NCBI RefSeq assembly: GCF_000622325.1
Contig: NZ_JASE01000005.1
Span: forward strand, 2,480,001-2,544,000
Direction: 5' to 3'
Source of the DNA: Sulfitobacter geojensis
Lineage (GTDB): Bacteria; Pseudomonadota; Alphaproteobacteria; Rhodobacterales; Rhodobacteraceae
Length of the DNA stretch: 64,000 nt
A program made the translations under genes and the position numbers. The notes beneath the pieces were generated by a model that did not search any database, was not told the DNA's origin, and was given only the letters and a program-made list of their open reading frames with translations. Positions 1 through 64,000 of this stretch are shown here, one piece after another. Position 1 is the stretch's first letter. Every line of letters begins with the position of its first letter.

Positions 1-217
1 GCATGATCCCTGTGTCACCGCCTATTTAATCAAACCCGAACTGTTTTCTGGGCGTCACGTCAATGTGGAAATCGAAACCCAATCCGAACTGACCATGGGC
101 ATGACCGTGGCCGATTGGTGGGGTGTTACCGACCGCGAACCCAACGCATTGTTCATCGGCGATCTGGATGCGGACGGCTTTTTCGCTCTGCTCACCGAAC
201 GATTGGCGCGGCTGTGA
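1..217 (+). CDS. Inosine-uridine type nucleoside hydrolase, C-terminal end only (gene starts before the window)
   Basis: Only the last 71 codons are visible, reading from base 2 to a TGA at 215-217. The peptide opens with HDPC and continues through a TVADWWGVTD stretch. This is the typical C-terminal end of the IUNH family, which hydrolyses purine or pyrimidine ribonucleosides to base plus ribose in salvage; the HDP histidine lies in the active-site region of the family. The N-terminal DxDxxxDD calcium motif is outside the window, so the exact substrate cannot be judged. The stop codon overlaps the GTG start of the next gene by four bases, so the two are probably cotranscribed. Confidence 0.8.
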   Translation, partial: HDPCVTAYLIKPELFSGRHVNVEIETQSELTMGMTVADWWGVTDREPNALFIGDLDADGFFALLTERLARL

Positions 218-663
218 GCGCCGCCCTTACCCTTGCCAAACCGGAGCATCTGGACAAGCTGGTCACGCTTTGCGCTGCTTTCCATGAAGAGGGAGGCATC
301 ACCCAAACGGACGAGGCCCGCCGCGCGGCTCTTGGCCCGCTGCTGGACGGCTCGCCCTATGGTGCGATTTATCTGATCGGTCCCGCCCGTGCGCCCATCG
401 GTTATCTGGTGATCTGTTTCGGCTGGTCCGTTGAATTTGGCGGCTTGGACGCGATCCTGGACGAACTTTATGTACGGCCCGGCGTGCGCGGGCGCGGGAT
501 TGCGACCGAAAGCCTGATCGCCCTGCCACGCGCCTTGGCCGAGGGCGGGTTGCGTGCGGTTCATCTTGAAGTGGACCGCGAAAACACCGCCGCGATTAAG
601 CTATACAAACGCGCCGGATTTGCACCGCGCGAGAATTACATGTTCATGTCGAGAAAGCTTTGA
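214..663 (+). CDS. GNAT-family N-acetyltransferase
   Basis: A 149-residue protein with the GNAT fold. The acetyl-CoA loop is visible as VRPGVRGRGIATESL around residues 88-102 (R/Q-x-x-G-x-G/A form), followed by the late-domain pattern AIKLYKRAGFAPRENYMFMSRKL at the C-terminus. I place the start at the GTG at 214, which overlaps the stop of the nucleoside hydrolase as GTGA. Upstream in-frame TTG codons would only add residues encoded inside the preceding gene. Substrate cannot be read from sequence. It ends four bases before the selO start, so all three genes probably form one transcript. Confidence 0.75.
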   Translation: MSAALTLAKPEHLDKLVTLCAAFHEEGGITQTDEARRAALGPLLDGSPYGAIYLIGPARAPIGYLVICFGWSVEFGGLDAILDELYVRPGVRGRGIATESLIALPRALAEGGLRAVHLEVDRENTAAIKLYKRAGFAPRENYMFMSRKL

Positions 664-667
664 GCCC

Positions 668-2077
668 ATGCGCATCCCATTTGACAACAGCTATGCCAAC
701 TTGCCCGATGATTTCTATTCGCGACTTGAACCCACGTCAGTTTCCGCCCCCAAACTCTTGGCGTTTAATGAAAATCTTGCCGCACTGCTGAACATTGAAC
801 AAGGGGGGCCTGCCGACATCGCAACGACCTTTGGGGGTAACGATGTACCCCAAGGGGCCGCTCCGCTCGCGCAGCTTTATGCCGGACACCAGTTTGGCAA
901 CTATAATCCGCAACTTGGTGATGGCCGCGCGATCCTGTTGGGTGAAGTCATTGGCACCGACGGCATCCGCCGAGATATCCAGCTGAAAGGATCGGGACCG
1001 ACCCCTTATTCCCGCATGGGCGACGGCCGCGCATGGCTGGGGCCGGTACTGCGCGAATATGTGGTGTCCGAAGCCATGAACGCCCTTGGCGTGCCCACGA
1101 CCCGCGCCCTTGCGGCCGTGTCCACCGGCGATCAGATCTGGCGGGAACAAGGGGCCCTGCCCGGTGCGATCCTGACCCGCGTGGCGCAAAGCCATCTGCG
1201 CGTCGGTACGTTTCAGGTCTTTGCCCATCGCGGCGAAGTCGAAAATCTGCGCATCCTGATTGATTACGCCATCCAGCGACACTACCCGCAAGCGACCGGC
1301 CCGATGGACCTGCTGCGCGCGGTCTGTGCAGCGCAGGCCGATCTGGTGACCCATTGGATGTCACTCGGGTTCATCCACGGCGTGATGAACACCGACAATT
1401 GCGCGATCAGCGGCGAAACCATTGATTACGGCCCCTGCGCCTTTATGGACACCTTTCACCAGAACCGTGTCTTCAGTTCCATCGACACCCAAGGGCGCTA
1501 TGCCTTTGGCGCGCAGCCCGGCATCGCCGTCTGGAATATGGCGCAACTTGCCACCAGCCTTGTGCAAGCCTCCGACGACAAAGATGCCGCCGTCGCGGAA
1601 GCGACCGAGATCGTGCATGCCATGCCGCATCTGCTCGAGGAAAACTGGCTGAAGCGGTTTGCGGCAAAAATCGGCATTTCCACACCGCGATCTGACGACA
1701 CGGCCTTGATCGAAGATCTGATGGGATTGATGCAAAACGATGATGCCGATTTCACCAACAGTTTCCGCGCATTAGGGACCGACACGGCCCAAGACCAGTT
1801 TACCAATCGCGAAGCCTTTGAAAACTGGCGCGCCAAATGGCAGGACCGGATCAAAGACGAACCCGACCCGCAAGCCATTATGCAGACGGCGAACCCTGCG
1901 ATCATCCCGCGCAACCACCGCATTGAACAGATGATCGAAGCCGCCGTTGCGGGCGACATGGCCCCGTTTGAACGGCTCATGACGGCGCTTGCGACCCCCT
2001 ATGTCGAGACCGATGCGGACCTGTCGCGCCCGCCGTCCGAACAGGAAATCGTGCCGGCAACTTTTTGCGGCACCTAA
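668..2077 (+). CDS. selO: Protein adenylyltransferase SelO (YdiU/UPF0061 pseudokinase)
   Basis: A 469-residue member of the SelO family, which transfers AMP from ATP to hydroxyl residues of proteins (AMPylation) through an inverted kinase active site and has been linked to redox stress in other bacteria. Visible family hallmarks are YAGHQFGNYNPQLGDGRAILLGE, the LKGSGPTPYSRMGDGRAWLGPVLREYV block, GVMNTDNCAISGETIDYGPCAFMD (metal and catalytic Asp/Asn residues) and the C-terminal FCGT. The family Cys of the C-terminus is present as ordinary cysteine, as in bacterial SelO. The ATG at 668 is chosen because the normal N-terminus (FDNSYANLPDDFY) begins there; longer in-frame starts lie inside the GNAT gene. 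Its stop overlaps the convergent transporter gene by four bases. Confidence 0.93.
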   Translation: MRIPFDNSYANLPDDFYSRLEPTSVSAPKLLAFNENLAALLNIEQGGPADIATTFGGNDVPQGAAPLAQLYAGHQFGNYNPQLGDGRAILLGEVIGTDGIRRDIQLKGSGPTPYSRMGDGRAWLGPVLREYVVSEAMNALGVPTTRALAAVSTGDQIWREQGALPGAILTRVAQSHLRVGTFQVFAHRGEVENLRILIDYAIQRHYPQATGPMDLLRAVCAAQADLVTHWMSLGFIHGVMNTDNCAISGETIDYGPCAFMDTFHQNRVFSSIDTQGRYAFGAQPGIAVWNMAQLATSLVQASDDKDAAVAEATEIVHAMPHLLEENWLKRFAAKIGISTPRSDDTALIEDLMGLMQNDDADFTNSFRALGTDTAQDQFTNREAFENWRAKWQDRIKDEPDPQAIMQTANPAIIPRNHRIEQMIEAAVAGDMAPFERLMTALATPYVETDADLSRPPSEQEIVPATFCGT

Positions 2078-2946
2078 GCCGGGCTGCGTGGCTTGCGGTT
2101 AATTAAATAAATGCCGCTGGCCACCAGCACCAAGGCGGCCCAGACGGAGGGCGCGACGTCTTCGGACAACAGCAACCAGCCAAGAATCACCGAAAACACC
2201 GGTGACAGAAAGCTGAAGGATGCGACCGAGGACGCCGGATAGATCGTCATCAACCAGAACCACGCCAAAAATCCGAGGCTGGCGATGGCGACAATCTGGA
2301 ACAGCAAACCGGCGATGTGGATGGGTTGGACATCGCGCAGCAAGGGGCCGAGAAACGGTGCCAGCAGCAACAAGATCGGGGCAGACACCAAAACCTGAAA
2401 CATCAGCTGTTGCGCAGGCGGCACCTCGGACAGCGGTGTGATGCGCACGCAAACCACAATTCCGGCCCAACAAAGCGCACCCGTCAGCGCCAGCAAATCA
2501 CCAGCCCAACTGACGCTGCCGCCCCCGCGATCGGCCAGCGCAATCGCCACCCCTGCCATCGCCAACAACAGTCCCGCTATTTTCGCCGGGGTCAGACGTT
2601 CACCGGGGAAAAACACATGGGCGATCAAGGTCAGCCAGACCGGCATCGAATAAAATATCACCGAGGCACGGCTGACGGTGGTGGTATCCAGCGCGGTAAA
2701 AAGGCACATGAATTCAAGCGCAAAAAACAGGCCCGAAACGATCCCGCCGGCCCACGCCGCGCGCGGCACGCTAAAGCTGACACCGCGCAGGCGCATCCAA
2801 AGATAGAGCACCAGTACCGCCCCGACAGAGCGCAGCCCCGCCTGAAACACCGGCCCGAACCCACCCGCAGTCACTTTGATCACGACCTGATTGAACGCCA
2901 GATGCAGCGCAAATGCGATCAGTGCCGCAGCACCGATGGCGTCCAT
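2074..2946 (-). CDS. EamA/DMT-family transporter (RhaT-like)
   Basis: A 290-residue, very hydrophobic protein with about ten predicted membrane helices arranged as two EamA repeats, typical of drug/metabolite transporters of the inner membrane. The second repeat ends with SFLSPVFSVILGWLLLSEDVAPSVWAALVLVASGIYLINR, a classic EamA signature. The start at 2946 is preferred to two upstream in-frame codons because AAGG lies five bases before it and the first helix follows at once. Substrate unknown; members export amino acids, sugars or other metabolites. Convergent with selO, four-base overlap. Confidence 0.85.
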   Translation of the reverse strand: MDAIGAAALIAFALHLAFNQVVIKVTAGGFGPVFQAGLRSVGAVLVLYLWMRLRGVSFSVPRAAWAGGIVSGLFFALEFMCLFTALDTTTVSRASVIFYSMPVWLTLIAHVFFPGERLTPAKIAGLLLAMAGVAIALADRGGGSVSWAGDLLALTGALCWAGIVVCVRITPLSEVPPAQQLMFQVLVSAPILLLLAPFLGPLLRDVQPIHIAGLLFQIVAIASLGFLAWFWLMTIYPASSVASFSFLSPVFSVILGWLLLSEDVAPSVWAALVLVASGIYLINRKPRSPA

Positions 2947-3097
2947 ATGATCCTTGCGTTCCATCGCTCCACTAGCGCGACTGGTAGACCGCGCGTCAAT
3001 GCGAAAACATCCGCCGATGAGTGAAAGCCGCATATTTTCCCCTCGTGGCGAAGGAAAAACATGTCAAACTAAGTGCACTCAATGAAGGGGAAACCAG

Positions 3098-3955
3098 ATG
3101 AGCTTGATGAAAACCTTGGCGAAAGTCGCTGTTGGTGTGGCCATGGCAAAAGGGGCCAGTGCGATGATGAAAAAGAACAGCGGTGCAAGTACGGCAGGTG
3201 CAGGCGGTCTTGGTGGCTTGCTGGGCGGTTTGACGGGCGGCGGTTCTGCGTCGGCCTCCGGCGGCGGGCTTCAGGATATGTTGGGCGGTCTTATGGGCGG
3301 CGGCGGCGCAGCGGGGGGCGGCATGTCCGGCGGGCTTGGCGGCTTGTTGAACCAGTTGGGCGGCAGCGGTGGCAGCGCATCGTCGGGCGGTCTGGGTGGT
3401 CTTTTGGGCGGTGGCGCATCTGGCGACGGTTTAGGCGGATTGCTGGGCGGTCTGGCCGGTGCAGCCGGAGCTGGCGGGTTGTTGGCCGGTGCCGGCGCGG
3501 CTGTGCAAAAGCGCCCCGAAACCAATGATCACGACTTTGGCGCGGTGCTGAATTCACAATTTGACGCGACACCCGAACCTGAAATCGAACCATCCCAAGA
3601 ACAGGAAGCCGCTGCCGGTCTCATGCTGGCCGCGATGATCCAAGCCGCCAAATCCGACGGCACCTTTGATGACGCGGAAAAGGCCAAACTGCTGGACCAG
3701 TTGGGTGATGTTGACGCCGAAGAAGCGGCGTTTGTGCAGGCCCAATTGCAAGCGCCCGTCGACGTGGCCGCATTGGTGCGTGAAACACCTAGCGGCATGG
3801 AAGGGCAGATTTATGCGATGTCCCTGTTGGGGATCGATCTGGATACCCAGAAAGAGGCGCAATACCTGCACGATCTGGCACAAGGTTATGGCATGAAACC
3901 CGCGCAGGTGAACGAGATCCACGCGCAAATGGGGATGCCGTCACTTTATACCTGA
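3098..3955 (+). CDS. DUF533 (YebE/TerB-like) protein with glycine-rich N-terminal half
   Basis: A 285-residue protein. Residues about 25-135 are a low-complexity Gly/Ala/Ser stretch full of GGLGGLLGG repeats; residues about 165-285 form an all-helical acidic domain (AAGLMLAAMIQAAKSDGTFDDAEKAKLL) that matches the DUF533/TerB-like fold, which carries acidic metal-binding loops in tellurite-resistance proteins. A short amphipathic or membrane-prone N-terminus (MKTLAKVAVGVAMAKGASAMM) suggests envelope association. Start supported by AAGGGG upstream. Biological role unknown. A strong hairpin follows the gene. Confidence 0.75.
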   Translation: MSLMKTLAKVAVGVAMAKGASAMMKKNSGASTAGAGGLGGLLGGLTGGGSASASGGGLQDMLGGLMGGGGAAGGGMSGGLGGLLNQLGGSGGSASSGGLGGLLGGGASGDGLGGLLGGLAGAAGAGGLLAGAGAAVQKRPETNDHDFGAVLNSQFDATPEPEIEPSQEQEAAAGLMLAAMIQAAKSDGTFDDAEKAKLLDQLGDVDAEEAAFVQAQLQAPVDVAALVRETPSGMEGQIYAMSLLGIDLDTQKEAQYLHDLAQGYGMKPAQVNEIHAQMGMPSLYT

Positions 3956-3982
3956 TACCTGATTTAGGTTTTACAAAACGGC

Positions 3983-4013
3983 CTGACGCCACGCGGTTCA
4001 CGCGTGGCGTCAG
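3983..4013. terminator. Strong intergenic hairpin, bidirectional terminator candidate
   Basis: A perfect 13-bp inverted repeat (CTGACGCCACGCG and its complement) around a five-base GTTCA loop sits between the DUF533 gene and the convergent small membrane gene. On the minus strand it is followed after four bases by TTTT. Position and symmetry suit termination of both transcripts; no long U-tract on the plus side. Confidence 0.7.
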
Positions 4014-4015
4014 AT

Positions 4016-4249
4016 CTACGCTTTACGGTGCAGCCAACGGATCACCAAGATCAACGCGATGGCGACGCCAAAGGGTGGCATCCAGATGCCAGCCAGTTCG
4101 CCGGCAAACCAGTCTTTCGCGGTTACTGTGCGACATGCGCCCCCCGTCGGGTTCATACACATCGTGGTAAGAAAACCTGCGAAAAGCGGGGGCACCGTTA
4201 CCAGCGCCACCACCGTTAGATAAAGAACGACCAAAGCCGCCTTGCGCAT
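4016..4249 (-). CDS. Small two-helix membrane protein, function unknown
   Basis: A 77-residue protein with two hydrophobic segments (about residues 4-27 and 53-72), separated by a loop with two cysteines (MCMNPTGGACRTV), and ending in basic residues RWLHRKA. That pattern suggests a small inner-membrane protein with a periplasmic Cys-containing loop. Its ATG overlaps the stop of the upstream helicase gene (TAATG), a sign of translational coupling. I do not recognise a family. It is short, but the coupling, clean hydrophobic pattern and a terminator immediately behind it make it credible. Confidence 0.6.
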   Translation of the reverse strand: MRKAALVVLYLTVVALVTVPPLFAGFLTTMCMNPTGGACRTVTAKDWFAGELAGIWMPPFGVAIALILVIRWLHRKA

Positions 4250-5565
4250 TACGCCGCCTGTTGGCCGCCGGCTTTACCGCCACCGCCGCCGCGCCGTCTG
4301 CGGTTGCCGCCGCCGGGCTTGCCAGCGCCCTGCCCGCCACCGCCGCCACCTTGCGGGCGACCACCGCCACCGCCGCCGGAGCGCCCCCGGCCACGACCGC
4401 GCGACTGCTTGGGCTTTTCTTCGATCTCCGCCCCTTCCCACGGACGGCCCGAGGCCACAGGGATACGGATTTTCATAACCTTCTGGATCGCGATCAATTC
4501 GCCCATTTCATCAGGCGCGCAGAATGCGATTGCGGCCCCGTCCTTGCCCGCACGCGCGGTACGGCCAATCCGGTGGACATAATTGTCAGGCACATTCGGC
4601 AGGTCGTAGTTATAAACGTGCTTCACATCAGGAATATCAAGCCCGCGCGCCGCCACGTCCGTGGCCACCAGCACGGTGATCTGACCGGATTTGAAACCGG
4701 CAATCGCCCGATCGCGCTGACCTTGGGATTTGTTGCCGTGGATGGATGCGGCATCAAACCCTGCTTTCACAAGGTTCTTCATCAGCTTTTCCGAGCCGTG
4801 TTTGGTGCGACCGAAAACCAGCGCCCGCTCGCCCTTATGCTTGGCCATCAGTTCGACCAACAGGGACTGCTTTTCAGCCTTCGCGATAAAATGCACTTCC
4901 TGTGTAATCTTGTCCGCTGCCTTGCCCGGAGGCGACACTTCGATGCGGATCGGGTTGCGCAGGTATGTATTGGCAATCTCGTTCATCAGCTTGGGCATCG
5001 TCGCCGAGAACAGCATGGTCTGGCGCTCTTTCGGCATTACAGACGAGATTTTGCGCAAATCATGGATGAACCCCATGTCCAGCATCTGGTCGGCTTCATC
5101 CAGCACAAGAAAGCTGGTTTCATCCAGACGCACGGCGCGGCGGTCCATCAGGTCCAGCAGCCGGCCCGGTGTTGCCACCAGAATATCAACGCCGCGGTCA
5201 AGACGGTTGATCTGCGGCTTGATGCTTTGCCCGCCGACAACCATCTGCGCGCGCAACTGGGTGCCTTCACAAAAGCCGGCAAGGTTTTGCATGATCTGCT
5301 GGGCCAGTTCGCGGGTCGGCGCAAGGATCAGCGCACGCACCGATTTTTGTGAGGGACGTTTGGGTTCGGCCAGCATCTGCGCAATCAGCGGCACGCCAAA
5401 GGCGGCGGTTTTACCGGTTCCTGTCTGGGCAAGCCCCATCACATCGCGTCCGTTCAGCGCGTGGGGGATCGCTTGTTTCTGGATCGGTGTCGGGTTTTTC
5501 AAACCCATCTTCTTCAGGCGCGCCACCAATACCGGTGGCAGGTCCATCATGTCGAAATCGCTCAT
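4249..5565 (-). CDS. rhlE: DEAD-box ATP-dependent RNA helicase, RhlE-like
   Basis: A 438-residue helicase with all core motifs: Q motif NPTPIQKQAIP (24-34), motif I AQTGTGKT (46-53), PTRELAQQ, DEAD (156-159), SAT, and HRIGRTARAG. The C-terminal 70 residues are Gly/Arg-rich (RGG-like, GGGGGG runs) and probably bind RNA without sequence preference. The family unwinds RNA in ribosome assembly and mRNA decay, often in cold adaptation. It is preceded by a 384-bp gap that could give a long 5' leader, and its stop is coupled to the small membrane gene. Confidence 0.9.
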   Translation of the reverse strand: MSDFDMMDLPPVLVARLKKMGLKNPTPIQKQAIPHALNGRDVMGLAQTGTGKTAAFGVPLIAQMLAEPKRPSQKSVRALILAPTRELAQQIMQNLAGFCEGTQLRAQMVVGGQSIKPQINRLDRGVDILVATPGRLLDLMDRRAVRLDETSFLVLDEADQMLDMGFIHDLRKISSVMPKERQTMLFSATMPKLMNEIANTYLRNPIRIEVSPPGKAADKITQEVHFIAKAEKQSLLVELMAKHKGERALVFGRTKHGSEKLMKNLVKAGFDAASIHGNKSQGQRDRAIAGFKSGQITVLVATDVAARGLDIPDVKHVYNYDLPNVPDNYVHRIGRTARAGKDGAAIAFCAPDEMGELIAIQKVMKIRIPVASGRPWEGAEIEEKPKQSRGRGRGRSGGGGGGRPQGGGGGGQGAGKPGGGNRRRRGGGGGKAGGQQAA

Positions 5566-5949
5566 TTATTGTCTTTCTGCGCACGAAGTATCCCGCACGC
5601 TTTTGTGTCGGGCACCAAAGGCACCCCATGGGATCACGCGAAACCGGATCACAGGCAGAGGCCAATTGCCTGAACCTGTCCGTCGCGTTTCGCCCCACGC
5701 GTGATTTTGGGAACATCGGCGGCCTTGGTCAGCCGGACCACAGTTACGGGTCTGGCACTGCTCACGCGGCAGAAGGCTTCGCTTGGTCTTCACATGGGGT
5801 ACTGCGCCGCATAAGTCAACCAGCCCCGCCAAATGGTCGAAAACTGGCCAATATCCGCAAAAGACCGGACCGCCGTGACCGCGAAACACTGGCACCACAA
5901 GAAAAAGGGCGCTACACGACCCCCACCTCACGATCCAAGGGCCGGTACT
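5566..5949. promoter_or_regulatory. Divergent intergenic region between rhlE and the irr-like gene
   Basis: No convincing gene lies in these 384 bases; the open frames there are extensions of neighbours. Two short inverted repeats sit in what would be the rhlE leader: AGGCA with TGCCT near 5652-5670, and CGCGT with ACGCG near 5683-5701. A TTGACTTA-like element reads toward rhlE near 5808-5818. AAGGG before 5950 is the ribosome-binding site of the irr-like gene. Confidence 0.45.
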
Positions 5950-6369
5950 ATGGGTAAATCCATCATCACACGCTGCGAAGGCATGGGCCTGCGCATGACG
6001 GGCCAGCGCCGCATCATCGCGCAGGTCATCGAAGACAGCGCCGATCACCCCGACGTCGAGGAACTGTATACCCGCGCGTCAAACCGCGACGCGGCCATTT
6101 CCATTGCAACGGTCTATCGCACCGTCAAACTGTTCGAGGAGGCCGGCATTCTCGACAAATTGGAATTCGGGGACGGGCGCGCGCGCTATGAAGATGCCGA
6201 ACGCGACCATCACGATCATCTGATTGATCTTAACTCTGGTGCTGTGATCGAATTTGTCGATGCCGAAATCGAAGCGCTGCAAGAACGGATCGCACAGAAG
6301 CTCGGTTATGAGCTGCGCGGTCACCGGCTTGAACTTTATGGCGTGCCCATTAACAAGCCCGACAGCTAA
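5950..6369 (+). CDS. irr: Fur-family transcriptional regulator, Irr type
   Basis: A 139-residue Fur-superfamily repressor/activator: an N-terminal winged helix (GQRRIIAQVIEDSADHPDVEELYTRAS, then SIATVYRTVKLFEEAGIL) and a C-terminal dimerisation domain with the metal/heme ligand cluster HHDH at 87-90. Irr proteins sense iron through heme status and control heme synthesis, iron uptake and storage in alphaproteobacteria. It lacks the CxxC zinc pairs of classical Fur and has no GCP heme motif near the N-terminus, as in other Rhodobacterales Irr. The ATG at 5950 is chosen because homology starts there and AAGGG precedes it. Mur or PerR are the alternatives, less likely given the GMGLRMTGQRRII start. 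Confidence 0.8.
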   Translation: MGKSIITRCEGMGLRMTGQRRIIAQVIEDSADHPDVEELYTRASNRDAAISIATVYRTVKLFEEAGILDKLEFGDGRARYEDAERDHHDHLIDLNSGAVIEFVDAEIEALQERIAQKLGYELRGHRLELYGVPINKPDS

Positions 6370-6445
6370 GACCTTGCCCCTGCCCGCCAAACCCGTCATC
6401 TGAGTTCTCGACAGAGTGACGTTTCGCAACACGCAAGGAAACCCG

Positions 6446-8664
<2,219 letters not shown>

Positions 8665-8704
8665 TTACGGAAAGGGGTGCGGCCTCGCGCTGCACCCTCA
8701 CCCT

Positions 8705-9220
8705 ATGTCTGATATCATCCTAACCCAAGCGACAAGCCCCGCAGATCTGGACGCCGTGCGTGACCTTTGCTGGGCGTACCGCGATTTCCTATTGTCCAAT
8801 TCAGCCATCGACAAAGAAATCACCGAGACGTTTTACCCCGTCCCGAAATACACCACGTTAATGGCCCAATTGCCCGAGCTGCACGCCCGCCCTACGGGCA
8901 TTGTGCTGCTGGCGCGTGACGCCGACGGCACCGCTTTGGGCTGTGGCATGACCCATGCGCTGGATGATGACACGTCGGAGGTAAAGCGGGTCTTTGTGAA
9001 TGATGCCGCGCGCGGCAAAGGTGTGGCCGCGTTGATCTGCAATGCGTTGATCACCCAAGCCAAGGCGGACGGATTTACCCGCATCGTGCTCGACACCTCC
9101 AAAAGCCTGCACGCCGCACAACGGCTGTACCTGCGCTTGGGCTTCACCCCTTGCGGTCCCTACCAACCCATTCCTAATGATGTGCTGCCCGAACTGCTGT
9201 TTTACTCCCGCGCCCTCTGA
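8705..9220 (+). CDS. GNAT-family N-acetyltransferase
   Basis: A 171-residue GNAT protein. The acetyl-CoA site is seen as VKRVFVNDAARGKGVAALICNALI (about residues 95-118), then a second conserved block ARLYLRLGF-like (AAQRLYLRLGFTPCGPY). The N-terminus (ITLTQATSPADLDAVRDLCWAYRDFL type) resembles a broad set of small-molecule acetyltransferases. Forty bases after enolase, same strand. A GC-rich hairpin (GGGTGC with GCACCC near 8675-8697) lies between them and may limit read-through. Substrate unknown. Confidence 0.75.
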   Translation: MSDIILTQATSPADLDAVRDLCWAYRDFLLSNSAIDKEITETFYPVPKYTTLMAQLPELHARPTGIVLLARDADGTALGCGMTHALDDDTSEVKRVFVNDAARGKGVAALICNALITQAKADGFTRIVLDTSKSLHAAQRLYLRLGFTPCGPYQPIPNDVLPELLFYSRAL

Positions 9221-9323
9221 ACCCACACCTGACGGGGCCACCGTCCCATGGGCTTCATCTTGCCAATAAACTCAGCCCTGCCTTGCCCGCCCTCTATACG
9301 GCTTGCGTTCAACGCGGCGCGAC

Positions 9324-10445
9324 CTAACCGTCTGGCAGACTGACGGTCCCGCCGCCCACAGCTGCTCGCACGCCCGTTGTCGTGGCGCAAGAGGTCGCCA
9401 GCCCCCGTGCCACCCGCACCGCCAGATAGGCAAAGGCCTGTGCCTCAAGCATGTCGCCGTCCAGCCCGATTTCTTCGATGGCCATCACAGGGCAATCCAG
9501 ACTAACCGCCAGCATCTGCATCAATACCGGGTTGTTACGCCCGCCCCCCGTCACCAGCACCCGTGACGGTAGGCTTGGACAATGCTGCATCGCCTCTGCC
9601 ACACCAGCCGCGCACATCGCGGTCAGCGTGGCAGCAGCGTCCGCATCAGACAACTCAACAACCAAGGCCACCATCTCGGCAAAATCATTGCGATCCAGTG
9701 ACTTGGGTGGAATACGGGCAAAATACGGCTCTGCCAGAAACAGCTCCAATGCCCCCTGCTCCACTGTGCCTTTTGCCGCCAGTTTCCCCCCTTCGTCAAA
9801 GGCCATGCCAAGACGGCTTTGCATCAGATCGTTGATTGGCGCATTAGCGGGTCCGGTATCAAACGCCAGCAAAGCCCCGGCATCTTGGGGCCGTGCTACC
9901 GACGGATCCACCCAGGTGAGATTCCCCACCCCGCCCAAATTCAGAAAGCCGACAGGTTCGGTTAATCCGGCAAAGCGCGCACAAGCGTGGTGGAAAAACG
10001 GGGCGAGTGGCGCACCCTCCCCGCCGAGTTCGACATCCGCACTGCGAAAATCCCAGACCACAGGACAGCCCAAACGCTGCGCCAATGCCGCACCATCCCC
10101 GACCTGCAAGGTGCCCTGCTGTCTTGGCGCATGCGACAGGGTCTGGCCGTGAAATCCAATGATATCAACGCGCTCCATCGGATCTAGCAAGGCCACATGT
10201 GCGCGCTCCACCACCTCTGCCGCCGCCTGAACCGCCGCGCCCTGCCACTGACCAAAGCCCGCAGCGATCGTGCTGCGTTCATCAGCCGCGTAGCCGCGAT
10301 AGGCGGTTGGCCCGAATTCCACAATGTCGTGCCCGTCTGTCACCAGAACCGCCGCATCCACACCGTCGAGCGATGTCCCCGACATCGCCCCCAATGCCCG
10401 CACCGGTCCGTCTTTGCTGATTGCCCTGCTCATACCCTGCCCCAT
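9324..10445 (-). CDS. anmK: Anhydro-N-acetylmuramic acid kinase
   Basis: AnmK phosphorylates and hydrolyses 1,6-anhydroMurNAc from cell-wall turnover to MurNAc-6-phosphate for recycling. Family hallmarks are [17 protein letters not shown] near the N-terminus (phosphate loop), [52 protein letters not shown] and a late VTGGGRNN. 373 residues from the ATG at 10445, which has AAAGG eight bases upstream; an ATG at 10433 is a close alternative. It is divergent from tyrS. The window also holds nagZ, the glucosaminidase that releases such anhydro sugars, though in a separate transcription unit. Confidence 0.92.
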
Positions 10446-10516
10446 ACCTCGGGCCTTTCCCTTGGCGACCCTTGCGCCTATAGATGCCCCGCAAACCAAG
10501 CGTGAGGCAAGACACC

Positions 10517-11767
10517 ATGACCTACCATCCCAAATCGGATTTCATTGCAGTGATGATGGAGCGCGGTTTTCTCGCTGATTGTACCGACTATCAAGGTCTG
10601 GACGATGCCTTTGCCGCGGGTGTTGTGCCCGCCTATATCGGCTATGATGCGACGGCCAAATCGCTGCACGTCGGTCACTTGATGAACATCATGGTGCTGC
10701 GCTGGTTGCAAAAGTGCGGCCATAAACCGATCACCCTGATGGGCGGCGGCACCACCAAAGTGGGCGATCCGTCTTTTCGCAGCGATGAACGTCCCCTGCT
10801 TGGCCCCGACCAGATCGGTGCGAACATTTCAGGCATGCAGCAGGTCTTTGCGAAATACCTGCAATACGGCGACGGCGCGACCGATGCCTTGATGTTGAAT
10901 AACGCGGAATGGCTGGACGGTCTGAACTACCTTGATTTCCTGCGCGACATCGGGCGGCATTTCAGTGTGAACCGCATGCTCAGCTTTGAAAGCGTCAAAT
11001 CGCGGCTGGATCGCGAACAATCGCTGTCCTTCCTCGAATTCAACTACATGATTCTACAAGCCTATGATTTTCTGGAGCTGAACCGGCGCTACGGCTGTCT
11101 GTTGCAGATGGGCGGGTCGGATCAGTGGGGCAATATCGTCAACGGGATCGACCTGACGCGCCGCGTGCTTGATAACGAGATTTACGGGCTGACCACACCC
11201 CTGCTGACCACGTCGGACGGGCGTAAGATGGGCAAGTCGCAAGGCGGGGCCATCTGGTTGAATGGCGACATGTTGTCCCCTTATGAATTCTGGCAGTTCT
11301 GGCGCAACACGACAGATGCGGATACCGGCAAGTTCCTCAAGCTGTTCACAGAGTTGCCCGTCGACGAATGCAACCGTCTGGGCGCCCTTGAAGGGTCCGA
11401 AATCAACGCGGCCAAAATCATTCTAGCCAATGAGGTCACCAAATTGCTGCACGGCGCGGAAGCTGCGGCCGCCGCAGAAGCCACCGCGCGGGAAGTTTTT
11501 GAAAAGGGCGGCGTTGGCGATGATCTTCCGACACTTACCCTGTCGACAGCCGATATCGGTGACGGCATTTCCATCGTGCAACTGCTGGTCAAATCCGGCC
11601 TTGCCGGATCAGGCAAAGAAGCCAAACGCCTGATTTCCGAAAACGGGGCCAAAATCAACGACGCCGCCCTGACCGATGCCGGCTTGATGGTGGATGCTGC
11701 AGCCCTAGCCACACCGATCAAGCTGAGCGCGGGTAAAAAACGCCACGCCCTCGTGCAAATCGGCTAA
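10517..11767 (+). CDS. tyrS: Tyrosyl-tRNA synthetase
   Basis: Class I aminoacyl-tRNA synthetase that charges tRNA-Tyr. The HIGH motif is HVGH at residues 51-54 inside [15 protein letters not shown]; the second signature is KMGKS in [11 protein letters not shown] rather than the usual KMSKS, a variant seen in some TyrRS. A C-terminal S4 RNA-binding domain is evident ([28 protein letters not shown]). 416 residues, the usual length. The ATG at 10517 has GAGG nine bases before it and gives the normal N-terminus; an upstream in-frame codon at 10484 would run into the anmK promoter side. Confidence 0.96.
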
Positions 11768-11811
11768 GCGTTTAACGCGGTTTTAACCAAAACACCGGCT
11801 TCATCGGACCC

Positions 11812-12636
11812 ATGTTCGATGAAGCCCGCCCTGTCCTGACCCCGTTGATGCAAGACCCCGCATTTGCACATGCGCTGCATCTGTGCGGGCAAAGGCCGAT
11901 GTTTCTGCCAGACGGCCTGATGCTGCTGCATCGCCGCATTGCCGGCGTCAGATTGTTGATGCTGCCCCGTGCCGCGCCACCGCATGATCTGGCCGCGCAG
12001 CTTCGGGCGATCGGATTGCACCGCACGCCCCTGATCCTGTCGCCACAAACCCCCTGCCCCATGCCGCGTAGCCTGCGGTTACGCAAAGGGGGTGATAGGG
12101 CAGTTCTGGACCTGTCGGGCAGCGACGAGGACAGGCGCGCAGCACTCCATCCAAAATGGCGCAACCAGTTGAAACGGGGCGAAAAGGCCGGGTTAAAGAT
12201 CACCCGCAAACCTTTGCCCGCCGACCCTGATACAGAGATCCTGCGCCAAGAGGTGCGCCAGGCACAACAGCGCGGATATGCGAACTGGCCACCGCCCTTA
12301 ACTGCGAGTTTCGCCGCTGCCGCCCCACGTCAAACCCACGTGTTTCGCGCCCATCACAAGGGGCGTGTGGTGGCCCATATGCTGTTTCTGACCCATGGAG
12401 CGTGCGCGACCTACCACCTTGGCTACATCACCGACACAGGCAAAGCCCTGTCAGCGCATAACCTGCTTTTGTGGCGGGCCTGCTGTTACTTTGCGAAACG
12501 GGGGGCCGCGCAACTTGACCTTGGGGTGCTCTCCGATGAGACGCCGGCCTTGGACCGGTTTAAACTGCGCTGCGGGGCCACACGGCATGCCACGGGCGGC
12601 ACCCATCTTTACTGGCGGCCCTTCGCGCGGGGCTAA
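11812..12636 (+). CDS. GNAT/FemAB-like acyltransferase of unknown substrate
   Basis: A 274-residue protein whose C-terminal half (about 105-265) resembles a GNAT domain of the FemAB/peptidoglycan-bridge type: HPKWRNQLKRGEKAGLKI (the WRNxLRRAEK motif), then a HKGRVVAHMLFLTHGACATYHLGY strand pair and ARDLGVLSDETPALDRFKLRCGA. The WRN-x-L-x-R motif is frequent in FemAB-related proteins that load aminoacyl or acyl groups. The N-terminal part is less conserved. Follows tyrS by 44 bases and converges with the ABC-F gene (four-base overlap). Function inferred only at fold level. Confidence 0.65.
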   Translation: MFDEARPVLTPLMQDPAFAHALHLCGQRPMFLPDGLMLLHRRIAGVRLLMLPRAAPPHDLAAQLRAIGLHRTPLILSPQTPCPMPRSLRLRKGGDRAVLDLSGSDEDRRAALHPKWRNQLKRGEKAGLKITRKPLPADPDTEILRQEVRQAQQRGYANWPPPLTASFAAAAPRQTHVFRAHHKGRVVAHMLFLTHGACATYHLGYITDTGKALSAHNLLLWRACCYFAKRGAAQLDLGVLSDETPALDRFKLRCGATRHATGGTHLYWRPFARG

Positions 12637-14444
12637 CCGGCTGCGCGGTCTTCCAGATCTAGCCATTCCTCTTCCGACGCGGCCAGTTTTTCCTGACGTG
12701 CGACAAGCGCTTCCATCGCCTTTTTGAACTTCACCGGTTCGCGGGTGAACAGATCAGGATCGGCTAACAAACCCTCAACCTTGGCAATCTCCGCCTCCAG
12801 CCGCGCAATCTCTGCGGGCAAAGCCTCCAGCCGGTGCTTTTCGGTAAAGCTCAGACCGGTTTTCTCAGCTTTTTTGGGCTCTGCCTTGGCCACGGCAGGT
12901 TTTTTGGTCTCTGTTACGCTGGTCGCGAAATCATCCTGTCCGCGCTGCGTCAGATAATCGGACCAACCACCGGCATAAACTGTCGCGCGCCCGTCGCCTT
13001 CCATGGCAATGGTCGTGGCCGCCACACGGTCCAGAAAATCACGGTCGTGGCTGACCAGAATCACCGTGCCGTCATATTGGCCCAATAACTCCTGCAACAG
13101 ATCCAGCGTTTCCACATCCAGATCGTTTGTCGGTTCATCGAGGACCAACAGGTTGCTTTCCCGCGCCATGATCTTGGCCAGCAACAAACGTGCCTTTTCG
13201 CCCCCTGACAAGGACCGCACCGGCGCGCGCGCCTGCCCTTCGTCGAACAGGAATTCCTTTAAGTACCCGACAACATGCTTGGGGTTACCGCGCACCAGAA
13301 CCTGATCCGCCTTGCCCGACACCCGCATATCCGGATCACCGGTCAGTGATTCCCAGAGGGTCATATCCCCGTCGAGCTGTGCGCGCGCCTGATCGAACAG
13401 CGCCAACGCGAGGTTCGTACCCAGAGTTACCTCGCCCTCGTCGGGGGTTTCCTTGCCGATCAGCATGTTCAACAATGTCGTTTTGCCAACACCATTCGGC
13501 CCGACCAGCGCAATGCGATCCCCGCGCTGCACCTTCAGGGAAAAATCGCGCACAATGGTCTTATCGCCAAAGCGCTTGGTGATGTTGACCGCTTCCATCA
13601 CCTTGCGACCGGATTTTGGCCCCGCCTCAAGCGCCATCGCGGCGGCACCTTGGCGGTTGATTTGTGCGGAACGTTCGGCCCGTAAATCCTGCAACGCCCG
13701 AACGCGCCCCTGATTACGCTTGCGCCGCGCCGAGATGCCCTCAACGGCCCACCGCGCCTCTGCCTTGATCTTGCGGTTCAATTTGTGGCGCTGGGTGTCT
13801 TCTTCTTCCCAGACCTGATCGCGCCACGCCTCGAAGGCTGCGAAGCCTTTTTCCTGCCGTTTGACAGAACCGCGATCAATCCAAAGAGTTGCGCGGGTCA
13901 ATTCACGCAAAAACGCGCGGTCGTGACTGATAATCACAAAGGCTGTGCGTGTGCCTTTAAGCTCGTCCTCAAGCCAGCGGATCGCTTCAATGTCCAGATG
14001 GTTTGTCGGCTCGTCCAGCAACATCAATTCCGGCTCTTCCGCCATCAAACGCGCCAATGCCGCGCGCCGCCGTTCGCCGCCACTCGCAGTCGCCACGGGG
14101 CGTTCGGGATCAAACTTCAACCCTTCGCCCGCGCGTTCAACCTTGTACATTTCCGACAGCTCAAGCGTTGCTGACGCAAAATCGCCCAAAGTTTCATAGC
14201 CGCTCAGATCGGGGTCCTGTTCCATATAGCCGACAGAAACGCCCGGCCCTGCGATCACATCACCGCTGTCGGCTTCGACCAGACCGGCCATCACCTTCAT
14301 CAGCGTGGATTTCCCCGACCCGTTGCGCCCAACAAGCGCGACGCGGTCGCCAGCCTGTACGACCAAAGACAGGCCTTCAAACACCGGATCACCCCCAAAG
14401 GTGAGCGAGATGTCGTTGAGTTGTAAAAGAGGTGCACGTGCCAT
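12633..14444 (-). CDS. uup: ABC-F family ATPase, Uup-like
   Basis: A 603-residue soluble protein with two ABC ATPase domains and no membrane segments. Domain 1 has GRNGSGKS and LLDEPTNHLD; domain 2 has GPNGVGKT, LSGGEKARLLLAKIMA and LVLDEPTNDLD. A linker joins them and a C-terminal coiled coil (about 535-600, RLEALPAEIARLEAEIAKVEGLL) matches the Uup type, which binds DNA or structured nucleic acid. ABC-F proteins act on ribosomes, and Uup is tied to replication-intermediate and ribosome-assembly phenotypes. ATG at 14444. Convergent with the preceding gene. Confidence 0.9.
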   Translation of the reverse strand: MARAPLLQLNDISLTFGGDPVFEGLSLVVQAGDRVALVGRNGSGKSTLMKVMAGLVEADSGDVIAGPGVSVGYMEQDPDLSGYETLGDFASATLELSEMYKVERAGEGLKFDPERPVATASGGERRRAALARLMAEEPELMLLDEPTNHLDIEAIRWLEDELKGTRTAFVIISHDRAFLRELTRATLWIDRGSVKRQEKGFAAFEAWRDQVWEEEDTQRHKLNRKIKAEARWAVEGISARRKRNQGRVRALQDLRAERSAQINRQGAAAMALEAGPKSGRKVMEAVNITKRFGDKTIVRDFSLKVQRGDRIALVGPNGVGKTTLLNMLIGKETPDEGEVTLGTNLALALFDQARAQLDGDMTLWESLTGDPDMRVSGKADQVLVRGNPKHVVGYLKEFLFDEGQARAPVRSLSGGEKARLLLAKIMARESNLLVLDEPTNDLDVETLDLLQELLGQYDGTVILVSHDRDFLDRVAATTIAMEGDGRATVYAGGWSDYLTQRGQDDFATSVTETKKPAVAKAEPKKAEKTGLSFTEKHRLEALPAEIARLEAEIAKVEGLLADPDLFTREPVKFKKAMEALVARQEKLAASEEEWLDLEDRAAG

Positions 14445-14509
14445 GCTGTGCAGCTAAACGCGCCCTGTGCAAAGGTCAACGGACCCTGCGCTTCATCTTG
14501 CCAATTAAC

Positions 14510-15238
14510 TCAAACCAACGCCCGCAACAGACTTTTGCGCGTATCAGGAATCGCTGCGATCTCAAGTCCGGTAAACACATGCAGCGTGTTCATCGCATGA
14601 TCCACCACCGCATGATCACTGACCCAGCCCCCCATCATCAGATAGGTCCGCAATAGGGGCGGCATCCCCGCCCAGCCCTTGCGCAGATCGGGTTTACGCC
14701 GCAACCTTGCCGCATACCTAAAGACCTCAGGGGCCGTCACCTGCGGCGACCAACGCTCCGGTGCCAGATGGCGCGCGCGCAACAGCGCGAAAGCGTCAAG
14801 ATGAACCGAGGTGTCGATGCCTGCGAATGACGCACAGCCAAACAGCAGTTGCACTTGTTCACGGTCCACAAAATCGGTCATCACCGCCCATGCGATGCGC
14901 AGAATATCGGGGTCCGGGCGATCAGGGGCGACGCAGAATCGCCCCAGTTCCAGCATTCGGCCCTTAAAGACCGCAAGCGTACCAAGCCCGTAAAACTGCG
15001 CCGCATAGCTTTGGTTCAGGCTGCCGCCGTCAAGCAACATCAGGCGGTAACAGCACACCAGCGTGCCAGCTGCGCGATCCTCAACCAGAATATGGGTAGA
15101 TCGGGCATCGAATACATCGCCTTCCTGCGCCGCAGCAGGCCCGAAACACCGATGCCGCAAGGTGCGCATGGCCGCCATGTCCGCCGGCGAAATCGCGGGG
15201 CGGGCCACGTATTTTCCCTTTGAAAGCGTCTCAATCAC
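14510..15238 (-). CDS. olsB: OlsB-like N-acyltransferase (ornithine- or glutamine-lipid synthesis)
   Basis: A 242-residue GNAT-related acyltransferase. MLELGRFCVAPDRPDPDILRIAWAVM and LLFGCASFAGID match the OlsB/GlsB family, which transfers a 3-hydroxyacyl group from ACP to the alpha-amino group of an amino acid to form lyso-aminolipids, precursors of phosphorus-free membrane lipids in Roseobacters. The O-acyltransferase partner (olsA) is not next to it. Homology does not separate ornithine from glutamine as the acceptor. The start is a GTG at 15238 with a weak GGGAAA site upstream; no better ATG is available before the conserved region. Confidence 0.75.
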   Translation of the reverse strand: MIETLSKGKYVARPAISPADMAAMRTLRHRCFGPAAAQEGDVFDARSTHILVEDRAAGTLVCCYRLMLLDGGSLNQSYAAQFYGLGTLAVFKGRMLELGRFCVAPDRPDPDILRIAWAVMTDFVDREQVQLLFGCASFAGIDTSVHLDAFALLRARHLAPERWSPQVTAPEVFRYAARLRRKPDLRKGWAGMPPLLRTYLMMGGWVSDHAVVDHAMNTLHVFTGLEIAAIPDTRKSLLRALV

Positions 15239-15297
15239 GGCTGTTTCCCGGCCTGCAGCGCCGATAGGCGCAACAAGGGGACGCCGTTCATGCGTTT

Positions 15298-15762
15298 CTA
15301 GCTCCCGAAGGCTGTCGGGTTAAACCGTCCGATATTGCCCAGCAATTGACGCAGGAAACTGTTGTCGCTGACGGGCGATGAGGTCACACGGCGCGACAAG
15401 GGCACTACCTGCCCGCGTTCCAGCCCGAAACGTTCGACATTCTGCACCACGCCCGCATCGCTGAAACTGATGGCGACAACCTGCCGGTCGATTTCCTGCG
15501 GTGCCAACGGCCCGATCGTGCGCGTGCGCATCCGCACATAATAATAGCCCGACGTGTTCAACACACCCGACGATGTCGGCACGCCGACCTTGTCAGCCAC
15601 GCTTTCGCGGGTGTCATTGCCCACTTCGATCAGGGCAAGATCCTCTTCGGGGGGAACATAGCCATAGTTGTTGAACTGCGGCGAACAGCCTGCAACGCCA
15701 ATGACCAAGGCAAAAACCGCTGCATGAAGGGCGTGACGGCCCGTTCGGCGAGTGATACGCAT
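15298..15762 (-). CDS. bamE: BamE/SmpA-OmlA outer-membrane lipoprotein
   Basis: A 154-residue lipoprotein of the beta-barrel assembly machinery accessory family. A basic n-region, hydrophobic core and lipobox (VIGVAGC, Cys about residue 26) direct lipidation. The SmpA/OmlA domain follows: EEDLALIEVGNDTRESVADKVGVPTS and a strand-rich part with YYYVRMRTRTIGPLAPQEIDRQVVAISFSDAGVVQNVERF. BamE supports outer-membrane protein insertion with BamA and BamD. The ATG at 15762 is preferred over one at 15783 because AGAGGG lies eight bases upstream and the signal peptide then has a standard length. Confidence 0.88.
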   Translation of the reverse strand: MRITRRTGRHALHAAVFALVIGVAGCSPQFNNYGYVPPEEDLALIEVGNDTRESVADKVGVPTSSGVLNTSGYYYVRMRTRTIGPLAPQEIDRQVVAISFSDAGVVQNVERFGLERGQVVPLSRRVTSSPVSDNSFLRQLLGNIGRFNPTAFGS

Positions 15763-15853
15763 ATTGTCTGCCCTCTTGGCCATGGAAGTTCCGGCTTTTA
15801 TTCCGCATACACCATGCTGCACCTTGTGTTCAAGAAACGAAAGTAGACCAGAT

Positions 15854-16405
15854 ATGGCGCACCTCCCTCCCAGCGACACCGCATTGCGCGTAGCAGAGCT
15901 GTCTCAGACTGCCGAAAACAGCTTTTCCCTGCGTCCCGACGGCGACGAATTAAAAGTCATTGCCGAAGAACTCGGCTTTTCCTCACTGCGCAAACTATCC
16001 TTTAGCGGGCGCATCAAACCGCTTGCCGGCAGCGACTGGACGTTAGAAGGACGTTTGGGCGCGACCGTTGTGCAGCCTTGTGTTGTCACGCTTGAGCCGG
16101 TGATGACACGGATCGACGTTGATGTAACACGCAACTTTATCAGCACCTTCGCCTATCCTGACGAACCGGAAGTCGAAATGCCCGATGATGACACCTCCGA
16201 ACCCTTGGGCAGCTGGATTGATCCTGGTGTGGTAATGCGCGAAGCACTGGCGCTGGCCGCGCCTGATTATCCGCGCAAGGACGACGCAGAACTGGGACAG
16301 CTGGTCTATACCAAACCCGGCGAGGCCCCGATGACCGATGAAGATGCGCGCCCCTTTGCGGGTCTTGCCGATCTGAAAAGCAAACTGGAAAAAGGCGGCC
16401 ATTAA
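15854..16405 (+). CDS. yceD: YceD/DUF177 family protein
   Basis: A 183-residue acidic protein of the DUF177 family, linked in other bacteria to 23S rRNA accumulation and commonly encoded just upstream of rpmF, exactly as here. The characteristic middle part is present: GRLGATVVQPCVVTLEPVMTRIDVDVTRNF, and a late block DPGVVMREALALAAPDYPRK. The alphaproteobacterial form keeps one conserved Cys (QPC) rather than the CxxC pair of some homologues. The ATG at 15854 gives the family N-terminus; 91 bases separate it from the divergent bamE start. Confidence 0.85.
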   Translation: MAHLPPSDTALRVAELSQTAENSFSLRPDGDELKVIAEELGFSSLRKLSFSGRIKPLAGSDWTLEGRLGATVVQPCVVTLEPVMTRIDVDVTRNFISTFAYPDEPEVEMPDDDTSEPLGSWIDPGVVMREALALAAPDYPRKDDAELGQLVYTKPGEAPMTDEDARPFAGLADLKSKLEKGGH

Positions 16406-16476
16406 CCGATCCTCCCTGCGCTGAGAATATCCGCTTGCGCCTGCGCGTTTTAGCAGTATTTTGCCGCCCTCACCCC

Positions 16477-16501
16477 AATTAGGCCTTTCGTATTCCTAAT
16501 T
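16477..16501. promoter_or_regulatory. Perfect inverted repeat upstream of rpmF
   Basis: AATTAGG, eleven bases, CCTAATT: seven-base perfect arms in the gap between yceD and rpmF, about 120 bases before the rpmF start. It is AT-richer than its surroundings. It could be an operator for the rpmF-plsX-fabH unit or a weak terminator of yceD; the loop is long and no U-tract follows. Confidence 0.4.
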
Positions 16502-16623
16502 AAGGTTGGACATCACCCGCAGCTTTGCCTAAAGCGGCGACACGCCCGATCCGGGGTAAATAGAAACACGGGGCTTGGTCAGCGTAATGTGACCCCGCCC
16601 CCCGAATGACAAAGGCACCAGTC

Positions 16624-16830
16624 ATGGCTGTCCAGCAGAATAAAGTTTCCAAGTCACGCCGCAACAACCGTCGTGCACATGATTCGCTTACCGCAGCGAA
16701 CCCAGACGAATGCTCCAACTGTGGTGAGCTCAAGCGCCCACACCACGTTTGTGCGTCTTGCGGTCACTATGACGAAAAAGAAATCGTTGTACTGACAGAA
16801 GAAGTCGACCTGGAAGACGACGCAGCCTAA
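16624..16830 (+). CDS. rpmF: 50S ribosomal protein L32
   Basis: A 68-residue basic protein identical in plan to bacterial L32: [21 protein letters not shown] at the N-terminus and a CxxC...CxxC zinc ribbon ([20 protein letters not shown]). It is part of the large ribosomal subunit. The ATG at 16624 starts with the canonical [12 protein letters not shown] and has AAAGG upstream; an in-frame ATG 18 bases earlier would add MTKAPV, not typical. The gene leads into plsX and fabH, the usual arrangement that couples ribosome and lipid synthesis. Confidence 0.96.
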
Positions 16831-16874
16831 GCTGGGCTATCGTTCATTCAGATCATAAGGGAGCACGCGCATCC

Positions 16875-17981
16875 ATGACGGCACCGACCGATCATATTGA
16901 CGCGACCGCCCCTGCCCCGTCAGATGGGGCCCTTTTTGAGGGGCGCACCCTTATATCCGTGGATGCCATGGGGGGTGACGAAGGCCCGGCAGCAGTTGTT
17001 GCCGGGTGTTCTTTGTCTGCAAAGATCAATCCCGATATTGCCTTTATTCTTCATGGGGATAAGGCACTGCTTGGCCCCTTGGTGGATCGTGATCCCCACC
17101 TTTCGGGACGCTGTGACGTGCGCCATGCTGCCGGCGTGGTCAGCATGGATGACAAACCCAGCCATGTGGTGCGCACCGGCAAGGACACGTCGATGTGGGC
17201 CACGGTCGAATCCGTGCGCTCCGGCGAATCCGCTGTCGCCGTGTCATGCGGCAACACCGGCGCCCTGATGGCGATCTCGACGATCCGGCTGCGCAAGCTG
17301 CCCGGGGTCAACCGTCCGGCAATTGCTGTTCTTTACCCTTCTGCCAACAAGCAGGGGTTTAACGTGATGCTGGATGTTGGCGCAGATATCCGCGCCGATG
17401 CCGAAGACCTCTTACGCTTTGCGCTGATGGGCGCATCCTATGCCCGCAACGGCATGGACCTGCCAAAACCGCGGGTGGGTCTGTTGAACGTCGGCACCGA
17501 AGAACACAAAGGCCGCTCGGAGCTGAAAGAAGCCTACGATCTGATTCGCGCCCAGGAAGTCGAAGTCGGTTTCGATTTCGTCGGATTCGTCGAAGGCGGC
17601 GATATTTCGGGGGATCGGGCAGATGTGATCGTGACCGACGGCTTCACCGGCAATGTTGCGATCAAAACCGGCGAAGGCACGGCGAAACTGGTCGGCCTGC
17701 GCCTGCGCGAAGCCTTCAAATATTCGGTCCTGTCCAAATTGGCCTCGCTGCTGGCCTATACCTCGCTCAGGCGGCTTCAGCGCAAAATCGACCCGCGCCG
17801 CGTCAATGGCGGTGTGTTTCTCGGGTTGAACGGCACGGTTGTGAAATCCCACGGCTCGGCAGATGCAACAGGTGTTTCTGCGGCAATCAAACTGGCCGCG
17901 CAGCTTGCGCAGAACCAGTTCAACGACAAGCTGGCCGCGCGCATCGCAGCCACCCTACCGGTCGAGGAGACCCCTGAATGA
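16875..17981 (+). CDS. plsX: Phosphate acyltransferase PlsX
   Basis: PlsX converts acyl-ACP to acyl-phosphate for the PlsY acyltransferase, feeding phospholipid synthesis at the inner membrane. 368 residues; signature parts are ISVDAMGGDEGPAAVVAG, VSCGNTGALMAISTIRLRKLPGVNRPAIAVLYP, LLNVGTEEHKGRSELKEAY, DVIVTDGFTGNVAIKTGEG and the late LGLNGTVVKSHGSAD. The N-terminus is about 25 residues longer than the shortest homologues. AAGGGAG precedes the ATG. Its stop overlaps fabH as ATGA. Confidence 0.95.
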   Translation: MTAPTDHIDATAPAPSDGALFEGRTLISVDAMGGDEGPAAVVAGCSLSAKINPDIAFILHGDKALLGPLVDRDPHLSGRCDVRHAAGVVSMDDKPSHVVRTGKDTSMWATVESVRSGESAVAVSCGNTGALMAISTIRLRKLPGVNRPAIAVLYPSANKQGFNVMLDVGADIRADAEDLLRFALMGASYARNGMDLPKPRVGLLNVGTEEHKGRSELKEAYDLIRAQEVEVGFDFVGFVEGGDISGDRADVIVTDGFTGNVAIKTGEGTAKLVGLRLREAFKYSVLSKLASLLAYTSLRRLQRKIDPRRVNGGVFLGLNGTVVKSHGSADATGVSAAIKLAAQLAQNQFNDKLAARIAATLPVEETPE

Positions 17982-18949
17982 CCACACGCGCTGTTGTGAT
18001 CGGTTGCGGGCACTACCTGCCCTCCCGCGTGGTAGAGAACGCCGAATTCGAGGCGACGCTCGACACCAATGACGAATGGATCCGCTCGCGTTCGGGCATC
18101 GAACGGCGCCATTTCGCATCCGAAGGCGAGACAACCTCGTCCATGGCCACCGCCGCTGCAAAAGCCGCGTTGAAAGATGCCGGGCTGGAAGCCGATGACG
18201 TGGACGCCATCGTGCTGGCCACCTCGACTGCTGATTTCACCTTTCCTTCTGCCGCTACCATGGTGCAGGACCAACTGGGCATGACCCGCGGATATGCCTT
18301 TGATGTACAAGCAGTTTGCGCCGGATTTGTCTTTGCCCTCAGCAATGCGAATGCGCTGATCGTCTCGGGTCAGGCCAAACGGGTGATGGTCATCGGGGCC
18401 GAAACATTCAGCAAGATCATGGATTGGACCGACCGCAGCACCTGTGTGCTGTTCGGCGACGGGGCTGGTGCGGTTCTGCTGGAAGCACAAGACGGCACCG
18501 GCGATGCCTCCGATCGCGGCATCCTTGCCACCGATCTGAATTCGGACGGGCGCCACCGCGAACTGCTGTATGTGGACGGCGGTGTCAGCACCGGCACCAC
18601 CGGCTATCTGCGCATGCAGGGCAATCAAGTGTTCCGCCATGCTGTTGGCAAGCTGGCCGCGACCGCCACCACCGCGATGGAACGCGCGGGCATCGCCCCG
18701 CAGGATGTAGACTGGATCGTGCCCCATCAGGCCAACATCCGCATCATTCAGGGCACTGCCAAAAAGCTGGGCCTGCCGATGGAAAACGTTGTGGTCACAG
18801 TGCAGGATCACGGCAATACCTCTGCCGCATCAATCCCGCTGGCCCTGTCTGTGGGGCGTGAGCGTGGACAGATCAAAGCCGGCGATATGATCGTTACCGA
18901 AGCAATCGGCGGCGGGCTGGCCTGGGGGGCGGTTGTTCTGCGCTGGTAA
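17978..18949 (+). CDS. fabH: 3-oxoacyl-ACP synthase III (KAS III)
   Basis: FabH condenses acetyl-CoA with malonyl-ACP to start type II fatty-acid synthesis. 323 residues with the Cys-His-Asn triad: Cys at 114 in QAVCAGFVFAL, His in WIVPHQANIRII (about 249) and Asn in DHGNTSAASIP (about 279). The C-terminal GGGLAWGAVVLRW is standard. The start overlaps the plsX stop by four bases, so translation is coupled. Confidence 0.96.
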   Translation: MTTRAVVIGCGHYLPSRVVENAEFEATLDTNDEWIRSRSGIERRHFASEGETTSSMATAAAKAALKDAGLEADDVDAIVLATSTADFTFPSAATMVQDQLGMTRGYAFDVQAVCAGFVFALSNANALIVSGQAKRVMVIGAETFSKIMDWTDRSTCVLFGDGAGAVLLEAQDGTGDASDRGILATDLNSDGRHRELLYVDGGVSTGTTGYLRMQGNQVFRHAVGKLAATATTAMERAGIAPQDVDWIVPHQANIRIIQGTAKKLGLPMENVVVTVQDHGNTSAASIPLALSVGRERGQIKAGDMIVTEAIGGGLAWGAVVLRW

Positions 18950-19058
18950 CCTGTGCAGCACGCCTTTGCATATTCGCATAAAGACGCCTGCCCAAGTCAT
19001 TGATATTGACTCTTAAATTTGCCCGCCGTTATGGTGGGAAAAACCCGGGGGAAGTTGG

Positions 19059-19361
19059 ATGACGAATAAAACCTTGACGCGTATGGACCTGAGCGAAGCG
19101 GTCTTCCGCGAAGTGGGTCTGTCGCGCAATGAAAGCGCGCAACTGGTCGAATCTGTTCTAGATCACATGTCGGACGCGCTGGTCAGTGGCGATCAGGTCA
19201 AGATATCATCGTTTGGCACCTTCTCTGTGCGGGATAAAACTGCCCGCGTCGGCCGCAACCCCAAGACCGGCGAAGAAGTGCCGATCAACCCGCGCCGTGT
19301 GCTGACGTTCCGTCCGTCGCACCTGATGAAAGACCGCGTCGCGGACGGCAACAAGTCCTGA
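19059..19361 (+). CDS. ihfA: Integration host factor alpha subunit
   Basis: A 100-residue HU/IHF-family DNA-bending protein. The alpha subunit is indicated by the N-terminus [27 protein letters not shown] and the beta-arm [23 protein letters not shown], including the conserved Pro that intercalates DNA. IHF (with IhfB elsewhere) acts in nucleoid structure, transcription and recombination. ATG at 19059. It ends four bases before the MerR-type gene, a pairing that is common in this group. Confidence 0.94.
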
Positions 19362-19365
19362 TCTG

Positions 19366-20889
19366 ATGGCCAAGTCTGCGGATGCCTTTCGCACCATTTC
19401 CGAAGTCGCTGACTGGCTGGGCATTCAAGCCCATGTGCTGCGCTTTTGGGAAAGCAAATTCACACAGGTGCGTCCGGTAAAACGCGCCGGCGGACGGCGC
19501 TATTATCGCCCCAACGATATGTTGTTGTTGGGTGGGATCAAACAATTGCTGCACGAGGACGGCCTGACGATCAAAGGCGTCCAGAAAATCCTGCGCGAAG
19601 AAGGCATGAACCATGTCGCGGCCCTGTCACAACCGCTGGACGAGTTGACCCAATCGCTGCTCGACGAATCCCCGCCCACGCCCTTTATCGATGTGCCCGA
19701 AGAGGCACAGGAAGAAACCGGCGTCGTGCTGAATTTCGACAAGAAAACCCAGCCCGTTGAGGACACAGCGGAAACCGTCGCGCCCGCTGCGGACCCTGTC
19801 GTTGAAACGGCACCTGTCGAGGACACCGCCACGCCTGATGATGCGTCATCAGCCGATGCAGCTGCGGTCGAAACCGTAAAAGATGAGGCCCCTCAGACAG
19901 CACGGGCCGAAGGCGAAGCCGCGCCTGCTGTGGACAATGCAGCGGCACCATCTCAAACCGATGAAGAAGCGGGTCCAGCGGCTGACGTGCAGCCCGAAAC
20001 CGTTGCTGACGTGCCAGAATCGCTCACTGCTGAAGATGCAAAAGATGCATCGCCTGCTGACGCGGCAGCGCATGTCTCACAGGAAGAAAGTGCGGAGGCA
20101 CAAACGGAACTCCCTGCCCAATCCGCCCCACAGGACGGCGCGGCCCCCGAACCAGCGCAGACCTCGGCACCCGCGTCCGCCGACCAGCCTGAAGAGGCAG
20201 CCGAAGAGGCCGAAAGCGTCGAACCCGCGCAGGTGAACGAACATATCACCATTGTCGAACCTGCCCCGATGGCACGCCCCGAACCGGTTTTCGAAAAAGT
20301 GCCCCTTGTGGCGGACGAACTGGAAGACCAGCCCGAAACGGCAGAATCTACCGAAGGTGCCGCGGAAGAATCACCGGCCCCCGTAGACGCGACATCGGAA
20401 GAAACATCCCAGCCATCGCAGGATGTGGTTGAAGCGGATGAGGACGAAACCGCGACGGATGATCCCGAGCAGGAAGAATCTGCGCCCGCAGATGATGACA
20501 CCGCCGCCCTGCCCGCCTTTTTGCGCCGGTCGGTGGCGGACGCGGATCAACCCGACGTTTCCGACAACATGCCGGTAGACGGTGCTACAGACGATTCTGT
20601 AACAGTCCAAGACGCGCCGGACGCCGACGCGGGGCCCGAACCCGCGCAAGCCCCGCACCCCGCAGCACCCAAACCGCGCGTCATCGACATGCCGGCGTTC
20701 ACGCCGGAACATGAAATCAGCGCCGCGCCCGCAGTTTTAAGTGCGGCCTTTACCTGCAAGCAGTTGAACACGACGCAGGCCCGCAAAATTGCGCCCTTGC
20801 TTGAAAAGCTGACGGTTCTGCGCGATTCCATGGCTGCAACGCGACCCGGTGCACGACAGACAGGTGCAGCCTCGCCATCAAACGACTGA
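19366..20889 (+). CDS. MerR-family regulator with a 400-residue acidic low-complexity tail
   Basis: 507 residues. The first about 75 residues are a MerR winged-helix DNA-binding domain ([59 protein letters not shown]), the type often found beside ihfA. From about residue 100 to 450 the sequence is almost entirely Ala, Glu, Asp, Pro, Thr and Ser, with no recognisable effector domain, and it closes with a short helical segment ([27 protein letters not shown]) that may form a coiled coil. Related proteins with shorter tails are known; this length is unusual. Target and signal unknown. Confidence 0.85.
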
Positions 20890-20955
20890 TCCGATGCGCT
20901 TTGTGCCAATTCTCTCTTGCGCGGCTTCAAAGATCAGCTATGAACACCCCCATGT

Positions 20956-21032
20956 CGGGCTATGGCGCAGTCTGGTAGCGCGTCCGTCTGGGGGACGGAA
21001 GGTCGCAGGTTCGAGTCCTGCTAGCCCGACCA
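20956..21032 (+). tRNA. tRNA-Pro, anticodon GGG
   Basis: A complete cloverleaf with encoded CCA. The acceptor stem pairs CGGGCTA with TAGCCCG, followed by discriminator A. The anticodon stem is TCCGT/ACGGA with loop CTGGGGG, so positions 34-36 are GGG (reads CCC). The T-arm has GGTTCGAGTC. It is followed by a good intrinsic terminator. Confidence 0.95.
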
Positions 21033-21045
21033 ACCGACATACATC

Positions 21046-21079
21046 AAACGCTCGCAGCCCCTTGGGTGTGCGGGCGTTT
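21046..21079 (+). terminator. Intrinsic terminator after tRNA-Pro(GGG)
   Basis: AAACGCTCGCA pairs with TGCGGGCGTTT (eleven pairs, one G-U), with a 12-base loop, followed by GAGTTTT. Placed 14 bases after the tRNA CCA end. Confidence 0.8.
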
Positions 21080-21103
21080 GAGTTTTAACAAGGGATCCCC
21101 GAA

Positions 21104-22189
21104 ATGAATGACGTCATGCAGGGTGTGATCCCCAATCAGCTGATCCAGACGATGATCGACGCCGGCGAAATTACCGCCCGCCCCGCGATCACGTCGGAAC
21201 AGATCCAACCTGCCAGCCTTGATCTGCGCCTTGGCGATGTGGCCTATCGCGTGCGCGCGTCGTTTCTGGCGGGGCATGGCGCGAAAGTATCTGACCGGCT
21301 TGAAGAATTCGAAATGCACCGCGTCGATCTGAACGACGGGGCGGTGCTTGAGAAAGGCTGCGTTTATGTTGTGCCCCTGATGGAACGTCTGGACCTGCCC
21401 GCCGATCTGTCAGCCGTCGCCAACGCCAAAAGCTCGACCGGCCGTCTTGACCTGTTGACCCGTACCATCACCGACGGCGGCACCGAATTTGACCGCATTG
21501 CACCGGGCTACGCGGGCCCGCTTTACGCTGAAATCTGTCCACGCTCGTTTTCTGTACTGGTGCGCCCCGGCATGCGGTTGAACCAGATCCGTTTCGGGCG
21601 CGGCGATGCCGTGTTGAACGACGATGCGCTGCGCGCCCTGCACGACGTGACCCCGTTGGTCGATGGCGATGCGGTGATTGACGAAGGGCTGGGGTTTTCC
21701 GTTGATCTGAAACTTCCCGAAACGACGCTGGTCGGTTACCGCGCCAAACCGCATACGGGCGTGATTGATCTGGACAATATCGGCTATTACGAACCGGCAG
21801 AATATTGGGAAGAAGTTCACAGCAGCAACGGCCAGATCATTCTTGATCCCGGCGCGTTTTATATCCTTGTCAGCCGCGAGGCGGTGACAATTCCGCCGGA
21901 CTACGCGGCCGAAATGGCCCCCTATCTGGCAATGGTTGGTGAATTTCGTGTCCACTATGCGGGCTTTTTCGACCCCGGTTTCGGCTATGCAGACGCAGGC
22001 GGTGCCGGATCACGCGGCGTGCTGGAAGTGCGCTGTCACGAGGCCCCCTTCGTGCTGGAGCACGGTCAGGTTGTGGGCCGCTTAGTCTATGAACGCATGT
22101 GCGAAGCACCTACACAGCTCTACGGCGCAGAACTGGCGTCAAACTATCAGGGCCAAGGCCTGAAACTGTCAAAACACTTCAAAGCATAA
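21104..22189 (+). CDS. dcd: dCTP deaminase, long alphaproteobacterial form
   Basis: A 361-residue protein of the DCD family, about twice the length of the E. coli enzyme, as is usual for the alphaproteobacterial form annotated as 2'-deoxycytidine 5'-triphosphate deaminase. The active-site block NAKSSTGRLDLLTRTITDGGTEFDRI corresponds to the SxxAR-type motif with the catalytic Glu, and IQPASLDLRLGD is the conserved N-terminal strand. The second half (about 200-360) looks like another dUTPase-fold copy. It deaminates dCTP to dUTP on the way to dTMP. ATG at 21104 with AAGGGA upstream. Confidence 0.87.
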   Translation: MNDVMQGVIPNQLIQTMIDAGEITARPAITSEQIQPASLDLRLGDVAYRVRASFLAGHGAKVSDRLEEFEMHRVDLNDGAVLEKGCVYVVPLMERLDLPADLSAVANAKSSTGRLDLLTRTITDGGTEFDRIAPGYAGPLYAEICPRSFSVLVRPGMRLNQIRFGRGDAVLNDDALRALHDVTPLVDGDAVIDEGLGFSVDLKLPETTLVGYRAKPHTGVIDLDNIGYYEPAEYWEEVHSSNGQIILDPGAFYILVSREAVTIPPDYAAEMAPYLAMVGEFRVHYAGFFDPGFGYADAGGAGSRGVLEVRCHEAPFVLEHGQVVGRLVYERMCEAPTQLYGAELASNYQGQGLKLSKHFKA

Positions 22190-22190
22190 A

Positions 22191-22207
22191 CGCAGGAAAT
22201 CCCTGCG
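22191..22207. terminator. Small hairpin between two convergent genes
   Basis: CGCAGG, AAATC, CCTGCG, two bases after the dcd stop and eleven before the end of the minus-strand small gene. On the minus strand it is followed by TTTATG, so it may serve that side better. Confidence 0.5.
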
Positions 22208-22217
22208 ACATCAGGGG

Positions 22218-22490
22218 TTATTTCACCCGTCGCATGACCTTCATCGCCTGTTTCGCCTGCCGCGCCTGTTGGCGGGCGTGGCGTTGCTGGCGGCGCTCTT
22301 CGGGGGTCAGCTGTGGTGCGATCGGGTTGCCATAGTCATCCAGCGCATCGGGCGGCAATTGCTGGGCGTTGCGCCCTTGGCCCTTGCGGCGCTGGCCTAT
22401 CTCGCTGGCCTTGTCAAAGCCCGCACTGACACCGCGACGGACCAATTGGTGCATCACCTGACGGATGATCATGTTGATGATCTGGTTCAT
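22218..22490 (-). CDS. Small basic, glutamine/arginine-rich protein, function unknown
   Basis: A 90-residue protein: the N-terminal MNQIINMIIRQVMHQLVRRGVSAGFDKASE could be an amphipathic helix, the middle has Pro-rich linkers (QLPPDALDDYGNPIAPQLTPEE) and the C-terminus is an Arg/Gln/Ala helix (RRQQRHARQQARQAKQAMKVMRRVK). GAGGAG six bases before the ATG at 22490 supports expression. No family known to me. Might bind nucleic acid or membranes because of its charge, which is inference only. It lies upstream of nothing on its strand, between dcd and scpB. Confidence 0.6.
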   Translation of the reverse strand: MNQIINMIIRQVMHQLVRRGVSAGFDKASEIGQRRKGQGRNAQQLPPDALDDYGNPIAPQLTPEERRQQRHARQQARQAKQAMKVMRRVK

Positions 22491-22571
22491 TGACTGCTCC
22501 TCGCTTTGCCTCAATCCTCTATATAGCAAGGATTGCGGCGATTTTCAGGCCCTTCTTGCAAACCGGCGGAA

Positions 22572-23228
22572 TTAATCCTCGAACAGTTCGGACTGGCCCT
22601 CGTTGGTTTCTTCGTCAATTCCGCCATCCCCCGGCACCGGCGCGTCGCCCAATGGCGCGCGGCTTTCCAGTAATCCGGCGGAACGCAGTTCTTTCAACCC
22701 CGGCAGGTCGCGCGCGTTCTCAAGGCCAAAGTGGTCCAGGAACCCTTGCGTCACAACAAATGTCACCGGCCGGCCCGGCGTCATCTTGCGCCGCCCGAAA
22801 CGGATCCACTCCATTTCAAGCAGCTGGTCCACCGTCCCGCGCGATACGGAAACGCCACGGATTTCCTCGATCTCGGCACGGGTGACCGGCTGGTGATAGG
22901 CAATAATCGCCAGCGTTTCGATCGCGGCGCGGCTGAGTTTGCGGATTTCGACGGTTTCGTGTTGCATCAAAAAACCCAGATCCGCCGCCGTGCGCATCGC
23001 ATATCCATCCCCGACACGCACAACTTGAACCCCGCGCCCCTCGTAGCGTTTGCGCAGATACACCATCGCTTCGGCCGGATCACAGCCATGCGGCATCCGT
23101 GCCGCCAGATCACGCAGGGTAATCGGTTCCGAGGTGGCAAAAAGCACGGCTTCGATCATGCGTTCCTGTTCGGCCATGGGGGGCGCTTCGAACAGGCTTT
23201 CTTCCGGTGTTTCAATCTCTTCAGCCAC
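22572..23228 (-). CDS. scpB: Segregation and condensation protein ScpB
   Basis: A 218-residue kleisin-associated winged-helix protein that acts with ScpA and SMC in chromosome condensation. The core is seen in MIEAVLFATSEPITLRDLAARMP, the second winged helix AAIETLAIIAYHQPVTRAEIEEIRGVSVSRGTVDQLLEMEWIRFGRR, and VTQGFLDHFGLENARDLPGL. I choose GTG at 23228 as start: it overlaps the scpA end by eight bases, has AAAGGG nine bases upstream, and gives MAEEIETPEES. An ATG at 23177 is the alternative. Confidence 0.9.
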   Translation of the reverse strand: MAEEIETPEESLFEAPPMAEQERMIEAVLFATSEPITLRDLAARMPHGCDPAEAMVYLRKRYEGRGVQVVRVGDGYAMRTAADLGFLMQHETVEIRKLSRAAIETLAIIAYHQPVTRAEIEEIRGVSVSRGTVDQLLEMEWIRFGRRKMTPGRPVTFVVTQGFLDHFGLENARDLPGLKELRSAGLLESRAPLGDAPVPGDGGIDEETNEGQSELFED

Positions 23229-24015
23229 GCGGCGTATCCCTTTTTCGCAACTGGATCGGCGCAAAACTTTCGTTTTGCCGGATCTCCAGATGGCCCTCCT
23301 TTACCAGCTCCAGGGAGGCCGCAAATGTAGCCGCGGTCGCAGAGCGGCGCTTGACCGGGTCGCTTTCCCAGCCCTCGGGCAGATAGCTCATCAGATCGCC
23401 CCAGTCGCCCGCATAGCCGATCAATCCGCGCATCCGCTCCAAGGCCTGTTCCATGGTGAAAACCGCGTCACGGTCCATCACAAAGGGACGGAATTCGTCC
23501 TTGGTCCTGATCCGCGCATAGCCTTGCATCAGGTCCAGAAGGGTGGCGGTATAGGTGACCTTGCGCACCCGTTCGACTTCATGCGTCTGCCCCCGGGCAA
23601 AGAAATCACGCCCCAACTGGTCCCGCGCCATCAGCCGCGCCGCCGCATCGCGCATCGCTTGCAACCGCTCAAGCTGGAACGCCAGATGTGCGGCCAGCTC
23701 TTCGCCCGACGGGCCCTCCTCGGTGGGGTCAGGGGGTAACAGAAGGCGGGATTTCAAAAACGCCAGCCACGCCGCCATCACCAGATAATCCGCGGCAAGT
23801 TCAAGCCGCAGCGCCTTGGCCTTTTCCACAAAAGCCAGATACTGCCGTGCCAGTTGCAACACCGACACTTTGCGCAAATCGACCTTCTGCGTACGGCTTA
23901 GCGTCAGCAACAGGTCAAGCGGCCCTTCAAAGCCGTCCACGTCGATGATCAACGCCTCGGCAGCCATCCTTTCGGCGACCGATACCTTGTCTTCCTGGAA
24001 TAGAGTTTCAGCCAT
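23221..24015 (-). CDS. scpA: Segregation and condensation protein ScpA
   Basis: A 264-residue kleisin that bridges SMC heads. N-terminal LIIDVDGFEGPLDLLLTLSRTQKVDLRKVSVLQLARQYLAFVEK is the family signature; helices in the middle (ADYLVMAAWLAFLKSRLLLPP) and a winged-helix C-terminus (TAATFAASLELVKEGHLEIRQNESFAPIQLR) follow. ATG at 24015 overlaps the nagZ stop by eight bases. Cotranscribed with nagZ and scpB, as in many alphaproteobacteria. Confidence 0.93.
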   Translation of the reverse strand: MAETLFQEDKVSVAERMAAEALIIDVDGFEGPLDLLLTLSRTQKVDLRKVSVLQLARQYLAFVEKAKALRLELAADYLVMAAWLAFLKSRLLLPPDPTEEGPSGEELAAHLAFQLERLQAMRDAAARLMARDQLGRDFFARGQTHEVERVRKVTYTATLLDLMQGYARIRTKDEFRPFVMDRDAVFTMEQALERMRGLIGYAGDWGDLMSYLPEGWESDPVKRRSATAATFAASLELVKEGHLEIRQNESFAPIQLRKRDTPRG

Positions 24016-25012
24016 GCACCGCCCCGCCCAAAAGCGCTTCAAACTCGCGCTCAAGGGCCGGAATGTCAACGGCGTCAGGTTGGGTGCGCATAGCAAGGGC
24101 GCGTTCGGCGCGGATCTGCGCCGTTGGTGTCATGCGCCCTGCCGCTTGCGTTACCGCACGCCTGTCTTCCAGCGACGCGTTGCAATAAAGCACAACATCA
24201 CAACCCGCTTTGATCGCGGCGGCCGCGTTTTCAGAGGGCGTGCCGGACAGGGCTTTCATCGAAATGTCGTCGGTCATGATCAAGTTGTCAAAATCAAGAT
24301 CATTACGGATCAGTTGCATCACCTTGGGCGATAAGGTTGCCGGTGTGTCATCAAGCGCCTCGTAAACCAGATGCGCGGTCATCCCCATGGGCAAGTGGTT
24401 CAACGCTTTGAAAGGTACGAAATCGGTCTGAAATAAATCATCCAATGGTGCAGAAACTGTTGGCAGATCAAAATGGCTGTCCATGGTCGCACGGCCATGG
24501 CCGGGCATGTGTTTCAGCACCGGCAGAACCCCGCCCGACAACATGCCATCCGCAGCGGCGCGCCCCAGTTGCGCCACGCGCACGGGATCGCTGCTGTAGC
24601 ACCGGTTGCGCAGGAAAGCATGGGTCGCCGCCCCCGCGACATCGACCATGGGTGCGCAATTGCTATCAATCCCGACGCTGCGCAACTCTGCTGCGATGAT
24701 CCGGTACATCAGATACATCGCCCGTGGTGCTTGCACCCCCGCCAAAGCGACCAGTTCAAGCGGCGGCATCCATTCGCGCCAATAAGGCGCACGCATCCGC
24801 TGCACCCGCCCGCCTTCCTGATCTATGGTGATAAGCGCCTCGCGCCCGACCGCCTCGCGCATCTCGTCGCAAAGCGCACGGACCTGATCGGGCGTGTCGA
24901 TGTTGCGGGCAAACAGGATAAACCCGAAGGGGTCGGCGTCGCGAAACAGCGTTTTTTCGTCTGCCGTCAGGCGCAAACCATCCGCATCGATGATCGTCGC
25001 GCCAAAAGTCAT
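24008..25012 (-). CDS. nagZ: Beta-N-acetylglucosaminidase NagZ (GH3)
   Basis: A 334-residue cytosolic glycoside hydrolase family 3 enzyme that removes GlcNAc from anhydro-muropeptides during wall recycling. Signature KHMPGHGRATMDSH (167-180) includes the Asp/His pair of the acid/base loop, and the nucleophile Asp lies in MTDDISMKAL (248 or 249). GFILFARN and IDQEGGRVQR are also typical. ATG at 25012 overlaps the stop of the SPOR gene by one base. Works in the same pathway as AnmK (9324-10445). Confidence 0.94.
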   Translation of the reverse strand: MTFGATIIDADGLRLTADEKTLFRDADPFGFILFARNIDTPDQVRALCDEMREAVGREALITIDQEGGRVQRMRAPYWREWMPPLELVALAGVQAPRAMYLMYRIIAAELRSVGIDSNCAPMVDVAGAATHAFLRNRCYSSDPVRVAQLGRAAADGMLSGGVLPVLKHMPGHGRATMDSHFDLPTVSAPLDDLFQTDFVPFKALNHLPMGMTAHLVYEALDDTPATLSPKVMQLIRNDLDFDNLIMTDDISMKALSGTPSENAAAAIKAGCDVVLYCNASLEDRRAVTQAAGRMTPTAQIRAERALAMRTQPDAVDIPALEREFEALLGGAVHG

Positions 25013-26019
25013 CAGCGGGTCACGACCGGAATGCAATCGGCGTTTTCCGCAACCAGTGCCGAACAGAACCGGCGGGCATCCGCGATATCCTCAAAGCCCA
25101 TTGCGCGCAGGCGATAGAACACCCGACCACCGCTGGTGGCTTTCTGTACAATGCGGGTTTTGCCCGACAGATAGACGTCGAAACGACGGCTCAACTGGTC
25201 CCATTGCTCGCGGGCCACTTCGGGACTGTCAAACGCACCAAGCTGTGCAAGCCGCGTACCAGCAGGCAAACTGGATGCCTTGACCTCGTTAGAGGTGCTG
25301 CCCGATGACACCACCGCGGCAGGCGTGACAGAGGCACGCACAGCGGGGCGTTTTTTAGGACGTTTGGACTGGCGCAGACCCGGTCCCGCCACAAGGGCCG
25401 CAACCTGTTCTTCGGCGGCGACTACTTCCTCAACGATCGAACTGTTGACGGACGCAAGCGTCTCTTCGGTCGAATTACCCAGATCGCTGATCGGCGCGAC
25501 GCCGGCGGTCAATTGCGCCACCAGATCATCAACATTGCCGCTTTCAAGGGCGGCCGTCACCTCGTTTGCATCCAGAACGGTGGCATCTTCGGGCAGATTG
25601 GCGACCTGCGCCGCCTGTGGCCCTGATGTCACCATCGAGGCCGGCATCACCTGATCTTCCGCCGTCAAGTCAATCGGTTTAGGCGCAAGGATCAGCCGGT
25701 CCGCCGGTTTTGCCGCCGTGCCGACCGCCGCAACCGCATTCACAGACAGACCCTGATGGCTGGCCTTTTCACCACCCGGTTCATCGGGACGGATGCGCAT
25801 TTCGCCGCTGGCCGCGCGGACCACGGGAATGCCGCTTACATCACGGACCAGCAGCTTGTAGCCCCATACCCCGATGCCCACGATAAGCGCAAAGGACACC
25901 ACCGCCCCTGCCACATTTGTAAGTGTTGTCAAACTGTTGGACGGTCCAGTTGATCCGGCTACGGAAAGTGAATCGTCATAGTATTCCCCCGCCATGGGGG
26001 AAGACGTGTAATCTGCCAT
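25012..26019 (-). CDS. SPOR-domain inner-membrane protein
   Basis: 335 residues: short cytosolic N-terminus, one membrane helix (NVAGAVVSFALIVGIGVWGYKLL, about 36-58), a long periplasmic Ala/Val/Pro/Glu linker, and a C-terminal SPOR domain (about 255-335: AGTRLAQLGAFDSPEVAREQWDQLSRRF, VFYRLRAMGFEDIADARRFCSALVAENADCIPV). SPOR domains bind denuded septal peptidoglycan, so a role at the division site is likely. ATG at 26019 has GAGG five bases upstream. Upstream of nagZ in the same operon, in keeping with a wall-related function. Confidence 0.88.
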   Translation of the reverse strand: MADYTSSPMAGEYYDDSLSVAGSTGPSNSLTTLTNVAGAVVSFALIVGIGVWGYKLLVRDVSGIPVVRAASGEMRIRPDEPGGEKASHQGLSVNAVAAVGTAAKPADRLILAPKPIDLTAEDQVMPASMVTSGPQAAQVANLPEDATVLDANEVTAALESGNVDDLVAQLTAGVAPISDLGNSTEETLASVNSSIVEEVVAAEEQVAALVAGPGLRQSKRPKKRPAVRASVTPAAVVSSGSTSNEVKASSLPAGTRLAQLGAFDSPEVAREQWDQLSRRFDVYLSGKTRIVQKATSGGRVFYRLRAMGFEDIADARRFCSALVAENADCIPVVTR

Positions 26020-26096
26020 CTTTGCCTCATCGCCCAGCGGATACATTGCCCGATGGGTCCAGTTTTGGGGTTACCTGTGTGTCGGCGCGATCTGTC

Positions 26097-27839
26097 TTAA
26101 CGCATCTCTTCTGCCGGTGTGACACCAAGAATACCAAGCCCTGCCGCAATTACAATCGCCGTGGACCGTGCAAGGGCAATTTTTGCCTGAGAGGTTGCCG
26201 GATCATCCTGAATAAAGCGCAAGGACGTCACCTCGTTGCCCTTGTTCCAATGCCCGTGCAGATCGGCCGCCAGTTCATACAGGTAAAACGCAACGCGGTG
26301 GGGTTCGTTTGTGCGCGCGGCTGTTTCAACCAGTCGTGGCCACTCGGCCAGCTTGCGCAGCACACCCAACTCGCTCTCGTGATCCAGCAGGCTCAGGTCC
26401 GCCGCTGCAAGTGTCGCATCATCGGTTGCGATGCCCGCCTCTGCCGCCTTGCGCAGCACGGATGCCACCCGCGCATGGGCGTATTGCACGTAGAACACAG
26501 GGTTCTCGCGGCTTTGCTCCAGCACCTTGTCGAAATCGAAGTCCAGCATCGCGTCGTTCTTGCGGGTCAGCATCACAAAGCGTGTCACATCGGGGCCAAC
26601 CTGATCGACCACATCGCGCAGGGTCACGAACGTCCCTGCCCGTTTGGACATCTTGAAAGGCTCACCGTTCTTGAACAGCTTGACCAGCTGCGTCAGCTTG
26701 ATGTCCAGCGGCACAGTGCCCCCCGACAACGCCGACACAGCCGCCTTCATCCGTTTGACATAGCCACCGTGGTCCGCGCCAAAGACGTCGATCAACAAGT
26801 CAAAGCCGCGCTGCACCTTGTCGTAGTGATACGCAATGTCCGGCGCGAAATAAGTCCAGCCGCCATCGGACTTCATCACCGGACGATCCACATCATCGCC
26901 ATGCTCTGTCGATTTGAACAGCGTCTGCTCGCGCGGTTCCCAATCTTCGGGCTTCTTGCCCTTTGGCGGCTCAAGCACGCCTTCATAGATCAGGCCCTTG
27001 TTCTTAAGGTCTTCCAGCGCAGCTTCGATCCGGCCTGTGCCATAAAGCGACTTTTCGGAATAGAACACATCCATCTCGACACCCAAAGCTTTGAGATCGC
27101 TGCGGATAAGGTCCATCATCTTTTCAGTGGCAAATTCGCGGATATCACTGATCCACACCTGTTCGCCCTTATCCAGATAGGCATCCCCCACCTTGGCTTT
27201 CAGCGCCTCGCCGACTTCGATCAGATAGTCGCCCGGATAAGTCCCGTCGGGAAATGCAACCTTTTGCCCGTGCGCTTCTTGATAACGCAGATAGACAGAG
27301 CGCGCCAAAACGTCGACCTGTGCGCCGCCGTCGTTAATGTAATATTCACGCGTCACGTCAAAGCCGGCGAAATCCAGCAACGACGCCAGCGCATCCCCGA
27401 ACACCGCGCCGCGCGTATGTCCCACATGTAACGGCCCCGTCGGGTTGGCCGAGACATATTCGACGTTAACCTTTTTGCCCTGCCCCAAGGAGCCACGACC
27501 AAATGCTGTGCCTTCGCTCAGTACCGTTTTTGCAATCGCTTGCCAGTTGCTTGGTGCAAGACGCAGGTTCAAAAAACCCGGCCCTGCGATTTCGGCCGAT
27601 GTGATGCGCGGATCTTCGGCCAGCTTGCTTGCCAGCATTTCGGCAATATCGCGTGGCTTCATGCCCGCGGGCTTGGCCAGTACCATTGCGGCATTGGTCG
27701 CCATATCGCCATGCGCCGGATCGCGCGGGGGCTCGGCTGTGATGGGATCGAAATTCAACCCCTCCGGCAATGTTCCGGCGGACACCATTTGGTCCAAGGT
27801 GGTTGTGACAAGATCGCGGATTTCGGCAAAGATATTCAT
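26097..27839 (-). CDS. argS: Arginyl-tRNA synthetase
   Basis: 580 residues, class I. HIGH motif HVGH at 138-141 in [21 protein letters not shown] in [15 protein letters not shown]-terminal additional domain and a C-terminal DALR anticodon-binding domain with [16 protein letters not shown]. Charges tRNA-Arg. ATG at 27839 has AAGGA upstream and gives the normal N-terminus [11 protein letters not shown]. Between dgt and the SPOR gene on the same strand. Confidence 0.96.
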
Positions 27840-27893
27840 AGTCAGTTCCTTATTCGCTTGTGTCTCTATCACCTCAATTTGCGCACTCAAGCC

Positions 27894-29045
27894 CTAACGC
27901 GTTGCATCTTTGGTCAAGCGCGCGTGTTCTGCATAGGCATATCGGTCGGTCATTCCGGCAATGTAGTCACAAACCATCCGCGCGAGCGTGGTCTGATCTT
28001 GCGCCGCCTCTTCGATCTGTCTGGCCCAATGGCGCGGCAAAAGCGTGGGGTTTTCAAGGAACATCGGGAACAGGTCCTCGACGATCTTTGTAACCTCGGT
28101 CCGTTTTACCATAACGGAGGGCGCACGATACATTCGGCTGAACAGAAAGGCGCGGATTTCCTGCAAATCCCGCCACATTTGTTGTGAGAACATGATAACT
28201 GTGCGCCCCAAGCGCCTGATATCATGCGCAGAAGTTGCGCCGCTGCCCTCCAGGTTAGCGCGAGAGGTATCAATCACATCCGCCACCATCACACCGAACA
28301 CCCGCCGCAAGGCTTCGTGTCTGCGCCGATAGCCATCGGTATCTGGATACCTCAAATCCACCTCTGCAAAGGCCGCGCCGACCAAGGGCAGCGCGATGAT
28401 TTCCTCATCCGTGAACAGACCTGCGCGCAGCCCGTCGTGCAGATCGTGGTTGTTATAGGCGATGTCGTCGGACAAGGCCGCGACCTGCGCTTCGGCGCTG
28501 GCGTGGGTGTGCAGTTCAAGATCATGCAGCGCGTCATATTCCGCCAGAGCATAGGGCAAATCACCGGTCACCGGCCCGTTATGTTTGGCGATCCCTTCCA
28601 GCGTGTCCCATGTCAGGTTCAATCCGTCGAACTCCGCATAGTGGCGTTCCAACGACGTCACGATCTTGATCGCCTGCGCGTTGTGATCAAAGCCGCCGTA
28701 AGGGGCCATCGCCGCGTGCAGCGCATCCTCGCCTGTGTGGCCAAAGGGCGTGTGGCCCAGGTCATGCGCCAGCGCCACCGCTTCCGTCAGCTCCCCGTTC
28801 AGCCCCAAAGCGCCGGAAATCGTACGCGCCACCTGCGCCACCTCGATCGAATGGGTCAGTCGCGTGCGGTAATAATCGCCCTCATGCTCCACAAAAACCT
28901 GCGTTTTGTGTTTGAGCCTGCGAAAAGCGCTGGCATGAATGATCCGGTCGCGGTCCCGCTGATAGCAGGAGCGAAAAGTGCTTTCCTCTTCGCGCACCCG
29001 CCGTCCCCGGGCGTGTACGGGATCAGAGGCATATGGTGCGCGCAT
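27894..29045 (-). CDS. dgt: Deoxyguanosinetriphosphate triphosphohydrolase-like protein (HD domain)
   Basis: 383 residues. The HD metal site appears as RLTHSIEVAQVAR, AVALAHDLGHTPFGHTGED and a downstream DDIAYNNHDLHDG, typical of type-2 dNTP triphosphohydrolases that cut dNTPs to nucleoside and triphosphate. N-terminal FRSCYQRDRDRIIHASAFRRLKHKTQVF is the family signature. May balance dNTP pools with the nrdJ and dcd products in this window. Divergent from erpA with 83 bases between them. Confidence 0.93.
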   Translation of the reverse strand: MRAPYASDPVHARGRRVREEESTFRSCYQRDRDRIIHASAFRRLKHKTQVFVEHEGDYYRTRLTHSIEVAQVARTISGALGLNGELTEAVALAHDLGHTPFGHTGEDALHAAMAPYGGFDHNAQAIKIVTSLERHYAEFDGLNLTWDTLEGIAKHNGPVTGDLPYALAEYDALHDLELHTHASAEAQVAALSDDIAYNNHDLHDGLRAGLFTDEEIIALPLVGAAFAEVDLRYPDTDGYRRRHEALRRVFGVMVADVIDTSRANLEGSGATSAHDIRRLGRTVIMFSQQMWRDLQEIRAFLFSRMYRAPSVMVKRTEVTKIVEDLFPMFLENPTLLPRHWARQIEEAAQDQTTLARMVCDYIAGMTDRYAYAEHARLTKDATR

Positions 29046-29128
29046 GGCGGCTGGTCCTTGTGGCCTGTCCTTGGGCTTTCTATATTAGGTAAAACCAGCG
29101 ATGAAAACCGCCCCACCGGAGTGCCCCC

Positions 29129-29452
29129 ATGAACCTGCCCCCCAAAGTGACCCCCCGCGCCTTTGAACGCCTTTCCGAGATTGGTGCCGCCGGTGATGGC
29201 AAGGCGCTGCGCGTCGCCGTGGATGGCGGCGGTTGTTCGGGGTTTCAGTATGAAATCGCGCTGGATGAACCGAAGGATGATGATCTGGTGTTGGAAGGCG
29301 ACGGTCAGAAGGTCGTCGTCGACAGTATTTCCCTGCCCTTCCTCGCCAATGCGGTGATTGATTTTTCCGAAGAGTTGATCGGCGCACGGTTCGTGATCGA
29401 CAACCCGAATGCCACATCATCCTGCGGCTGCGGCACATCCTTTTCGATGTAA
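29129..29452 (+). CDS. erpA: Iron-sulfur cluster A-type carrier ErpA
   Basis: A 107-residue HesB/IscA/ErpA-type scaffold that hands Fe-S clusters to apoproteins. The three ligand cysteines are visible: one in GGGCSGFQY (about 36) and two in the C-terminal SSCGCGTSF. ATG at 29129 gives the usual start. dgt-erpA-xth is a common neighbourhood in alphaproteobacteria; here the unknown pair at 29454-30836 separates erpA from xth. ErpA converges with the unknown gene with only one base between stop codons. Confidence 0.92.
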   Translation: MNLPPKVTPRAFERLSEIGAAGDGKALRVAVDGGGCSGFQYEIALDEPKDDDLVLEGDGQKVVVDSISLPFLANAVIDFSEELIGARFVIDNPNATSSCGCGTSFSM

Positions 29453-29453
29453 A

Positions 29454-30536
29454 TTATCCCGCCTTGGCCACATGTCCATTGTTGGCCCGCGCGAAGCTTT
29501 CAAAGAACGCTGCGAAATGCGGGGTCGATGCTTCGGCCTGTTCAAGCACATGCTGGCTTTGGCGATCGAGCCAAGGCATGAATTGCGCGCGCATGTTGGG
29601 CCAGCTTTCGCTGCGTTTTGGGCCAAGATCGTAAAGGCATAGGGACAAAGACCGAAGCGCGCCGCCTTGCGGCACTTTGGATTCAAAATATAACGCTCCT
29701 TCAGGCACTTGCGCCTCAAAGCTCGTGTAACCCTGTATGGCTTGTGCCCAGCCGGTCACCAGATAGCTGTGAAATGCATCGTGACGGGGGTATTCAGGCA
29801 CCCCACTGACCGGCAAAATAAGCGCATGAGCGTCGGCAACAGCCTGCGTCCAGATCGGGCTTGGCGTATCTCCTGTGAGTTGGAGTGCGGTGCAGACTTC
29901 GGCCAGTAGATCATGATTTTGATCCAAATAAGCCAGCACACCTGCGAAATGCAGACTCGTTAAAATACCTGCGCTTAACTGCGCGTCCTGTTTGCCGTAA
30001 TCCGACAGGTAAAAAACGATATGTGTCAGTTCGTAAGCGGCCTTTTTGTTCGGCAGCGCAAAGGTGCCCGCCCGCTCTGCAAAACGGCGCAACCGGCCCT
30101 TCACCACCTCTGCCGCACGGGGGTCGCAGACCCCGCGTCTGGCCAATAAACGGTGCGCCTCGGCACGTTGCAAATCCGATAGCTCGGCCCTGACCAATCC
30201 TGCATCAGCCACCCATTGGCACAGGGCCTTACCCTTGTGTCCATCCATTCCCAGATCCTCAAGATCCAGACAAATCGACAGGAAAAACCGGTAGTACTGT
30301 GGGAAGAATTGTAGCTTATTCTCAAGCGTGTCGTAAAATTCCGCATAAGGGGCAAGGTCACCCGCAGACATCGCGGCCTTCGTCGCCGTCAGCATGCCCA
30401 GTACCTCGGCGTTTTCTTTCAGCCAATACACGTCGCCCTGTGCACGGCGCCCCTGTGCAAGCCCCGCCATCAAGGCGCGAAGGTTCTGTGTCCGACTACG
30501 TCGGCGCGCGGGCCTGAATGTGATGACATTGCTCAT
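29454..30536 (-). CDS. Uncharacterised 360-residue protein partnered with the MFTCSI-repeat peptide
   Basis: I do not recognise a functional family; it may be a catalogued DUF (possibly DUF6902, from memory, unchecked). The N-terminus is basic (SNVITFRPARRRSRTQNLRALMAGLAQGRR), followed by helical sequence with a charged centre (EAHRLLARRGVCDPRAAEVVKGRLRRFAERAG) and aromatic-rich segments (FFPQYYRFFLSICLDLEDLGMDG; HDAFHSYLVTGWAQAIQGYTSF). No membrane helix, signal peptide or nucleotide-binding motif is clear. ATG at 30536 has AGGT five bases upstream. It lies 75 bases after the 74-residue peptide gene on the same strand, with a GGGCC/GGCCC hairpin between them that may lower its expression relative to the peptide. 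Confidence 0.8.
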   Translation of the reverse strand: MSNVITFRPARRRSRTQNLRALMAGLAQGRRAQGDVYWLKENAEVLGMLTATKAAMSAGDLAPYAEFYDTLENKLQFFPQYYRFFLSICLDLEDLGMDGHKGKALCQWVADAGLVRAELSDLQRAEAHRLLARRGVCDPRAAEVVKGRLRRFAERAGTFALPNKKAAYELTHIVFYLSDYGKQDAQLSAGILTSLHFAGVLAYLDQNHDLLAEVCTALQLTGDTPSPIWTQAVADAHALILPVSGVPEYPRHDAFHSYLVTGWAQAIQGYTSFEAQVPEGALYFESKVPQGGALRSLSLCLYDLGPKRSESWPNMRAQFMPWLDRQSQHVLEQAEASTPHFAAFFESFARANNGHVAKAG

Positions 30537-30611
30537 GGTGTACCTGATGCTTAAGGGCCGGAATTGCAGGCCCGGCGGTTTCACCGGACCCGTTTGGTAC
30601 CGCGAAACAGG

Positions 30612-30836
30612 CTAGATACTACAGGTAAACATGTGGGTCTGGTCGCCATCGACGATGCTTGAGCCAGAGCCGAGAATGCTGCATGTGAACATCTCGACGC
30701 CGTCCCCCGCCATCATATCGCCGGCCGGTGCTGTTGAACCGGCATTAAAACGACTGTTGTTTGTACCGTTGTCGATGCTGTTTTCAGCAGCGGTCGAAGG
30801 CTTGGAGGTGACGCTAGAAAGGGCAAGTGCTGTCAT
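30612..30836 (-). CDS. 74-residue protein with duplicated C-terminal MFTCSI motif
   Basis: The predicted product starts MTALALSSVTSKPSTAAENS, has an Asn/Ser/Gly-rich middle, then EMFTCSI (48-54), a 13-residue spacer (LGSGSSIVDGDQT) and HMFTCSI (68-74), ending exactly on the second copy. Both copies hold the only cysteines (52 and 72). It has no secretion signal or membrane helix. AGGA eight bases before the ATG at 30836 supports this start; longer in-frame starts are less likely. The layout (leader-like front, repeated Cys core at the C-terminus, neighbour of unknown function) resembles a precursor peptide, but metal or redox binding, or a structural role, are equally open. Possibly a catalogued DUF (DUF6749, from memory, unchecked). 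Confidence 0.72.
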   Translation of the reverse strand: MTALALSSVTSKPSTAAENSIDNGTNNSRFNAGSTAPAGDMMAGDGVEMFTCSILGSGSSIVDGDQTHMFTCSI

Positions 30837-31187
30837 GAGTAAAGTCCTTTTGTTTGAGGTTTCGCAATTATTGGCTGTTAACAATATTACAACTACTCGC
30901 TAAAGGAGAGTTGCCAACCGAAAGTTTTGCCCGTCCAATTTGTCCACAGACCCGCCCACATGAAGGAAAAGGCGCAGCCCTGCCGAACAGGCAGAGATTC
31001 GCGTCTTTTCCACAGGCCACAAAAGAGTTACCAACACACAGGCTCGCATCCGGTTTCTTCGGCAGAACAACCGCAACTTCAATCTCTGATTGAATTTCAG
31101 GTAACAGAATCATCCTATGGGTAAGTCCTGCGGATGCCGAAACGAAAAAATTTGGCCTGCGAAAACAACCTCACGGGGTAGGAAAAA
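30837..31187. promoter_or_regulatory. Intergenic region between the repeat-peptide gene and xth
   Basis: 351 bases with no gene I trust. An 81-codon minus-strand frame exists but has no good ribosome-binding site. A near-identical 12-mer (AGAGTTGCCAAC at 30907-30918, AGAGTTACCAAC at 31024-31035) occurs twice 117 bases apart. The stretch is AT-richer near 30870-30905, a likely promoter zone for the peptide gene. GGTAGG before 31188 is the probable xth ribosome-binding site. Confidence 0.4.
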
Positions 31188-31970
31188 ATGAAGATTGCAA
31201 CCTTCAACATCAACGGCATCAAAGCCCGCATTGACGCCCTGCCCGCCTGGCTCGACACAGCGGCGCCCGATGTGGTGCTGTTGCAGGAAATCAAATCCGT
31301 CGACGCAGCCTTTCCCGCCGAGGTTTTTGAACAGCGCGGTTACAATGTGCACACACACGGGCAGAAATCGTTCAACGGCGTTGCGATCCTGTCGAAGCTG
31401 CCGCTCGAGGACGTCACGCGCGGCTTGCCCGGGGATGACAGCGATGAACAGGCCCGCTGGATCGAGGCAACAGTGATTGGCGAAAAAGACGCAGTGCGCA
31501 TTTGTGGCCTGTATCTTCCCAACGGCAATCCCGCCCCCGGCCCCAAATTCGACTATAAGCTGGCGTGGATGGATCGCCTTGAGGCGCGCGCGCGTGTGTT
31601 GCTGGCCGAAGAAATGCCCTTTCTGATGGCGGGCGATTACAACATCATTCCGCAGGCCGAAGATGCGGCAAAACCCGAAACCTGGCGCGAGGACGCGCTG
31701 TTTCGTCCCGAATCCCGTGCTGCATGGCGTCGATTACTGAACCTTGGCCTGACCGAAGCGTTTCGCGCCCGCACCACCGGCCCCGGCCATTACAGTTTTT
31801 GGGATTACCAAGCCGGCGCATGGAACCGCAACAACGGCATCCGCATCGATCACTTCCTGCTTAGCCCTGCCTGCGCTGATATGTTGCGCGATTGCCAGAT
31901 CGACAAGGACGTGCGCGCCGGCGAAAAGCCGTCGGACCACGTGCCGGTGTGGGTTGAGCTGGACTTTTGA
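31188..31970 (+). CDS. xth: Exodeoxyribonuclease III
   Basis: A 260-residue AP endonuclease/3'-exonuclease of the Exo III family for base-excision repair. Motifs: KIATFNINGIKARIDALPAWL (Asn), LLQEIKSVDAAFP (metal Glu), AGDYNIIP (Asp/Asn), RNNGIRIDHFLLSP and the final GEKPSDHVPVWVELDF with the catalytic His. ATG at 31188 gives the canonical MKIATFNIN start. Confidence 0.95.
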   Translation: MKIATFNINGIKARIDALPAWLDTAAPDVVLLQEIKSVDAAFPAEVFEQRGYNVHTHGQKSFNGVAILSKLPLEDVTRGLPGDDSDEQARWIEATVIGEKDAVRICGLYLPNGNPAPGPKFDYKLAWMDRLEARARVLLAEEMPFLMAGDYNIIPQAEDAAKPETWREDALFRPESRAAWRRLLNLGLTEAFRARTTGPGHYSFWDYQAGAWNRNNGIRIDHFLLSPACADMLRDCQIDKDVRAGEKPSDHVPVWVELDF

Positions 31971-31986
31971 ACTGACAAGACATCGC

Positions 31987-32018
31987 GACCCGCCCTGAGC
32001 TGCGTCGCTTGGCGGGTC
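31987..32018 (+). terminator. Hairpin after xth
   Basis: GACCCGCC pairs perfectly with GGCGGGTC over a 16-base loop, beginning 16 bases after the xth stop. No U-tract. A second hairpin (CCCCTG/CAGGGG, 32082-32106) lies further on, before the histidine kinase gene. Confidence 0.5.
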
Positions 32019-32186
32019 ACGCGCCCAGAACCAAATCGCAGCATCGGCATGGGACCGCGTCTGTAGACAGCGACCGCTATGCCCCTGTAGTTACATGACG
32101 CAGGGGACATTCGACCGCCAATCCTAATTCCGAAAAATGTCCCGCTTTCGCCCGCTTATCAGGCAAGGCAACAAAGGATAGCTTCG

Positions 32187-34019
32187 ATGAACAGGCCAGA
32201 TTTGCGCCGCCACTTTCGCATGTTCAAGGACATGTCCCTGTTCAGGTTGATGGGGTTCGTATTGGTCGGCGTCCTTGCCCTTCAGCTCGCCGTATTTTTA
32301 CAACACGGAAAGATCGATTCACCGCTCGCGTATCCGCTGCCGTTTATCGTCGGACTCGCGGCGGGGCTGTTGGGTGGCGTAATCGAATATCTGCTGGTCA
32401 CAGAACGCAATCGCGCCAAAGCCGAAGCGGACAAGAAAGACAAATTGTTCCAAGCGCTTGCCCTGAGCGAGGAACGGCTTTCCCTTGCGACCAGCCGGTC
32501 CTCTATTTGGGACTGGGACCTCACTACCGATAAACTTTATATGTCGCCGGGTTACGCGACCAGTCTGGGATATACGCCGCAGGAGCTAAGGGAGGCAATG
32601 CAGGGGTCAACGGTGAACCTTCTGCATCCTGACGATGTCGAAAAGTACCTCGCGAAACTGCACGCCCATCTTGAAAACCCCTCCAAAGGCTATCTGAGCG
32701 AGCATCGTTTCAGGACCAAAAGCGGTGAATACCTGTGGTTTCTGGCTTTTGGTCAATCGGTTCTGGATGAAACCGGCAAGGTCGTTCGGTTTAACGGTGT
32801 CACCACCGATATTTCTGAACGGATCGATCTGGAGGCCCGCCTTGATCAGGTGCGCAAACTGGAAGCCATCGGCAAGCTGTCGGGCGGCATTGCGCATGAT
32901 TTCAACAACCTGCTGGCCGTGATTATGGGCAACCTTGAAATGGTGCGCGATGATCTCACCGATCCGGAATTGATACGGATGATTGATGCCAGTCTGCAAG
33001 CCACACGGCGCGGTGCCGATCTGACGCGCTCCATGCTTGCCTTTGCCCGCAAAGCGCCGCTGGAACCGGAGATCATTGATTTGAACGCGGTCGTACGCCA
33101 CGCGAAAGACTGGATGCGGCGCGGTTTGCCGGAATCGATCGAGGTCAACCTTTCGCTGGCGGCGGGGCTTTGGCAGGTCCGGCTTGACGGTCCAACGCTG
33201 GAAAACGCAATTCTGAACCTGTTGCTTAACGCCAGTGACGCGATGGACGCACAAGGAAAACTGAGCATCGAAACCTCAAATGTCCGGATCGAGGAAACTG
33301 CCCTCGATAGTCGCAAGCAGGAGATCGCGTCGGGCCGCTATGTGATGCTGGCAATCGGTGACAACGGTACGGGCATCGCCGAGGGCATTCTGGGCAATGT
33401 GTTTGATCCGTTCTTCACCACAAAGGGACCCGGAAAAGGATCCGGCATGGGGCTGGCGATGGTGGACGGGTTTGTCACCCAATCCGGCGGCAACCTTCAG
33501 GTCGAAACAGAAACCGGTAAGGGGACCCGTTTCAAACTTTTCTTCCCTGCTGTCACGCCCGTGGAAAACCCGAACGACGCGCCCCCTGCTCAAAGCAGCG
33601 CTCAAAGCCCCGTAGGATGCAGTCACTTCCTGCTGGTCGAAGACGAAACCGCCGTGCGCAATGTGCTGCAAGCAAACCTCGAAGCTGCCGGCTATCGGGT
33701 CACAACGGCCGCAAGTGGCGACGAAGCTGTTCAAACCTATCATGCAACGCCGGACATTGACGCGTTGATCACCGACATGGTGATGCCGGGAGAATTGCAA
33801 GGGGCTGCGCTGGCCCTGAAACTCAGAGAACGGGACCCTGATTTGCCGGTGATCCTGATGTCCGGCTACACGCCGGACCACCCGACACCGCAAGGTGACA
33901 TGACCGCCGAACATATCCGCCTGACAAAACCATTCTCCAAGCAAGTCTTGCTTGATGCGATTGGGCGACTTTGCGCGCAGCGCGAAATGCTGTCATCCGC
34001 GGCACAAGGCGATGACTGA
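32187..34019 (+). CDS. Membrane hybrid histidine kinase (PAS, HisKA, HATPase, receiver)
   Basis: 610 residues. Two N-terminal membrane helices (about 15-35 and 48-68), a PAS domain (about 90-215: SSIWDWDLTTDKLYMSPGYATSLGYTPQEL ... GVTTDISERI), a HisKA domain with phospho-acceptor His237 in GGIAHDFNNLL, an ATPase domain (N box NAILNLLLNASDAM; G boxes IGDNGTGI and GSGMGLAMVDGF), and a C-terminal receiver with Asp530 in LITDMVMPG and Lys in LTKPFS. Such FNNLL-type kinases often signal through their own receiver to a phosphotransfer protein. No response-regulator gene is adjacent. Signal unknown; the PAS could sense a small molecule or redox state. Confidence 0.92.
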   Translation: MNRPDLRRHFRMFKDMSLFRLMGFVLVGVLALQLAVFLQHGKIDSPLAYPLPFIVGLAAGLLGGVIEYLLVTERNRAKAEADKKDKLFQALALSEERLSLATSRSSIWDWDLTTDKLYMSPGYATSLGYTPQELREAMQGSTVNLLHPDDVEKYLAKLHAHLENPSKGYLSEHRFRTKSGEYLWFLAFGQSVLDETGKVVRFNGVTTDISERIDLEARLDQVRKLEAIGKLSGGIAHDFNNLLAVIMGNLEMVRDDLTDPELIRMIDASLQATRRGADLTRSMLAFARKAPLEPEIIDLNAVVRHAKDWMRRGLPESIEVNLSLAAGLWQVRLDGPTLENAILNLLLNASDAMDAQGKLSIETSNVRIEETALDSRKQEIASGRYVMLAIGDNGTGIAEGILGNVFDPFFTTKGPGKGSGMGLAMVDGFVTQSGGNLQVETETGKGTRFKLFFPAVTPVENPNDAPPAQSSAQSPVGCSHFLLVEDETAVRNVLQANLEAAGYRVTTAASGDEAVQTYHATPDIDALITDMVMPGELQGAALALKLRERDPDLPVILMSGYTPDHPTPQGDMTAEHIRLTKPFSKQVLLDAIGRLCAQREMLSSAAQGDD

Positions 34020-34070
34020 CATCTCCCGGCCCGTTTGGGTCGGAGGAGCGCTCGCACGAAAGCAGAAACC

Positions 34071-34655
34071 TCAGGCTTCCAGCTCTGCATCCCAGTACAG
34101 AAAATCCATCCAGCTTTCATGCAGCAGGTTTGGCGGGAATTTGCGCCCCATATTGCGCAGCTCTTCTGCAGCGGGTTGGCGCGGGGGTTTGCGCAGATGC
34201 AAGCCGGTGCGGTGCAAGGGTTTCGATCCCTTACTCAGATTGCACGGGCTACAGGCCGCCACCACATTCTGCCATGACGTGACCCCGCCCGCGGCCCGTG
34301 GCACCACATGATCAAAGGTCAGATCACCGCGCGCACCGCAATATTGGCAGCGGAATTCGTCCCTCAAGAATAAATTAAAGCGCGTGAAGGCCACGCGCTT
34401 TTGAGGTTTTACAAAATCTTTCAACACAACAACTGACGGAATTTTCAGCGTCATGGTCGGGCTTTTCACGCAGTCGTCATATTCAGCAACGATATCCACG
34501 CGGTCTAGCCACTTCGCCTTGATCGCATCCTGCCACGACCATAGCGACAAGGGATAATAGCTGAGCGGTCGATAATCCGCATTCAACACCAAGGCGGGCC
34601 TGTGTTTCAGCCCCGCCGGGTGTCTGGTAAATTCGGTCCTGAAATCGCCATCCAT
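34071..34655 (-). CDS. HNH endonuclease family protein
   Basis: A 194-residue protein with an HNH domain held by two CxxC pairs: CQYCGARGDLTFDHVVPRAAGG (about 105-126) and NVVAACSPCNLSKGSK. The N-terminal part (PALVLNADYRPLSYYPLSLWSWQDAIKAKWLDRVDIV) is a conserved extension of this bacterial group, seen across Rhodobacteraceae as a single-copy gene. Not clearly a restriction enzyme; a housekeeping DNA-processing role is more likely. No mobile-element features around it. ATG at 34655. Confidence 0.87.
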   Translation of the reverse strand: MDGDFRTEFTRHPAGLKHRPALVLNADYRPLSYYPLSLWSWQDAIKAKWLDRVDIVAEYDDCVKSPTMTLKIPSVVVLKDFVKPQKRVAFTRFNLFLRDEFRCQYCGARGDLTFDHVVPRAAGGVTSWQNVVAACSPCNLSKGSKPLHRTGLHLRKPPRQPAAEELRNMGRKFPPNLLHESWMDFLYWDAELEA

Positions 34656-34779
34656 CGTGGAAGCACCCTCTGCCGTTTGATCCGACTATATCTCGTGGTT
34701 TTTCTCTGGCAAGCCATAGAATTCCACTAGATGTCGGGAACGACATTAGGTGCGGATTGTCACAGTGATATGACCGTTT

Positions 34780-35445
34780 TTACAGCCCCAGTTTGTCGCG
34801 CATAAACGCCAGCGCCACGCTCAGCCCATCCGGCGCAATGCCGTGGGCGGTGCCGTTCATGATATGGGCGTAGACATCTTTCCAACCGGCAGCCTCAAGT
34901 GCTTCGGCGGCTTCGGGCAAGGACTGCGGCGGTACAACATCGTCCTGATCGCCATGCACCAGAAGGACCGGCGGTTTGACCACAGCCTCATCCGCCAGAA
35001 GATCCGGTGACAACAGCCGGCCGGAAAACGCCACAACGCCGGCAACCGCGTCTTCGCGGCGCGGCGCCACATGCAGGGCCATCATCGTGCCTTGGGAGAA
35101 GCCGAACAAGACGACCTGTTCGGGCAGCACGTCCTCATCCACCATCAACGCATCAAGAAAGGCGTTTAGATCCTCGACGGCGCTGTCCATGCCGCGCATC
35201 GATTCTTCTTCGGAAGACCCGTCGATCCAAGGGATCGGAAACCACTGAAACCCGTTAGGCATGCCTGCCACGTTTTCCGGTGCATTCGGCGCAACGAACA
35301 AAGTGTCGGGCAGATGTTCGCCCAAGGGGTCGGCAAGGCCCAAAAGGTCTGGCCCATTCGCCCCGTAGCCATGCAGAAAGACCACGACCGACCGTGTTTC
35401 CCCTGATTTTGCCTCGCGCCGTACGGCGTTCAATACCCGTGTCAT
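34780..35445 (-). CDS. Phospholipase/carboxylesterase (alpha/beta hydrolase, YpfH-like)
   Basis: A 221-residue alpha/beta hydrolase of the carboxylesterase 2 type. LHGYGANGPDLLGLADPL forms the oxyanion loop, GFSQGTMMAL holds the nucleophile Ser, DQDDVVPPQS the Asp and GTAHGIAPDG the His. Such enzymes cleave short-chain esters or acyl-thioesters on proteins. The ATG at 35445 overlaps the alkA stop as ATGA. Confidence 0.87.
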   Translation of the reverse strand: MTRVLNAVRREAKSGETRSVVVFLHGYGANGPDLLGLADPLGEHLPDTLFVAPNAPENVAGMPNGFQWFPIPWIDGSSEEESMRGMDSAVEDLNAFLDALMVDEDVLPEQVVLFGFSQGTMMALHVAPRREDAVAGVVAFSGRLLSPDLLADEAVVKPPVLLVHGDQDDVVPPQSLPEAAEALEAAGWKDVYAHIMNGTAHGIAPDGLSVALAFMRDKLGL

Positions 35446-36077
35446 CCCAAACCTTCCCTGTTTTTCAAGATATGGTAGTAGGCAAAGAGCGCGCGGGCCG
35501 CAACCGACCGCCACGGCGTCCATGCCTGCGCCAGTTCTGCAAGTTCCTGCGCGCCGGGGCGCGCGGGCAGATCGAAAAGGTTCTGCGCCGCCACCTGCAA
35601 GGCCAGATCCCCCGGCGGAAAGACATCCGCCCGTCCCATGCAGAACATCACATAGATTTGCGCGCTCCAGGGGCCGATGCCGGTGATCGCGGTCAACCGG
35701 GCCATGGCGTCACTGTCGTCAAGGTCATGCAGCGACGCGTAATCCAGATCACTCGTTGCGAGAATCAACGCATACCGTATCTTTGGACGACTGAGCCCCG
35801 CATGGCGCAGCCCCTCTTCGCCCGCGCCCAGCACAGCCGCTTGCGTGGTCAGCCCTGCCGCCTGCATCCGCGCCCGTATTGCGTTTGCCGATGCGACGCT
35901 GACCTGTTGGCTGACGATGATTTCGAGCAATCCGCGAAACCCGTCCGGTTTCAACCGCAGCGGCAGCGGGCCGGTCTGCACCAGAGCCTGCGCAAACCGC
36001 GCATCCTTTTGTGCCAACCACGCAGCCCCCTCGGCCACATCCGCATCAGTTTGGATGATCCGACCCAAATCACTCAC
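35442..36077 (-). CDS. alkA: DNA-3-methyladenine glycosylase II
   Basis: A 211-residue HhH-GPD DNA glycosylase that removes alkylated bases. The helix-hairpin-helix and Gly/Pro-Asp region is seen as RLTAITGIGPWSAQIYVMFCMGRADVFPPGDLALQ, with the catalytic Asp in PPGDLAL. The start is taken as GTG at 36077, overlapping the cobK stop as GTGA and giving SDLGRIIQTDADVAEG; an ATG at 36092 with AGGT six bases upstream is possible. Middle gene of an overlapping cobK-alkA-esterase run. Confidence 0.88.
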   Translation of the reverse strand: MSDLGRIIQTDADVAEGAAWLAQKDARFAQALVQTGPLPLRLKPDGFRGLLEIIVSQQVSVASANAIRARMQAAGLTTQAAVLGAGEEGLRHAGLSRPKIRYALILATSDLDYASLHDLDDSDAMARLTAITGIGPWSAQIYVMFCMGRADVFPPGDLALQVAAQNLFDLPARPGAQELAELAQAWTPWRSVAARALFAYYHILKNREGLG

Positions 36078-36811
36078 AGCTCTGCCACCCATGTCATTAC
36101 CTGCGCGACCTGATCGACCACGAACACCCCTTTGGGCAAGGCAGGCCGATCTATCAGGATCACCCGCAAACGCAGGGCTTTGGCTGCCTCCAGTTTGGGG
36201 CGGCTGGGTACACCGCCCAGGTTGCGCGCGATCAACACATCGACGCGGCGTTCCTTGAACAACGCTATTTCATCCGCCACGGAAAATGGTGCTGTACCGA
36301 ACACCGGTTCCACGAAATCAAAGGGCATAGCGCGCTGATGCACCGTGGTCTGGCGCACCATCAGACAGGCCCCCCGAAACGACGCGTATTCCGGCAGGCT
36401 GGCCCAGCCCGTGGCCGAGAACACCCGCTCCTTCGGGGTGATGAGCGGCATGGCGGATGCGATATCTGTGGCCCTTTGCCACAACGGGTCTTCCCGCGTG
36501 TCCCAAACAGGGCGCGACAGGGTGACAAACGGCAACCCGCAGGCCTTGGCCGCCCCGTACCCTACCCGTGTCATATGACCGTCAAACCCGTGACTTGCGT
36601 CGATAATCGCACGCGCGCCGTGGGCGGCTTGGGCAATCCTGCCCTCGGTCGCGTCTGCGCAAACCTCATAGCGGACCGGCATCGGGTCCGCCCCGCGCGG
36701 TGGTTCGGACATCACCGCACGCACCGTTTGGCCCTGCTCCTGCAACGCCACAGCGATCTGCCGTGCCTCTGCACTGCCCGCCAGCAAAAGTATATGACCC
36801 GTCGGCTCCAT
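36074..36811 (-). CDS. cobK: Precorrin-6A reductase
   Basis: A 245-residue protein of the CobK/CbiJ family: ILLLAGSAEARQIA at the N-terminus (NADPH-binding), AIIDASHGFDGHMT, RPVWDTREDPLW, and VDVLIARNLGGVPSRPKLEAAKALRLRVILIDRPALP at the C-terminus. It reduces precorrin-6A in the aerobic cobalamin pathway. It is isolated here from other cob genes, and heads an overlapping run with alkA and an esterase gene. The ATG at 36811 gives the usual start; ATG codons further upstream would add about 26 residues with no homology. Confidence 0.88.
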   Translation of the reverse strand: MEPTGHILLLAGSAEARQIAVALQEQGQTVRAVMSEPPRGADPMPVRYEVCADATEGRIAQAAHGARAIIDASHGFDGHMTRVGYGAAKACGLPFVTLSRPVWDTREDPLWQRATDIASAMPLITPKERVFSATGWASLPEYASFRGACLMVRQTTVHQRAMPFDFVEPVFGTAPFSVADEIALFKERRVDVLIARNLGGVPSRPKLEAAKALRLRVILIDRPALPKGVFVVDQVAQVMTWVAEL

Positions 36812-36911
36812 TCCCGCGACTTTAGGCCAGCCGCGCGCAGGCACAAGAGCGCGCAGGGGTTGCCCCTCCCGAAACTGAGGTTTACCCATCCCGCAACAAA
36901 GGATTTTTCAA

Positions 36912-38120
36912 ATGATTGATGACACCCGCGCCAAGCGCAACGTGGCTGTTCTGGTCGCGGCCCAAGCTTTTCTGGGCAGCCAGATCACGATGATTTTTGT
37001 GATTGGCGGTTTGGCAGGACAACAGCTTTCGCCAAATGTCTGCCTTGCCACCTTGCCGATATCGATGATCGTGTTCGGGTCGATGACCACCGCACCCTGG
37101 CTGTCGCCCCTGATGCAAAAACACGGGCGGCGCGCGGGTTTTTTGGTGGGGGCTCTGGGCGGATTGATCGGCGCGGTTATCTGCGCTTATGCCCTGAGCA
37201 TCAGCAACTTCTGGGTCTTCCTGATCGGCAGCTATCTGACCGGCATCTATATGTCATCGCAAGGCTTCTTCCGCTTCGCCGCGACCGACACTGCCTCCGA
37301 AGCTTTCCGACCCAAAGCGATTTCCTATGTCATGGCAGGCGGGCTGATTTCGGCAATCATCGGACCGCAGCTGGTGTCGATCCTGTCCTCCGGCGCGGAT
37401 GCCACCGTGATGCGGTTTTTTCCGGTCTATCTGGCAGCGATGGCCCTTAATGTGATCGGCATGGGCCTGTTCTTCCTGCTGGATATCCCGAAACCGCCAG
37501 TGCCATCTGTGGATGCCCCAAAAGGGCGCAGCCTATGGCAGCTGTTGACCACCCCGCGCATCGCCGTTGCCGTGATCTGTGGCATGGTGGCTTATGCGCT
37601 GATGAATCTGGTGATGACCTCCACGCCGCTGGCGGTTGTGGGCTGCGGGTTTCAGGTGGCGGATGCGTCCAATATCGTGACCGGCCACGTGCTGGCGATG
37701 TTCGCGCCATCGTTTTTCACCGGCCACCTGATCGCCCGTTTCGGCGTGGAAAAGATCGTCGGCGTGGGCATGGCAATCCTCGCAGTTGCTGGGGTTGTGG
37801 CCCTTCAGGGGGTCGAGCTGGGCAACTTTTATATCGCACTGATCCTGCTGGGCCTTGGCTGGAACTTCGGCTTTATCGGGGCGACAACGATGCTGGCCGG
37901 TGCGCATGAACCGCATGAACGCGGGCGCATGCAGGGGTTGAACGATCTATTGGTCTTTGGCGGCGTGACCTTTGCCTCGCTGGCGTCGGGCGGATTGATG
38001 AACTGTTCCGGCGGGGATGCCGCGACAGGCTGGGCCGCTGTGAACATGGCGATGATCCCGTTTCTGGCTTTGGCGGGCGGGTCGCTGATCTGGTTGGTGA
38101 TGCGTCCGAAAGACGCGTAA
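36912..38120 (+). CDS. Major facilitator superfamily transporter
   Basis: A 402-residue protein with about twelve predicted membrane helices. The loop between helices 2 and 3 (LMQKHGRRAGFLVGALGG) matches the MFS GxxxDRxGRR pattern loosely, and a central cytosolic loop precedes SLWQLLTTPRIAVAVICGMVAYALMNLVMTSTPLAV. AAAGGA precedes the ATG. Divergent from cobK with 100 bases between them, convergent with the PSY-like gene. Substrate unknown; could export or import a small molecule. Confidence 0.87.
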   Translation: MIDDTRAKRNVAVLVAAQAFLGSQITMIFVIGGLAGQQLSPNVCLATLPISMIVFGSMTTAPWLSPLMQKHGRRAGFLVGALGGLIGAVICAYALSISNFWVFLIGSYLTGIYMSSQGFFRFAATDTASEAFRPKAISYVMAGGLISAIIGPQLVSILSSGADATVMRFFPVYLAAMALNVIGMGLFFLLDIPKPPVPSVDAPKGRSLWQLLTTPRIAVAVICGMVAYALMNLVMTSTPLAVVGCGFQVADASNIVTGHVLAMFAPSFFTGHLIARFGVEKIVGVGMAILAVAGVVALQGVELGNFYIALILLGLGWNFGFIGATTMLAGAHEPHERGRMQGLNDLLVFGGVTFASLASGGLMNCSGGDAATGWAAVNMAMIPFLALAGGSLIWLVMRPKDA

Positions 38121-38124
38121 TCGC

Positions 38125-38901
38125 CTACCAGCGCCCGGTGATCGCGCGGAAAGCAAGGCCAAAGCGGTCCCCGTCAACGGGATCGGGCAGTTGCCCCTCT
38201 ATCACCGCGCCGGGATCTTTGACCGCCGCGGACAGGATAGCCGCCGCGGGCCCCACATGCATAAGCGCAGGGCGCGCCGCGCGGCTGATCGTTGAACGCC
38301 GCGCACGCGCCTTGGCAAGCCGCGCCAACGCATCCTTGGCCAAGGTCACAACACCCTCGTTGGTGCCGTCAAGCAGCGGAATGCGGCCGCGCGCCTCAAG
38401 TTCGGGAATGGCGCGCAACCACGCAGCAATACCGGCAGCAAAGGCGGCATCACGTACCACCTGTTCATCCGCCTGCCCCAGCGTGCTCGCAGCGACCCAC
38501 GCCAGATGTCCGGCAGTCTGGTCAATATAGCGGGCAAAATGCGCAGCATCCTCAAAGGCGTCCTTGTAGATGTCCCAGCGCCTTGCAGCGACCAGTTCAT
38601 CCAATAGCTGCGCCCGAGGCGGGGTCAGGACAGATGCCAGCGGTGTTGCCACCTCATGGCGGCGCACCACCTCGCCCTTGGCAATCTGTTCACAGACATC
38701 GCGCCACCATTGAAGACGCATTTCGGCAATCATCGGTTCCTGCGTCACCCAAGGGGCGCGGGCCACTTCGACGTTGAAGGCATAAAGCGCAAACAGCTGT
38801 CGGCGCGCGGCCAGAGGGGCAGCCATCACCGCGCGAAACCGCCACGGGTCCGCCCGTTCGACCAAGGTGGCGCAGGCTGTCAGATCGGCGTCAAAACTCA
38901 T
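38125..38901 (-). CDS. Squalene/phytoene synthase-like protein
   Basis: 258 residues with the trans-isoprenyl diphosphate synthase fold of the SQS/PSY family. AARRQLFALYAFNVEVAR and EMRLQWWRDVCEQIAKGE are conserved. The family's two DxxxD Asp-rich motifs are weak: the second helix has HFARYIDQTAGHLAW, so catalytic activity is doubtful and the protein may instead resemble the NDUFAF6/complex I assembly branch. Last gene of a tight minus-strand run from cimA, with its ATG overlapping the methyltransferase stop by four bases. Confidence 0.8.
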   Translation of the reverse strand: MSFDADLTACATLVERADPWRFRAVMAAPLAARRQLFALYAFNVEVARAPWVTQEPMIAEMRLQWWRDVCEQIAKGEVVRRHEVATPLASVLTPPRAQLLDELVAARRWDIYKDAFEDAAHFARYIDQTAGHLAWVAASTLGQADEQVVRDAAFAAGIAAWLRAIPELEARGRIPLLDGTNEGVVTLAKDALARLAKARARRSTISRAARPALMHVGPAAAILSAAVKDPGAVIEGQLPDPVDGDRFGLAFRAITGRW

Positions 38902-39623
38902 AGGGGGCGCACAACGCTCAACACATACCCGAATTCGGTGCGGTGTGCCCGCCAGCAGGCGATTTCCGCTTCTGTCTCGTCCAAGACAGCGCGCAGGGCT
39001 GCGTCCGCCGTGGGGCGCAACATCTGCACACGCGCTTCAAGCGGCGTGAAATAAGCCTCCCATGCGGCATCACCCAGACGTCTTGTGCCCAAAACCTCAT
39101 ACCCCGCCGCCGCAATCTGTGCGGTGATACCCGCCTCATCCGTCATGGCTGGATATTCCTTGTCCCACAGCGCCCTGGCCTGATCAGACGGGGTATCGGT
39201 GAACCAGCAGGCTTCGGAAAACGCGATCACCCCATCCGGTTTCAAGGATTTGCGCCAAGCGCTCAGCGCCTGTGTCACCCCAAGAAAATAGACGGCACCG
39301 GCACACCAGATCAAATCATAGCTGTTCATGATCGCAGCCATATCGGCCTTAAGCACCGTCACCTGCCCGTCACCGTGCCAATCTTTGCGCGCCGCATCAA
39401 CGAATTGCGCGGTCTTGTCGAGAGCGGTCACATGCCCCTGCGGTGCGGCTGTCAGCAAGGGGCCGATATCCGCCCCCGGTCCACACGCCACATCTGCCAT
39501 CTGTGCGGCGGGTTTGATCCCTGCCAGCGCAGTGGCCCATGCAATATCCGCAGGCTCCCCCGGTCCTTCACGGGGCAGATCGCTGTGCAGTTTGAAAAAG
39601 GCATCCATGGCGTCAGAGGTCAT
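38898..39623 (-). CDS. Class I SAM-dependent methyltransferase
   Basis: A 241-residue methyltransferase. Motif I is MADVACGPGADIGPLLTAAP (the SAM-binding loop, DxxCGxG form), followed by VTALDKTAQFVDAARKDW and DLIWCAGAVYFLGVTQALSAWRKSLKPDGVIAFSE. The substrate is not apparent. It starts at 39623, overlapping the stop of the upstream hydrolase by eleven bases, and its stop overlaps the PSY-like gene by four, so all are translationally linked. Confidence 0.88.
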   Translation of the reverse strand: MTSDAMDAFFKLHSDLPREGPGEPADIAWATALAGIKPAAQMADVACGPGADIGPLLTAAPQGHVTALDKTAQFVDAARKDWHGDGQVTVLKADMAAIMNSYDLIWCAGAVYFLGVTQALSAWRKSLKPDGVIAFSEACWFTDTPSDQARALWDKEYPAMTDEAGITAQIAAAGYEVLGTRRLGDAAWEAYFTPLEARVQMLRPTADAALRAVLDETEAEIACWRAHRTEFGYVLSVVRPL

Positions 39624-40593
39624 TGATCAGGCTTTCTATCGCTTGGCGTGTTTCTGGCGCGTCCACGATGTCGAGGTGGCCCACGCCATCGACAAGGACA
39701 TATCGCCCTTTGTCCGTGACAGCAGACAAGGTAGGTTCATATTGCGCGGCATCAAATGCCTCGTCGGAGGTGCCTGCAATCAGGGTGAAACGTGGCAGGG
39801 CCGCGACATCTTTCAAATAGTCGCCGCGCGGCGCAAAGCCGGTGTTCAACCGGTAAGAATAGGCCGTTGTCGCCGTGTCGCCCAAGGGGCCGTCAAGCAC
39901 GACTTGCGGCATGCGGAACTGCATGATTGTCAGGTGGTTCAGCGCAGTGATGCGAAATGTGTTCAACATGCTAAGCCCGATGATCCGGCGCAGCAGCGGA
40001 TGCGCCCAGCCGCCCGCGTTCGGGCGCATGGTCGGGGCGTTATGTTTGAGAAAAGGTGCCATCAGCACGGCGCCATCCAACATCGTACCATGCGCCCCAC
40101 CGGCAAACCTGATTGCCAATCCGCCCCCCGATGAATGCCCCGCCAGCACGACCTTTTGATCCGGTTTCGCCGTGGCCGTGATCAGATCGGCCAGATCGTC
40201 TTCGAACTGGTTGATGTAATTGATATCGCCGCGCCGTCCGGGTGTTGTGCCATGGCCGCGCAAGTCGGGAACGACAACATCAGCCGATGCCGCCAGATCG
40301 CGCGCCAATGCATCAAATTGCAACCCGTGCCAGCCGGACCCGTGGACCAACACCAGCAATGGCGCATCCGCCGCCTGCCCCGCATAACGGCGCACCTGCA
40401 ACGGGTAACCGTCGCGCATCGTCACTTGGGTCAAGGGCTGCGGTGCCGGCCCCGCTGCCGCAAGCGTGTTGGTGAAATCGAGCCCCTCACCGGGCGGCAA
40501 AGCGGCAGGGCGTTGCGACAGGATCAGAACAAGCGCGATGCCCAAGGTGATCACAAGCGACGAAACGAGAAAAGTCAGCACCTTGCGGATCAT
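39613..40593 (-). CDS. Membrane-anchored alpha/beta hydrolase
   Basis: 326 residues. An N-terminal membrane anchor (IRKVLTFLVSSLVITLGIALVLILS) precedes a hydrolase domain with LVLVHGSGWHGLQF (oxyanion), VVLAGHSSGGGLAI (nucleophile Ser), and a late GVGHLDIVD (catalytic His), plus GTSDEAFD for the acid. It is probably periplasm-facing, acting on lipids or esters; monoacylglycerol-lipase-like proteins share the pattern. The ATG at 40593 overlaps the cimA stop as ATGA. Confidence 0.85.
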   Translation of the reverse strand: MIRKVLTFLVSSLVITLGIALVLILSQRPAALPPGEGLDFTNTLAAAGPAPQPLTQVTMRDGYPLQVRRYAGQAADAPLLVLVHGSGWHGLQFDALARDLAASADVVVPDLRGHGTTPGRRGDINYINQFEDDLADLITATAKPDQKVVLAGHSSGGGLAIRFAGGAHGTMLDGAVLMAPFLKHNAPTMRPNAGGWAHPLLRRIIGLSMLNTFRITALNHLTIMQFRMPQVVLDGPLGDTATTAYSYRLNTGFAPRGDYLKDVAALPRFTLIAGTSDEAFDAAQYEPTLSAVTDKGRYVLVDGVGHLDIVDAPETRQAIESLINDL

Positions 40594-42212
40594 CCTTCGG
40601 GCTCTTTCATATCGCGGATCAATTTCCAGCGGATCGCGTCGAGCAAAGCTTCGAAACTCGCGTCTATTATGTTCGCACTGACGCCGACCGTGGACCAACG
40701 CTGCCCCTGTCCGTCCTCGCTGTCGATGGTCACACGGGTCACCGCTTCGGTACCGCCTTGGGTGATACGCACCTTGAAATCGACCAACCGCATGTCTTCG
40801 ATCAAGGCAGAATACTGCCCGAGATCCTTGGCCAAGGCCTTGGCCAGCGCGTTAACAGGGCCACGGTCGCTGCCCGCCTCGTCCATGCTTTCGCTGACGG
40901 ACTGGCGTTTCTCGCCGTCGACTTTGACCACCACAACCGCTTCGGACAGGCTGACCATCTTGTCGTATTTGTTTTTGCGCCGCTCGACAGTGACACGGTA
41001 TCTTTTCACCTCGAACAGTTCGGGCAGTTGCCCCAGAACGCCGCGCGCCAGCAATTCGAAACTGGCCTGTGCGGTGTCATAGGCATAGCCCTCGGATTCT
41101 CGCGCCTTGACCTCTTCAAGAATGCGCCCCAATGCCGGATCGCCCTTGGCCACATCCAGCCCCGCCGCGGTCAGGCGTTTGCGCAGGTTGGATTGACCCG
41201 CCTGATTGGACATCGGGATGATCCGCGCATTGCCGACCAGCGCAGGGTCGATATGTTCATAAGTGGTGGGATCTTTGGCGATGGCGCTGGCATGCAGCCC
41301 CGCCTTATGGGCAAAGGCCGACGCCCCGACAAAACCCGCCTGTTTGCGTGGCACACGGTTCAGGATTTCATCCAACATCCGGCTGGTGCGCGTCAGCCCC
41401 TTCAGCGCCTTTTCAGGAATCCCCGTTTCATAGAGGCTCGCATAGGGTTCTTTCAGCAGCAGGATCGGAATGATCGCCGTGAGATTGGCATTGCCACAAC
41501 GTTCGCCAAGCCCGTTCAACGTCCCTTGAATCTGGCGCGCGCCTGCGTCGACTGCGGCCAGCGTGCAAGCCACGGCATTTTCCGTGTCGTCATGGGTATG
41601 AATGCCAAGGTGATCACCGGGGATGCCCGCCGCAATCACTTCGGAGGTGATCTTGCCGATCTCCGCCGGCAGCGTGCCGCCATTGGTATCGCAAAGCACG
41701 ATCCAGCGGGCACCGGCATCATGGACGGTTTTCAGGCATTCCAGCGCGTAATCTGGATTAGACTTATACCCGTCGAAAAAGTGTTCCGCATCAAACAGCG
41801 CTTCGCGCCCCGAGGCAACCAGATGCGCGACGCTATCGCGCAGCAGGACTAGGTTTTCCTCCAGCGTGATGCCAAGGGCTTTGGTGACGTGGAATTCATG
41901 GGTCTTGCCGACGATGCAGACCGATTTCGTACCCGCGTTCAGCACGGCGGCCAGCACATCGTCATTCTGCGCTGAAATACCGGGGCGTTTGGTCATGCCA
42001 AAGGCGGTCAGCTTGGCACGGGTTTGCGGGGCAGTGTCGAAAAAGGCGTTGTCGGTGGGATTGGCACCGGGCCAGCCGCCCTCGATATAATCCAAGCCAA
42101 GGGCATCGAGCGCATGGGCGATCTGGTGTTTTTCGTCGGTTGAGAATTGCACGCCTTGGGTTTGCTGCCCGTCGCGCAGGGTGGTGTCATAGAGGGAGAG
42201 GCGTTGTTTCAT
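40590..42212 (-). CDS. cimA: (R)-Citramalate synthase
   Basis: A 540-residue acyltransferase of the HMGL/isopropylmalate synthase family that makes citramalate from pyruvate and acetyl-CoA, opening the threonine-independent route to isoleucine. YDTTLRDGQQTQGVQFSTDEK is the substrate/metal loop, LCDTNGGTLPAEI and HTHDDTENAVACTLAAVDAGARQIQGTLNGLGERCGN follow, with a C-terminal LeuA-type regulatory domain. The phrase LDYIEGGWPGANPTD fits the TIGR00977 citramalate/2-oxo group rather than LeuA. Feedback regulation by isoleucine is known for the family. Confidence 0.87.
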   Translation of the reverse strand: MKQRLSLYDTTLRDGQQTQGVQFSTDEKHQIAHALDALGLDYIEGGWPGANPTDNAFFDTAPQTRAKLTAFGMTKRPGISAQNDDVLAAVLNAGTKSVCIVGKTHEFHVTKALGITLEENLVLLRDSVAHLVASGREALFDAEHFFDGYKSNPDYALECLKTVHDAGARWIVLCDTNGGTLPAEIGKITSEVIAAGIPGDHLGIHTHDDTENAVACTLAAVDAGARQIQGTLNGLGERCGNANLTAIIPILLLKEPYASLYETGIPEKALKGLTRTSRMLDEILNRVPRKQAGFVGASAFAHKAGLHASAIAKDPTTYEHIDPALVGNARIIPMSNQAGQSNLRKRLTAAGLDVAKGDPALGRILEEVKARESEGYAYDTAQASFELLARGVLGQLPELFEVKRYRVTVERRKNKYDKMVSLSEAVVVVKVDGEKRQSVSESMDEAGSDRGPVNALAKALAKDLGQYSALIEDMRLVDFKVRITQGGTEAVTRVTIDSEDGQGQRWSTVGVSANIIDASFEALLDAIRWKLIRDMKEPEG

Positions 42213-42288
42213 TGGTTGTTACCCCAGCCGTGTGATCCCCAAATGCCTTCGCGCATTTCGCCGCCCCAAGACCAATCTCTCAGACTCC

Positions 42289-42332
42289 GTAGGGCGGGGT
42301 TGACCCGCGCGGCGGGGTCAACCCCGCCCTAC
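42289..42332. repeat. Perfect 18-bp inverted repeat, REP-like element
   Basis: GTAGGGCGGGGTTGACCC and its exact complement around an eight-base GC-rich loop, between cysS and cimA. GC-rich palindromes with a GTAGGGCGGGGT core are, from memory, widely scattered in such genomes. No U-tract on either strand. May act as a transcription barrier or mRNA end stabiliser for cysS. Confidence 0.7.
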
Positions 42333-42344
42333 CCGCCAAACCGC

Positions 42345-43763
42345 TCACAACACCCCCTCCAGCGCCGCACGGTCAAATCCTGCAGGTGCGGTCAGCTTCA
42401 CGCCATCCTTACTCATCTGCACTTCGATGCCTACAGCAATCAGGGCCGATTTGATCCGGTCCACTTCGGAAAAGTCCTTGGTTTCCATCGCCGTAGTGCG
42501 CGCATCACTCAGGAAAGCTTCGACGTCCAAGAGGTCAAAGGCCTGCTCGACGGCCCAATCGGGGATCTTCTGATCCAGCAAACCCAGCAACGACAAGGCC
42601 GCGCGTAGGCCTGCGGTATCGTTCTGGGTACTTAACCGGTGGCATTCTGTCAGCACGCCATGGGTGTTCAGGTCATCCCCTAGCAGCGCCAGCACCGCAT
42701 CGGGGGCCGTTCCGGTGTCCAAGCCTGCCACCTGCGTATACCACTTGCGCAGCGTCTTCTCCGCCTCGGCCCGTTTCTTATCCGTCCAGTCCATCGGCTT
42801 ACGGTAATGCGTGCTCAGCATCACAAAACGGATCACCTCCCCCGGCACGCCCTGTTCCAGCAAATCGCGTACGGTAAAGAAGTTGCCCAAGGACTTGGAC
42901 ATCTTCTTGCCCTCGACCTGCAACATTTCGTTGTGCATCCAGACGTTCGCGAACCCGTGACCGGCGCATTTTGACTGGGCAATCTCGTTCTCGTGGTGGG
43001 GAAACTGCAAATCATTGCCGCCGCCGTGGATGTCAAAACTTTCGCCCAGCAGCTCATGCGCCATGGCAGAGCATTCGATGTGCCAACCGGGCCGCCCGCG
43101 TCCCCAAGGCGACTCCCATCCGGGCAGATCATCGGGCGAGGGTTTCCACAGCACGAAATCCATCGGATTGCGTTTATAGGGTGCAACCTCAACCCGCGCA
43201 CCGGCAATCATGTCATCGACCGAACGGCCCGACAGTGCGCCATATTCCTTGTAACTCTCCACCGCGAACAGTGCATGGCCTTCGGCGGCATAGGCATGGC
43301 CCGATGCAATCAGGCCCTCGATCATTGCGATCATCTGGCCGATGAACGCGGTCGCGCGCGGTTCATGATCAGGGCGCAAGGCCCCCAAGGCATCCATGTC
43401 CTGATGATACCAATCAATGGTTTCATCCGCACGCTCTGCGATCAGCTCTTCCAATGTGCCGTCCGCACCCGCCGCCCTGCGCTTTTGCGCGGTTTCGTTG
43501 ATGCGGTCATCCACGTCGGTGAAATTGCGCACATAGGTGACGTGATCATCGCCATAAACATGGCGCAGCAGGCGGTTCAGCACGTCAAACACAATCACGG
43601 GGCGCGCATTGCCAAGGTGGGCACGGTCATAAACCGTCGGCCCGCAGACATACATGCGCACATCATCCGCCTTGATCGGCTCGAAAACCTCCTTTCGGCG
43701 GGTTTTCGTGTTATACAGTTTGATCTCGGTCTTGATCGTACCGGTCCCGTTTGTCGTGCTCAT
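42345..43763 (-). CDS. cysS: Cysteinyl-tRNA synthetase
   Basis: A 472-residue class I enzyme that charges tRNA-Cys. Cys40 in [17 protein letters not shown] starts the zinc site and contains the HIGH-type HLGN (49-52); [10 protein letters not shown] and [19 protein letters not shown] supply the other zinc ligands; [10 protein letters not shown] is the second signature. The ATG at 43763 has GAGGAA upstream. Upstream lies a 14-codon cysteine-rich frame (43850-43894) that may regulate it by cysteine supply. A REP-like repeat follows the gene. Confidence 0.96.
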
Positions 43764-43770
43764 AGCGTCT

Positions 43771-43842
43771 TCCTCGCGCAGCGGTCACGCGGGCTTGCCA
43801 CATATCTTAAGAAAACGAAACGACATGATAACAACCCGCGAG
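43771..43842 (-). promoter_or_regulatory. Candidate attenuator structure between the Cys-rich leader and cysS
   Basis: On the minus strand, CTCGCGGG (43842 to 43835) lies seven bases after the leader-peptide stop. It can pair with CGCGAGGA (43778 to 43771), which contains the cysS ribosome-binding site, through CTCGCG/CGCGAG; or with AAGCCCGCG (43796 to 43788) through CGCGGG/CCCGCG. The two pairings exclude each other. A ribosome halted on the last cysteine codon or stop would cover the first segment and free the cysS site. Confidence 0.45.
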
Positions 43843-43849
43843 AATAATC

Positions 43850-43894
43850 TCAGCAGGTAATGGTGCAGCAAATAATGCAGGTCATCATATTCAT
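43850..43894 (-). CDS. Candidate cysteine-rich leader peptide upstream of cysS
   Basis: A 14-codon frame encoding MNMMTCIICCTITC, with four TGC cysteine codons, the last immediately before a TGA stop. It lies 86 bases upstream of the cysS start on the same strand. There is no ribosome-binding site, but a promoter-like pair (TTGACC at 43926-43931, 17 bases, CTAACC at 43903-43908) would start transcription at or within a few bases of the ATG, so translation may be leaderless. Cysteine-rich leaders that control cysteine genes by ribosome stalling are known elsewhere (polycysteine uORFs in mycobacteria). No homologue was searched for. Confidence 0.5.
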   Translation of the reverse strand: MNMMTCIICCTITC

Positions 43895-43902
43895 GTCAAA
43901 AG

Positions 43903-43931
43903 GGTTAGCCGATGGGCCGTCTTGCGGTCAA
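43903..43931 (-). promoter_or_regulatory. Candidate promoter for the cysS leader
   Basis: TTGACC, 17-base spacer, CTAACC; the -10 is a weak match but spacing is ideal and the leader ATG begins nine bases after it. Confidence 0.4.
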
Positions 43932-43993
43932 CAGTTGATTGACAAATCAGATGGCCTCTGCGCCCCTGCGCCCAGAAACAGAAAGGGCGCATC

Positions 43994-45172
43994 ATGCAGG
44001 CATCACAGCGGATATCAGGGATTCTCGGCGGCGGTTCAGACGGCTGGGACGTGTTCAACAAAGCGCGCGAGATGATTGACGCGGGCACGCCGGTGACCGA
44101 GCTGACAATTGGTGAACATGACATCCGCACCGCTGCCCCGATCCTGCAAGACATGCACCGCGCCGCACTGGCAGGGCACACCGGCTACGCCTCTATCCCC
44201 GGTGTGGCTGCACTGCGCCGCGAAGTTGCGCAGCGCGTGCAGGAGCGCACCGGCGTCCCGACAACATCCGAAAATGTGATGATCACACCGGGCGGGCAAT
44301 CCGCGCTGTTTGCCGCGCATATTGCCACTTGTGACGCGGGCGATACCGCACTTTATCTTGATCCGTTCTATGCCACCTACCCCGGCACCATTCGCGGCGC
44401 GGGTGCGACGCCCCTGTGCATCCAGACCCATGCCGAAGATGCGTTTCAACCCCGTGCGAGCGACATTGCGGCACACGCCAAGGGGGCCAAGTCACTGCTG
44501 ATCAACACGCCGAACAACCCCACCGGTGTGGTGTATTCGCGCGCCACACTGGACGGCATTGCACAGGTCTGTCGTGAAGAAGACCTCTGGCTGATCTCGG
44601 ACGAAGTGTATGACACGCAGGTCTGGGAGGGCGAACACATCAGCCCGCGCGCGCTGGATGGCATGGCCGAGCGCACACTGGTTGTTGGCTCAATGTCGAA
44701 ATCTCACGCGATGACCGGTTCGCGTATCGGCTGGGTGGTCGGACCACGTGACATCATCGACCATCTGATCAATCTCGCCACGCATACCACCTATGGCGTG
44801 CCCGGTTTCATTCAGGACGCGGCGCTTTTCGCGCTACAGCTTGGTGAAGAGTTCGAGGTCGAAATCGCAGCCCCCTTCCGCCGCCGTCGCGATATTGCGC
44901 ATAAGGTTCTTGCCGGCCAGAACGCCGTCAGCTTGGTGCCCGCGCAGGGGGCGATGTATCTGATGCTGGACGTGCGCAGCACCGGCATGACGGGCGAAGC
45001 CTTCGCCTTTGCCCTGCTGGAGGCCCACCAGATTGCCGTGATGCCGGGCGAAAGCTTTGGCACGGCGGCGGCGGGTCATGTGCGGGTGGCCATGACCATT
45101 GAAGACATTGCTTTTGAAGCGGCACTCAAGACCCTGTGCAGCTTTGCGCAGAGCTGCCAGAACGACGCCTGA
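43994..45172 (+). CDS. Pyridoxal-phosphate aminotransferase (class I/II, AspC-like)
   Basis: A 392-residue fold-type I enzyme. LINTPNNPTGVVYSRATLDGI, LISDEVYDTQVW and the PLP lysine in SMSKSHAMTGSRIGWVVGP are all present, as is VRVAMTIEDI near the C-terminus. The exact amino donor is unclear; aromatic or aspartate transamination is usual. It is divergent from cysS with 230 bases between them and reads toward the MttB-like gene. Confidence 0.88.
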   Translation: MQASQRISGILGGGSDGWDVFNKAREMIDAGTPVTELTIGEHDIRTAAPILQDMHRAALAGHTGYASIPGVAALRREVAQRVQERTGVPTTSENVMITPGGQSALFAAHIATCDAGDTALYLDPFYATYPGTIRGAGATPLCIQTHAEDAFQPRASDIAAHAKGAKSLLINTPNNPTGVVYSRATLDGIAQVCREEDLWLISDEVYDTQVWEGEHISPRALDGMAERTLVVGSMSKSHAMTGSRIGWVVGPRDIIDHLINLATHTTYGVPGFIQDAALFALQLGEEFEVEIAAPFRRRRDIAHKVLAGQNAVSLVPAQGAMYLMLDVRSTGMTGEAFAFALLEAHQIAVMPGESFGTAAAGHVRVAMTIEDIAFEAALKTLCSFAQSCQNDA

Positions 45173-45437
45173 CGGCATTAAGAACCACTGTTTGCGGCGC
45201 AAATCATGCTGCACCTGCACGGGTCGCAAACAGACAGTCACGGCGTAAATAGGACAGAAATACCGGTTTTGACTGCACAAGCTGGTCCCCAAAGGGGCCG
45301 GCACATGCGCATGGACGTTTGTATCATCACTCGGGTCTGCCGCACCATCGGTGCGGTGCGCGGGCGTGCGGCACGGGGGGCGCCGCGGGACGGTTGACCG
45401 CCCCTGCCCTGTTCCTTTTATCAACCGGATACCCCTT
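45173..45437 (+). promoter_or_regulatory. Regulatory-looking gap upstream of the MttB-like gene
   Basis: Two related direct repeats lie here: GTCGCAAACAGACAG (45223-45237) and GGCGTAAATAGGACAG (45242-45257), 12 of 15 aligned bases alike and about two helical turns apart, as in AraC/GlxA-type operators. A further partial copy (GGCGCAAA, 45196-45203) lies upstream. A GC-rich hairpin (CCGCACC, ATC, GGTGCGG, 45340-45356) lies nearer the start. No gene seen. Confidence 0.45.
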
Positions 45438-46976
45438 ATGACCGATCAAACTCCCCTTCGCAGCGGTGGCCGCGCTGCCCGCCGTGCTGCCCGTTCCCAA
45501 CCCCTCGCCGCGCACCTGCGCCCCGTCCGCCCCGGTATGGAGGGCGGCCAGTACAAACCGCTGAGCCAAGCCGACATGCAAGCCATCCATAACGCTGCGC
45601 TTGAGGCCCTTGAAACCATCGGGCTGGCAGACGCGCCGCCTTCCGGTGTTGCCTATCTGACCGGTGCCGGTGCGGTTGAGGGCACGGATGGGCGCATCCG
45701 TTTTCCCCGCGCTCTGGTCGAGGACACTCTGGCAAAGGCGAACCGGTCGATCACCCTGTGCGCGCGCGACCCTGCCCATGATCTGGAACTGTCCGGCAAC
45801 CGTGTGCATTACGGCACCGCAGGTGCGGCGGTGCATCTGGTCGATGTGGCGACCAACAGCTACCGCGAATGTGGTTTGCAGGATTTGCACGATGCAGCGC
45901 GGATCACGGATACGCTTGATAACATTCACTTTTTACAGCGCCCGATGGTTTGCCGCGACATTACAGACAATTACGAAATGGACATGAATACGGTCTACGG
46001 CTGCTGTTCAGGCACGATGAAACATATCGGCACCTCCTTTACCGATCCGTCTTACGTCAAGGGCGCACTTGAGATGCTACACCTGATTGCCGGCGGCGAG
46101 GACAAATGGCGCGCGCGTCCCTTCATGTCGAACTCGAACTGTTTTGTGGTCCCGCCGATGAAATTCGCCACCGAGTCCTGTCAGGTGATGGAGGCTTGTA
46201 TCGAAGGGGGCATGCCGGTGCTGCTGCTGTCCGCGGGCATGGCCGGTGCCACAGCACCGTCCACCATCGCAGGCGCGATCACGCAGGCGGTGGCGGAATG
46301 TCTGGCCGGACTGGTCTATGTGAACGCGGTCAAGCCGGGGCACCCGGCCATCTTCGGCACATGGCCCTTCGGGCTTGATCTGCGCTCGGGCGCGATGACG
46401 GGCGGCTCCGGCGAACAGGCACTGTTGACGGCCGGCTGCGCACAGATGCACGGGTTTTACGCCCTGCCCGGTGGTGCCGCTGGCGGTATTGCCGACGCTA
46501 AAATGCCCGATATGCAAGCCGGATGGGAGCAGATGTGTTCCAACGTCATGGCCGGCCTGTCGGGGTGCAATATGATTTACGAGGCGGCGGGTATGCATGC
46601 ATCGTTACTGGGGTTTTGCCACGAATCGCTGATTTTGGGGGATGATATTATCGGTCAGGCCCTACGCTGCGTGCGCGGCATCGAGGTAAACGAGGAAACG
46701 CTGGCTCTGGATCAGATGCGCGCGGTCTGTCTGGATGGACCGGGGCATTATCTGGGGACCGAACAAACCCTGAGCCGGATGGAACTGGATCACGTCTATC
46801 CATCGCTGGGAAACCGGTCATCTCCGAAAGAATGGGATGAACTGGGCAAGCCGGAACTGGTCGCCAATGCGACACTGCGCAAAGAGGCGATATTGGCGCA
46901 ACGCCCGCGGGCACGGTTTGACCCGGCCATCGATCAGGCGATCCGCGAGCGGTTCAAAATTCACTTGCCTGTCTGA
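45438..46976 (+). CDS. Trimethylamine methyltransferase (MttB) family protein, non-pyrrolysine
   Basis: A 512-residue member of the MttB superfamily. There is no in-frame TAG, so it is the non-pyrrolysine branch, some members of which demethylate glycine betaine or related quaternary amines onto a corrinoid protein. The TIM-barrel family text is seen in SNSNCFVVPPMKFATESCQVMEACIEGGMPVLLLSAGMAGATAPSTIAGAITQAVAECLAGLVYVN and in GGAAGGIADAKMPDMQAGWE. The N-terminus is basic (GRAARRAARSQP). ATG at 45438. No corrinoid protein or methyl-THF transferase gene is adjacent, so its partner must be elsewhere or it has another role. Confidence 0.87.
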   Translation: MTDQTPLRSGGRAARRAARSQPLAAHLRPVRPGMEGGQYKPLSQADMQAIHNAALEALETIGLADAPPSGVAYLTGAGAVEGTDGRIRFPRALVEDTLAKANRSITLCARDPAHDLELSGNRVHYGTAGAAVHLVDVATNSYRECGLQDLHDAARITDTLDNIHFLQRPMVCRDITDNYEMDMNTVYGCCSGTMKHIGTSFTDPSYVKGALEMLHLIAGGEDKWRARPFMSNSNCFVVPPMKFATESCQVMEACIEGGMPVLLLSAGMAGATAPSTIAGAITQAVAECLAGLVYVNAVKPGHPAIFGTWPFGLDLRSGAMTGGSGEQALLTAGCAQMHGFYALPGGAAGGIADAKMPDMQAGWEQMCSNVMAGLSGCNMIYEAAGMHASLLGFCHESLILGDDIIGQALRCVRGIEVNEETLALDQMRAVCLDGPGHYLGTEQTLSRMELDHVYPSLGNRSSPKEWDELGKPELVANATLRKEAILAQRPRARFDPAIDQAIRERFKIHLPV

Positions 46977-46983
46977 AAAAGAA

Positions 46984-46996
46984 GGGGCTCTGCCCC
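46984..46996 (+). terminator. Short GC hairpin after the MttB-like gene
   Basis: GGGGC, TCT, GCCCC seven bases after the stop, then a GCGCAAGCGC-like second stem and CCCCGCAGGATTTAAGGCCAAAAAGAG. Very similar 3'-flanking sequences are, from memory, scattered through Roseobacter genomes. Confidence 0.5.
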
Positions 46997-47101
46997 GCCG
47001 CGCAAGCGCGACTCCCCGCAGGATTTAAGGCCAAAAAGAGGAGGATCCGAGGGAAGCGTTGCGCCGCCGCTGCGCCGGTTGCGTTTGACGTTGTGTGGAA
47101 A

Positions 47102-47143
47102 GAAGAAAGGGAGAGACGGAGCTCTCCCTCGTTTCGCCGTTCA
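47102..47143. repeat. Direct repeat, copy 1 (hairpin-forming)
   Basis: Starts GAAGAAAGGGAGA and ends GTTTCGCCGTTCA; the core forms AGGGAGAG, ACGGAG, CTCTCCCT (eight perfect pairs). A second copy lies 129 bases on. Confidence 0.8.
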
Positions 47144-47230
47144 CGTGGGTGTTTTCGTAGAAAACGCACACTCCTCTGACAGAACATTTGGTCTTCTCAA
47201 AGGTGGAGTCAGCTCTTATCCTTGTAAAAA

Positions 47231-47273
47231 GAAGAAAGGGAGAACCGAAGTCCTCCCTGAGTTTCGCCGTTCA
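47231..47273. repeat. Direct repeat, copy 2 (hairpin-forming)
   Basis: Same ends as copy 1, with the core AGGGAG ... CTCCCT (six pairs, longer loop). Differences from copy 1 fall mostly in the loop, so the stem is kept. Confidence 0.8.
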
Positions 47274-47433
47274 AGCTCAATTTGTTAACCGCTCGGTGTT
47301 TGTTTTGCCTGCGGCCTGAACGTCGTCCAGAGCGAACGCATCCGCTCCGTGTAATGCGTCCCGGCTGGGCCGGGGCGTGGAATGGGTGGCAGCGTATTGC
47401 AAAGCAATGCGCGAGACCCCACCCCGTCCCTTA

Positions 47434-47455
47434 TGGAGCGCCTTTCAGCGCTCCA
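47434..47455 (-). terminator. Hairpin directly after nrdJ
   Basis: TGGAGCGC, six-base loop, GCGCTCCA; perfect eight-pair stem that starts six bases after the nrdJ stop on the minus strand. No U-tract follows. Confidence 0.55.
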
Positions 47456-47461
47456 ATTTCA

Positions 47462-50400
47462 TCAGCTACACCCGGACGTCCCGCCGCAGGTGTTGCACTT
47501 CATGCAGGTGCCGTTGCGCACCAGCGTGTAGTTGCCGCATTCGGCGCAAGCTTCGCCTTCATAGCCTTGCATCTTGGCTTTGGTGCGGGCGTCCAGCGAC
47601 ACAGCACCTGAGGAAACCGTGCCCGAGGCGACGGAGGTGCTGGTCGACATGGCGACTGCAACCGCGCCTTTGGCGATTTCCGGTGCCAACGTGACCCCGT
47701 CCACACCCCCTTGCAACAAAACAAGCTCCTGTGGGGGGCGGTTACGCAGGTAGCCCGTGGAGCTGATCTGCTTGAGAACCTCGAGAGAGCGCGACGCGGC
47801 AGTCTCTGAGATTTCGGACAGGTTGCCAACGTGCTCTTCTTCTTCGCCCTTGCCCAGATCGTCGAATGTGGCCCCTTCGGGTTTCACATGTGCCAGATCG
47901 GTGCGGTCGAGGTAGGAAACCGCCAACTCGCGGAAGATATAGTCGAGGATCGAGGTTGCGTTCTTGATGCTGTCGTTACCTTGCACCATGCCTGCCGGCT
48001 CGAACTTGGTGAAGGTGAAGGCATCGACGAATTCCTCAAGCGGCACGCCGTACTGAAGGCCAACAGACACCGCGATGGCGAAGTTGTTCATCATGGCGCG
48101 GAAACCCGCCCCTTCCTTGTGCATGTCGATGAAGATTTCACCGAGCTTGCCGTCTTCGTATTCACCGGTGCGCAGGTACACCTTGTGACCGCCAACATTT
48201 GCCTTTTGCGTATAGCCCTTGCGGCGCTGAGGCATCTTTTCGCGGCTGCGGTTGATGACTTCCTTGATCACAATCTTTTCGACGATCTTTTCGGCCAGCA
48301 CCGTTGCTTTTTCCTGCATGGAGCCGGATTCGAGCACTTCTGCTGCTTCATCATCGTCTTCGACCAGAGAGGCCGCCAATGGCTGGCTTAGTTTGGAGCC
48401 GTCACGGTAAAGCGCGTTGGCCTTGATGCCCAGTGACCATGAAAGCTCGTATGCTTTCTGGCAGTCTTCGATGGTTGCGTCGTTCGGCATGTTGATCGTC
48501 TTGGAGATCGCGCCGGAGATGAAGCTTTGCGCCGCCGCCATCATGTAGATGTGGCTGTTGACCGACAGGTAACGCTTGCCCTTCTTGCCGCAGGGGTTCG
48601 CACAATCGAAGATGCTGTAGTGCTCTTCTTTCAGGTGCGGTGCCCCTTCGAGGGTCATGGTGCCGCAAACGTGGTCGTTGGCCGCGTCAATGTCTGCCTT
48701 GGAGAAGCCCAGAGACTTCAGCAGATCGAATGTCGGATCGTTCAGCTTTTCGGCCGGGATGCCCAGAACTCCGGTGCAGAATTCCTCACCCAGCGTCCAC
48801 TGGTTGAACACAAAGCGGATGTCGAACGCCTGCGCCAGTGCGGCGTCTACCTTGGCCAGCTCGTTCGGACCAAAACCGTGGCCCATCAGCGTGGTGTGGT
48901 TGATGCCCGGTGCGTTGCCGATGGTGCCGTGGCCCACCGCGTAGCCGACGATCTCTTCGATCTGGGCGGAGCCGTAACCGAGCTTTTCCAGTGCTGCCGG
49001 AACGGATTGGTTGATGATCTTAAAGTAACCACCGCCCGCAAGTTTCTTGAACTTCACCAGTGCGAAGTCGGGTTCGATGCCTGTGGTGTCACAGTCCATA
49101 ACCAGACCGATCGTACCCGTCGGCGCGATGACAGATGTCTGGGCGTTGCGGTAACCATGTACCTCACCCAGCTTCAGCGCCTCGTCCCAGCAGGACATGG
49201 CCACGTCAACCAGACCCGGCTGCGGGCAGTTATCGTGATCCAGCGCCACAGGCTTGATCGCCAGCTCTTCATAGCCGTTTTCGTTGCCGTAAGCCGCGTT
49301 GCGGTGGTTGCGCATGACACGCAGCATGTGATCGGCGTTCTTTTTGTAGCCCGGGAAAGCGCCCAGCTCGCCGGCGATTTCAGCGGATGTGGCATAGGCA
49401 ACGCCTGTCATGATCGCTGTCAGCGCCCCGCAAAGTGCGCGGCCCTCGTCGCTGTCATAAGAGTAGCCCATGTTCATCAGCAGACCGCCGATATTTGCAT
49501 AACCCAGACCCAAGGTGCGGAAGTCGTACGAACGCTGTGCGATTTCCTTGGACGGGAACTGCGCCATCATCACGGAGATTTCCAGCGTTACGGTCCAAAG
49601 GCGGCTGGCGTGCATGTAGTCTTCGACGTTGAACGTGCCGTCCTCAAGGAAGGTCAGCAGGTTCATGGACGCGAGGTTACAAGCCGTGTCGTCAAGGAAC
49701 ATATATTCGGAACAAGGGTTTGAGCCACGGATCGCGCCATCTTCGGGGCATGTGTGCCAGTCGTTGACGGTGTCGTGGTACTGGATGCCCGGATCGGCAC
49801 AGGCCCATGCGGCGTGGCCGACCTGCGCCCACAGATCACGGGCACGGATTGTTTTGCTGACGCGACCTGTCACACGGTCGATCAGTTCCCAGTCAGCATC
49901 TTTTTCAACAGCCGTGAGGAAGCCGTTTGTCACGCGGATGGAGTTGTTGGAGTTCTGGCCGGAGACGGAGTTATAAGCCTCTGAATCCCAATCCGTGTCA
50001 TATGTCGGGAATTCGATGCTGGTGTGGCCCTGCTTGGCATAATCCAGCACGCGCTTTACGTAAGTTTCGGGGATCGCGACCTTTTTTGCCTCGCGCACCG
50101 CCGCTTTCAACTGATCGTTCTTGGCAGGATCATAAGCGTCTGCCTCTGCACCGTCCCAGCCTTTGATGGCTTCAAATATCAGGTTGAGCTTTTGCTCGTG
50201 CATCTTTGAGCCGGCAACGATGGACGCCACTTTCTGCTCTTCCAGCACCTTCCAGTTAATGAAATCTTCGATATCGGGGTGGTCCGCATCGACGATGACC
50301 ATCTTGGCCGCGCGGCGGGTGGTACCGCCGGATTTGATCGCGCCCGCTGCACGGTCACCGATTTTCAGGAAACCCATCAGACCGGAGGATTTACCGCCGC

Positions 50401-51115
50401 CTGACAGGCTTTCGCCCGCTGCACGCAGGGAGGAAAAGTTGGTGCCGGTGCCGGAACCGTATTTGAACAGACGCGCTTCACGCACCCACAGGTCCATGAT
50501 GCCGCCGTCGCCGACCAGATCGTCACCTACCGACTGGATGAAACAGGCGTGCGGCTGTGGATGCTCATAGGAAGATTTGGAACGGGTCAGTTTTTCGGTT
50601 TTGTAATCAACGTAATAGTGGCCCTGTGCCGGACCGTCGATGCCGTAAGCCCAGTGCAGACCGGTATTGAACCACTGCGGCGAATTCGGCGCGGCGCGCT
50701 GGCTGGCCAGCATGTGGCGCATTTCGTCATAATAGGCCTGCGCGTCGGCTTCGGTGGAGAAATAGCCACCTTTCCACCCCCAATAGGCCCAAGCGCCGGC
50801 CAGACGGTCAAACACCTGCTTGGATGACGTTTCGCCGCCCATCGTCGCGCCCTCGGCAGGCACCGAACGCCACAAGAACGCAGGCACGCCTTTTTCTTTC
50901 ACTTTGGTGACGGCAGAGGGCACGCCGGCTTTACGAAAATACTTCTGCGCAATCACATCGCTGGCAACCTGGCTCCAGCTCGCGGGTACTTCGACGTCAT
51001 CAAGCTTGAATACAATAGAACCGTCCGGATTGCGGATTTCCGATACGGTCGTAATGAAATCAAGCTCTGCGTATGCGTCTGTGCCTGCCTTGGTGAATTT
51101 ACGTTCGATTTTCAT
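47462..51115 (-). CDS. nrdJ: Vitamin B12-dependent (class II) ribonucleotide reductase
   Basis: A 1217-residue NrdJ that reduces ribonucleotides using adenosylcobalamin to generate the thiyl radical. Family text: [46 protein letters not shown] (active-site Asn, Cys, Glu), [23 protein letters not shown] and [23 protein letters not shown] in the late NrdJ-specific domain. The C-terminus [28 protein letters not shown] carries the redox/zinc cysteines. Length is normal, with no intein. ATG at 51115 has AGAGG upstream. Oxygen-independent activity suits shifts between aerobic and anaerobic life. Needs cobalamin. Confidence 0.95.
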
Positions 51116-51311
51116 AATCGCTGCCTCTGTCTTAACAATTTATACCAAGAGCTGTGCCCGTCAGAGCATGCCCCCAAATCCCGTTCACCGCCGGTTCAGG
51201 CACGAATTTTATGCGCCAGGCCACTCTATGCGGCCCGGGACATGCAGAATTGTGACGCGTTTTGCTGTCGTTTCCCTGCGCTCGTGTCTCGATGCGCCTC
51301 TTCAGCGTTAA

Positions 51312-51358
51312 CCACCATATGTTGTGGCGTCATCTCCGACCTCCACAACCTGACGTAT
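51312..51358 (-). promoter_or_regulatory. Pair of NrdR-box-like sites upstream of nrdJ
   Basis: CCACCATATGTTGTGG (51312-51327) is a near-palindrome of the NrdR-box form, and CCACAACCTGACGTAT (51343-51358) keeps one half. They start 31 bases apart, the standard spacing for NrdR pairs. The second overlaps the -10 position of a TTGACC-N17-TCAGGT promoter-like pair (51348-51376, minus strand). NrdR represses ribonucleotide reductase genes when dATP is abundant. Confidence 0.5.
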
Positions 51359-51562
51359 CGACCCCTGTTCGGTCAACGCGTTTATTTTCAATTTTCGGTT
51401 TTGTTTCAGTTGACCGGCGGAGCGAAATTTGCGCCACACACAATGCGCCGATTCACTTGGTTAATATCCACAATCGACGGGCAAGAGTTTTACGCGCGGC
51501 ACGTTTGAAAAACCCTAAAGCAACAACAGGTTTAGCGCGGTTCGCTCACGTCATGCATGAAG

Positions 51563-51571
51563 TTATCCACA
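51563..51571 (+). promoter_or_regulatory. DnaA box
   Basis: TTATCCACA, a perfect match to the DnaA consensus, 450 bases upstream of nrdJ. ATATCCACA (51464-51472), one mismatch, lies 99 bases away in the same orientation. Confidence 0.5.
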
Positions 51572-51746
51572 CAACAGCGGGGGATAAATCAACGGCGTTC
51601 GGACCCGAAAATTATTTTGGCCGCCGGTTGGGGAATTCATAAATTTGCAACATAACAGGCCGCCCTTGCCTACGAATCGGGCCAGAGCGCACAAAATTCA
51701 CACTACCCAAAGCGGGGGCACGACCCGCGAACCACCATATGATGTG

Positions 51747-51761
51747 TTAACCGCATGTTAA
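51747..51761. promoter_or_regulatory. CtrA-type site TTAA-N7-TTAA
   Basis: TTAACCGCATGTTAA fits the full CtrA recognition sequence. It directly adjoins CCACCATATGATGTGT (51732-51747), which shares 11 bases with the NrdR-box-like site nearer nrdJ. Confidence 0.5.
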
Positions 51762-51884
51762 GGGGACATATGACCGATGCGCTTTAACGGCGGGACAGAC
51801 CAGCGCGGCCCACCGCACAGGGTCCCCCGGACCCGCACGATATTTCCCCGAAGGGAAATCACTTATTCAAAGGCTGGTGAAAGT

Positions 51885-51960
51885 GGTCGGAGCGAGAGGA
51901 TTCGAACCTCCGACCCCCTGTACCCAAAACAGGTGCGCTACCAGGCTGCGCCACGCTCCG
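51885..51960 (-). tRNA. tRNA-Pro, anticodon TGG
   Basis: Acceptor stem CGGAGCG/CGCTCCG, discriminator A and encoded CCA (TGG at 51885-51887 on the plus strand). The anticodon stem is CCTGT/ACAGG with loop TTTGGGT, so 34-36 are TGG (reads CCA/CCG and others by wobble). T-arm GGTTCGAATC is normal. Confidence 0.95.
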
Positions 51961-52037
51961 ACTGCGGCTTCTTTAGCCAAGGTTCAGACGAATGAAAAGC
52001 CCTGATCTGCCCTAAATCACATTGCGTGCAGGAAAAC

Positions 52038-52529
52038 TTAGCACGGCCAGGCGGGCGCATAGGATTGATGTGCCGGATGGCGTACTAAACTACCCACTTT
52101 AATGCCAAGTCGCGCCGCCAAGCCGCCGTTGATCTCGAGCACTGTCAGAATGTTATCGCCGCCCGGTATCGGCGTTTCATCCAGCGGGATGGCATTGTGA
52201 TGAATGTGTTTCACCACGCCCTGCGCATCAATAAACAGCATGTCCAAAGGAATCAGCGTGTTGCGCATCCAGAAACTTGTGCTGCGGGGACGTTCATTAA
52301 CGAAATACATGCCGGCACCCATCGGCATCGAAGTACGATGCATAAGCCCCTGCGCCTGCTCTGCCGGATCATCGGCAACCTCGACAGAGAATCGCGCGCT
52401 GCCCCAGTCGCCCTTCAGCAATACAGAATCGCTGCGACATTCTTCGGCCGCGACCATCCCTCCAACAAGGGACAGCCCCAACCCTAAAATTACTGCTGCG
52501 GATCTGCGGAGTTTAGAACCGTTTCCCAC
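52038..52529 (-). CDS. DUF192 family secreted protein
   Basis: 163 residues. Signal peptide with KLRR n-region and AAVILGLGLSLVGGMVAA core (cleavage likely after VAA). The DUF192 domain is seen in QAQGLMHRTSMPMGAGMYFV and SFWMRNTLIPLDMLFIDAQGVVKHIHHNAIPLDETPIPGGDNILTVLEINGGLA. Structure-based role not settled; some members sit with cold-shock proteins, as here. The GTG start at 52529 lies 40 bases inside the cold-shock gene, with GAGG upstream, because later starts would remove the signal peptide. Confidence 0.85.
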   Translation of the reverse strand: MGNGSKLRRSAAVILGLGLSLVGGMVAAEECRSDSVLLKGDWGSARFSVEVADDPAEQAQGLMHRTSMPMGAGMYFVNERPRSTSFWMRNTLIPLDMLFIDAQGVVKHIHHNAIPLDETPIPGGDNILTVLEINGGLAARLGIKVGSLVRHPAHQSYAPAWPC

Positions 52530-53050
52530 GCCTGTACCTCACCGGCCATATGGCCCCGTTTGCCCTGAATGACCCTGACGGCCAATGCTTCGCCCGGTTG
52601 CAAATCAGACAGACCGGACTGGCGCAATATCTCGATGTGCACAAATACGTCATCCGGTTTGCCAAATACATTGGCAAAGCCGAACCCTTTGGCCTTGTCG
52701 AACCATTTGACCCGTGCCGGTTCAATCGGGGCCGCCATCAGGGCGTCATTGTCCAGCCCCACGATATCGGAAAGCACGGCGTTCTGCTGGATGTCACTGG
52801 GGTGAATCGCCGTGATCTCGGTCGCCTGCACGCCGCGATCGGTCTTTTGCACCAACAGCTCGATGCCAGTGCCATCCGCAATGGAGCTTTGCCCGAAGTT
52901 TCGCAGCACATTCACATGCAGCAAAATATCCGGCCCGCCCGTCTCAGCCACGACAAAGCCAAAACCCTTGACCGGATCAAACCACTTTACAATGCCCGAA
53001 ACAGCATCCGGCTCCGCCAACGCGGCCGGTCTGCTGTCTTCGCTTGCCAT
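52490..53050 (-). CDS. Double cold-shock-domain protein
   Basis: A 186-residue protein with two CSDs: SGIVKWFDPVKGFGFVVAETGGPDILLHVNVL (about 18-49) and ARVKWFDKAKGFGFANVFGKPDDVFVHIEIL (about 113-143). Both keep RNP1 KGFGF and an RNP2-like FVH/LLH. Such double CSPs bind single-stranded RNA/DNA and are common in alphaproteobacteria. ATG at 53050 chosen; GTG at 53065 with AGGTG upstream is an alternative. Overlaps the DUF192 gene. Confidence 0.87.
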   Translation of the reverse strand: MASEDSRPAALAEPDAVSGIVKWFDPVKGFGFVVAETGGPDILLHVNVLRNFGQSSIADGTGIELLVQKTDRGVQATEITAIHPSDIQQNAVLSDIVGLDNDALMAAPIEPARVKWFDKAKGFGFANVFGKPDDVFVHIEILRQSGLSDLQPGEALAVRVIQGKRGHMAGEVQAWETVLNSADPQQ

Positions 53051-53159
53051 AATCTCTGCTTTCACACTGCACCTATTAAATTCGTCGCTTTATAAACTTG
53101 TGCCCCCTCGCCCTTAAACGGTCAGGCAGCGGTATTCACATCTAAAATGAGTAGCCGTT

Positions 53160-53765
53160 CTAAGGATTTAGTCGTTCAATCTCCCATGCGTCATCGGGTG
53201 TGGTTCTGCGCCACTGGAAGCGGTCATGCAACCTGTGATCCCCATCCGCCCAAAATTCGATCTCCACCGGCGCAAGCCTGAAGCCGCCCCAAAATGGCGG
53301 TCTGGCCGGATTGATCCCTTTGGTCGCGGTCACTTTCGCAACCTCGGCGATCAGCGCCGCGCGGCTTTTCAAAGGCCGCGATTGTTGTGACGCCCAAGCC
53401 CCCAGACGGCTTTGCAGCCCGCGCGACGCATAATAAGCATCCGCTTTTGGCCCGTCTTCGCGACTGATGATGCCGCGCACCCGAATTTGACGGCGCAGCG
53501 ATTTCCAGTGCAAGACAAACGCCGCCTTGCCCGCGTGATCCAGTTCCTGCGCCTTCTGGCTTTCGTAATTTGTATAAAAAACAAAGGCGTCCTGTTCGAC
53601 GTCTTTCAACAATACCATGCGCACATTGGGCATGCCATTGGCATCAACGGTCGACAGGGCAATGGCATTGGGATCGTTAGGTTCCGATGTCTCCGCCTCG
53701 GCCAGCCAGGACCGGACAATCTCGAACGGGTCTTCGCCCGCGAATTTACCACTTCTACCAGACAT
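53160..53765 (-). CDS. pdxH: Pyridoxamine 5'-phosphate oxidase
   Basis: A 201-residue FMN enzyme that makes pyridoxal 5'-phosphate. Visible: [25 protein letters not shown] (FMN site), [58 protein letters not shown], and the C-terminal [35 protein letters not shown] at 53765 with AAGAG upstream. PLP made here serves the aminotransferases in this window. Divergent from fabI. Confidence 0.95.
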
Positions 53766-53868
53766 ACTGCACTCTTGCCCTATTGCCCGCAGGAGGTCCT
53801 GCAGAAATTCCAAAGGTATCGTTGAACGTTACAGGAATTGCGATGTCACAACAACCGAAAGCTATTTT

Positions 53869-53885
53869 ACCCGTTTGAAACGGGT
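53869..53885. promoter_or_regulatory. Perfect 17-bp palindrome, operator candidate
   Basis: ACCCGTTT, G, AAACGGGT between the divergent pdxH and fabI genes, 103 bases upstream of the pdxH start and 113 before fabI. This size and symmetry suit a TetR- or similar repressor site. Which gene it controls is not known. Confidence 0.5.
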
Positions 53886-53998
53886 GCCCTTCACCGGCAC
53901 TTGAGTAAAGCAAGAACCGCATATGTCCAGCTCTCTTGATGGCATGCGCGCAATGGCCTAAACGAATGGGTAGAAATGTTAATAGAATTGGGCACGGC

Positions 53999-54805
53999 AT
54001 GGCGAACGATCTGATGCAAGGCAAGCGGGGGCTGATCATGGGCCTTGCAAACGACAAATCCATTGCATGGGGCGTCGCAAAGCAACTTGCCGATGCCGGC
54101 GCGGAACTGGCGTTTTCCTTTCAGGGTGATGCGCTGAAAAAACGCGTCGTGCCCTTGGCCGCCCAGCTGGGCAGCGATATCGTCCTGCCCTGTGATGTGG
54201 GCGACGAAGCCTCGATTGATGCGCTATTCGATAGTTTGAAAGAGCGCTGGGACAACATTGACTTTGTCGTACACGCCATTGGTTTCTCGGATAAAAACGA
54301 ACTTCGCGGCCGTTACGTCGACACCAGCCGCAGCAATTTCGCCATGTCGATGGACATCTCTGTCTATTCCTTCACCGCCGTGATGCAACGGGCCGAGAAA
54401 ATGATGAACGCCGGCGGCTCTGCTGTCACGCTCACCTATTATGGTGCCGAAAAAGTCATGCCGCATTATAATGTCATGGGCGTTGCCAAGGCCGCACTCG
54501 AGGCCTCGGTCAAATACCTTGCCGAAGATCTGGGCAAGGACGGCATCCGCGTCAACGCCATTTCGGCAGGTCCGATCAAGACGCTCGCCGCCTCCGGCAT
54601 TGGCGATTTCCGCTACATTATGAAGTGGAACGAATACAACTCGCCCCTGCGCCGGAACGTGACCATCGAAGAGGTCGGTAAATCCGCGCTTTACCTGTTG
54701 TCCGATCTGGGCAGCGGCACAACGGGCGAAAACCTGCATGTGGATGCCGGCTATCATGTGGTTGGCATGAAAGCGGTCGACGCGCCCGATATGGCCAAGG
54801 AATGA
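53999..54805 (+). CDS. fabI: Enoyl-ACP reductase (NADH) FabI
   Basis: 268 residues, short-chain dehydrogenase fold. GLIMGLANDKSIAWGVAKQLADAGAELAFSFQ binds NADH; catalytic Tyr157 and Lys164 in HYNVMGVAK follow the family Tyr-x6-Lys spacing. VNAISAGPIKTLAASGIGDF is the substrate loop. It reduces enoyl-ACP in the last step of fatty-acid elongation, a triclosan target. ATG at 53999 gives MANDLMQGKRGLIMG, the usual start. Its stop overlaps the lysE-like gene. Confidence 0.95.
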   Translation: MANDLMQGKRGLIMGLANDKSIAWGVAKQLADAGAELAFSFQGDALKKRVVPLAAQLGSDIVLPCDVGDEASIDALFDSLKERWDNIDFVVHAIGFSDKNELRGRYVDTSRSNFAMSMDISVYSFTAVMQRAEKMMNAGGSAVTLTYYGAEKVMPHYNVMGVAKAALEASVKYLAEDLGKDGIRVNAISAGPIKTLAASGIGDFRYIMKWNEYNSPLRRNVTIEEVGKSALYLLSDLGSGTTGENLHVDAGYHVVGMKAVDAPDMAKE

Positions 54806-55410
54806 CACTGACCCTTGCAGATCTTGCGGCCTTCAATGCCGTGCTGATCGTTTCCATTCTCAGCCCCGGTGCCGCTTTTCTGATGGCCGTGCGCAGTACC
54901 GTGTCAAACGGGCGCGCGGCAGGTATTGCAACGGGCCTTGGCCTCGGGGTGATGGCCAGCCTTTGGACATTGGCGGCCCTTCTGGGCATGGATGCACTGT
55001 TTGCCTTGTTCCCATGGGCCTTTGCCGTGCTGAAAACCGGTGGTGCCGCTTATCTGATCTACCTCGCGGTTATGACATGGCGCGGCGCGGCCAAGCCTGT
55101 CGGTACAGCGACCAAACCGCAGGGACGCGCCTTTCTTGACGGGCTGCTTGTGAACCTCGGCAATCCCAAATCGGTGCTCTTTGCCGCCGCTGTACTGGTG
55201 GTGATCTTTCCGCCAGACCTCTCCGCCGCGCAAATCGCCCTGATCACCGCGAACCATCTTACGCTCGAAATCCTGTTCTACACCGCTTGCGCCTTCATTC
55301 TCAGCGCGCCTGCTGCCCGCGCGCGCTATGTGCGCACGAAACCCCTACTTGATCGCATCGCCGCCCTGCTTCTTGGCGGGCTTGGCCTCAAACTTCTGCT
55401 GCAAAGGTAA
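54802..55410 (+). CDS. LysE/RhtB-family exporter
   Basis: A 202-residue inner-membrane protein with about six helices: [42 protein letters not shown] is the family N-terminal signature, and [27 protein letters not shown] the middle one. Members export amino acids such as threonine or homoserine lactones. Overlaps fabI by ATGA and leads into gpt. Confidence 0.87.
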
Positions 55411-55414
55411 TCCC

Positions 55415-55936
55415 ATGTCCGACACGCGCCTGCCCCACGAAAAAGGCTTCCACATCTCATGGGACCAAATCCACCGCGACAGCCGCGCCCTAGCGTGGCG
55501 CCTTGACGGCAAAGGCCCTGACGCAGGCGCATGGAAAGCCGTGGTTGCGATTACGCGCGGTGGCATGGCCCCCGCAATGATCGTGGCCCGCGAACTCGAC
55601 ATCCGCACCGTTGATACCATCTCGGTGGTCTCCTACCATTCGGGCGGCGGCAAGGCAGATGACCGACGCGAAGCCAAAGTCCTGAAATCTCCCGATCCCG
55701 AAATCATGGGCGATGGCACCGGCATCCTGATCGTCGACGATCTGGTCGACAGCGGCAAAACCCTCGAACTGGTGCGCAAACTCTACCCGAAGGCCCATTT
55801 CGCGACAGTTTATGCCAAACCCGAAGGCGAACCACAGGTCGACACCTTTATCACCGGCGTCAGTCAGGACACGTGGATCTTTTTCCCCTGGGACATGGCC
55901 CTACAGTATGTCGAACCCTACAGAGGCAAAGACTAA
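55415..55936 (+). CDS. gpt: Xanthine (guanine) phosphoribosyltransferase
   Basis: A 173-residue type I PRTase. PRPP loop [18 protein letters not shown], plus [32 protein letters not shown]. It salvages xanthine and guanine to XMP and GMP. AAAGG overlaps the end of the lysE-like gene, four bases upstream, so these genes are coupled. ATG at 55415 gives [19 protein letters not shown]. Confidence 0.9.
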
Positions 55937-55997
55937 TCCATCTGCCCCCTCTTTTTGGCCTTATATACTGTCCGCACTCTCGACCGGAAACCGCCCG

Positions 55998-57176
55998 ATG
56001 ATCATATCCCGTACCGCCGCCACATTCCCGCCCCCCGTCATGGAAGCCCGCCGCTGGCTTGACGGCATCACGCATCCAGACGACCGCCCGCTGATAAACG
56101 TGTCCCAAGCCGCCCCTGTTGACCCCCCCCCGCAAGAATTGCGGCAGGCGATGGCGGATGCGGCGCTGAACAATGACGACGCACACCTTTACGGGCCGGT
56201 TCTGGGCCTGCCCGAACTGCGCAGCGAACTCGCCCGCCAGACCGCCAGCCATTACGCGGGCAAGATCTCTGCCGCGCAGACCTGCATCACCGCGGGCTGC
56301 AATCAGGCCTTTGCCGCGGCCATTGCAACTCTTTGTACCGATGGCGACGAAGTCATTCTGCCCACCCCTTGGTACTTCAACCATAAGATGTGGCTCGATA
56401 TGTCAGGTGTGCGCAGCGTCGCCCTGCCCGCCGGTGCCGATATGCTGCCCGACCCCGCGCAGGCGGCCGCGCTGATCACCGACAAAACCCGCGCCATTGC
56501 GCTTGTCACACCGAATAATCCCACCGGCGTGGAATATCCCGCCGATCTGTTGCAAGCCTTCTTTGATCTGGCCCGCCAACACGGCATCGCACTGATCGTT
56601 GACGAAACCTACCGCGATTTCGACAGCCGCTCCGGTCCACCGCATGCCCTGTTTCAAGACCCCGACTGGCAAGACACGCTGATCCACCTCTATTCTTTCT
56701 CCAAGGCGTATCGCCTGACGGGACACCGCGTCGGTGCGATGATCGCCAGTGAAGAGCGCCTGTCCGAAGTCGAAAAATTCCTCGACACCGTCGCCATTTG
56801 CCCCGGTCAGATGGGCCAGCATGCCGCGCTCTGGGGCATGCAAAACTTGAAACAATGGCTGGCCGGCGAACGCGAGGAAATCCTCGCGCGTCGCGCCGCA
56901 ATCACCGAAAATCTGCCCAAGCTCACCGCAAAAGGATGGCGGCTTCTCGGCCTTGGTGGCTATTTTGCATATATGCACCACCCTTTCGCCCAGTCCTCGG
57001 CCCAACTTGCGCCGGCATTGGTGAAATCAGCTTCGGTCCTCTGTCTGCCCGGCACCATGTTCTATCCCGAAGGTACGCGCGACGGGGACACTCAATTGCG
57101 CATCGCCTTTGCCAACCTCGACGCGGCCGGCATCAGCGTTCTGTTCGACCGGCTCGCAGCACTGCAAGCCCCGTAG
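55998..57176 (+). CDS. Pyridoxal-phosphate aminotransferase (class I/II)
   Basis: 392 residues. LVTPNNPTGVEYPADLLQ, LIVDETYRDFDSR, PLP lysine in YSFSKAYRLTGHRVGAMIA, and the late LRIAFANLDAAGISVLFDRLAAL. Not the same subtype as the one at 43994. Substrate unclear. ATG at 55998 with GGAAA eight bases upstream; in-frame codons from 55812 lie inside gpt. Confidence 0.87.
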   Translation: MIISRTAATFPPPVMEARRWLDGITHPDDRPLINVSQAAPVDPPPQELRQAMADAALNNDDAHLYGPVLGLPELRSELARQTASHYAGKISAAQTCITAGCNQAFAAAIATLCTDGDEVILPTPWYFNHKMWLDMSGVRSVALPAGADMLPDPAQAAALITDKTRAIALVTPNNPTGVEYPADLLQAFFDLARQHGIALIVDETYRDFDSRSGPPHALFQDPDWQDTLIHLYSFSKAYRLTGHRVGAMIASEERLSEVEKFLDTVAICPGQMGQHAALWGMQNLKQWLAGEREEILARRAAITENLPKLTAKGWRLLGLGGYFAYMHHPFAQSSAQLAPALVKSASVLCLPGTMFYPEGTRDGDTQLRIAFANLDAAGISVLFDRLAALQAP

Positions 57177-57258
57177 CAGGTGGGTCAACGCCCCCTTGCC
57201 CCCCACGCACACAGCGCTTAGACATCTGATCTAAAGCGGAAATAAGGACGACCCCCCA

Positions 57259-59100
57259 ATGGCACAACGCAGCGGCATCGGCAAAATCGCCATGTGGATC
57301 CTTTTGGGTCTGTTGTTTATCGGCTTGGGCGGCTTTGGCGCGGCCAACCTCAGCGGGAATATACGCAGCATCGGCACGGTGGGCAGCAAATCCATCCCCG
57401 TCGACAGCTATGCCCGCCAGTTGCAAAACGAAATGCAGGCCATTTCCCAGCAAACCGGTCAGCCCCTGCCCTTCGCCCGCGCACAGGAAATCGGTCTTGA
57501 CCGCGCCGTGCTGCAACGTCTTGTGCGCAACCGCGCGCTGGATCACGAAAACAGCGAACTGGGCCTTTCCATCGGCGATGAAGCCCTGCGTGAAGAAATC
57601 CTTCAAATCAGCTCTTTTCAGGGCGTGAACGGCGAATTCGACCGCGAAGGGTACCGTTTTGCCCTGCAACAGGGCGGTGTGTCCGAAGCCGAATTCGAAA
57701 CCTCCCTACGCGAGGAAGCCGCGCGCACCCTGCTGCAAGGCGCGGTTCTGGGCGGTGTCAAAATGCCTGCCGCCTACGCCGAGACCCTTGTGAACTATGT
57801 CGGCGAACAGCGCGATTTCACATGGAGCCTTTTGGACGAAGACAGCCTAGATGCCCCGCTGCCCGTCCCGACGGATGCAGAGCTGCGCAGCTATTACGAA
57901 GAGAACACTGATAAATTCATGCTGCCTGACACCAAGATGATCACCTATGCCCTGCTGACGCCGGATGCGATGATCGACGAGGTCGAAGTGCCCGAAGAAG
58001 AACTGCGCGCCGAATACGATGCACGCGCAGATGTCTATAACCAACCGGAACGCCGCCTGATCGAACGTTTGGTCTTTGCAGATCAGGAAAGCGCCGATCA
58101 GGCCGCGGCAGCCCTTGAAGTGGGCGGCACGCAGTTTCGCAATCTGGTCGAAGAACGCGGGCTGACACTGGCCGATATCGACCTTGGCGATGTCAGCCGC
58201 CTTGAGCTGGACGCTGCAGGCGAAGCCGTCTTTAACGCCGCCGTCGGCGAGATCGTCGGCCCCGAGGCCAGCCCGCTTGGCCCTGCCCTGTTTCGCGTGA
58301 ACGGTATTTTGCCCGCGCAGGCCACCAGTTTTGAAGACGCCCGCGCGGAGCTGCAGCAAGAACTGGCGCTGGCGCGCGCGGTGCGTGCGGTAGAAGTGCG
58401 TGCGCAAGACATCGACGACCAGCTTGCCGGTGGTGCCACGCTTGAGCAGCTGGCAGATGAAACCAAGATGGAGCTGGGCAGCATTGCATGGCACCCCGAG
58501 GCCAGCGACGATATCGCCGCCTACACCGATTTCCGCGAAGCAGCGCGGGAGCTTAACAGCGGCGATTTCCCAAAAATCCAGCAACTCGAGGATGGCAGCA
58601 TCTTTGCCATGCGACTTGATGAAGAGCTGCCCGCGCGGGTCAACCCGTTCGAGGATGCGCTGCAAGACGTCCGTGCCGCTCTGCGGGCAGACCGGATCGT
58701 GACAGCGCTCAGCACGCAGGCCGAAGCGCTTGTGCCCACCCTCGGCGGCGCGGTCGGCTTTGAAGCGGCAGGCCTTGACGCGCTGATCGAGACCGGCCAG
58801 CGGCGCAACGCGTTCATCACCAACACGCCTAACGGCTTTATGAGTACTGTTTTCGAGATGGAAATCGGCGAAATCCGGGTCCTGCCCGGTGACGAATCTG
58901 TGGTGATTGTCCGTCTGGATGCCATCAATCCAGCCGCCGACGAAGCCGAGAACATCGCGCTTCTCAGCCAGCTTCGCGCGCAGATGGATCAGGCGTTGGC
59001 CCAGGACCTGTTCACGATTTATGCAGATGACGTGGTGCGCCGCGCCGAACCCCAAGTGGACCAGCGCGCCTTGCAAGCTGTCCACGTTAACTTTCCGTAA
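57259..59100 (+). CDS. Membrane-anchored peptidyl-prolyl isomerase / foldase, PpiD-like
   Basis: 613 residues: one N-terminal membrane helix (IAMWILLGLLFIGLGGFGAANL), a SurA/PpiD N-terminal helical domain (about 35-200) with RAVLQRLVRNRALDHENSELGLSIGDEALREEI, a parvulin-like PPIase region around 250-350 (PERRLIERLVFADQESADQAAAALEVGGTQFRNLVEERGLTLADIDLGDVSR), and a C-terminal helical part. It helps outer-membrane and periplasmic proteins fold. Located directly upstream of trpE with five bases between them, a pairing seen in related genomes. Confidence 0.87.
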   Translation: MAQRSGIGKIAMWILLGLLFIGLGGFGAANLSGNIRSIGTVGSKSIPVDSYARQLQNEMQAISQQTGQPLPFARAQEIGLDRAVLQRLVRNRALDHENSELGLSIGDEALREEILQISSFQGVNGEFDREGYRFALQQGGVSEAEFETSLREEAARTLLQGAVLGGVKMPAAYAETLVNYVGEQRDFTWSLLDEDSLDAPLPVPTDAELRSYYEENTDKFMLPDTKMITYALLTPDAMIDEVEVPEEELRAEYDARADVYNQPERRLIERLVFADQESADQAAAALEVGGTQFRNLVEERGLTLADIDLGDVSRLELDAAGEAVFNAAVGEIVGPEASPLGPALFRVNGILPAQATSFEDARAELQQELALARAVRAVEVRAQDIDDQLAGGATLEQLADETKMELGSIAWHPEASDDIAAYTDFREAARELNSGDFPKIQQLEDGSIFAMRLDEELPARVNPFEDALQDVRAALRADRIVTALSTQAEALVPTLGGAVGFEAAGLDALIETGQRRNAFITNTPNGFMSTVFEMEIGEIRVLPGDESVVIVRLDAINPAADEAENIALLSQLRAQMDQALAQDLFTIYADDVVRRAEPQVDQRALQAVHVNFP

Positions 59101-59105
59101 CCGCC

Positions 59106-60617
59106 ATGGCTTTGACCCCCGGTTTTGACGCCTTCGCGGCGGGCCACGCTGCAGGCCGCAACCAGATTGTCTATACCCGTCTGGCGGCTGATCTGGACAC
59201 GCCGGTTTCCCTGATGATCAAGCTGACGGGTGCTGCCGAAAACGCCTTTGTGCTGGAATCAGTGACCGGTGGCGAAGTGCGCGGACGCTATTCCATCATC
59301 GGCATGAAACCCGATCTGATCTGGCGCTGTCGCGGTGAAACATCGGCCATCAACCGCGCCGCGCGGTATGACGCGGATGCCTTTGAGGATGCAGCAGGCA
59401 ATCCGCTGGACGTGCTGCGCGACCTGATCGCCGAATCCAAAATCGACCTGCCCGAAGATCTGCCGCAAGCGGCCGCAGGCCTGTTCGGCTATCTTGGGTA
59501 TGACATGATCCGGTTGGTGGAGCATCTGCCGGACGTGAACCCCGATCCACTGGGCCTGCCTGATGCCATGATGCTGCGCCCCTCAGTGATTGCCGTTCTG
59601 GATGGTGTCAAAGGTGAGGTCACGATTGTATCGCCTGCTTGGGTGTCGGATGGCCAATCCGCCCGCGCCGCTTATGCACAAGCCGCAGAACGTGTGATGG
59701 ATGCGGTGCGCGATCTGGAACGTGCCATGCCCGGTGCCAGCCGCAATCTGGGCGAAGCTGTGGAAGCTGGCGAACCCGTGAGCAACTTTACCCGTGAAGG
59801 ATACAAATCCGCTGTCGAAAAAGCGCGCGAGTATATCGTTGCCGGTGACATTTTTCAGGTGGTGCCAAGCCAACGCTGGGCGCAGGGTTTCGCTCATCCG
59901 CCTTTCTCGCTGTATCGCAGTTTACGGCGGACGAACCCCTCGCCCTTTATGTTCTATTTCAACTTCGGCGGCTTTCATGTGGTCGGGGCCAGCCCCGAAA
60001 TCCTTGTGCGCGTGTTTGGCAACGAAGTAACCATTCGCCCCATCGCCGGCACCCGCCCGCGCGGTGCCACACCGGAAGAAGACCGCGATCTGGAAGCGGA
60101 CCTGCTGGCGGATGAAAAAGAACTGGCCGAACATCTGATGCTGCTCGATCTGGGTCGCAACGACGTGGGGCGCGTTGCCAAGATCGGCACCGTACGCCCG
60201 ACCGAAGAATTCATCGTCGAACGCTATTCCCACGTGATGCACATCGTTTCCAACGTAGTGGGCGAATTGAAAGACGGCTGTGATGCGCTGGATGCGTTTT
60301 TCGCGGGCATGCCGGCGGGGACAGTATCTGGTGCCCCTAAAGTGCGCGCGATGGAAATCATCGACGAGTTGGAACCGGAAAAGCGCGGCGTCTATGGCGG
60401 CGGTGTCGGCTATTTCAGCGCCGGTGGCGACATGGACATGTGCATTGCCCTGCGCACCGCTGTGATCAAGGACGAAACCCTTTATATTCAGGCCGGTGGC
60501 GGTGTAGTCTATGACAGTGACGCCGAAGCTGAATTTATGGAAACCATCCATAAATCCGGCGCGATCCGGCGCGCGGCGGCCGATGCAACCCGCTTTGACG
60601 GCACAGGACGGAACTAG
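59106..60617 (+). CDS. trpE: Anthranilate synthase component I
   Basis: 503 residues; makes anthranilate from chorismate with ammonia from TrpG. The Trp feedback site contains VLES (LLES-like) in ENAFVLESVTGGEVRGRYSIIG, and the chorismate core shows REYIVAGDIFQVVPSQRW, SPEILVRVFGNEVTIRPIAGTRPRG, LGRNDVGRVA, and AGTVSGAPKVRAMEIIDELEP. ATG at 59106. The amidotransferase partner starts at 63555, separated by two genes, one of opposite strand. Confidence 0.96.
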   Translation: MALTPGFDAFAAGHAAGRNQIVYTRLAADLDTPVSLMIKLTGAAENAFVLESVTGGEVRGRYSIIGMKPDLIWRCRGETSAINRAARYDADAFEDAAGNPLDVLRDLIAESKIDLPEDLPQAAAGLFGYLGYDMIRLVEHLPDVNPDPLGLPDAMMLRPSVIAVLDGVKGEVTIVSPAWVSDGQSARAAYAQAAERVMDAVRDLERAMPGASRNLGEAVEAGEPVSNFTREGYKSAVEKAREYIVAGDIFQVVPSQRWAQGFAHPPFSLYRSLRRTNPSPFMFYFNFGGFHVVGASPEILVRVFGNEVTIRPIAGTRPRGATPEEDRDLEADLLADEKELAEHLMLLDLGRNDVGRVAKIGTVRPTEEFIVERYSHVMHIVSNVVGELKDGCDALDAFFAGMPAGTVSGAPKVRAMEIIDELEPEKRGVYGGGVGYFSAGGDMDMCIALRTAVIKDETLYIQAGGGVVYDSDAEAEFMETIHKSGAIRRAAADATRFDGTGRN

Positions 60618-60622
60618 GCCGG

Positions 60623-61660
60623 ATGCCGAACGCCCCTTTCGAGATTGCCGGCGTTACGATTGACGCGGGCACCGCGCAGACTGTCACCTTGCCTGTGTCG
60701 ATCCTGCCTGATCACACGCCAGTAGGTCTGCATGTGCAGGTTCACCACGGTAAACGCGCAGGGCCCACCATCTGCGTCACCGCCGCGGTCCACGGGGACG
60801 AGGTCATCGGCGTAGAAATCGTGCGCCGCCTGCTGCGCGCCCCGCAACTGGCGGCGCTGCGGGGCACGCTGCTCGCCGTGCCGGTGGTCAATTCTTTCGG
60901 GTTCCTGTCACGCTCGCGGTACCTGCCCGACCGGCGCGACCTGAACCGCTGTTTTCCGGGCCATCCATCGGGGTCACTGGGATCCCGTCTGGCACATATA
61001 TTCCTGAACGAGGTCGTGCAGCGCTGTGATTTCGGCATCGATCTACATTCCGCCGCGATCCACCGCACCAACCTGCCACAGGTGCGCATTTCGCCAAACG
61101 ATCCCTTTACCCACCAGATGGCAATTGATTTTGGCGCCCCTGTGGTTCTGACCTCGCCGCTGCGCGACGGGTCTTTGCGGGCGGTGGCGGCAAAACACGG
61201 CACGCCAATCCTGCTTTATGAAGCTGGTGAAGGCCTGCGTTTTGACGAGATGGCCGTGCGGGCCGGTGTTGCGGGGATTCTGCGGGTCATGCGCGCCAAG
61301 GGCATGTTGCCGGCAAAGGGCATCGCGAAAGCCAAAGTGGCGCCCTATATCTGTGGTGCCTCGACTTGGTTGCGCGCCCCTGCCGGTGGTTTGCTGCGCA
61401 CTTTCCGCGCCGAAGGTGAAACCGTGGCCAAAGGCGATGTGCTGGCGACCGTGTCAGACCCTTTCGGCACCGTGGAAACCGATCTGGTCGCGCCCAGCCC
61501 GGGCATCCTGATTGGCCGCGCCATCCTGCCGGTGGTGAACGAAGGCGATGCGGTGTTCCATCTGGCGCAACTCAGCCCGAAAGCATCCGAGGACACCGTG
61601 GACGATCTGTCCACGCAGCTGGAAACCGATCCGCTGTTCGACGAAGACGAGATCATCTGA
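60623..61660 (+). CDS. Succinylglutamate desuccinylase/aspartoacylase family protein
   Basis: A 345-residue zinc amidohydrolase of the AstE/AspA (M14-like) family. Zn site: TAAVHGDEVIG (His, Glu) and GIDLHSAAIHRTNLPQVR (His). A C-terminal barrel-sandwich extension follows (GETVAKGDVLATVSDPFGTVETDLVAPSPGILIGRAILPVVNEGDAVF). Substrate not identified; acyl-amino acids are typical. It begins five bases after trpE, likely in the same transcript. Confidence 0.85.
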   Translation: MPNAPFEIAGVTIDAGTAQTVTLPVSILPDHTPVGLHVQVHHGKRAGPTICVTAAVHGDEVIGVEIVRRLLRAPQLAALRGTLLAVPVVNSFGFLSRSRYLPDRRDLNRCFPGHPSGSLGSRLAHIFLNEVVQRCDFGIDLHSAAIHRTNLPQVRISPNDPFTHQMAIDFGAPVVLTSPLRDGSLRAVAAKHGTPILLYEAGEGLRFDEMAVRAGVAGILRVMRAKGMLPAKGIAKAKVAPYICGASTWLRAPAGGLLRTFRAEGETVAKGDVLATVSDPFGTVETDLVAPSPGILIGRAILPVVNEGDAVFHLAQLSPKASEDTVDDLSTQLETDPLFDEDEII

Positions 61661-61684
61661 TCGGGGCGATCGGGGCTGTCGCCC

Positions 61685-63391
61685 CTATCTGTCCTCGCGG
61701 GTCAATACAGCCGAAATCGGGGCCAAAGCCACCTTGCCCGCGCGGTCCTGCAAACCCCAGAGCAACAGCGCCGAAATCGTGTCCGGGCGCAGACGTCCTA
61801 GCATGACCACCGCGCCTTCCTGTCCGGCTTTGAACGCCGCCTGATCCAGAAAACGCCGGATAACCGTGGCCGTTTGTCCCGCACTGTCAAAATCGCGAAA
61901 CACCGGATCAGCAGGCACGCCATCTTTGCGCGCCAGCTTGGGCATTGTGTTCAACCCTTTGTCCTGCGTCACCAACCCGTGCCCCGATTGCGCAAGGATC
62001 GCTGTGACCTGATCCGCCACTTCGCGGGTGGACTGCACCCCCTCACGCGTCCCCTCAAGCACCCCGACAACTTCACGCATTTGCGACAGGGTCACGCCCA
62101 ACGTGGTTTCCACATCAGAGGCCAGCGCCCCCTGTGGCAGATCGACCATCGCCAGAACCTCGAATCCTTCTTCACGGTACAGGGCGACCCGTTCGGCCGC
62201 ATCCGGCAAGGCGCTGTCGACCGCAAAGCTTAATGTGTAGGGAAAGCTGCGCAAAGCAGCGATGCCCGGTGCGCCCGAGGTCGGATTGCTGCCGTCATCA
62301 ATCAATATGATGCTCATCAGCGGCTTGTTTTCGGCGTTTGCAAAGGGCTGTGCGTATTGCGTAATCGGGCGCAGATCGCCCCCCGACGGGCCGTCGGTAA
62401 TGATCGTGACCTTTTCAATCTTGTCGATCGCCGTTCCAGCGCCGGAGTTGCCCAGACGATTAACGACGACACCGTTGTCGCGGTCGGTCAGGGAAATCGC
62501 CGGAGTTCCGATTTGCGGACGTGCCGATGGTGCCAACATCGCAACCTGCGAGGTGTCAGCCTCGTTTTCTTCGGTGTCGCGCCCTTCCGGCACAACTGCG
62601 GCGGGCGGATCGACGGGTGCAATCTCGGTCTGCACGATTTCAGGCGTGGCTTCGGCCTCCGGGGCTTCAGTTTCAGGTGCTGCGGCCTCTTCGGTTACAT
62701 CCGTTTCATCGGCACCCTCTACAGGCGTCTCCGCTTCGGACACATCCGCACCAGCCACATCGACATCCGCTTGATCGGTGGCCTCTTGCGCCCCGCTTTG
62801 GCCCGCGTCCTCTTGCGAGTCAGGGTTCATTGCCTTGGCCAGCGCATCCGCCACGATCTCATCTGCCATTTCTTCCGAAACGGGGGCGATTTCCGTGACC
62901 TTTGGCACCGGCCGCGCCGCAGGCGTTGTGTCGATGGCAACAGCGTCCGACCCTTCCGGCATCATCGGGGCCAGAGCTTGCGGATTGGGTAAAACCGGAT
63001 CTTCCTGTGACAGGTCAACGCCACCGGCCTGCGCAATATCGGCAGGTGCTGCGAGTTCGGTGGCATCGCCGGTCACAGGTGCCTTGGCCGCAGGTGCGCT
63101 CGTCACACTAAGATCAGTCAACGAATCTGCTTCAGGCGCTGTTGTGCGGGGCGCGCTTTGCCCGCCTATCGGTTTGTCCTGCGTCACAGCGGTGGGCGTG
63201 CTTACACCTTGTTCACGCGCGATGGCGGCAACTGCTTCGGGTGTTACACCGGCATCGGGCGCAGTGTCACTGATCTGTGGCGACGCCGTCTGCACCGGCA
63301 CGTTCAGTGGTGCAATCACCGATGCCACACCTGCCGCACCAAGGCTGACAACCCCGCCCAAAAGCGCACCACCCAGAAATCCCTGTGCCAT
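61685..63391 (-). CDS. Divergent polysaccharide deacetylase family protein with long disordered linker
   Basis: 568 residues. An N-terminal hydrophobic anchor (FLGGALLGGVVSLGAAGVASVIAPL) is followed by about 280 residues rich in Ala, Glu, Pro, Thr and Val, then a C-terminal divergent polysaccharide deacetylase domain (YibQ/PF04748-like): MSIILIDDGSNPTSGAPGIAALRSFPYTLSFAVDSALPDAAERVALYREEGFEVLAMVDLP, with VVGVLEGTREGVQSTREVADQVTAILAQSGHGLV. The family is related to NodB deacetylases but lacks clear metal ligands. Role likely in the envelope. Convergent with the zinc amidohydrolase. Confidence 0.8.
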   Translation of the reverse strand: MAQGFLGGALLGGVVSLGAAGVASVIAPLNVPVQTASPQISDTAPDAGVTPEAVAAIAREQGVSTPTAVTQDKPIGGQSAPRTTAPEADSLTDLSVTSAPAAKAPVTGDATELAAPADIAQAGGVDLSQEDPVLPNPQALAPMMPEGSDAVAIDTTPAARPVPKVTEIAPVSEEMADEIVADALAKAMNPDSQEDAGQSGAQEATDQADVDVAGADVSEAETPVEGADETDVTEEAAAPETEAPEAEATPEIVQTEIAPVDPPAAVVPEGRDTEENEADTSQVAMLAPSARPQIGTPAISLTDRDNGVVVNRLGNSGAGTAIDKIEKVTIITDGPSGGDLRPITQYAQPFANAENKPLMSIILIDDGSNPTSGAPGIAALRSFPYTLSFAVDSALPDAAERVALYREEGFEVLAMVDLPQGALASDVETTLGVTLSQMREVVGVLEGTREGVQSTREVADQVTAILAQSGHGLVTQDKGLNTMPKLARKDGVPADPVFRDFDSAGQTATVIRRFLDQAAFKAGQEGAVVMLGRLRPDTISALLLWGLQDRAGKVALAPISAVLTREDR

Positions 63392-63554
63392 TTACTTACT
63401 CCTGCTCCGCCGGTCTACGGCTTACCGGTCCGAATTAGCCTGCACACGCTCTTGACGGCGCGGGACAAGCCTGAACATCTATGCACCGTATATACTCCGA
63501 TGGGCCGGTATATCTCTAGCCCAAAGGACCACTCCAAACGCAAAGAATTGCCCA
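63392..63554 (+). promoter_or_regulatory. Divergent promoter region between the deacetylase-like gene and trpG
   Basis: Holds CTTGACG near 63451 and two near-copies CCGTATATAC and CCGGTATATC at 63486-63513. I found no tryptophan-rich leader peptide here. AAAG near 63543 may serve as the trpG ribosome-binding site. Confidence 0.35.
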
Positions 63555-64000
63555 TTGTTGCTGCTCATCGATAACTACGACAGCTTTACGTATAACCTTG
63601 TACACTATCTGGGGTCTTTGGGCGCGGATGTGCAAGTGCACCGTAATGATAAGCTAAGCACCGCCGATGCGCTGGCGATGCGCCCTGCCGGTATCCTGCT
63701 GTCCCCCGGCCCCTGTGACCCTGATCAGGCCGGCATTTGTCTTGAACTGACCAAAGCCGCTGCTGAAAACCGCATTCCGCTGATGGGCGTTTGTCTGGGA
63801 CATCAGACATTGGGTCAGGCCTTTGGCGGCAAGGTCGTGCGCGCGGATGACATTGTGCACGGCAAGATGGGCCGGATGCACCACGATGGCACCGGATTGT
63901 TTGCGGGGCTGCCCACCCCCTTTGAGGCGACGCGCTATCATTCGCTGGTGGTCGATCCCGACACCCTGCCCGACGCGCTGCGCGTCACGGCGGAACTTGA
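63555..64000 (+). CDS. trpG: Anthranilate synthase component II (glutamine amidotransferase), 3' end outside window
   Basis: The visible 148 codons read LLLIDNYDSFTYNLVHYLGSLGADV at the start and keep the nucleophile Cys in MGVCLGHQTLGQAFGGK (Cys80), with HGKMGRMHHD. It supplies ammonia from glutamine to TrpE. The frame has no ATG; two tandem TTG codons (63555 and 63558) are the likely starts, giving MLLLIDNYD or MLLIDNYD. The catalytic His/Glu lie beyond the window. In this group trpG is followed by trpD and trpC. Confidence 0.9.
   Translation, partial: MLLLIDNYDSFTYNLVHYLGSLGADVQVHRNDKLSTADALAMRPAGILLSPGPCDPDQAGICLELTKAAAENRIPLMGVCLGHQTLGQAFGGKVVRADDIVHGKMGRMHHDGTGLFAGLPTPFEATRYHSLVVDPDTLPDALRVTAEL

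Follow-up and report, generated by a model that had tools for sequence, protein, structure and literature searches.

A conserved leader frame upstream of cysS in Rhodobacterales, likely an attenuator sensing charged Cys-tRNA, with related leaders in Hyphomicrobiales

The short reading frame preceding cysS in the window (the whole stretch of 64,000 nucleotides analysed here) is conserved and is not a product of chance. It very likely represents a ribosome-mediated attenuator, which senses charged Cys-tRNA through the stalling of the ribosome translating the leader. A leader of the same kind, before the same gene and in the same order, is already predicted in print as uORFC-8-2 (passages of PMC8632094 on this motif); the belief of the original prediction that no cysS leader had been described for this group is thus superseded. 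The new features are a probable leaderless start, a covarying helix between the leader start and the tract behind the switch segment, the same layout in Rhizobium, Ensifer, Mesorhizobium, Bosea, and Bradyrhizobium, and the presence of cimA, co-directional and behind cysS, in 42 of 42 leader-bearing Rhodobacterales loci with enough flank. Control of cysteine--tRNA ligase through a leader that reads Cys would amount to simple feedback across a large group of bacteria. The map of its segments (leader start, leader tail, A, U, and B) makes the switch testable by a few point changes, and the plan shared with relatives in Rhizobium, Ensifer, Mesorhizobium, and Bradyrhizobium extends it to genetically tractable species.

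The leader encodes MNMMTCIICCTITC in 14 codons (DNA ATGAATATGATGACCTGCATTATTTGCTGCACCATTACCTGCTGA), from the ATG at 43894 to the TGA at 43852-43850 (Table 1). It contains four TGC codons, the final one adjoining the stop, with a tandem TGC TGC at codons 9-10, and 86 bases separate the stop from the cysS ATG (43763), while the gap between cysS and cimA comprises 132 bases. The coordinates that the original prediction had given for the leader, its four TGC codons, the 86-base gap, the segment CTCGCGGG beginning seven bases past the stop (43842-43835), the motif CCCGCG, and the promoter boxes all hold. The motif CGCGAG at the cysS ribosome-binding site is likewise present, its real range being 43778-43773 and that claimed, 43771-43778, two bases wider. 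Comparison of the leader region with Rfam 15 gave no match to the T-box or to any other family described there, either at gathering level or at E <= 1 in 43700-44000.

Table 1. Coordinates of the genes, leader, promoter, and RNA segments at the cysS locus of the window
Feature	Coordinates	Strand	Remarks
cimA, citramalate synthase (isoleucine pathway)	40590..42212	-	TIGR00977, 595 bits; co-directional, 3' of cysS
cysS, cysteine--tRNA ligase	42345..43763	-	NCBIfam TIGR00435, 409.5 bits, above cut-off; PF01406
Possible weak hairpin B:C (CGCGTG / TGCGCG)	43775..43791	-	Ends beside ribosome-binding site AGGA 43774-43771
B (CCCGCG), alternative partner of A	43788..43793	-	Covarying A:B pairing
U-rich tract CGTTTCGTTTTCTTAA	43807..43822	-	Possible termination site; also complementary to cysS ribosome-binding site
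U (GTTATCATGT), 3' arm of P1	43823..43832	-	Pairs with L5
Switch segment A (CGCGGGT)	43834..43840	-	Pairs with LT or with B; core GCGGG nearly invariant
LT (ACCTGC), final two codons of the leader; forms the 5' arm of P2	43853..43858	-	Pairs with 43839-43834
L5 (ATATGATGAC), 5' arm of helix P1	43881..43890	-	Pairs with 43832-43823 (ten pairs); Z -11.6 to -13.9 vs swapped arms
Leader ORF MNMMTCIICCTITC	43850..43894	-	Kept in 142/162 Rhodobacterales; probable transcription start on A of ATG (43894), from promoter register
Promoter of leader	43903..43931	-	-35 TTGACC 43931-43926, 17-base spacer, -10 CTAACC 43908-43903; register kept in 143 relatives

Upstream regions of cysS were gathered from family, class, and named genomes, the counts for Rhodobacterales being based on the 162 regions in which the cysS start could be located. 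Of these, 142 hold a short frame that opens with ATG and is rich in Cys, Ile, and Thr, against a mean count of 0.3 for first-order Markov sequences and of one for the antisense strand. Since the sampled genomes are almost all of different genera, this signal does not arise from a few close copies. About 20 of the 162 loci carry no recognisable leader (L011, L027, L057, L064, L181, L182, L206, and others). Matches of the VENCTPCVCCPSRSVVS type were discarded, as they are antisense of cimA, which lies downstream of cysS, and not leaders. Among 143 relatives, the leader is mostly 13-14 codons long and mostly ends in TGA, and its Cys codons are TGC (387) or TGT (36). The alignment of Rhodobacterales that the original prediction had proposed as a check shows these codons to be conserved, Cys occupying position -5 relative to the stop in 111 of the 143 and position -4 in 95; the upstream Cys of the leader is absent from most relatives, the tandem Cys near the stop alone being consistently kept. 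A covariance model (R1), built from 46 aligned members, detected a single significant copy in the genome of the window (E 4.7e-18; next best 0.42), with no further Cys-rich leader reaching significance in that search. Across the family, it matched 245 of 296 genomes. The best 20 family matches listed, compared by eye with the positions of cysS, all lie directly upstream of this gene.

The codons at the end of the leader suggest what is being preserved. The final codon is almost always xxC, whether it specifies Cys, Arg, Gly, or Ala, and the penultimate one is mostly xYC; these bases are kept despite the varying residue, as expected from pairing with segment A. Judging by these patterns, the base pairing seems to be maintained at the leader end rather than the residue, and the tandem Cys seems to be maintained as residue. 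At -3, Ile is encoded by ATT in 128 of 140 relatives and by ATC in 4, against a preference of the cysS genes for ATC over ATT (595:181), which points to a constraint at the level of bases; ATT at -3 also recurs in Hyphomicrobiales leaders.

The promoter of the leader shows a fixed position relative to its ATG. The ATG-aligned profile of 143 relatives peaks over positions -36 to -33 (T 0.80 at -35), -12 (T 0.55), and -11 (A 0.64), and position -1 is a pyrimidine in 97%. Such spacing is what a sigma-70 promoter would show if transcription began on the A of the ATG, suggesting that the leader RNA is probably leaderless, in agreement with the start site that had been proposed from the promoter boxes of the window. 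A second consensus-like promoter (10 of 12) was detected inside the leader at 43899-43872; it would bypass the leader if used, and no conserved counterpart of it appears in the profile of the 143 relatives. Directly 5' of segment B, at 43794-43804 (-), lies a GAAGTTGCTAAG-like stretch that is kept in most relatives and resembles an extended -10 element; no pairing partner was found for it in the window or in the relatives.

From 5' to 3', the RNA segments are L5 (at the leader start), LT (at the leader tail), A, U, and B, followed by the cysS ribosome-binding site. The core of A (GCGGG) lies 7-11 bases past the leader stop in most relatives, U lies directly behind A, and the core of B (CCCGC) follows about 43 bases after A. 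Pairings were evaluated by comparing the arms of each sequence with arms swapped between sequences (Z). Besides P1 (L5:U), the strongest of these signals in relatives are A:B (Z -7.3 to -8.8), LT:A (-5.9 to -7.7), and B with the stretch before the ribosome-binding site (B:pre-RBS, -4.1 to -5.0), and most other arm combinations gave Z values near zero. In the alignment A2, 90.7% of A:B cells are paired and covariation reaches 0.130, compared with 0.080 in shuffles (0/500). It derives mainly from one column pair (GC 17 / CG 14), which is GC 49 / CG 41 over 134 sequences. For LT:A, 89.6% of cells are paired, with one-sided changes and no two-sided change, since A is nearly invariant, as expected of a segment held by two partners. 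The pairings of A with the leader tail and with B are mutually exclusive. The original prediction had also proposed exclusive pairings of CTCGCGGG, and one of its two partners, CCCGCG, is borne out (Z -7 to -9, covarying). The other, the cysS ribosome-binding site, did not exceed chance in the relatives (Z +1.0 to +1.4), and pairing of A with this site was dropped as the switch. RNAalifold returned no structure for 61 deliberately divergent sequences, because the pairing arms shift register, and was replaced by the arm-swapping test and by a cleaner alignment of 46 sequences. An additional GC-rich hairpin between the leader stop and segment A was observed in six loci (L008, L010, L018, L026, L175, and L184), similar to the rare three-stem form mentioned in the passages of PMC8632094 on uORFC-8-2.

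These elements can be combined into a model for the switch. Transcription would start on the leader ATG, and a ribosome would load on the 5' end of the leaderless RNA. With plentiful Cys-tRNA, the leader would be translated to its stop and the RNA would adopt structure I, in which P1 joins the leader start with the tract behind A and P2 joins the leader tail with A, followed by the U-rich tract. Under a shortage of Cys-tRNA, the ribosome would stall on the tandem Cys codons and cover the leader tail, blocking structure I. A would then pair with B instead, forming structure II, and expression of cysS, and probably of cimA 3' of it, would follow. From the conservation of the leader and its codons, the promoter register, the covariation of P1 and A:B, the exclusivity of pairing on A, and the predicted switching, we infer the stalling, the leaderless start, and the direction of regulation. 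As in attenuators of the trp type, a leader ORF whose codons specify the pathway's amino acid is combined with mutually exclusive helices. The original prediction of a Cys attenuator had the correct type of mechanism but erred in one pairing. Its geometry also needs revision: it had the stalled ribosome mask CTCGCGGG, while in the predictions for the window and 128 relatives the footprint would cover the last leader codons instead, freeing CTCGCGGG for CCCGCG.

The switch was examined with thermodynamic predictions, in which co-transcriptional order is ignored. For the window RNA without a ribosome, structure I is predicted (P1 0.86, P2 0.96). A footprint over the leader tail, corresponding to a stall at the tandem Cys, would raise A:B from 0.00 to 0.79-0.91 and would open the ribosome-binding site from 0.22 to 0.78-0.99. 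If the ribosome sits at the leader stop instead, the openness of this site is predicted to stay at 0.24. Over 128 relatives, the stall footprint is predicted to increase A:B by more than 0.3 in 51 and to decrease it in 2, and the openness of the ribosome-binding site changes from 0.42 to 0.49-0.52 (40 up, 16 down). A sister species of the genus (L032) showed no predicted change upon the stall footprint. The modelling thus suggests that the A:B switch is general; exposure of the ribosome-binding site is not generally supported, and the general sequestration that had been expected for this site was found only weakly.

For the output, we tentatively favour premature termination in the U-rich tract, the mechanism put forward for uORFC-8-2, possibly reinforced by access to the ribosome-binding site. 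The tract following P1 has a T-tail score of at least 2.9 in 138 of 140 relatives, compared with 47 of 140 in the upstream control; a scan of the window with a strict terminator pattern found no terminator. The same sensor could alternatively have a translational output only, with structure I closing the cysS ribosome-binding site through the U-rich tract or the hairpin B:C, structure II opening it, and no termination taking place. The position of B argues for this alternative: because B is made later than the U-rich tract, A:B cannot serve as an antiterminator there. The A:B covariation suggests a further, post-transcriptional role of B. The B:pre-RBS pairing, the predicted opening of the site in the window, and the region from B to the ATG, which folds slightly better than shuffles in relatives (mean z -0.55, with controls near 0 and a value of 0 in the window sequence), point the same way. 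However, the mean opening in relatives is small and inconsistent, several Hyphomicrobiales have the cysS start more than 100 bases past the leader stop, and the U-rich tract is conserved, which together make a purely translational output rather unlikely. The leader peptide itself might act instead, as an arrest peptide or as a sensor of thiols or metals, without reporting on the charging of Cys-tRNA. CxxC-like spacing is indeed common (CIIC, CGIC), and the Ile-rich composition is kept in two orders; this reading is nevertheless very improbable, given that the tandem Cys near the stop is consistent and the upstream Cys mostly missing, that position -1 differs between relatives in residue but hardly in bases, and that the gene served is cysteine--tRNA ligase. 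Least credible, with almost no probability, is that the ORF arose by chance in GC-rich intergenic DNA: any sequence contains many short ORFs, but a frequency of 142/162 against 0.3 expected, a fixed promoter register, and covarying helices are not consistent with such an origin.

The neighbourhood of cimA raises the question of a second amino acid. Citramalate synthase is the entry to isoleucine, and the leaders hold more Ile than Cys, with cimA behind cysS, which makes dual sensing conceivable. The leader would then read the supply of Ile (and Thr) in addition to Cys, serving a cysS-cimA unit. Ile is the commonest leader residue (28%, compared with 21% for Cys), codons -5 to -3 almost invariably read CCI, CII, or ICI, and cimA overlaps or abuts cysS in 8 of the 42 leader-bearing Rhodobacterales loci in which it follows this gene. 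However, the leaders of Rhizobium, Ensifer, Mesorhizobium, and Devosia are Ile-rich and yet no cimA was found in the 1.5 kb behind cysS. The predominance of ATT at -3 against the preference of cysS points to a constraint on bases, and of 63 loci with no detected leader, 30 likewise have cimA 3' of cysS. Dual sensing is accordingly considered improbable. A broader scheme is similarly doubtful, in which one leaderless Cys/Ile/Thr peptide would read Cys-tRNA for cysS and Ile-tRNA for cimA, the RNA switch would operate in two orders, and the output would be termination or access to the ribosome-binding site depending on the lineage.

Leaders were also found beyond Rhodobacterales, in 19 of 132 loci drawn from outside this order (including L226, which actually belongs to Rhodobacteraceae), compared with 0.1 in dinucleotide shuffles and none on the antisense strand. 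This leaves up to 18 loci, at the class level or from named genomes, with similar leaders, one or two of which (e.g., L235) may be due to chance. Genera named among them are Rhizobium, Ensifer, Mesorhizobium, Phyllobacterium, Bosea, Bradyrhizobium, Devosia, and Cohaesibacter. In 15 aligned leaders from outside Rhodobacterales, the stop is mostly TAG and is embedded in a stem (GCTAGC / GCTGGC). The tract following this stem pairs with the start of the leader (Z -5.7, 0/300 permutations). P1 and P2 of Hyphomicrobiales jointly covary (0.215 vs 0.136, 0/500). A Hyphomicrobiales-type model (R2) finds cysS leaders in three Rhodobacteraceae genomes outside its training set, with modest E values of 1e-4 to 5e-3. 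It matches in only 9 of 337 class genomes, indicating a patchy distribution. No published report of a cysS leader outside Rhodobacterales was found in the open-access literature.

Comparison with described systems places the leader closest to uORFC-8-2. In the passages of PMC8632094 (RNA Biol 2021) on this motif, it is called exclusive to Rhodobacterales, is represented by 145 examples upstream of cysS, and comprises a conserved AUG, tandem Cys codons, a stem containing them, and a final U-run; ribosome-mediated attenuation is proposed there as a prediction, untested in that work. Neither an experimental test of uORFC-8-2 nor other reports on cysS leaders were found in the open-access literature. 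The leader of the window shares with the motif, as described in these passages, its place upstream of cysS in Rhodobacterales (TIGR00435; its relatives are Rhodobacteraceae) and an AUG-started uORF with tandem Cys codons, mostly UGC. The pair of stems described there, with the Cys codons in the first, and the 3' U-run have counterparts in P1, which encloses the Cys codons, in P2, nested within P1, and in the U-rich tract; the stems may not be the same two. However, the tandem Cys occupies codons 14-15 in these passages and codons 9-10 here. Partner B, the leaderless start, the cimA neighbour, and the members outside Rhodobacterales are reported here and do not feature in the passages of PMC8632094 on uORFC-8-2.

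Two more distant systems also resemble the leader. The polycysteine leaderless short ORFs of mycobacteria (Canestrari 2020, as presented in passages of PMC9031893 and PMC13236596) have contiguous Cys codons and attenuate downstream genes according to Cys supply. The cysS leader likewise has contiguous Cys codons, and the promoter register in 143 relatives suggests a leaderless start. The mycobacterial ORFs belong to another phylum, serve cysteine biosynthesis genes, and exert a control described in those passages as translational. In Sinorhizobium meliloti, trpL/rnTrpL is a 14-codon leader whose RNA begins with its AUG and whose translation is documented by Ribo-seq (PMC7298713, PMC10117765). 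The leader of the window is similarly alphaproteobacterial, 14 codons long, and probably begins its RNA with the AUG. However, trpL/rnTrpL senses Trp before trpE, employs a transcription terminator, and yields an attenuator RNA and a peptide that also act in trans (PMC7298713, PMC10117765).

Elsewhere in the window, the Rfam family PYLIS_3 (pyrrolysine insertion element) scored above cut-off at 46488-46587 (+), within a gene of the MttB family (45351-46976, PF06253). The reading frame of this gene has no TAG, and it is probably a non-pyrrolysine MttB homologue, so the PYLIS_3 match is likely not functional.
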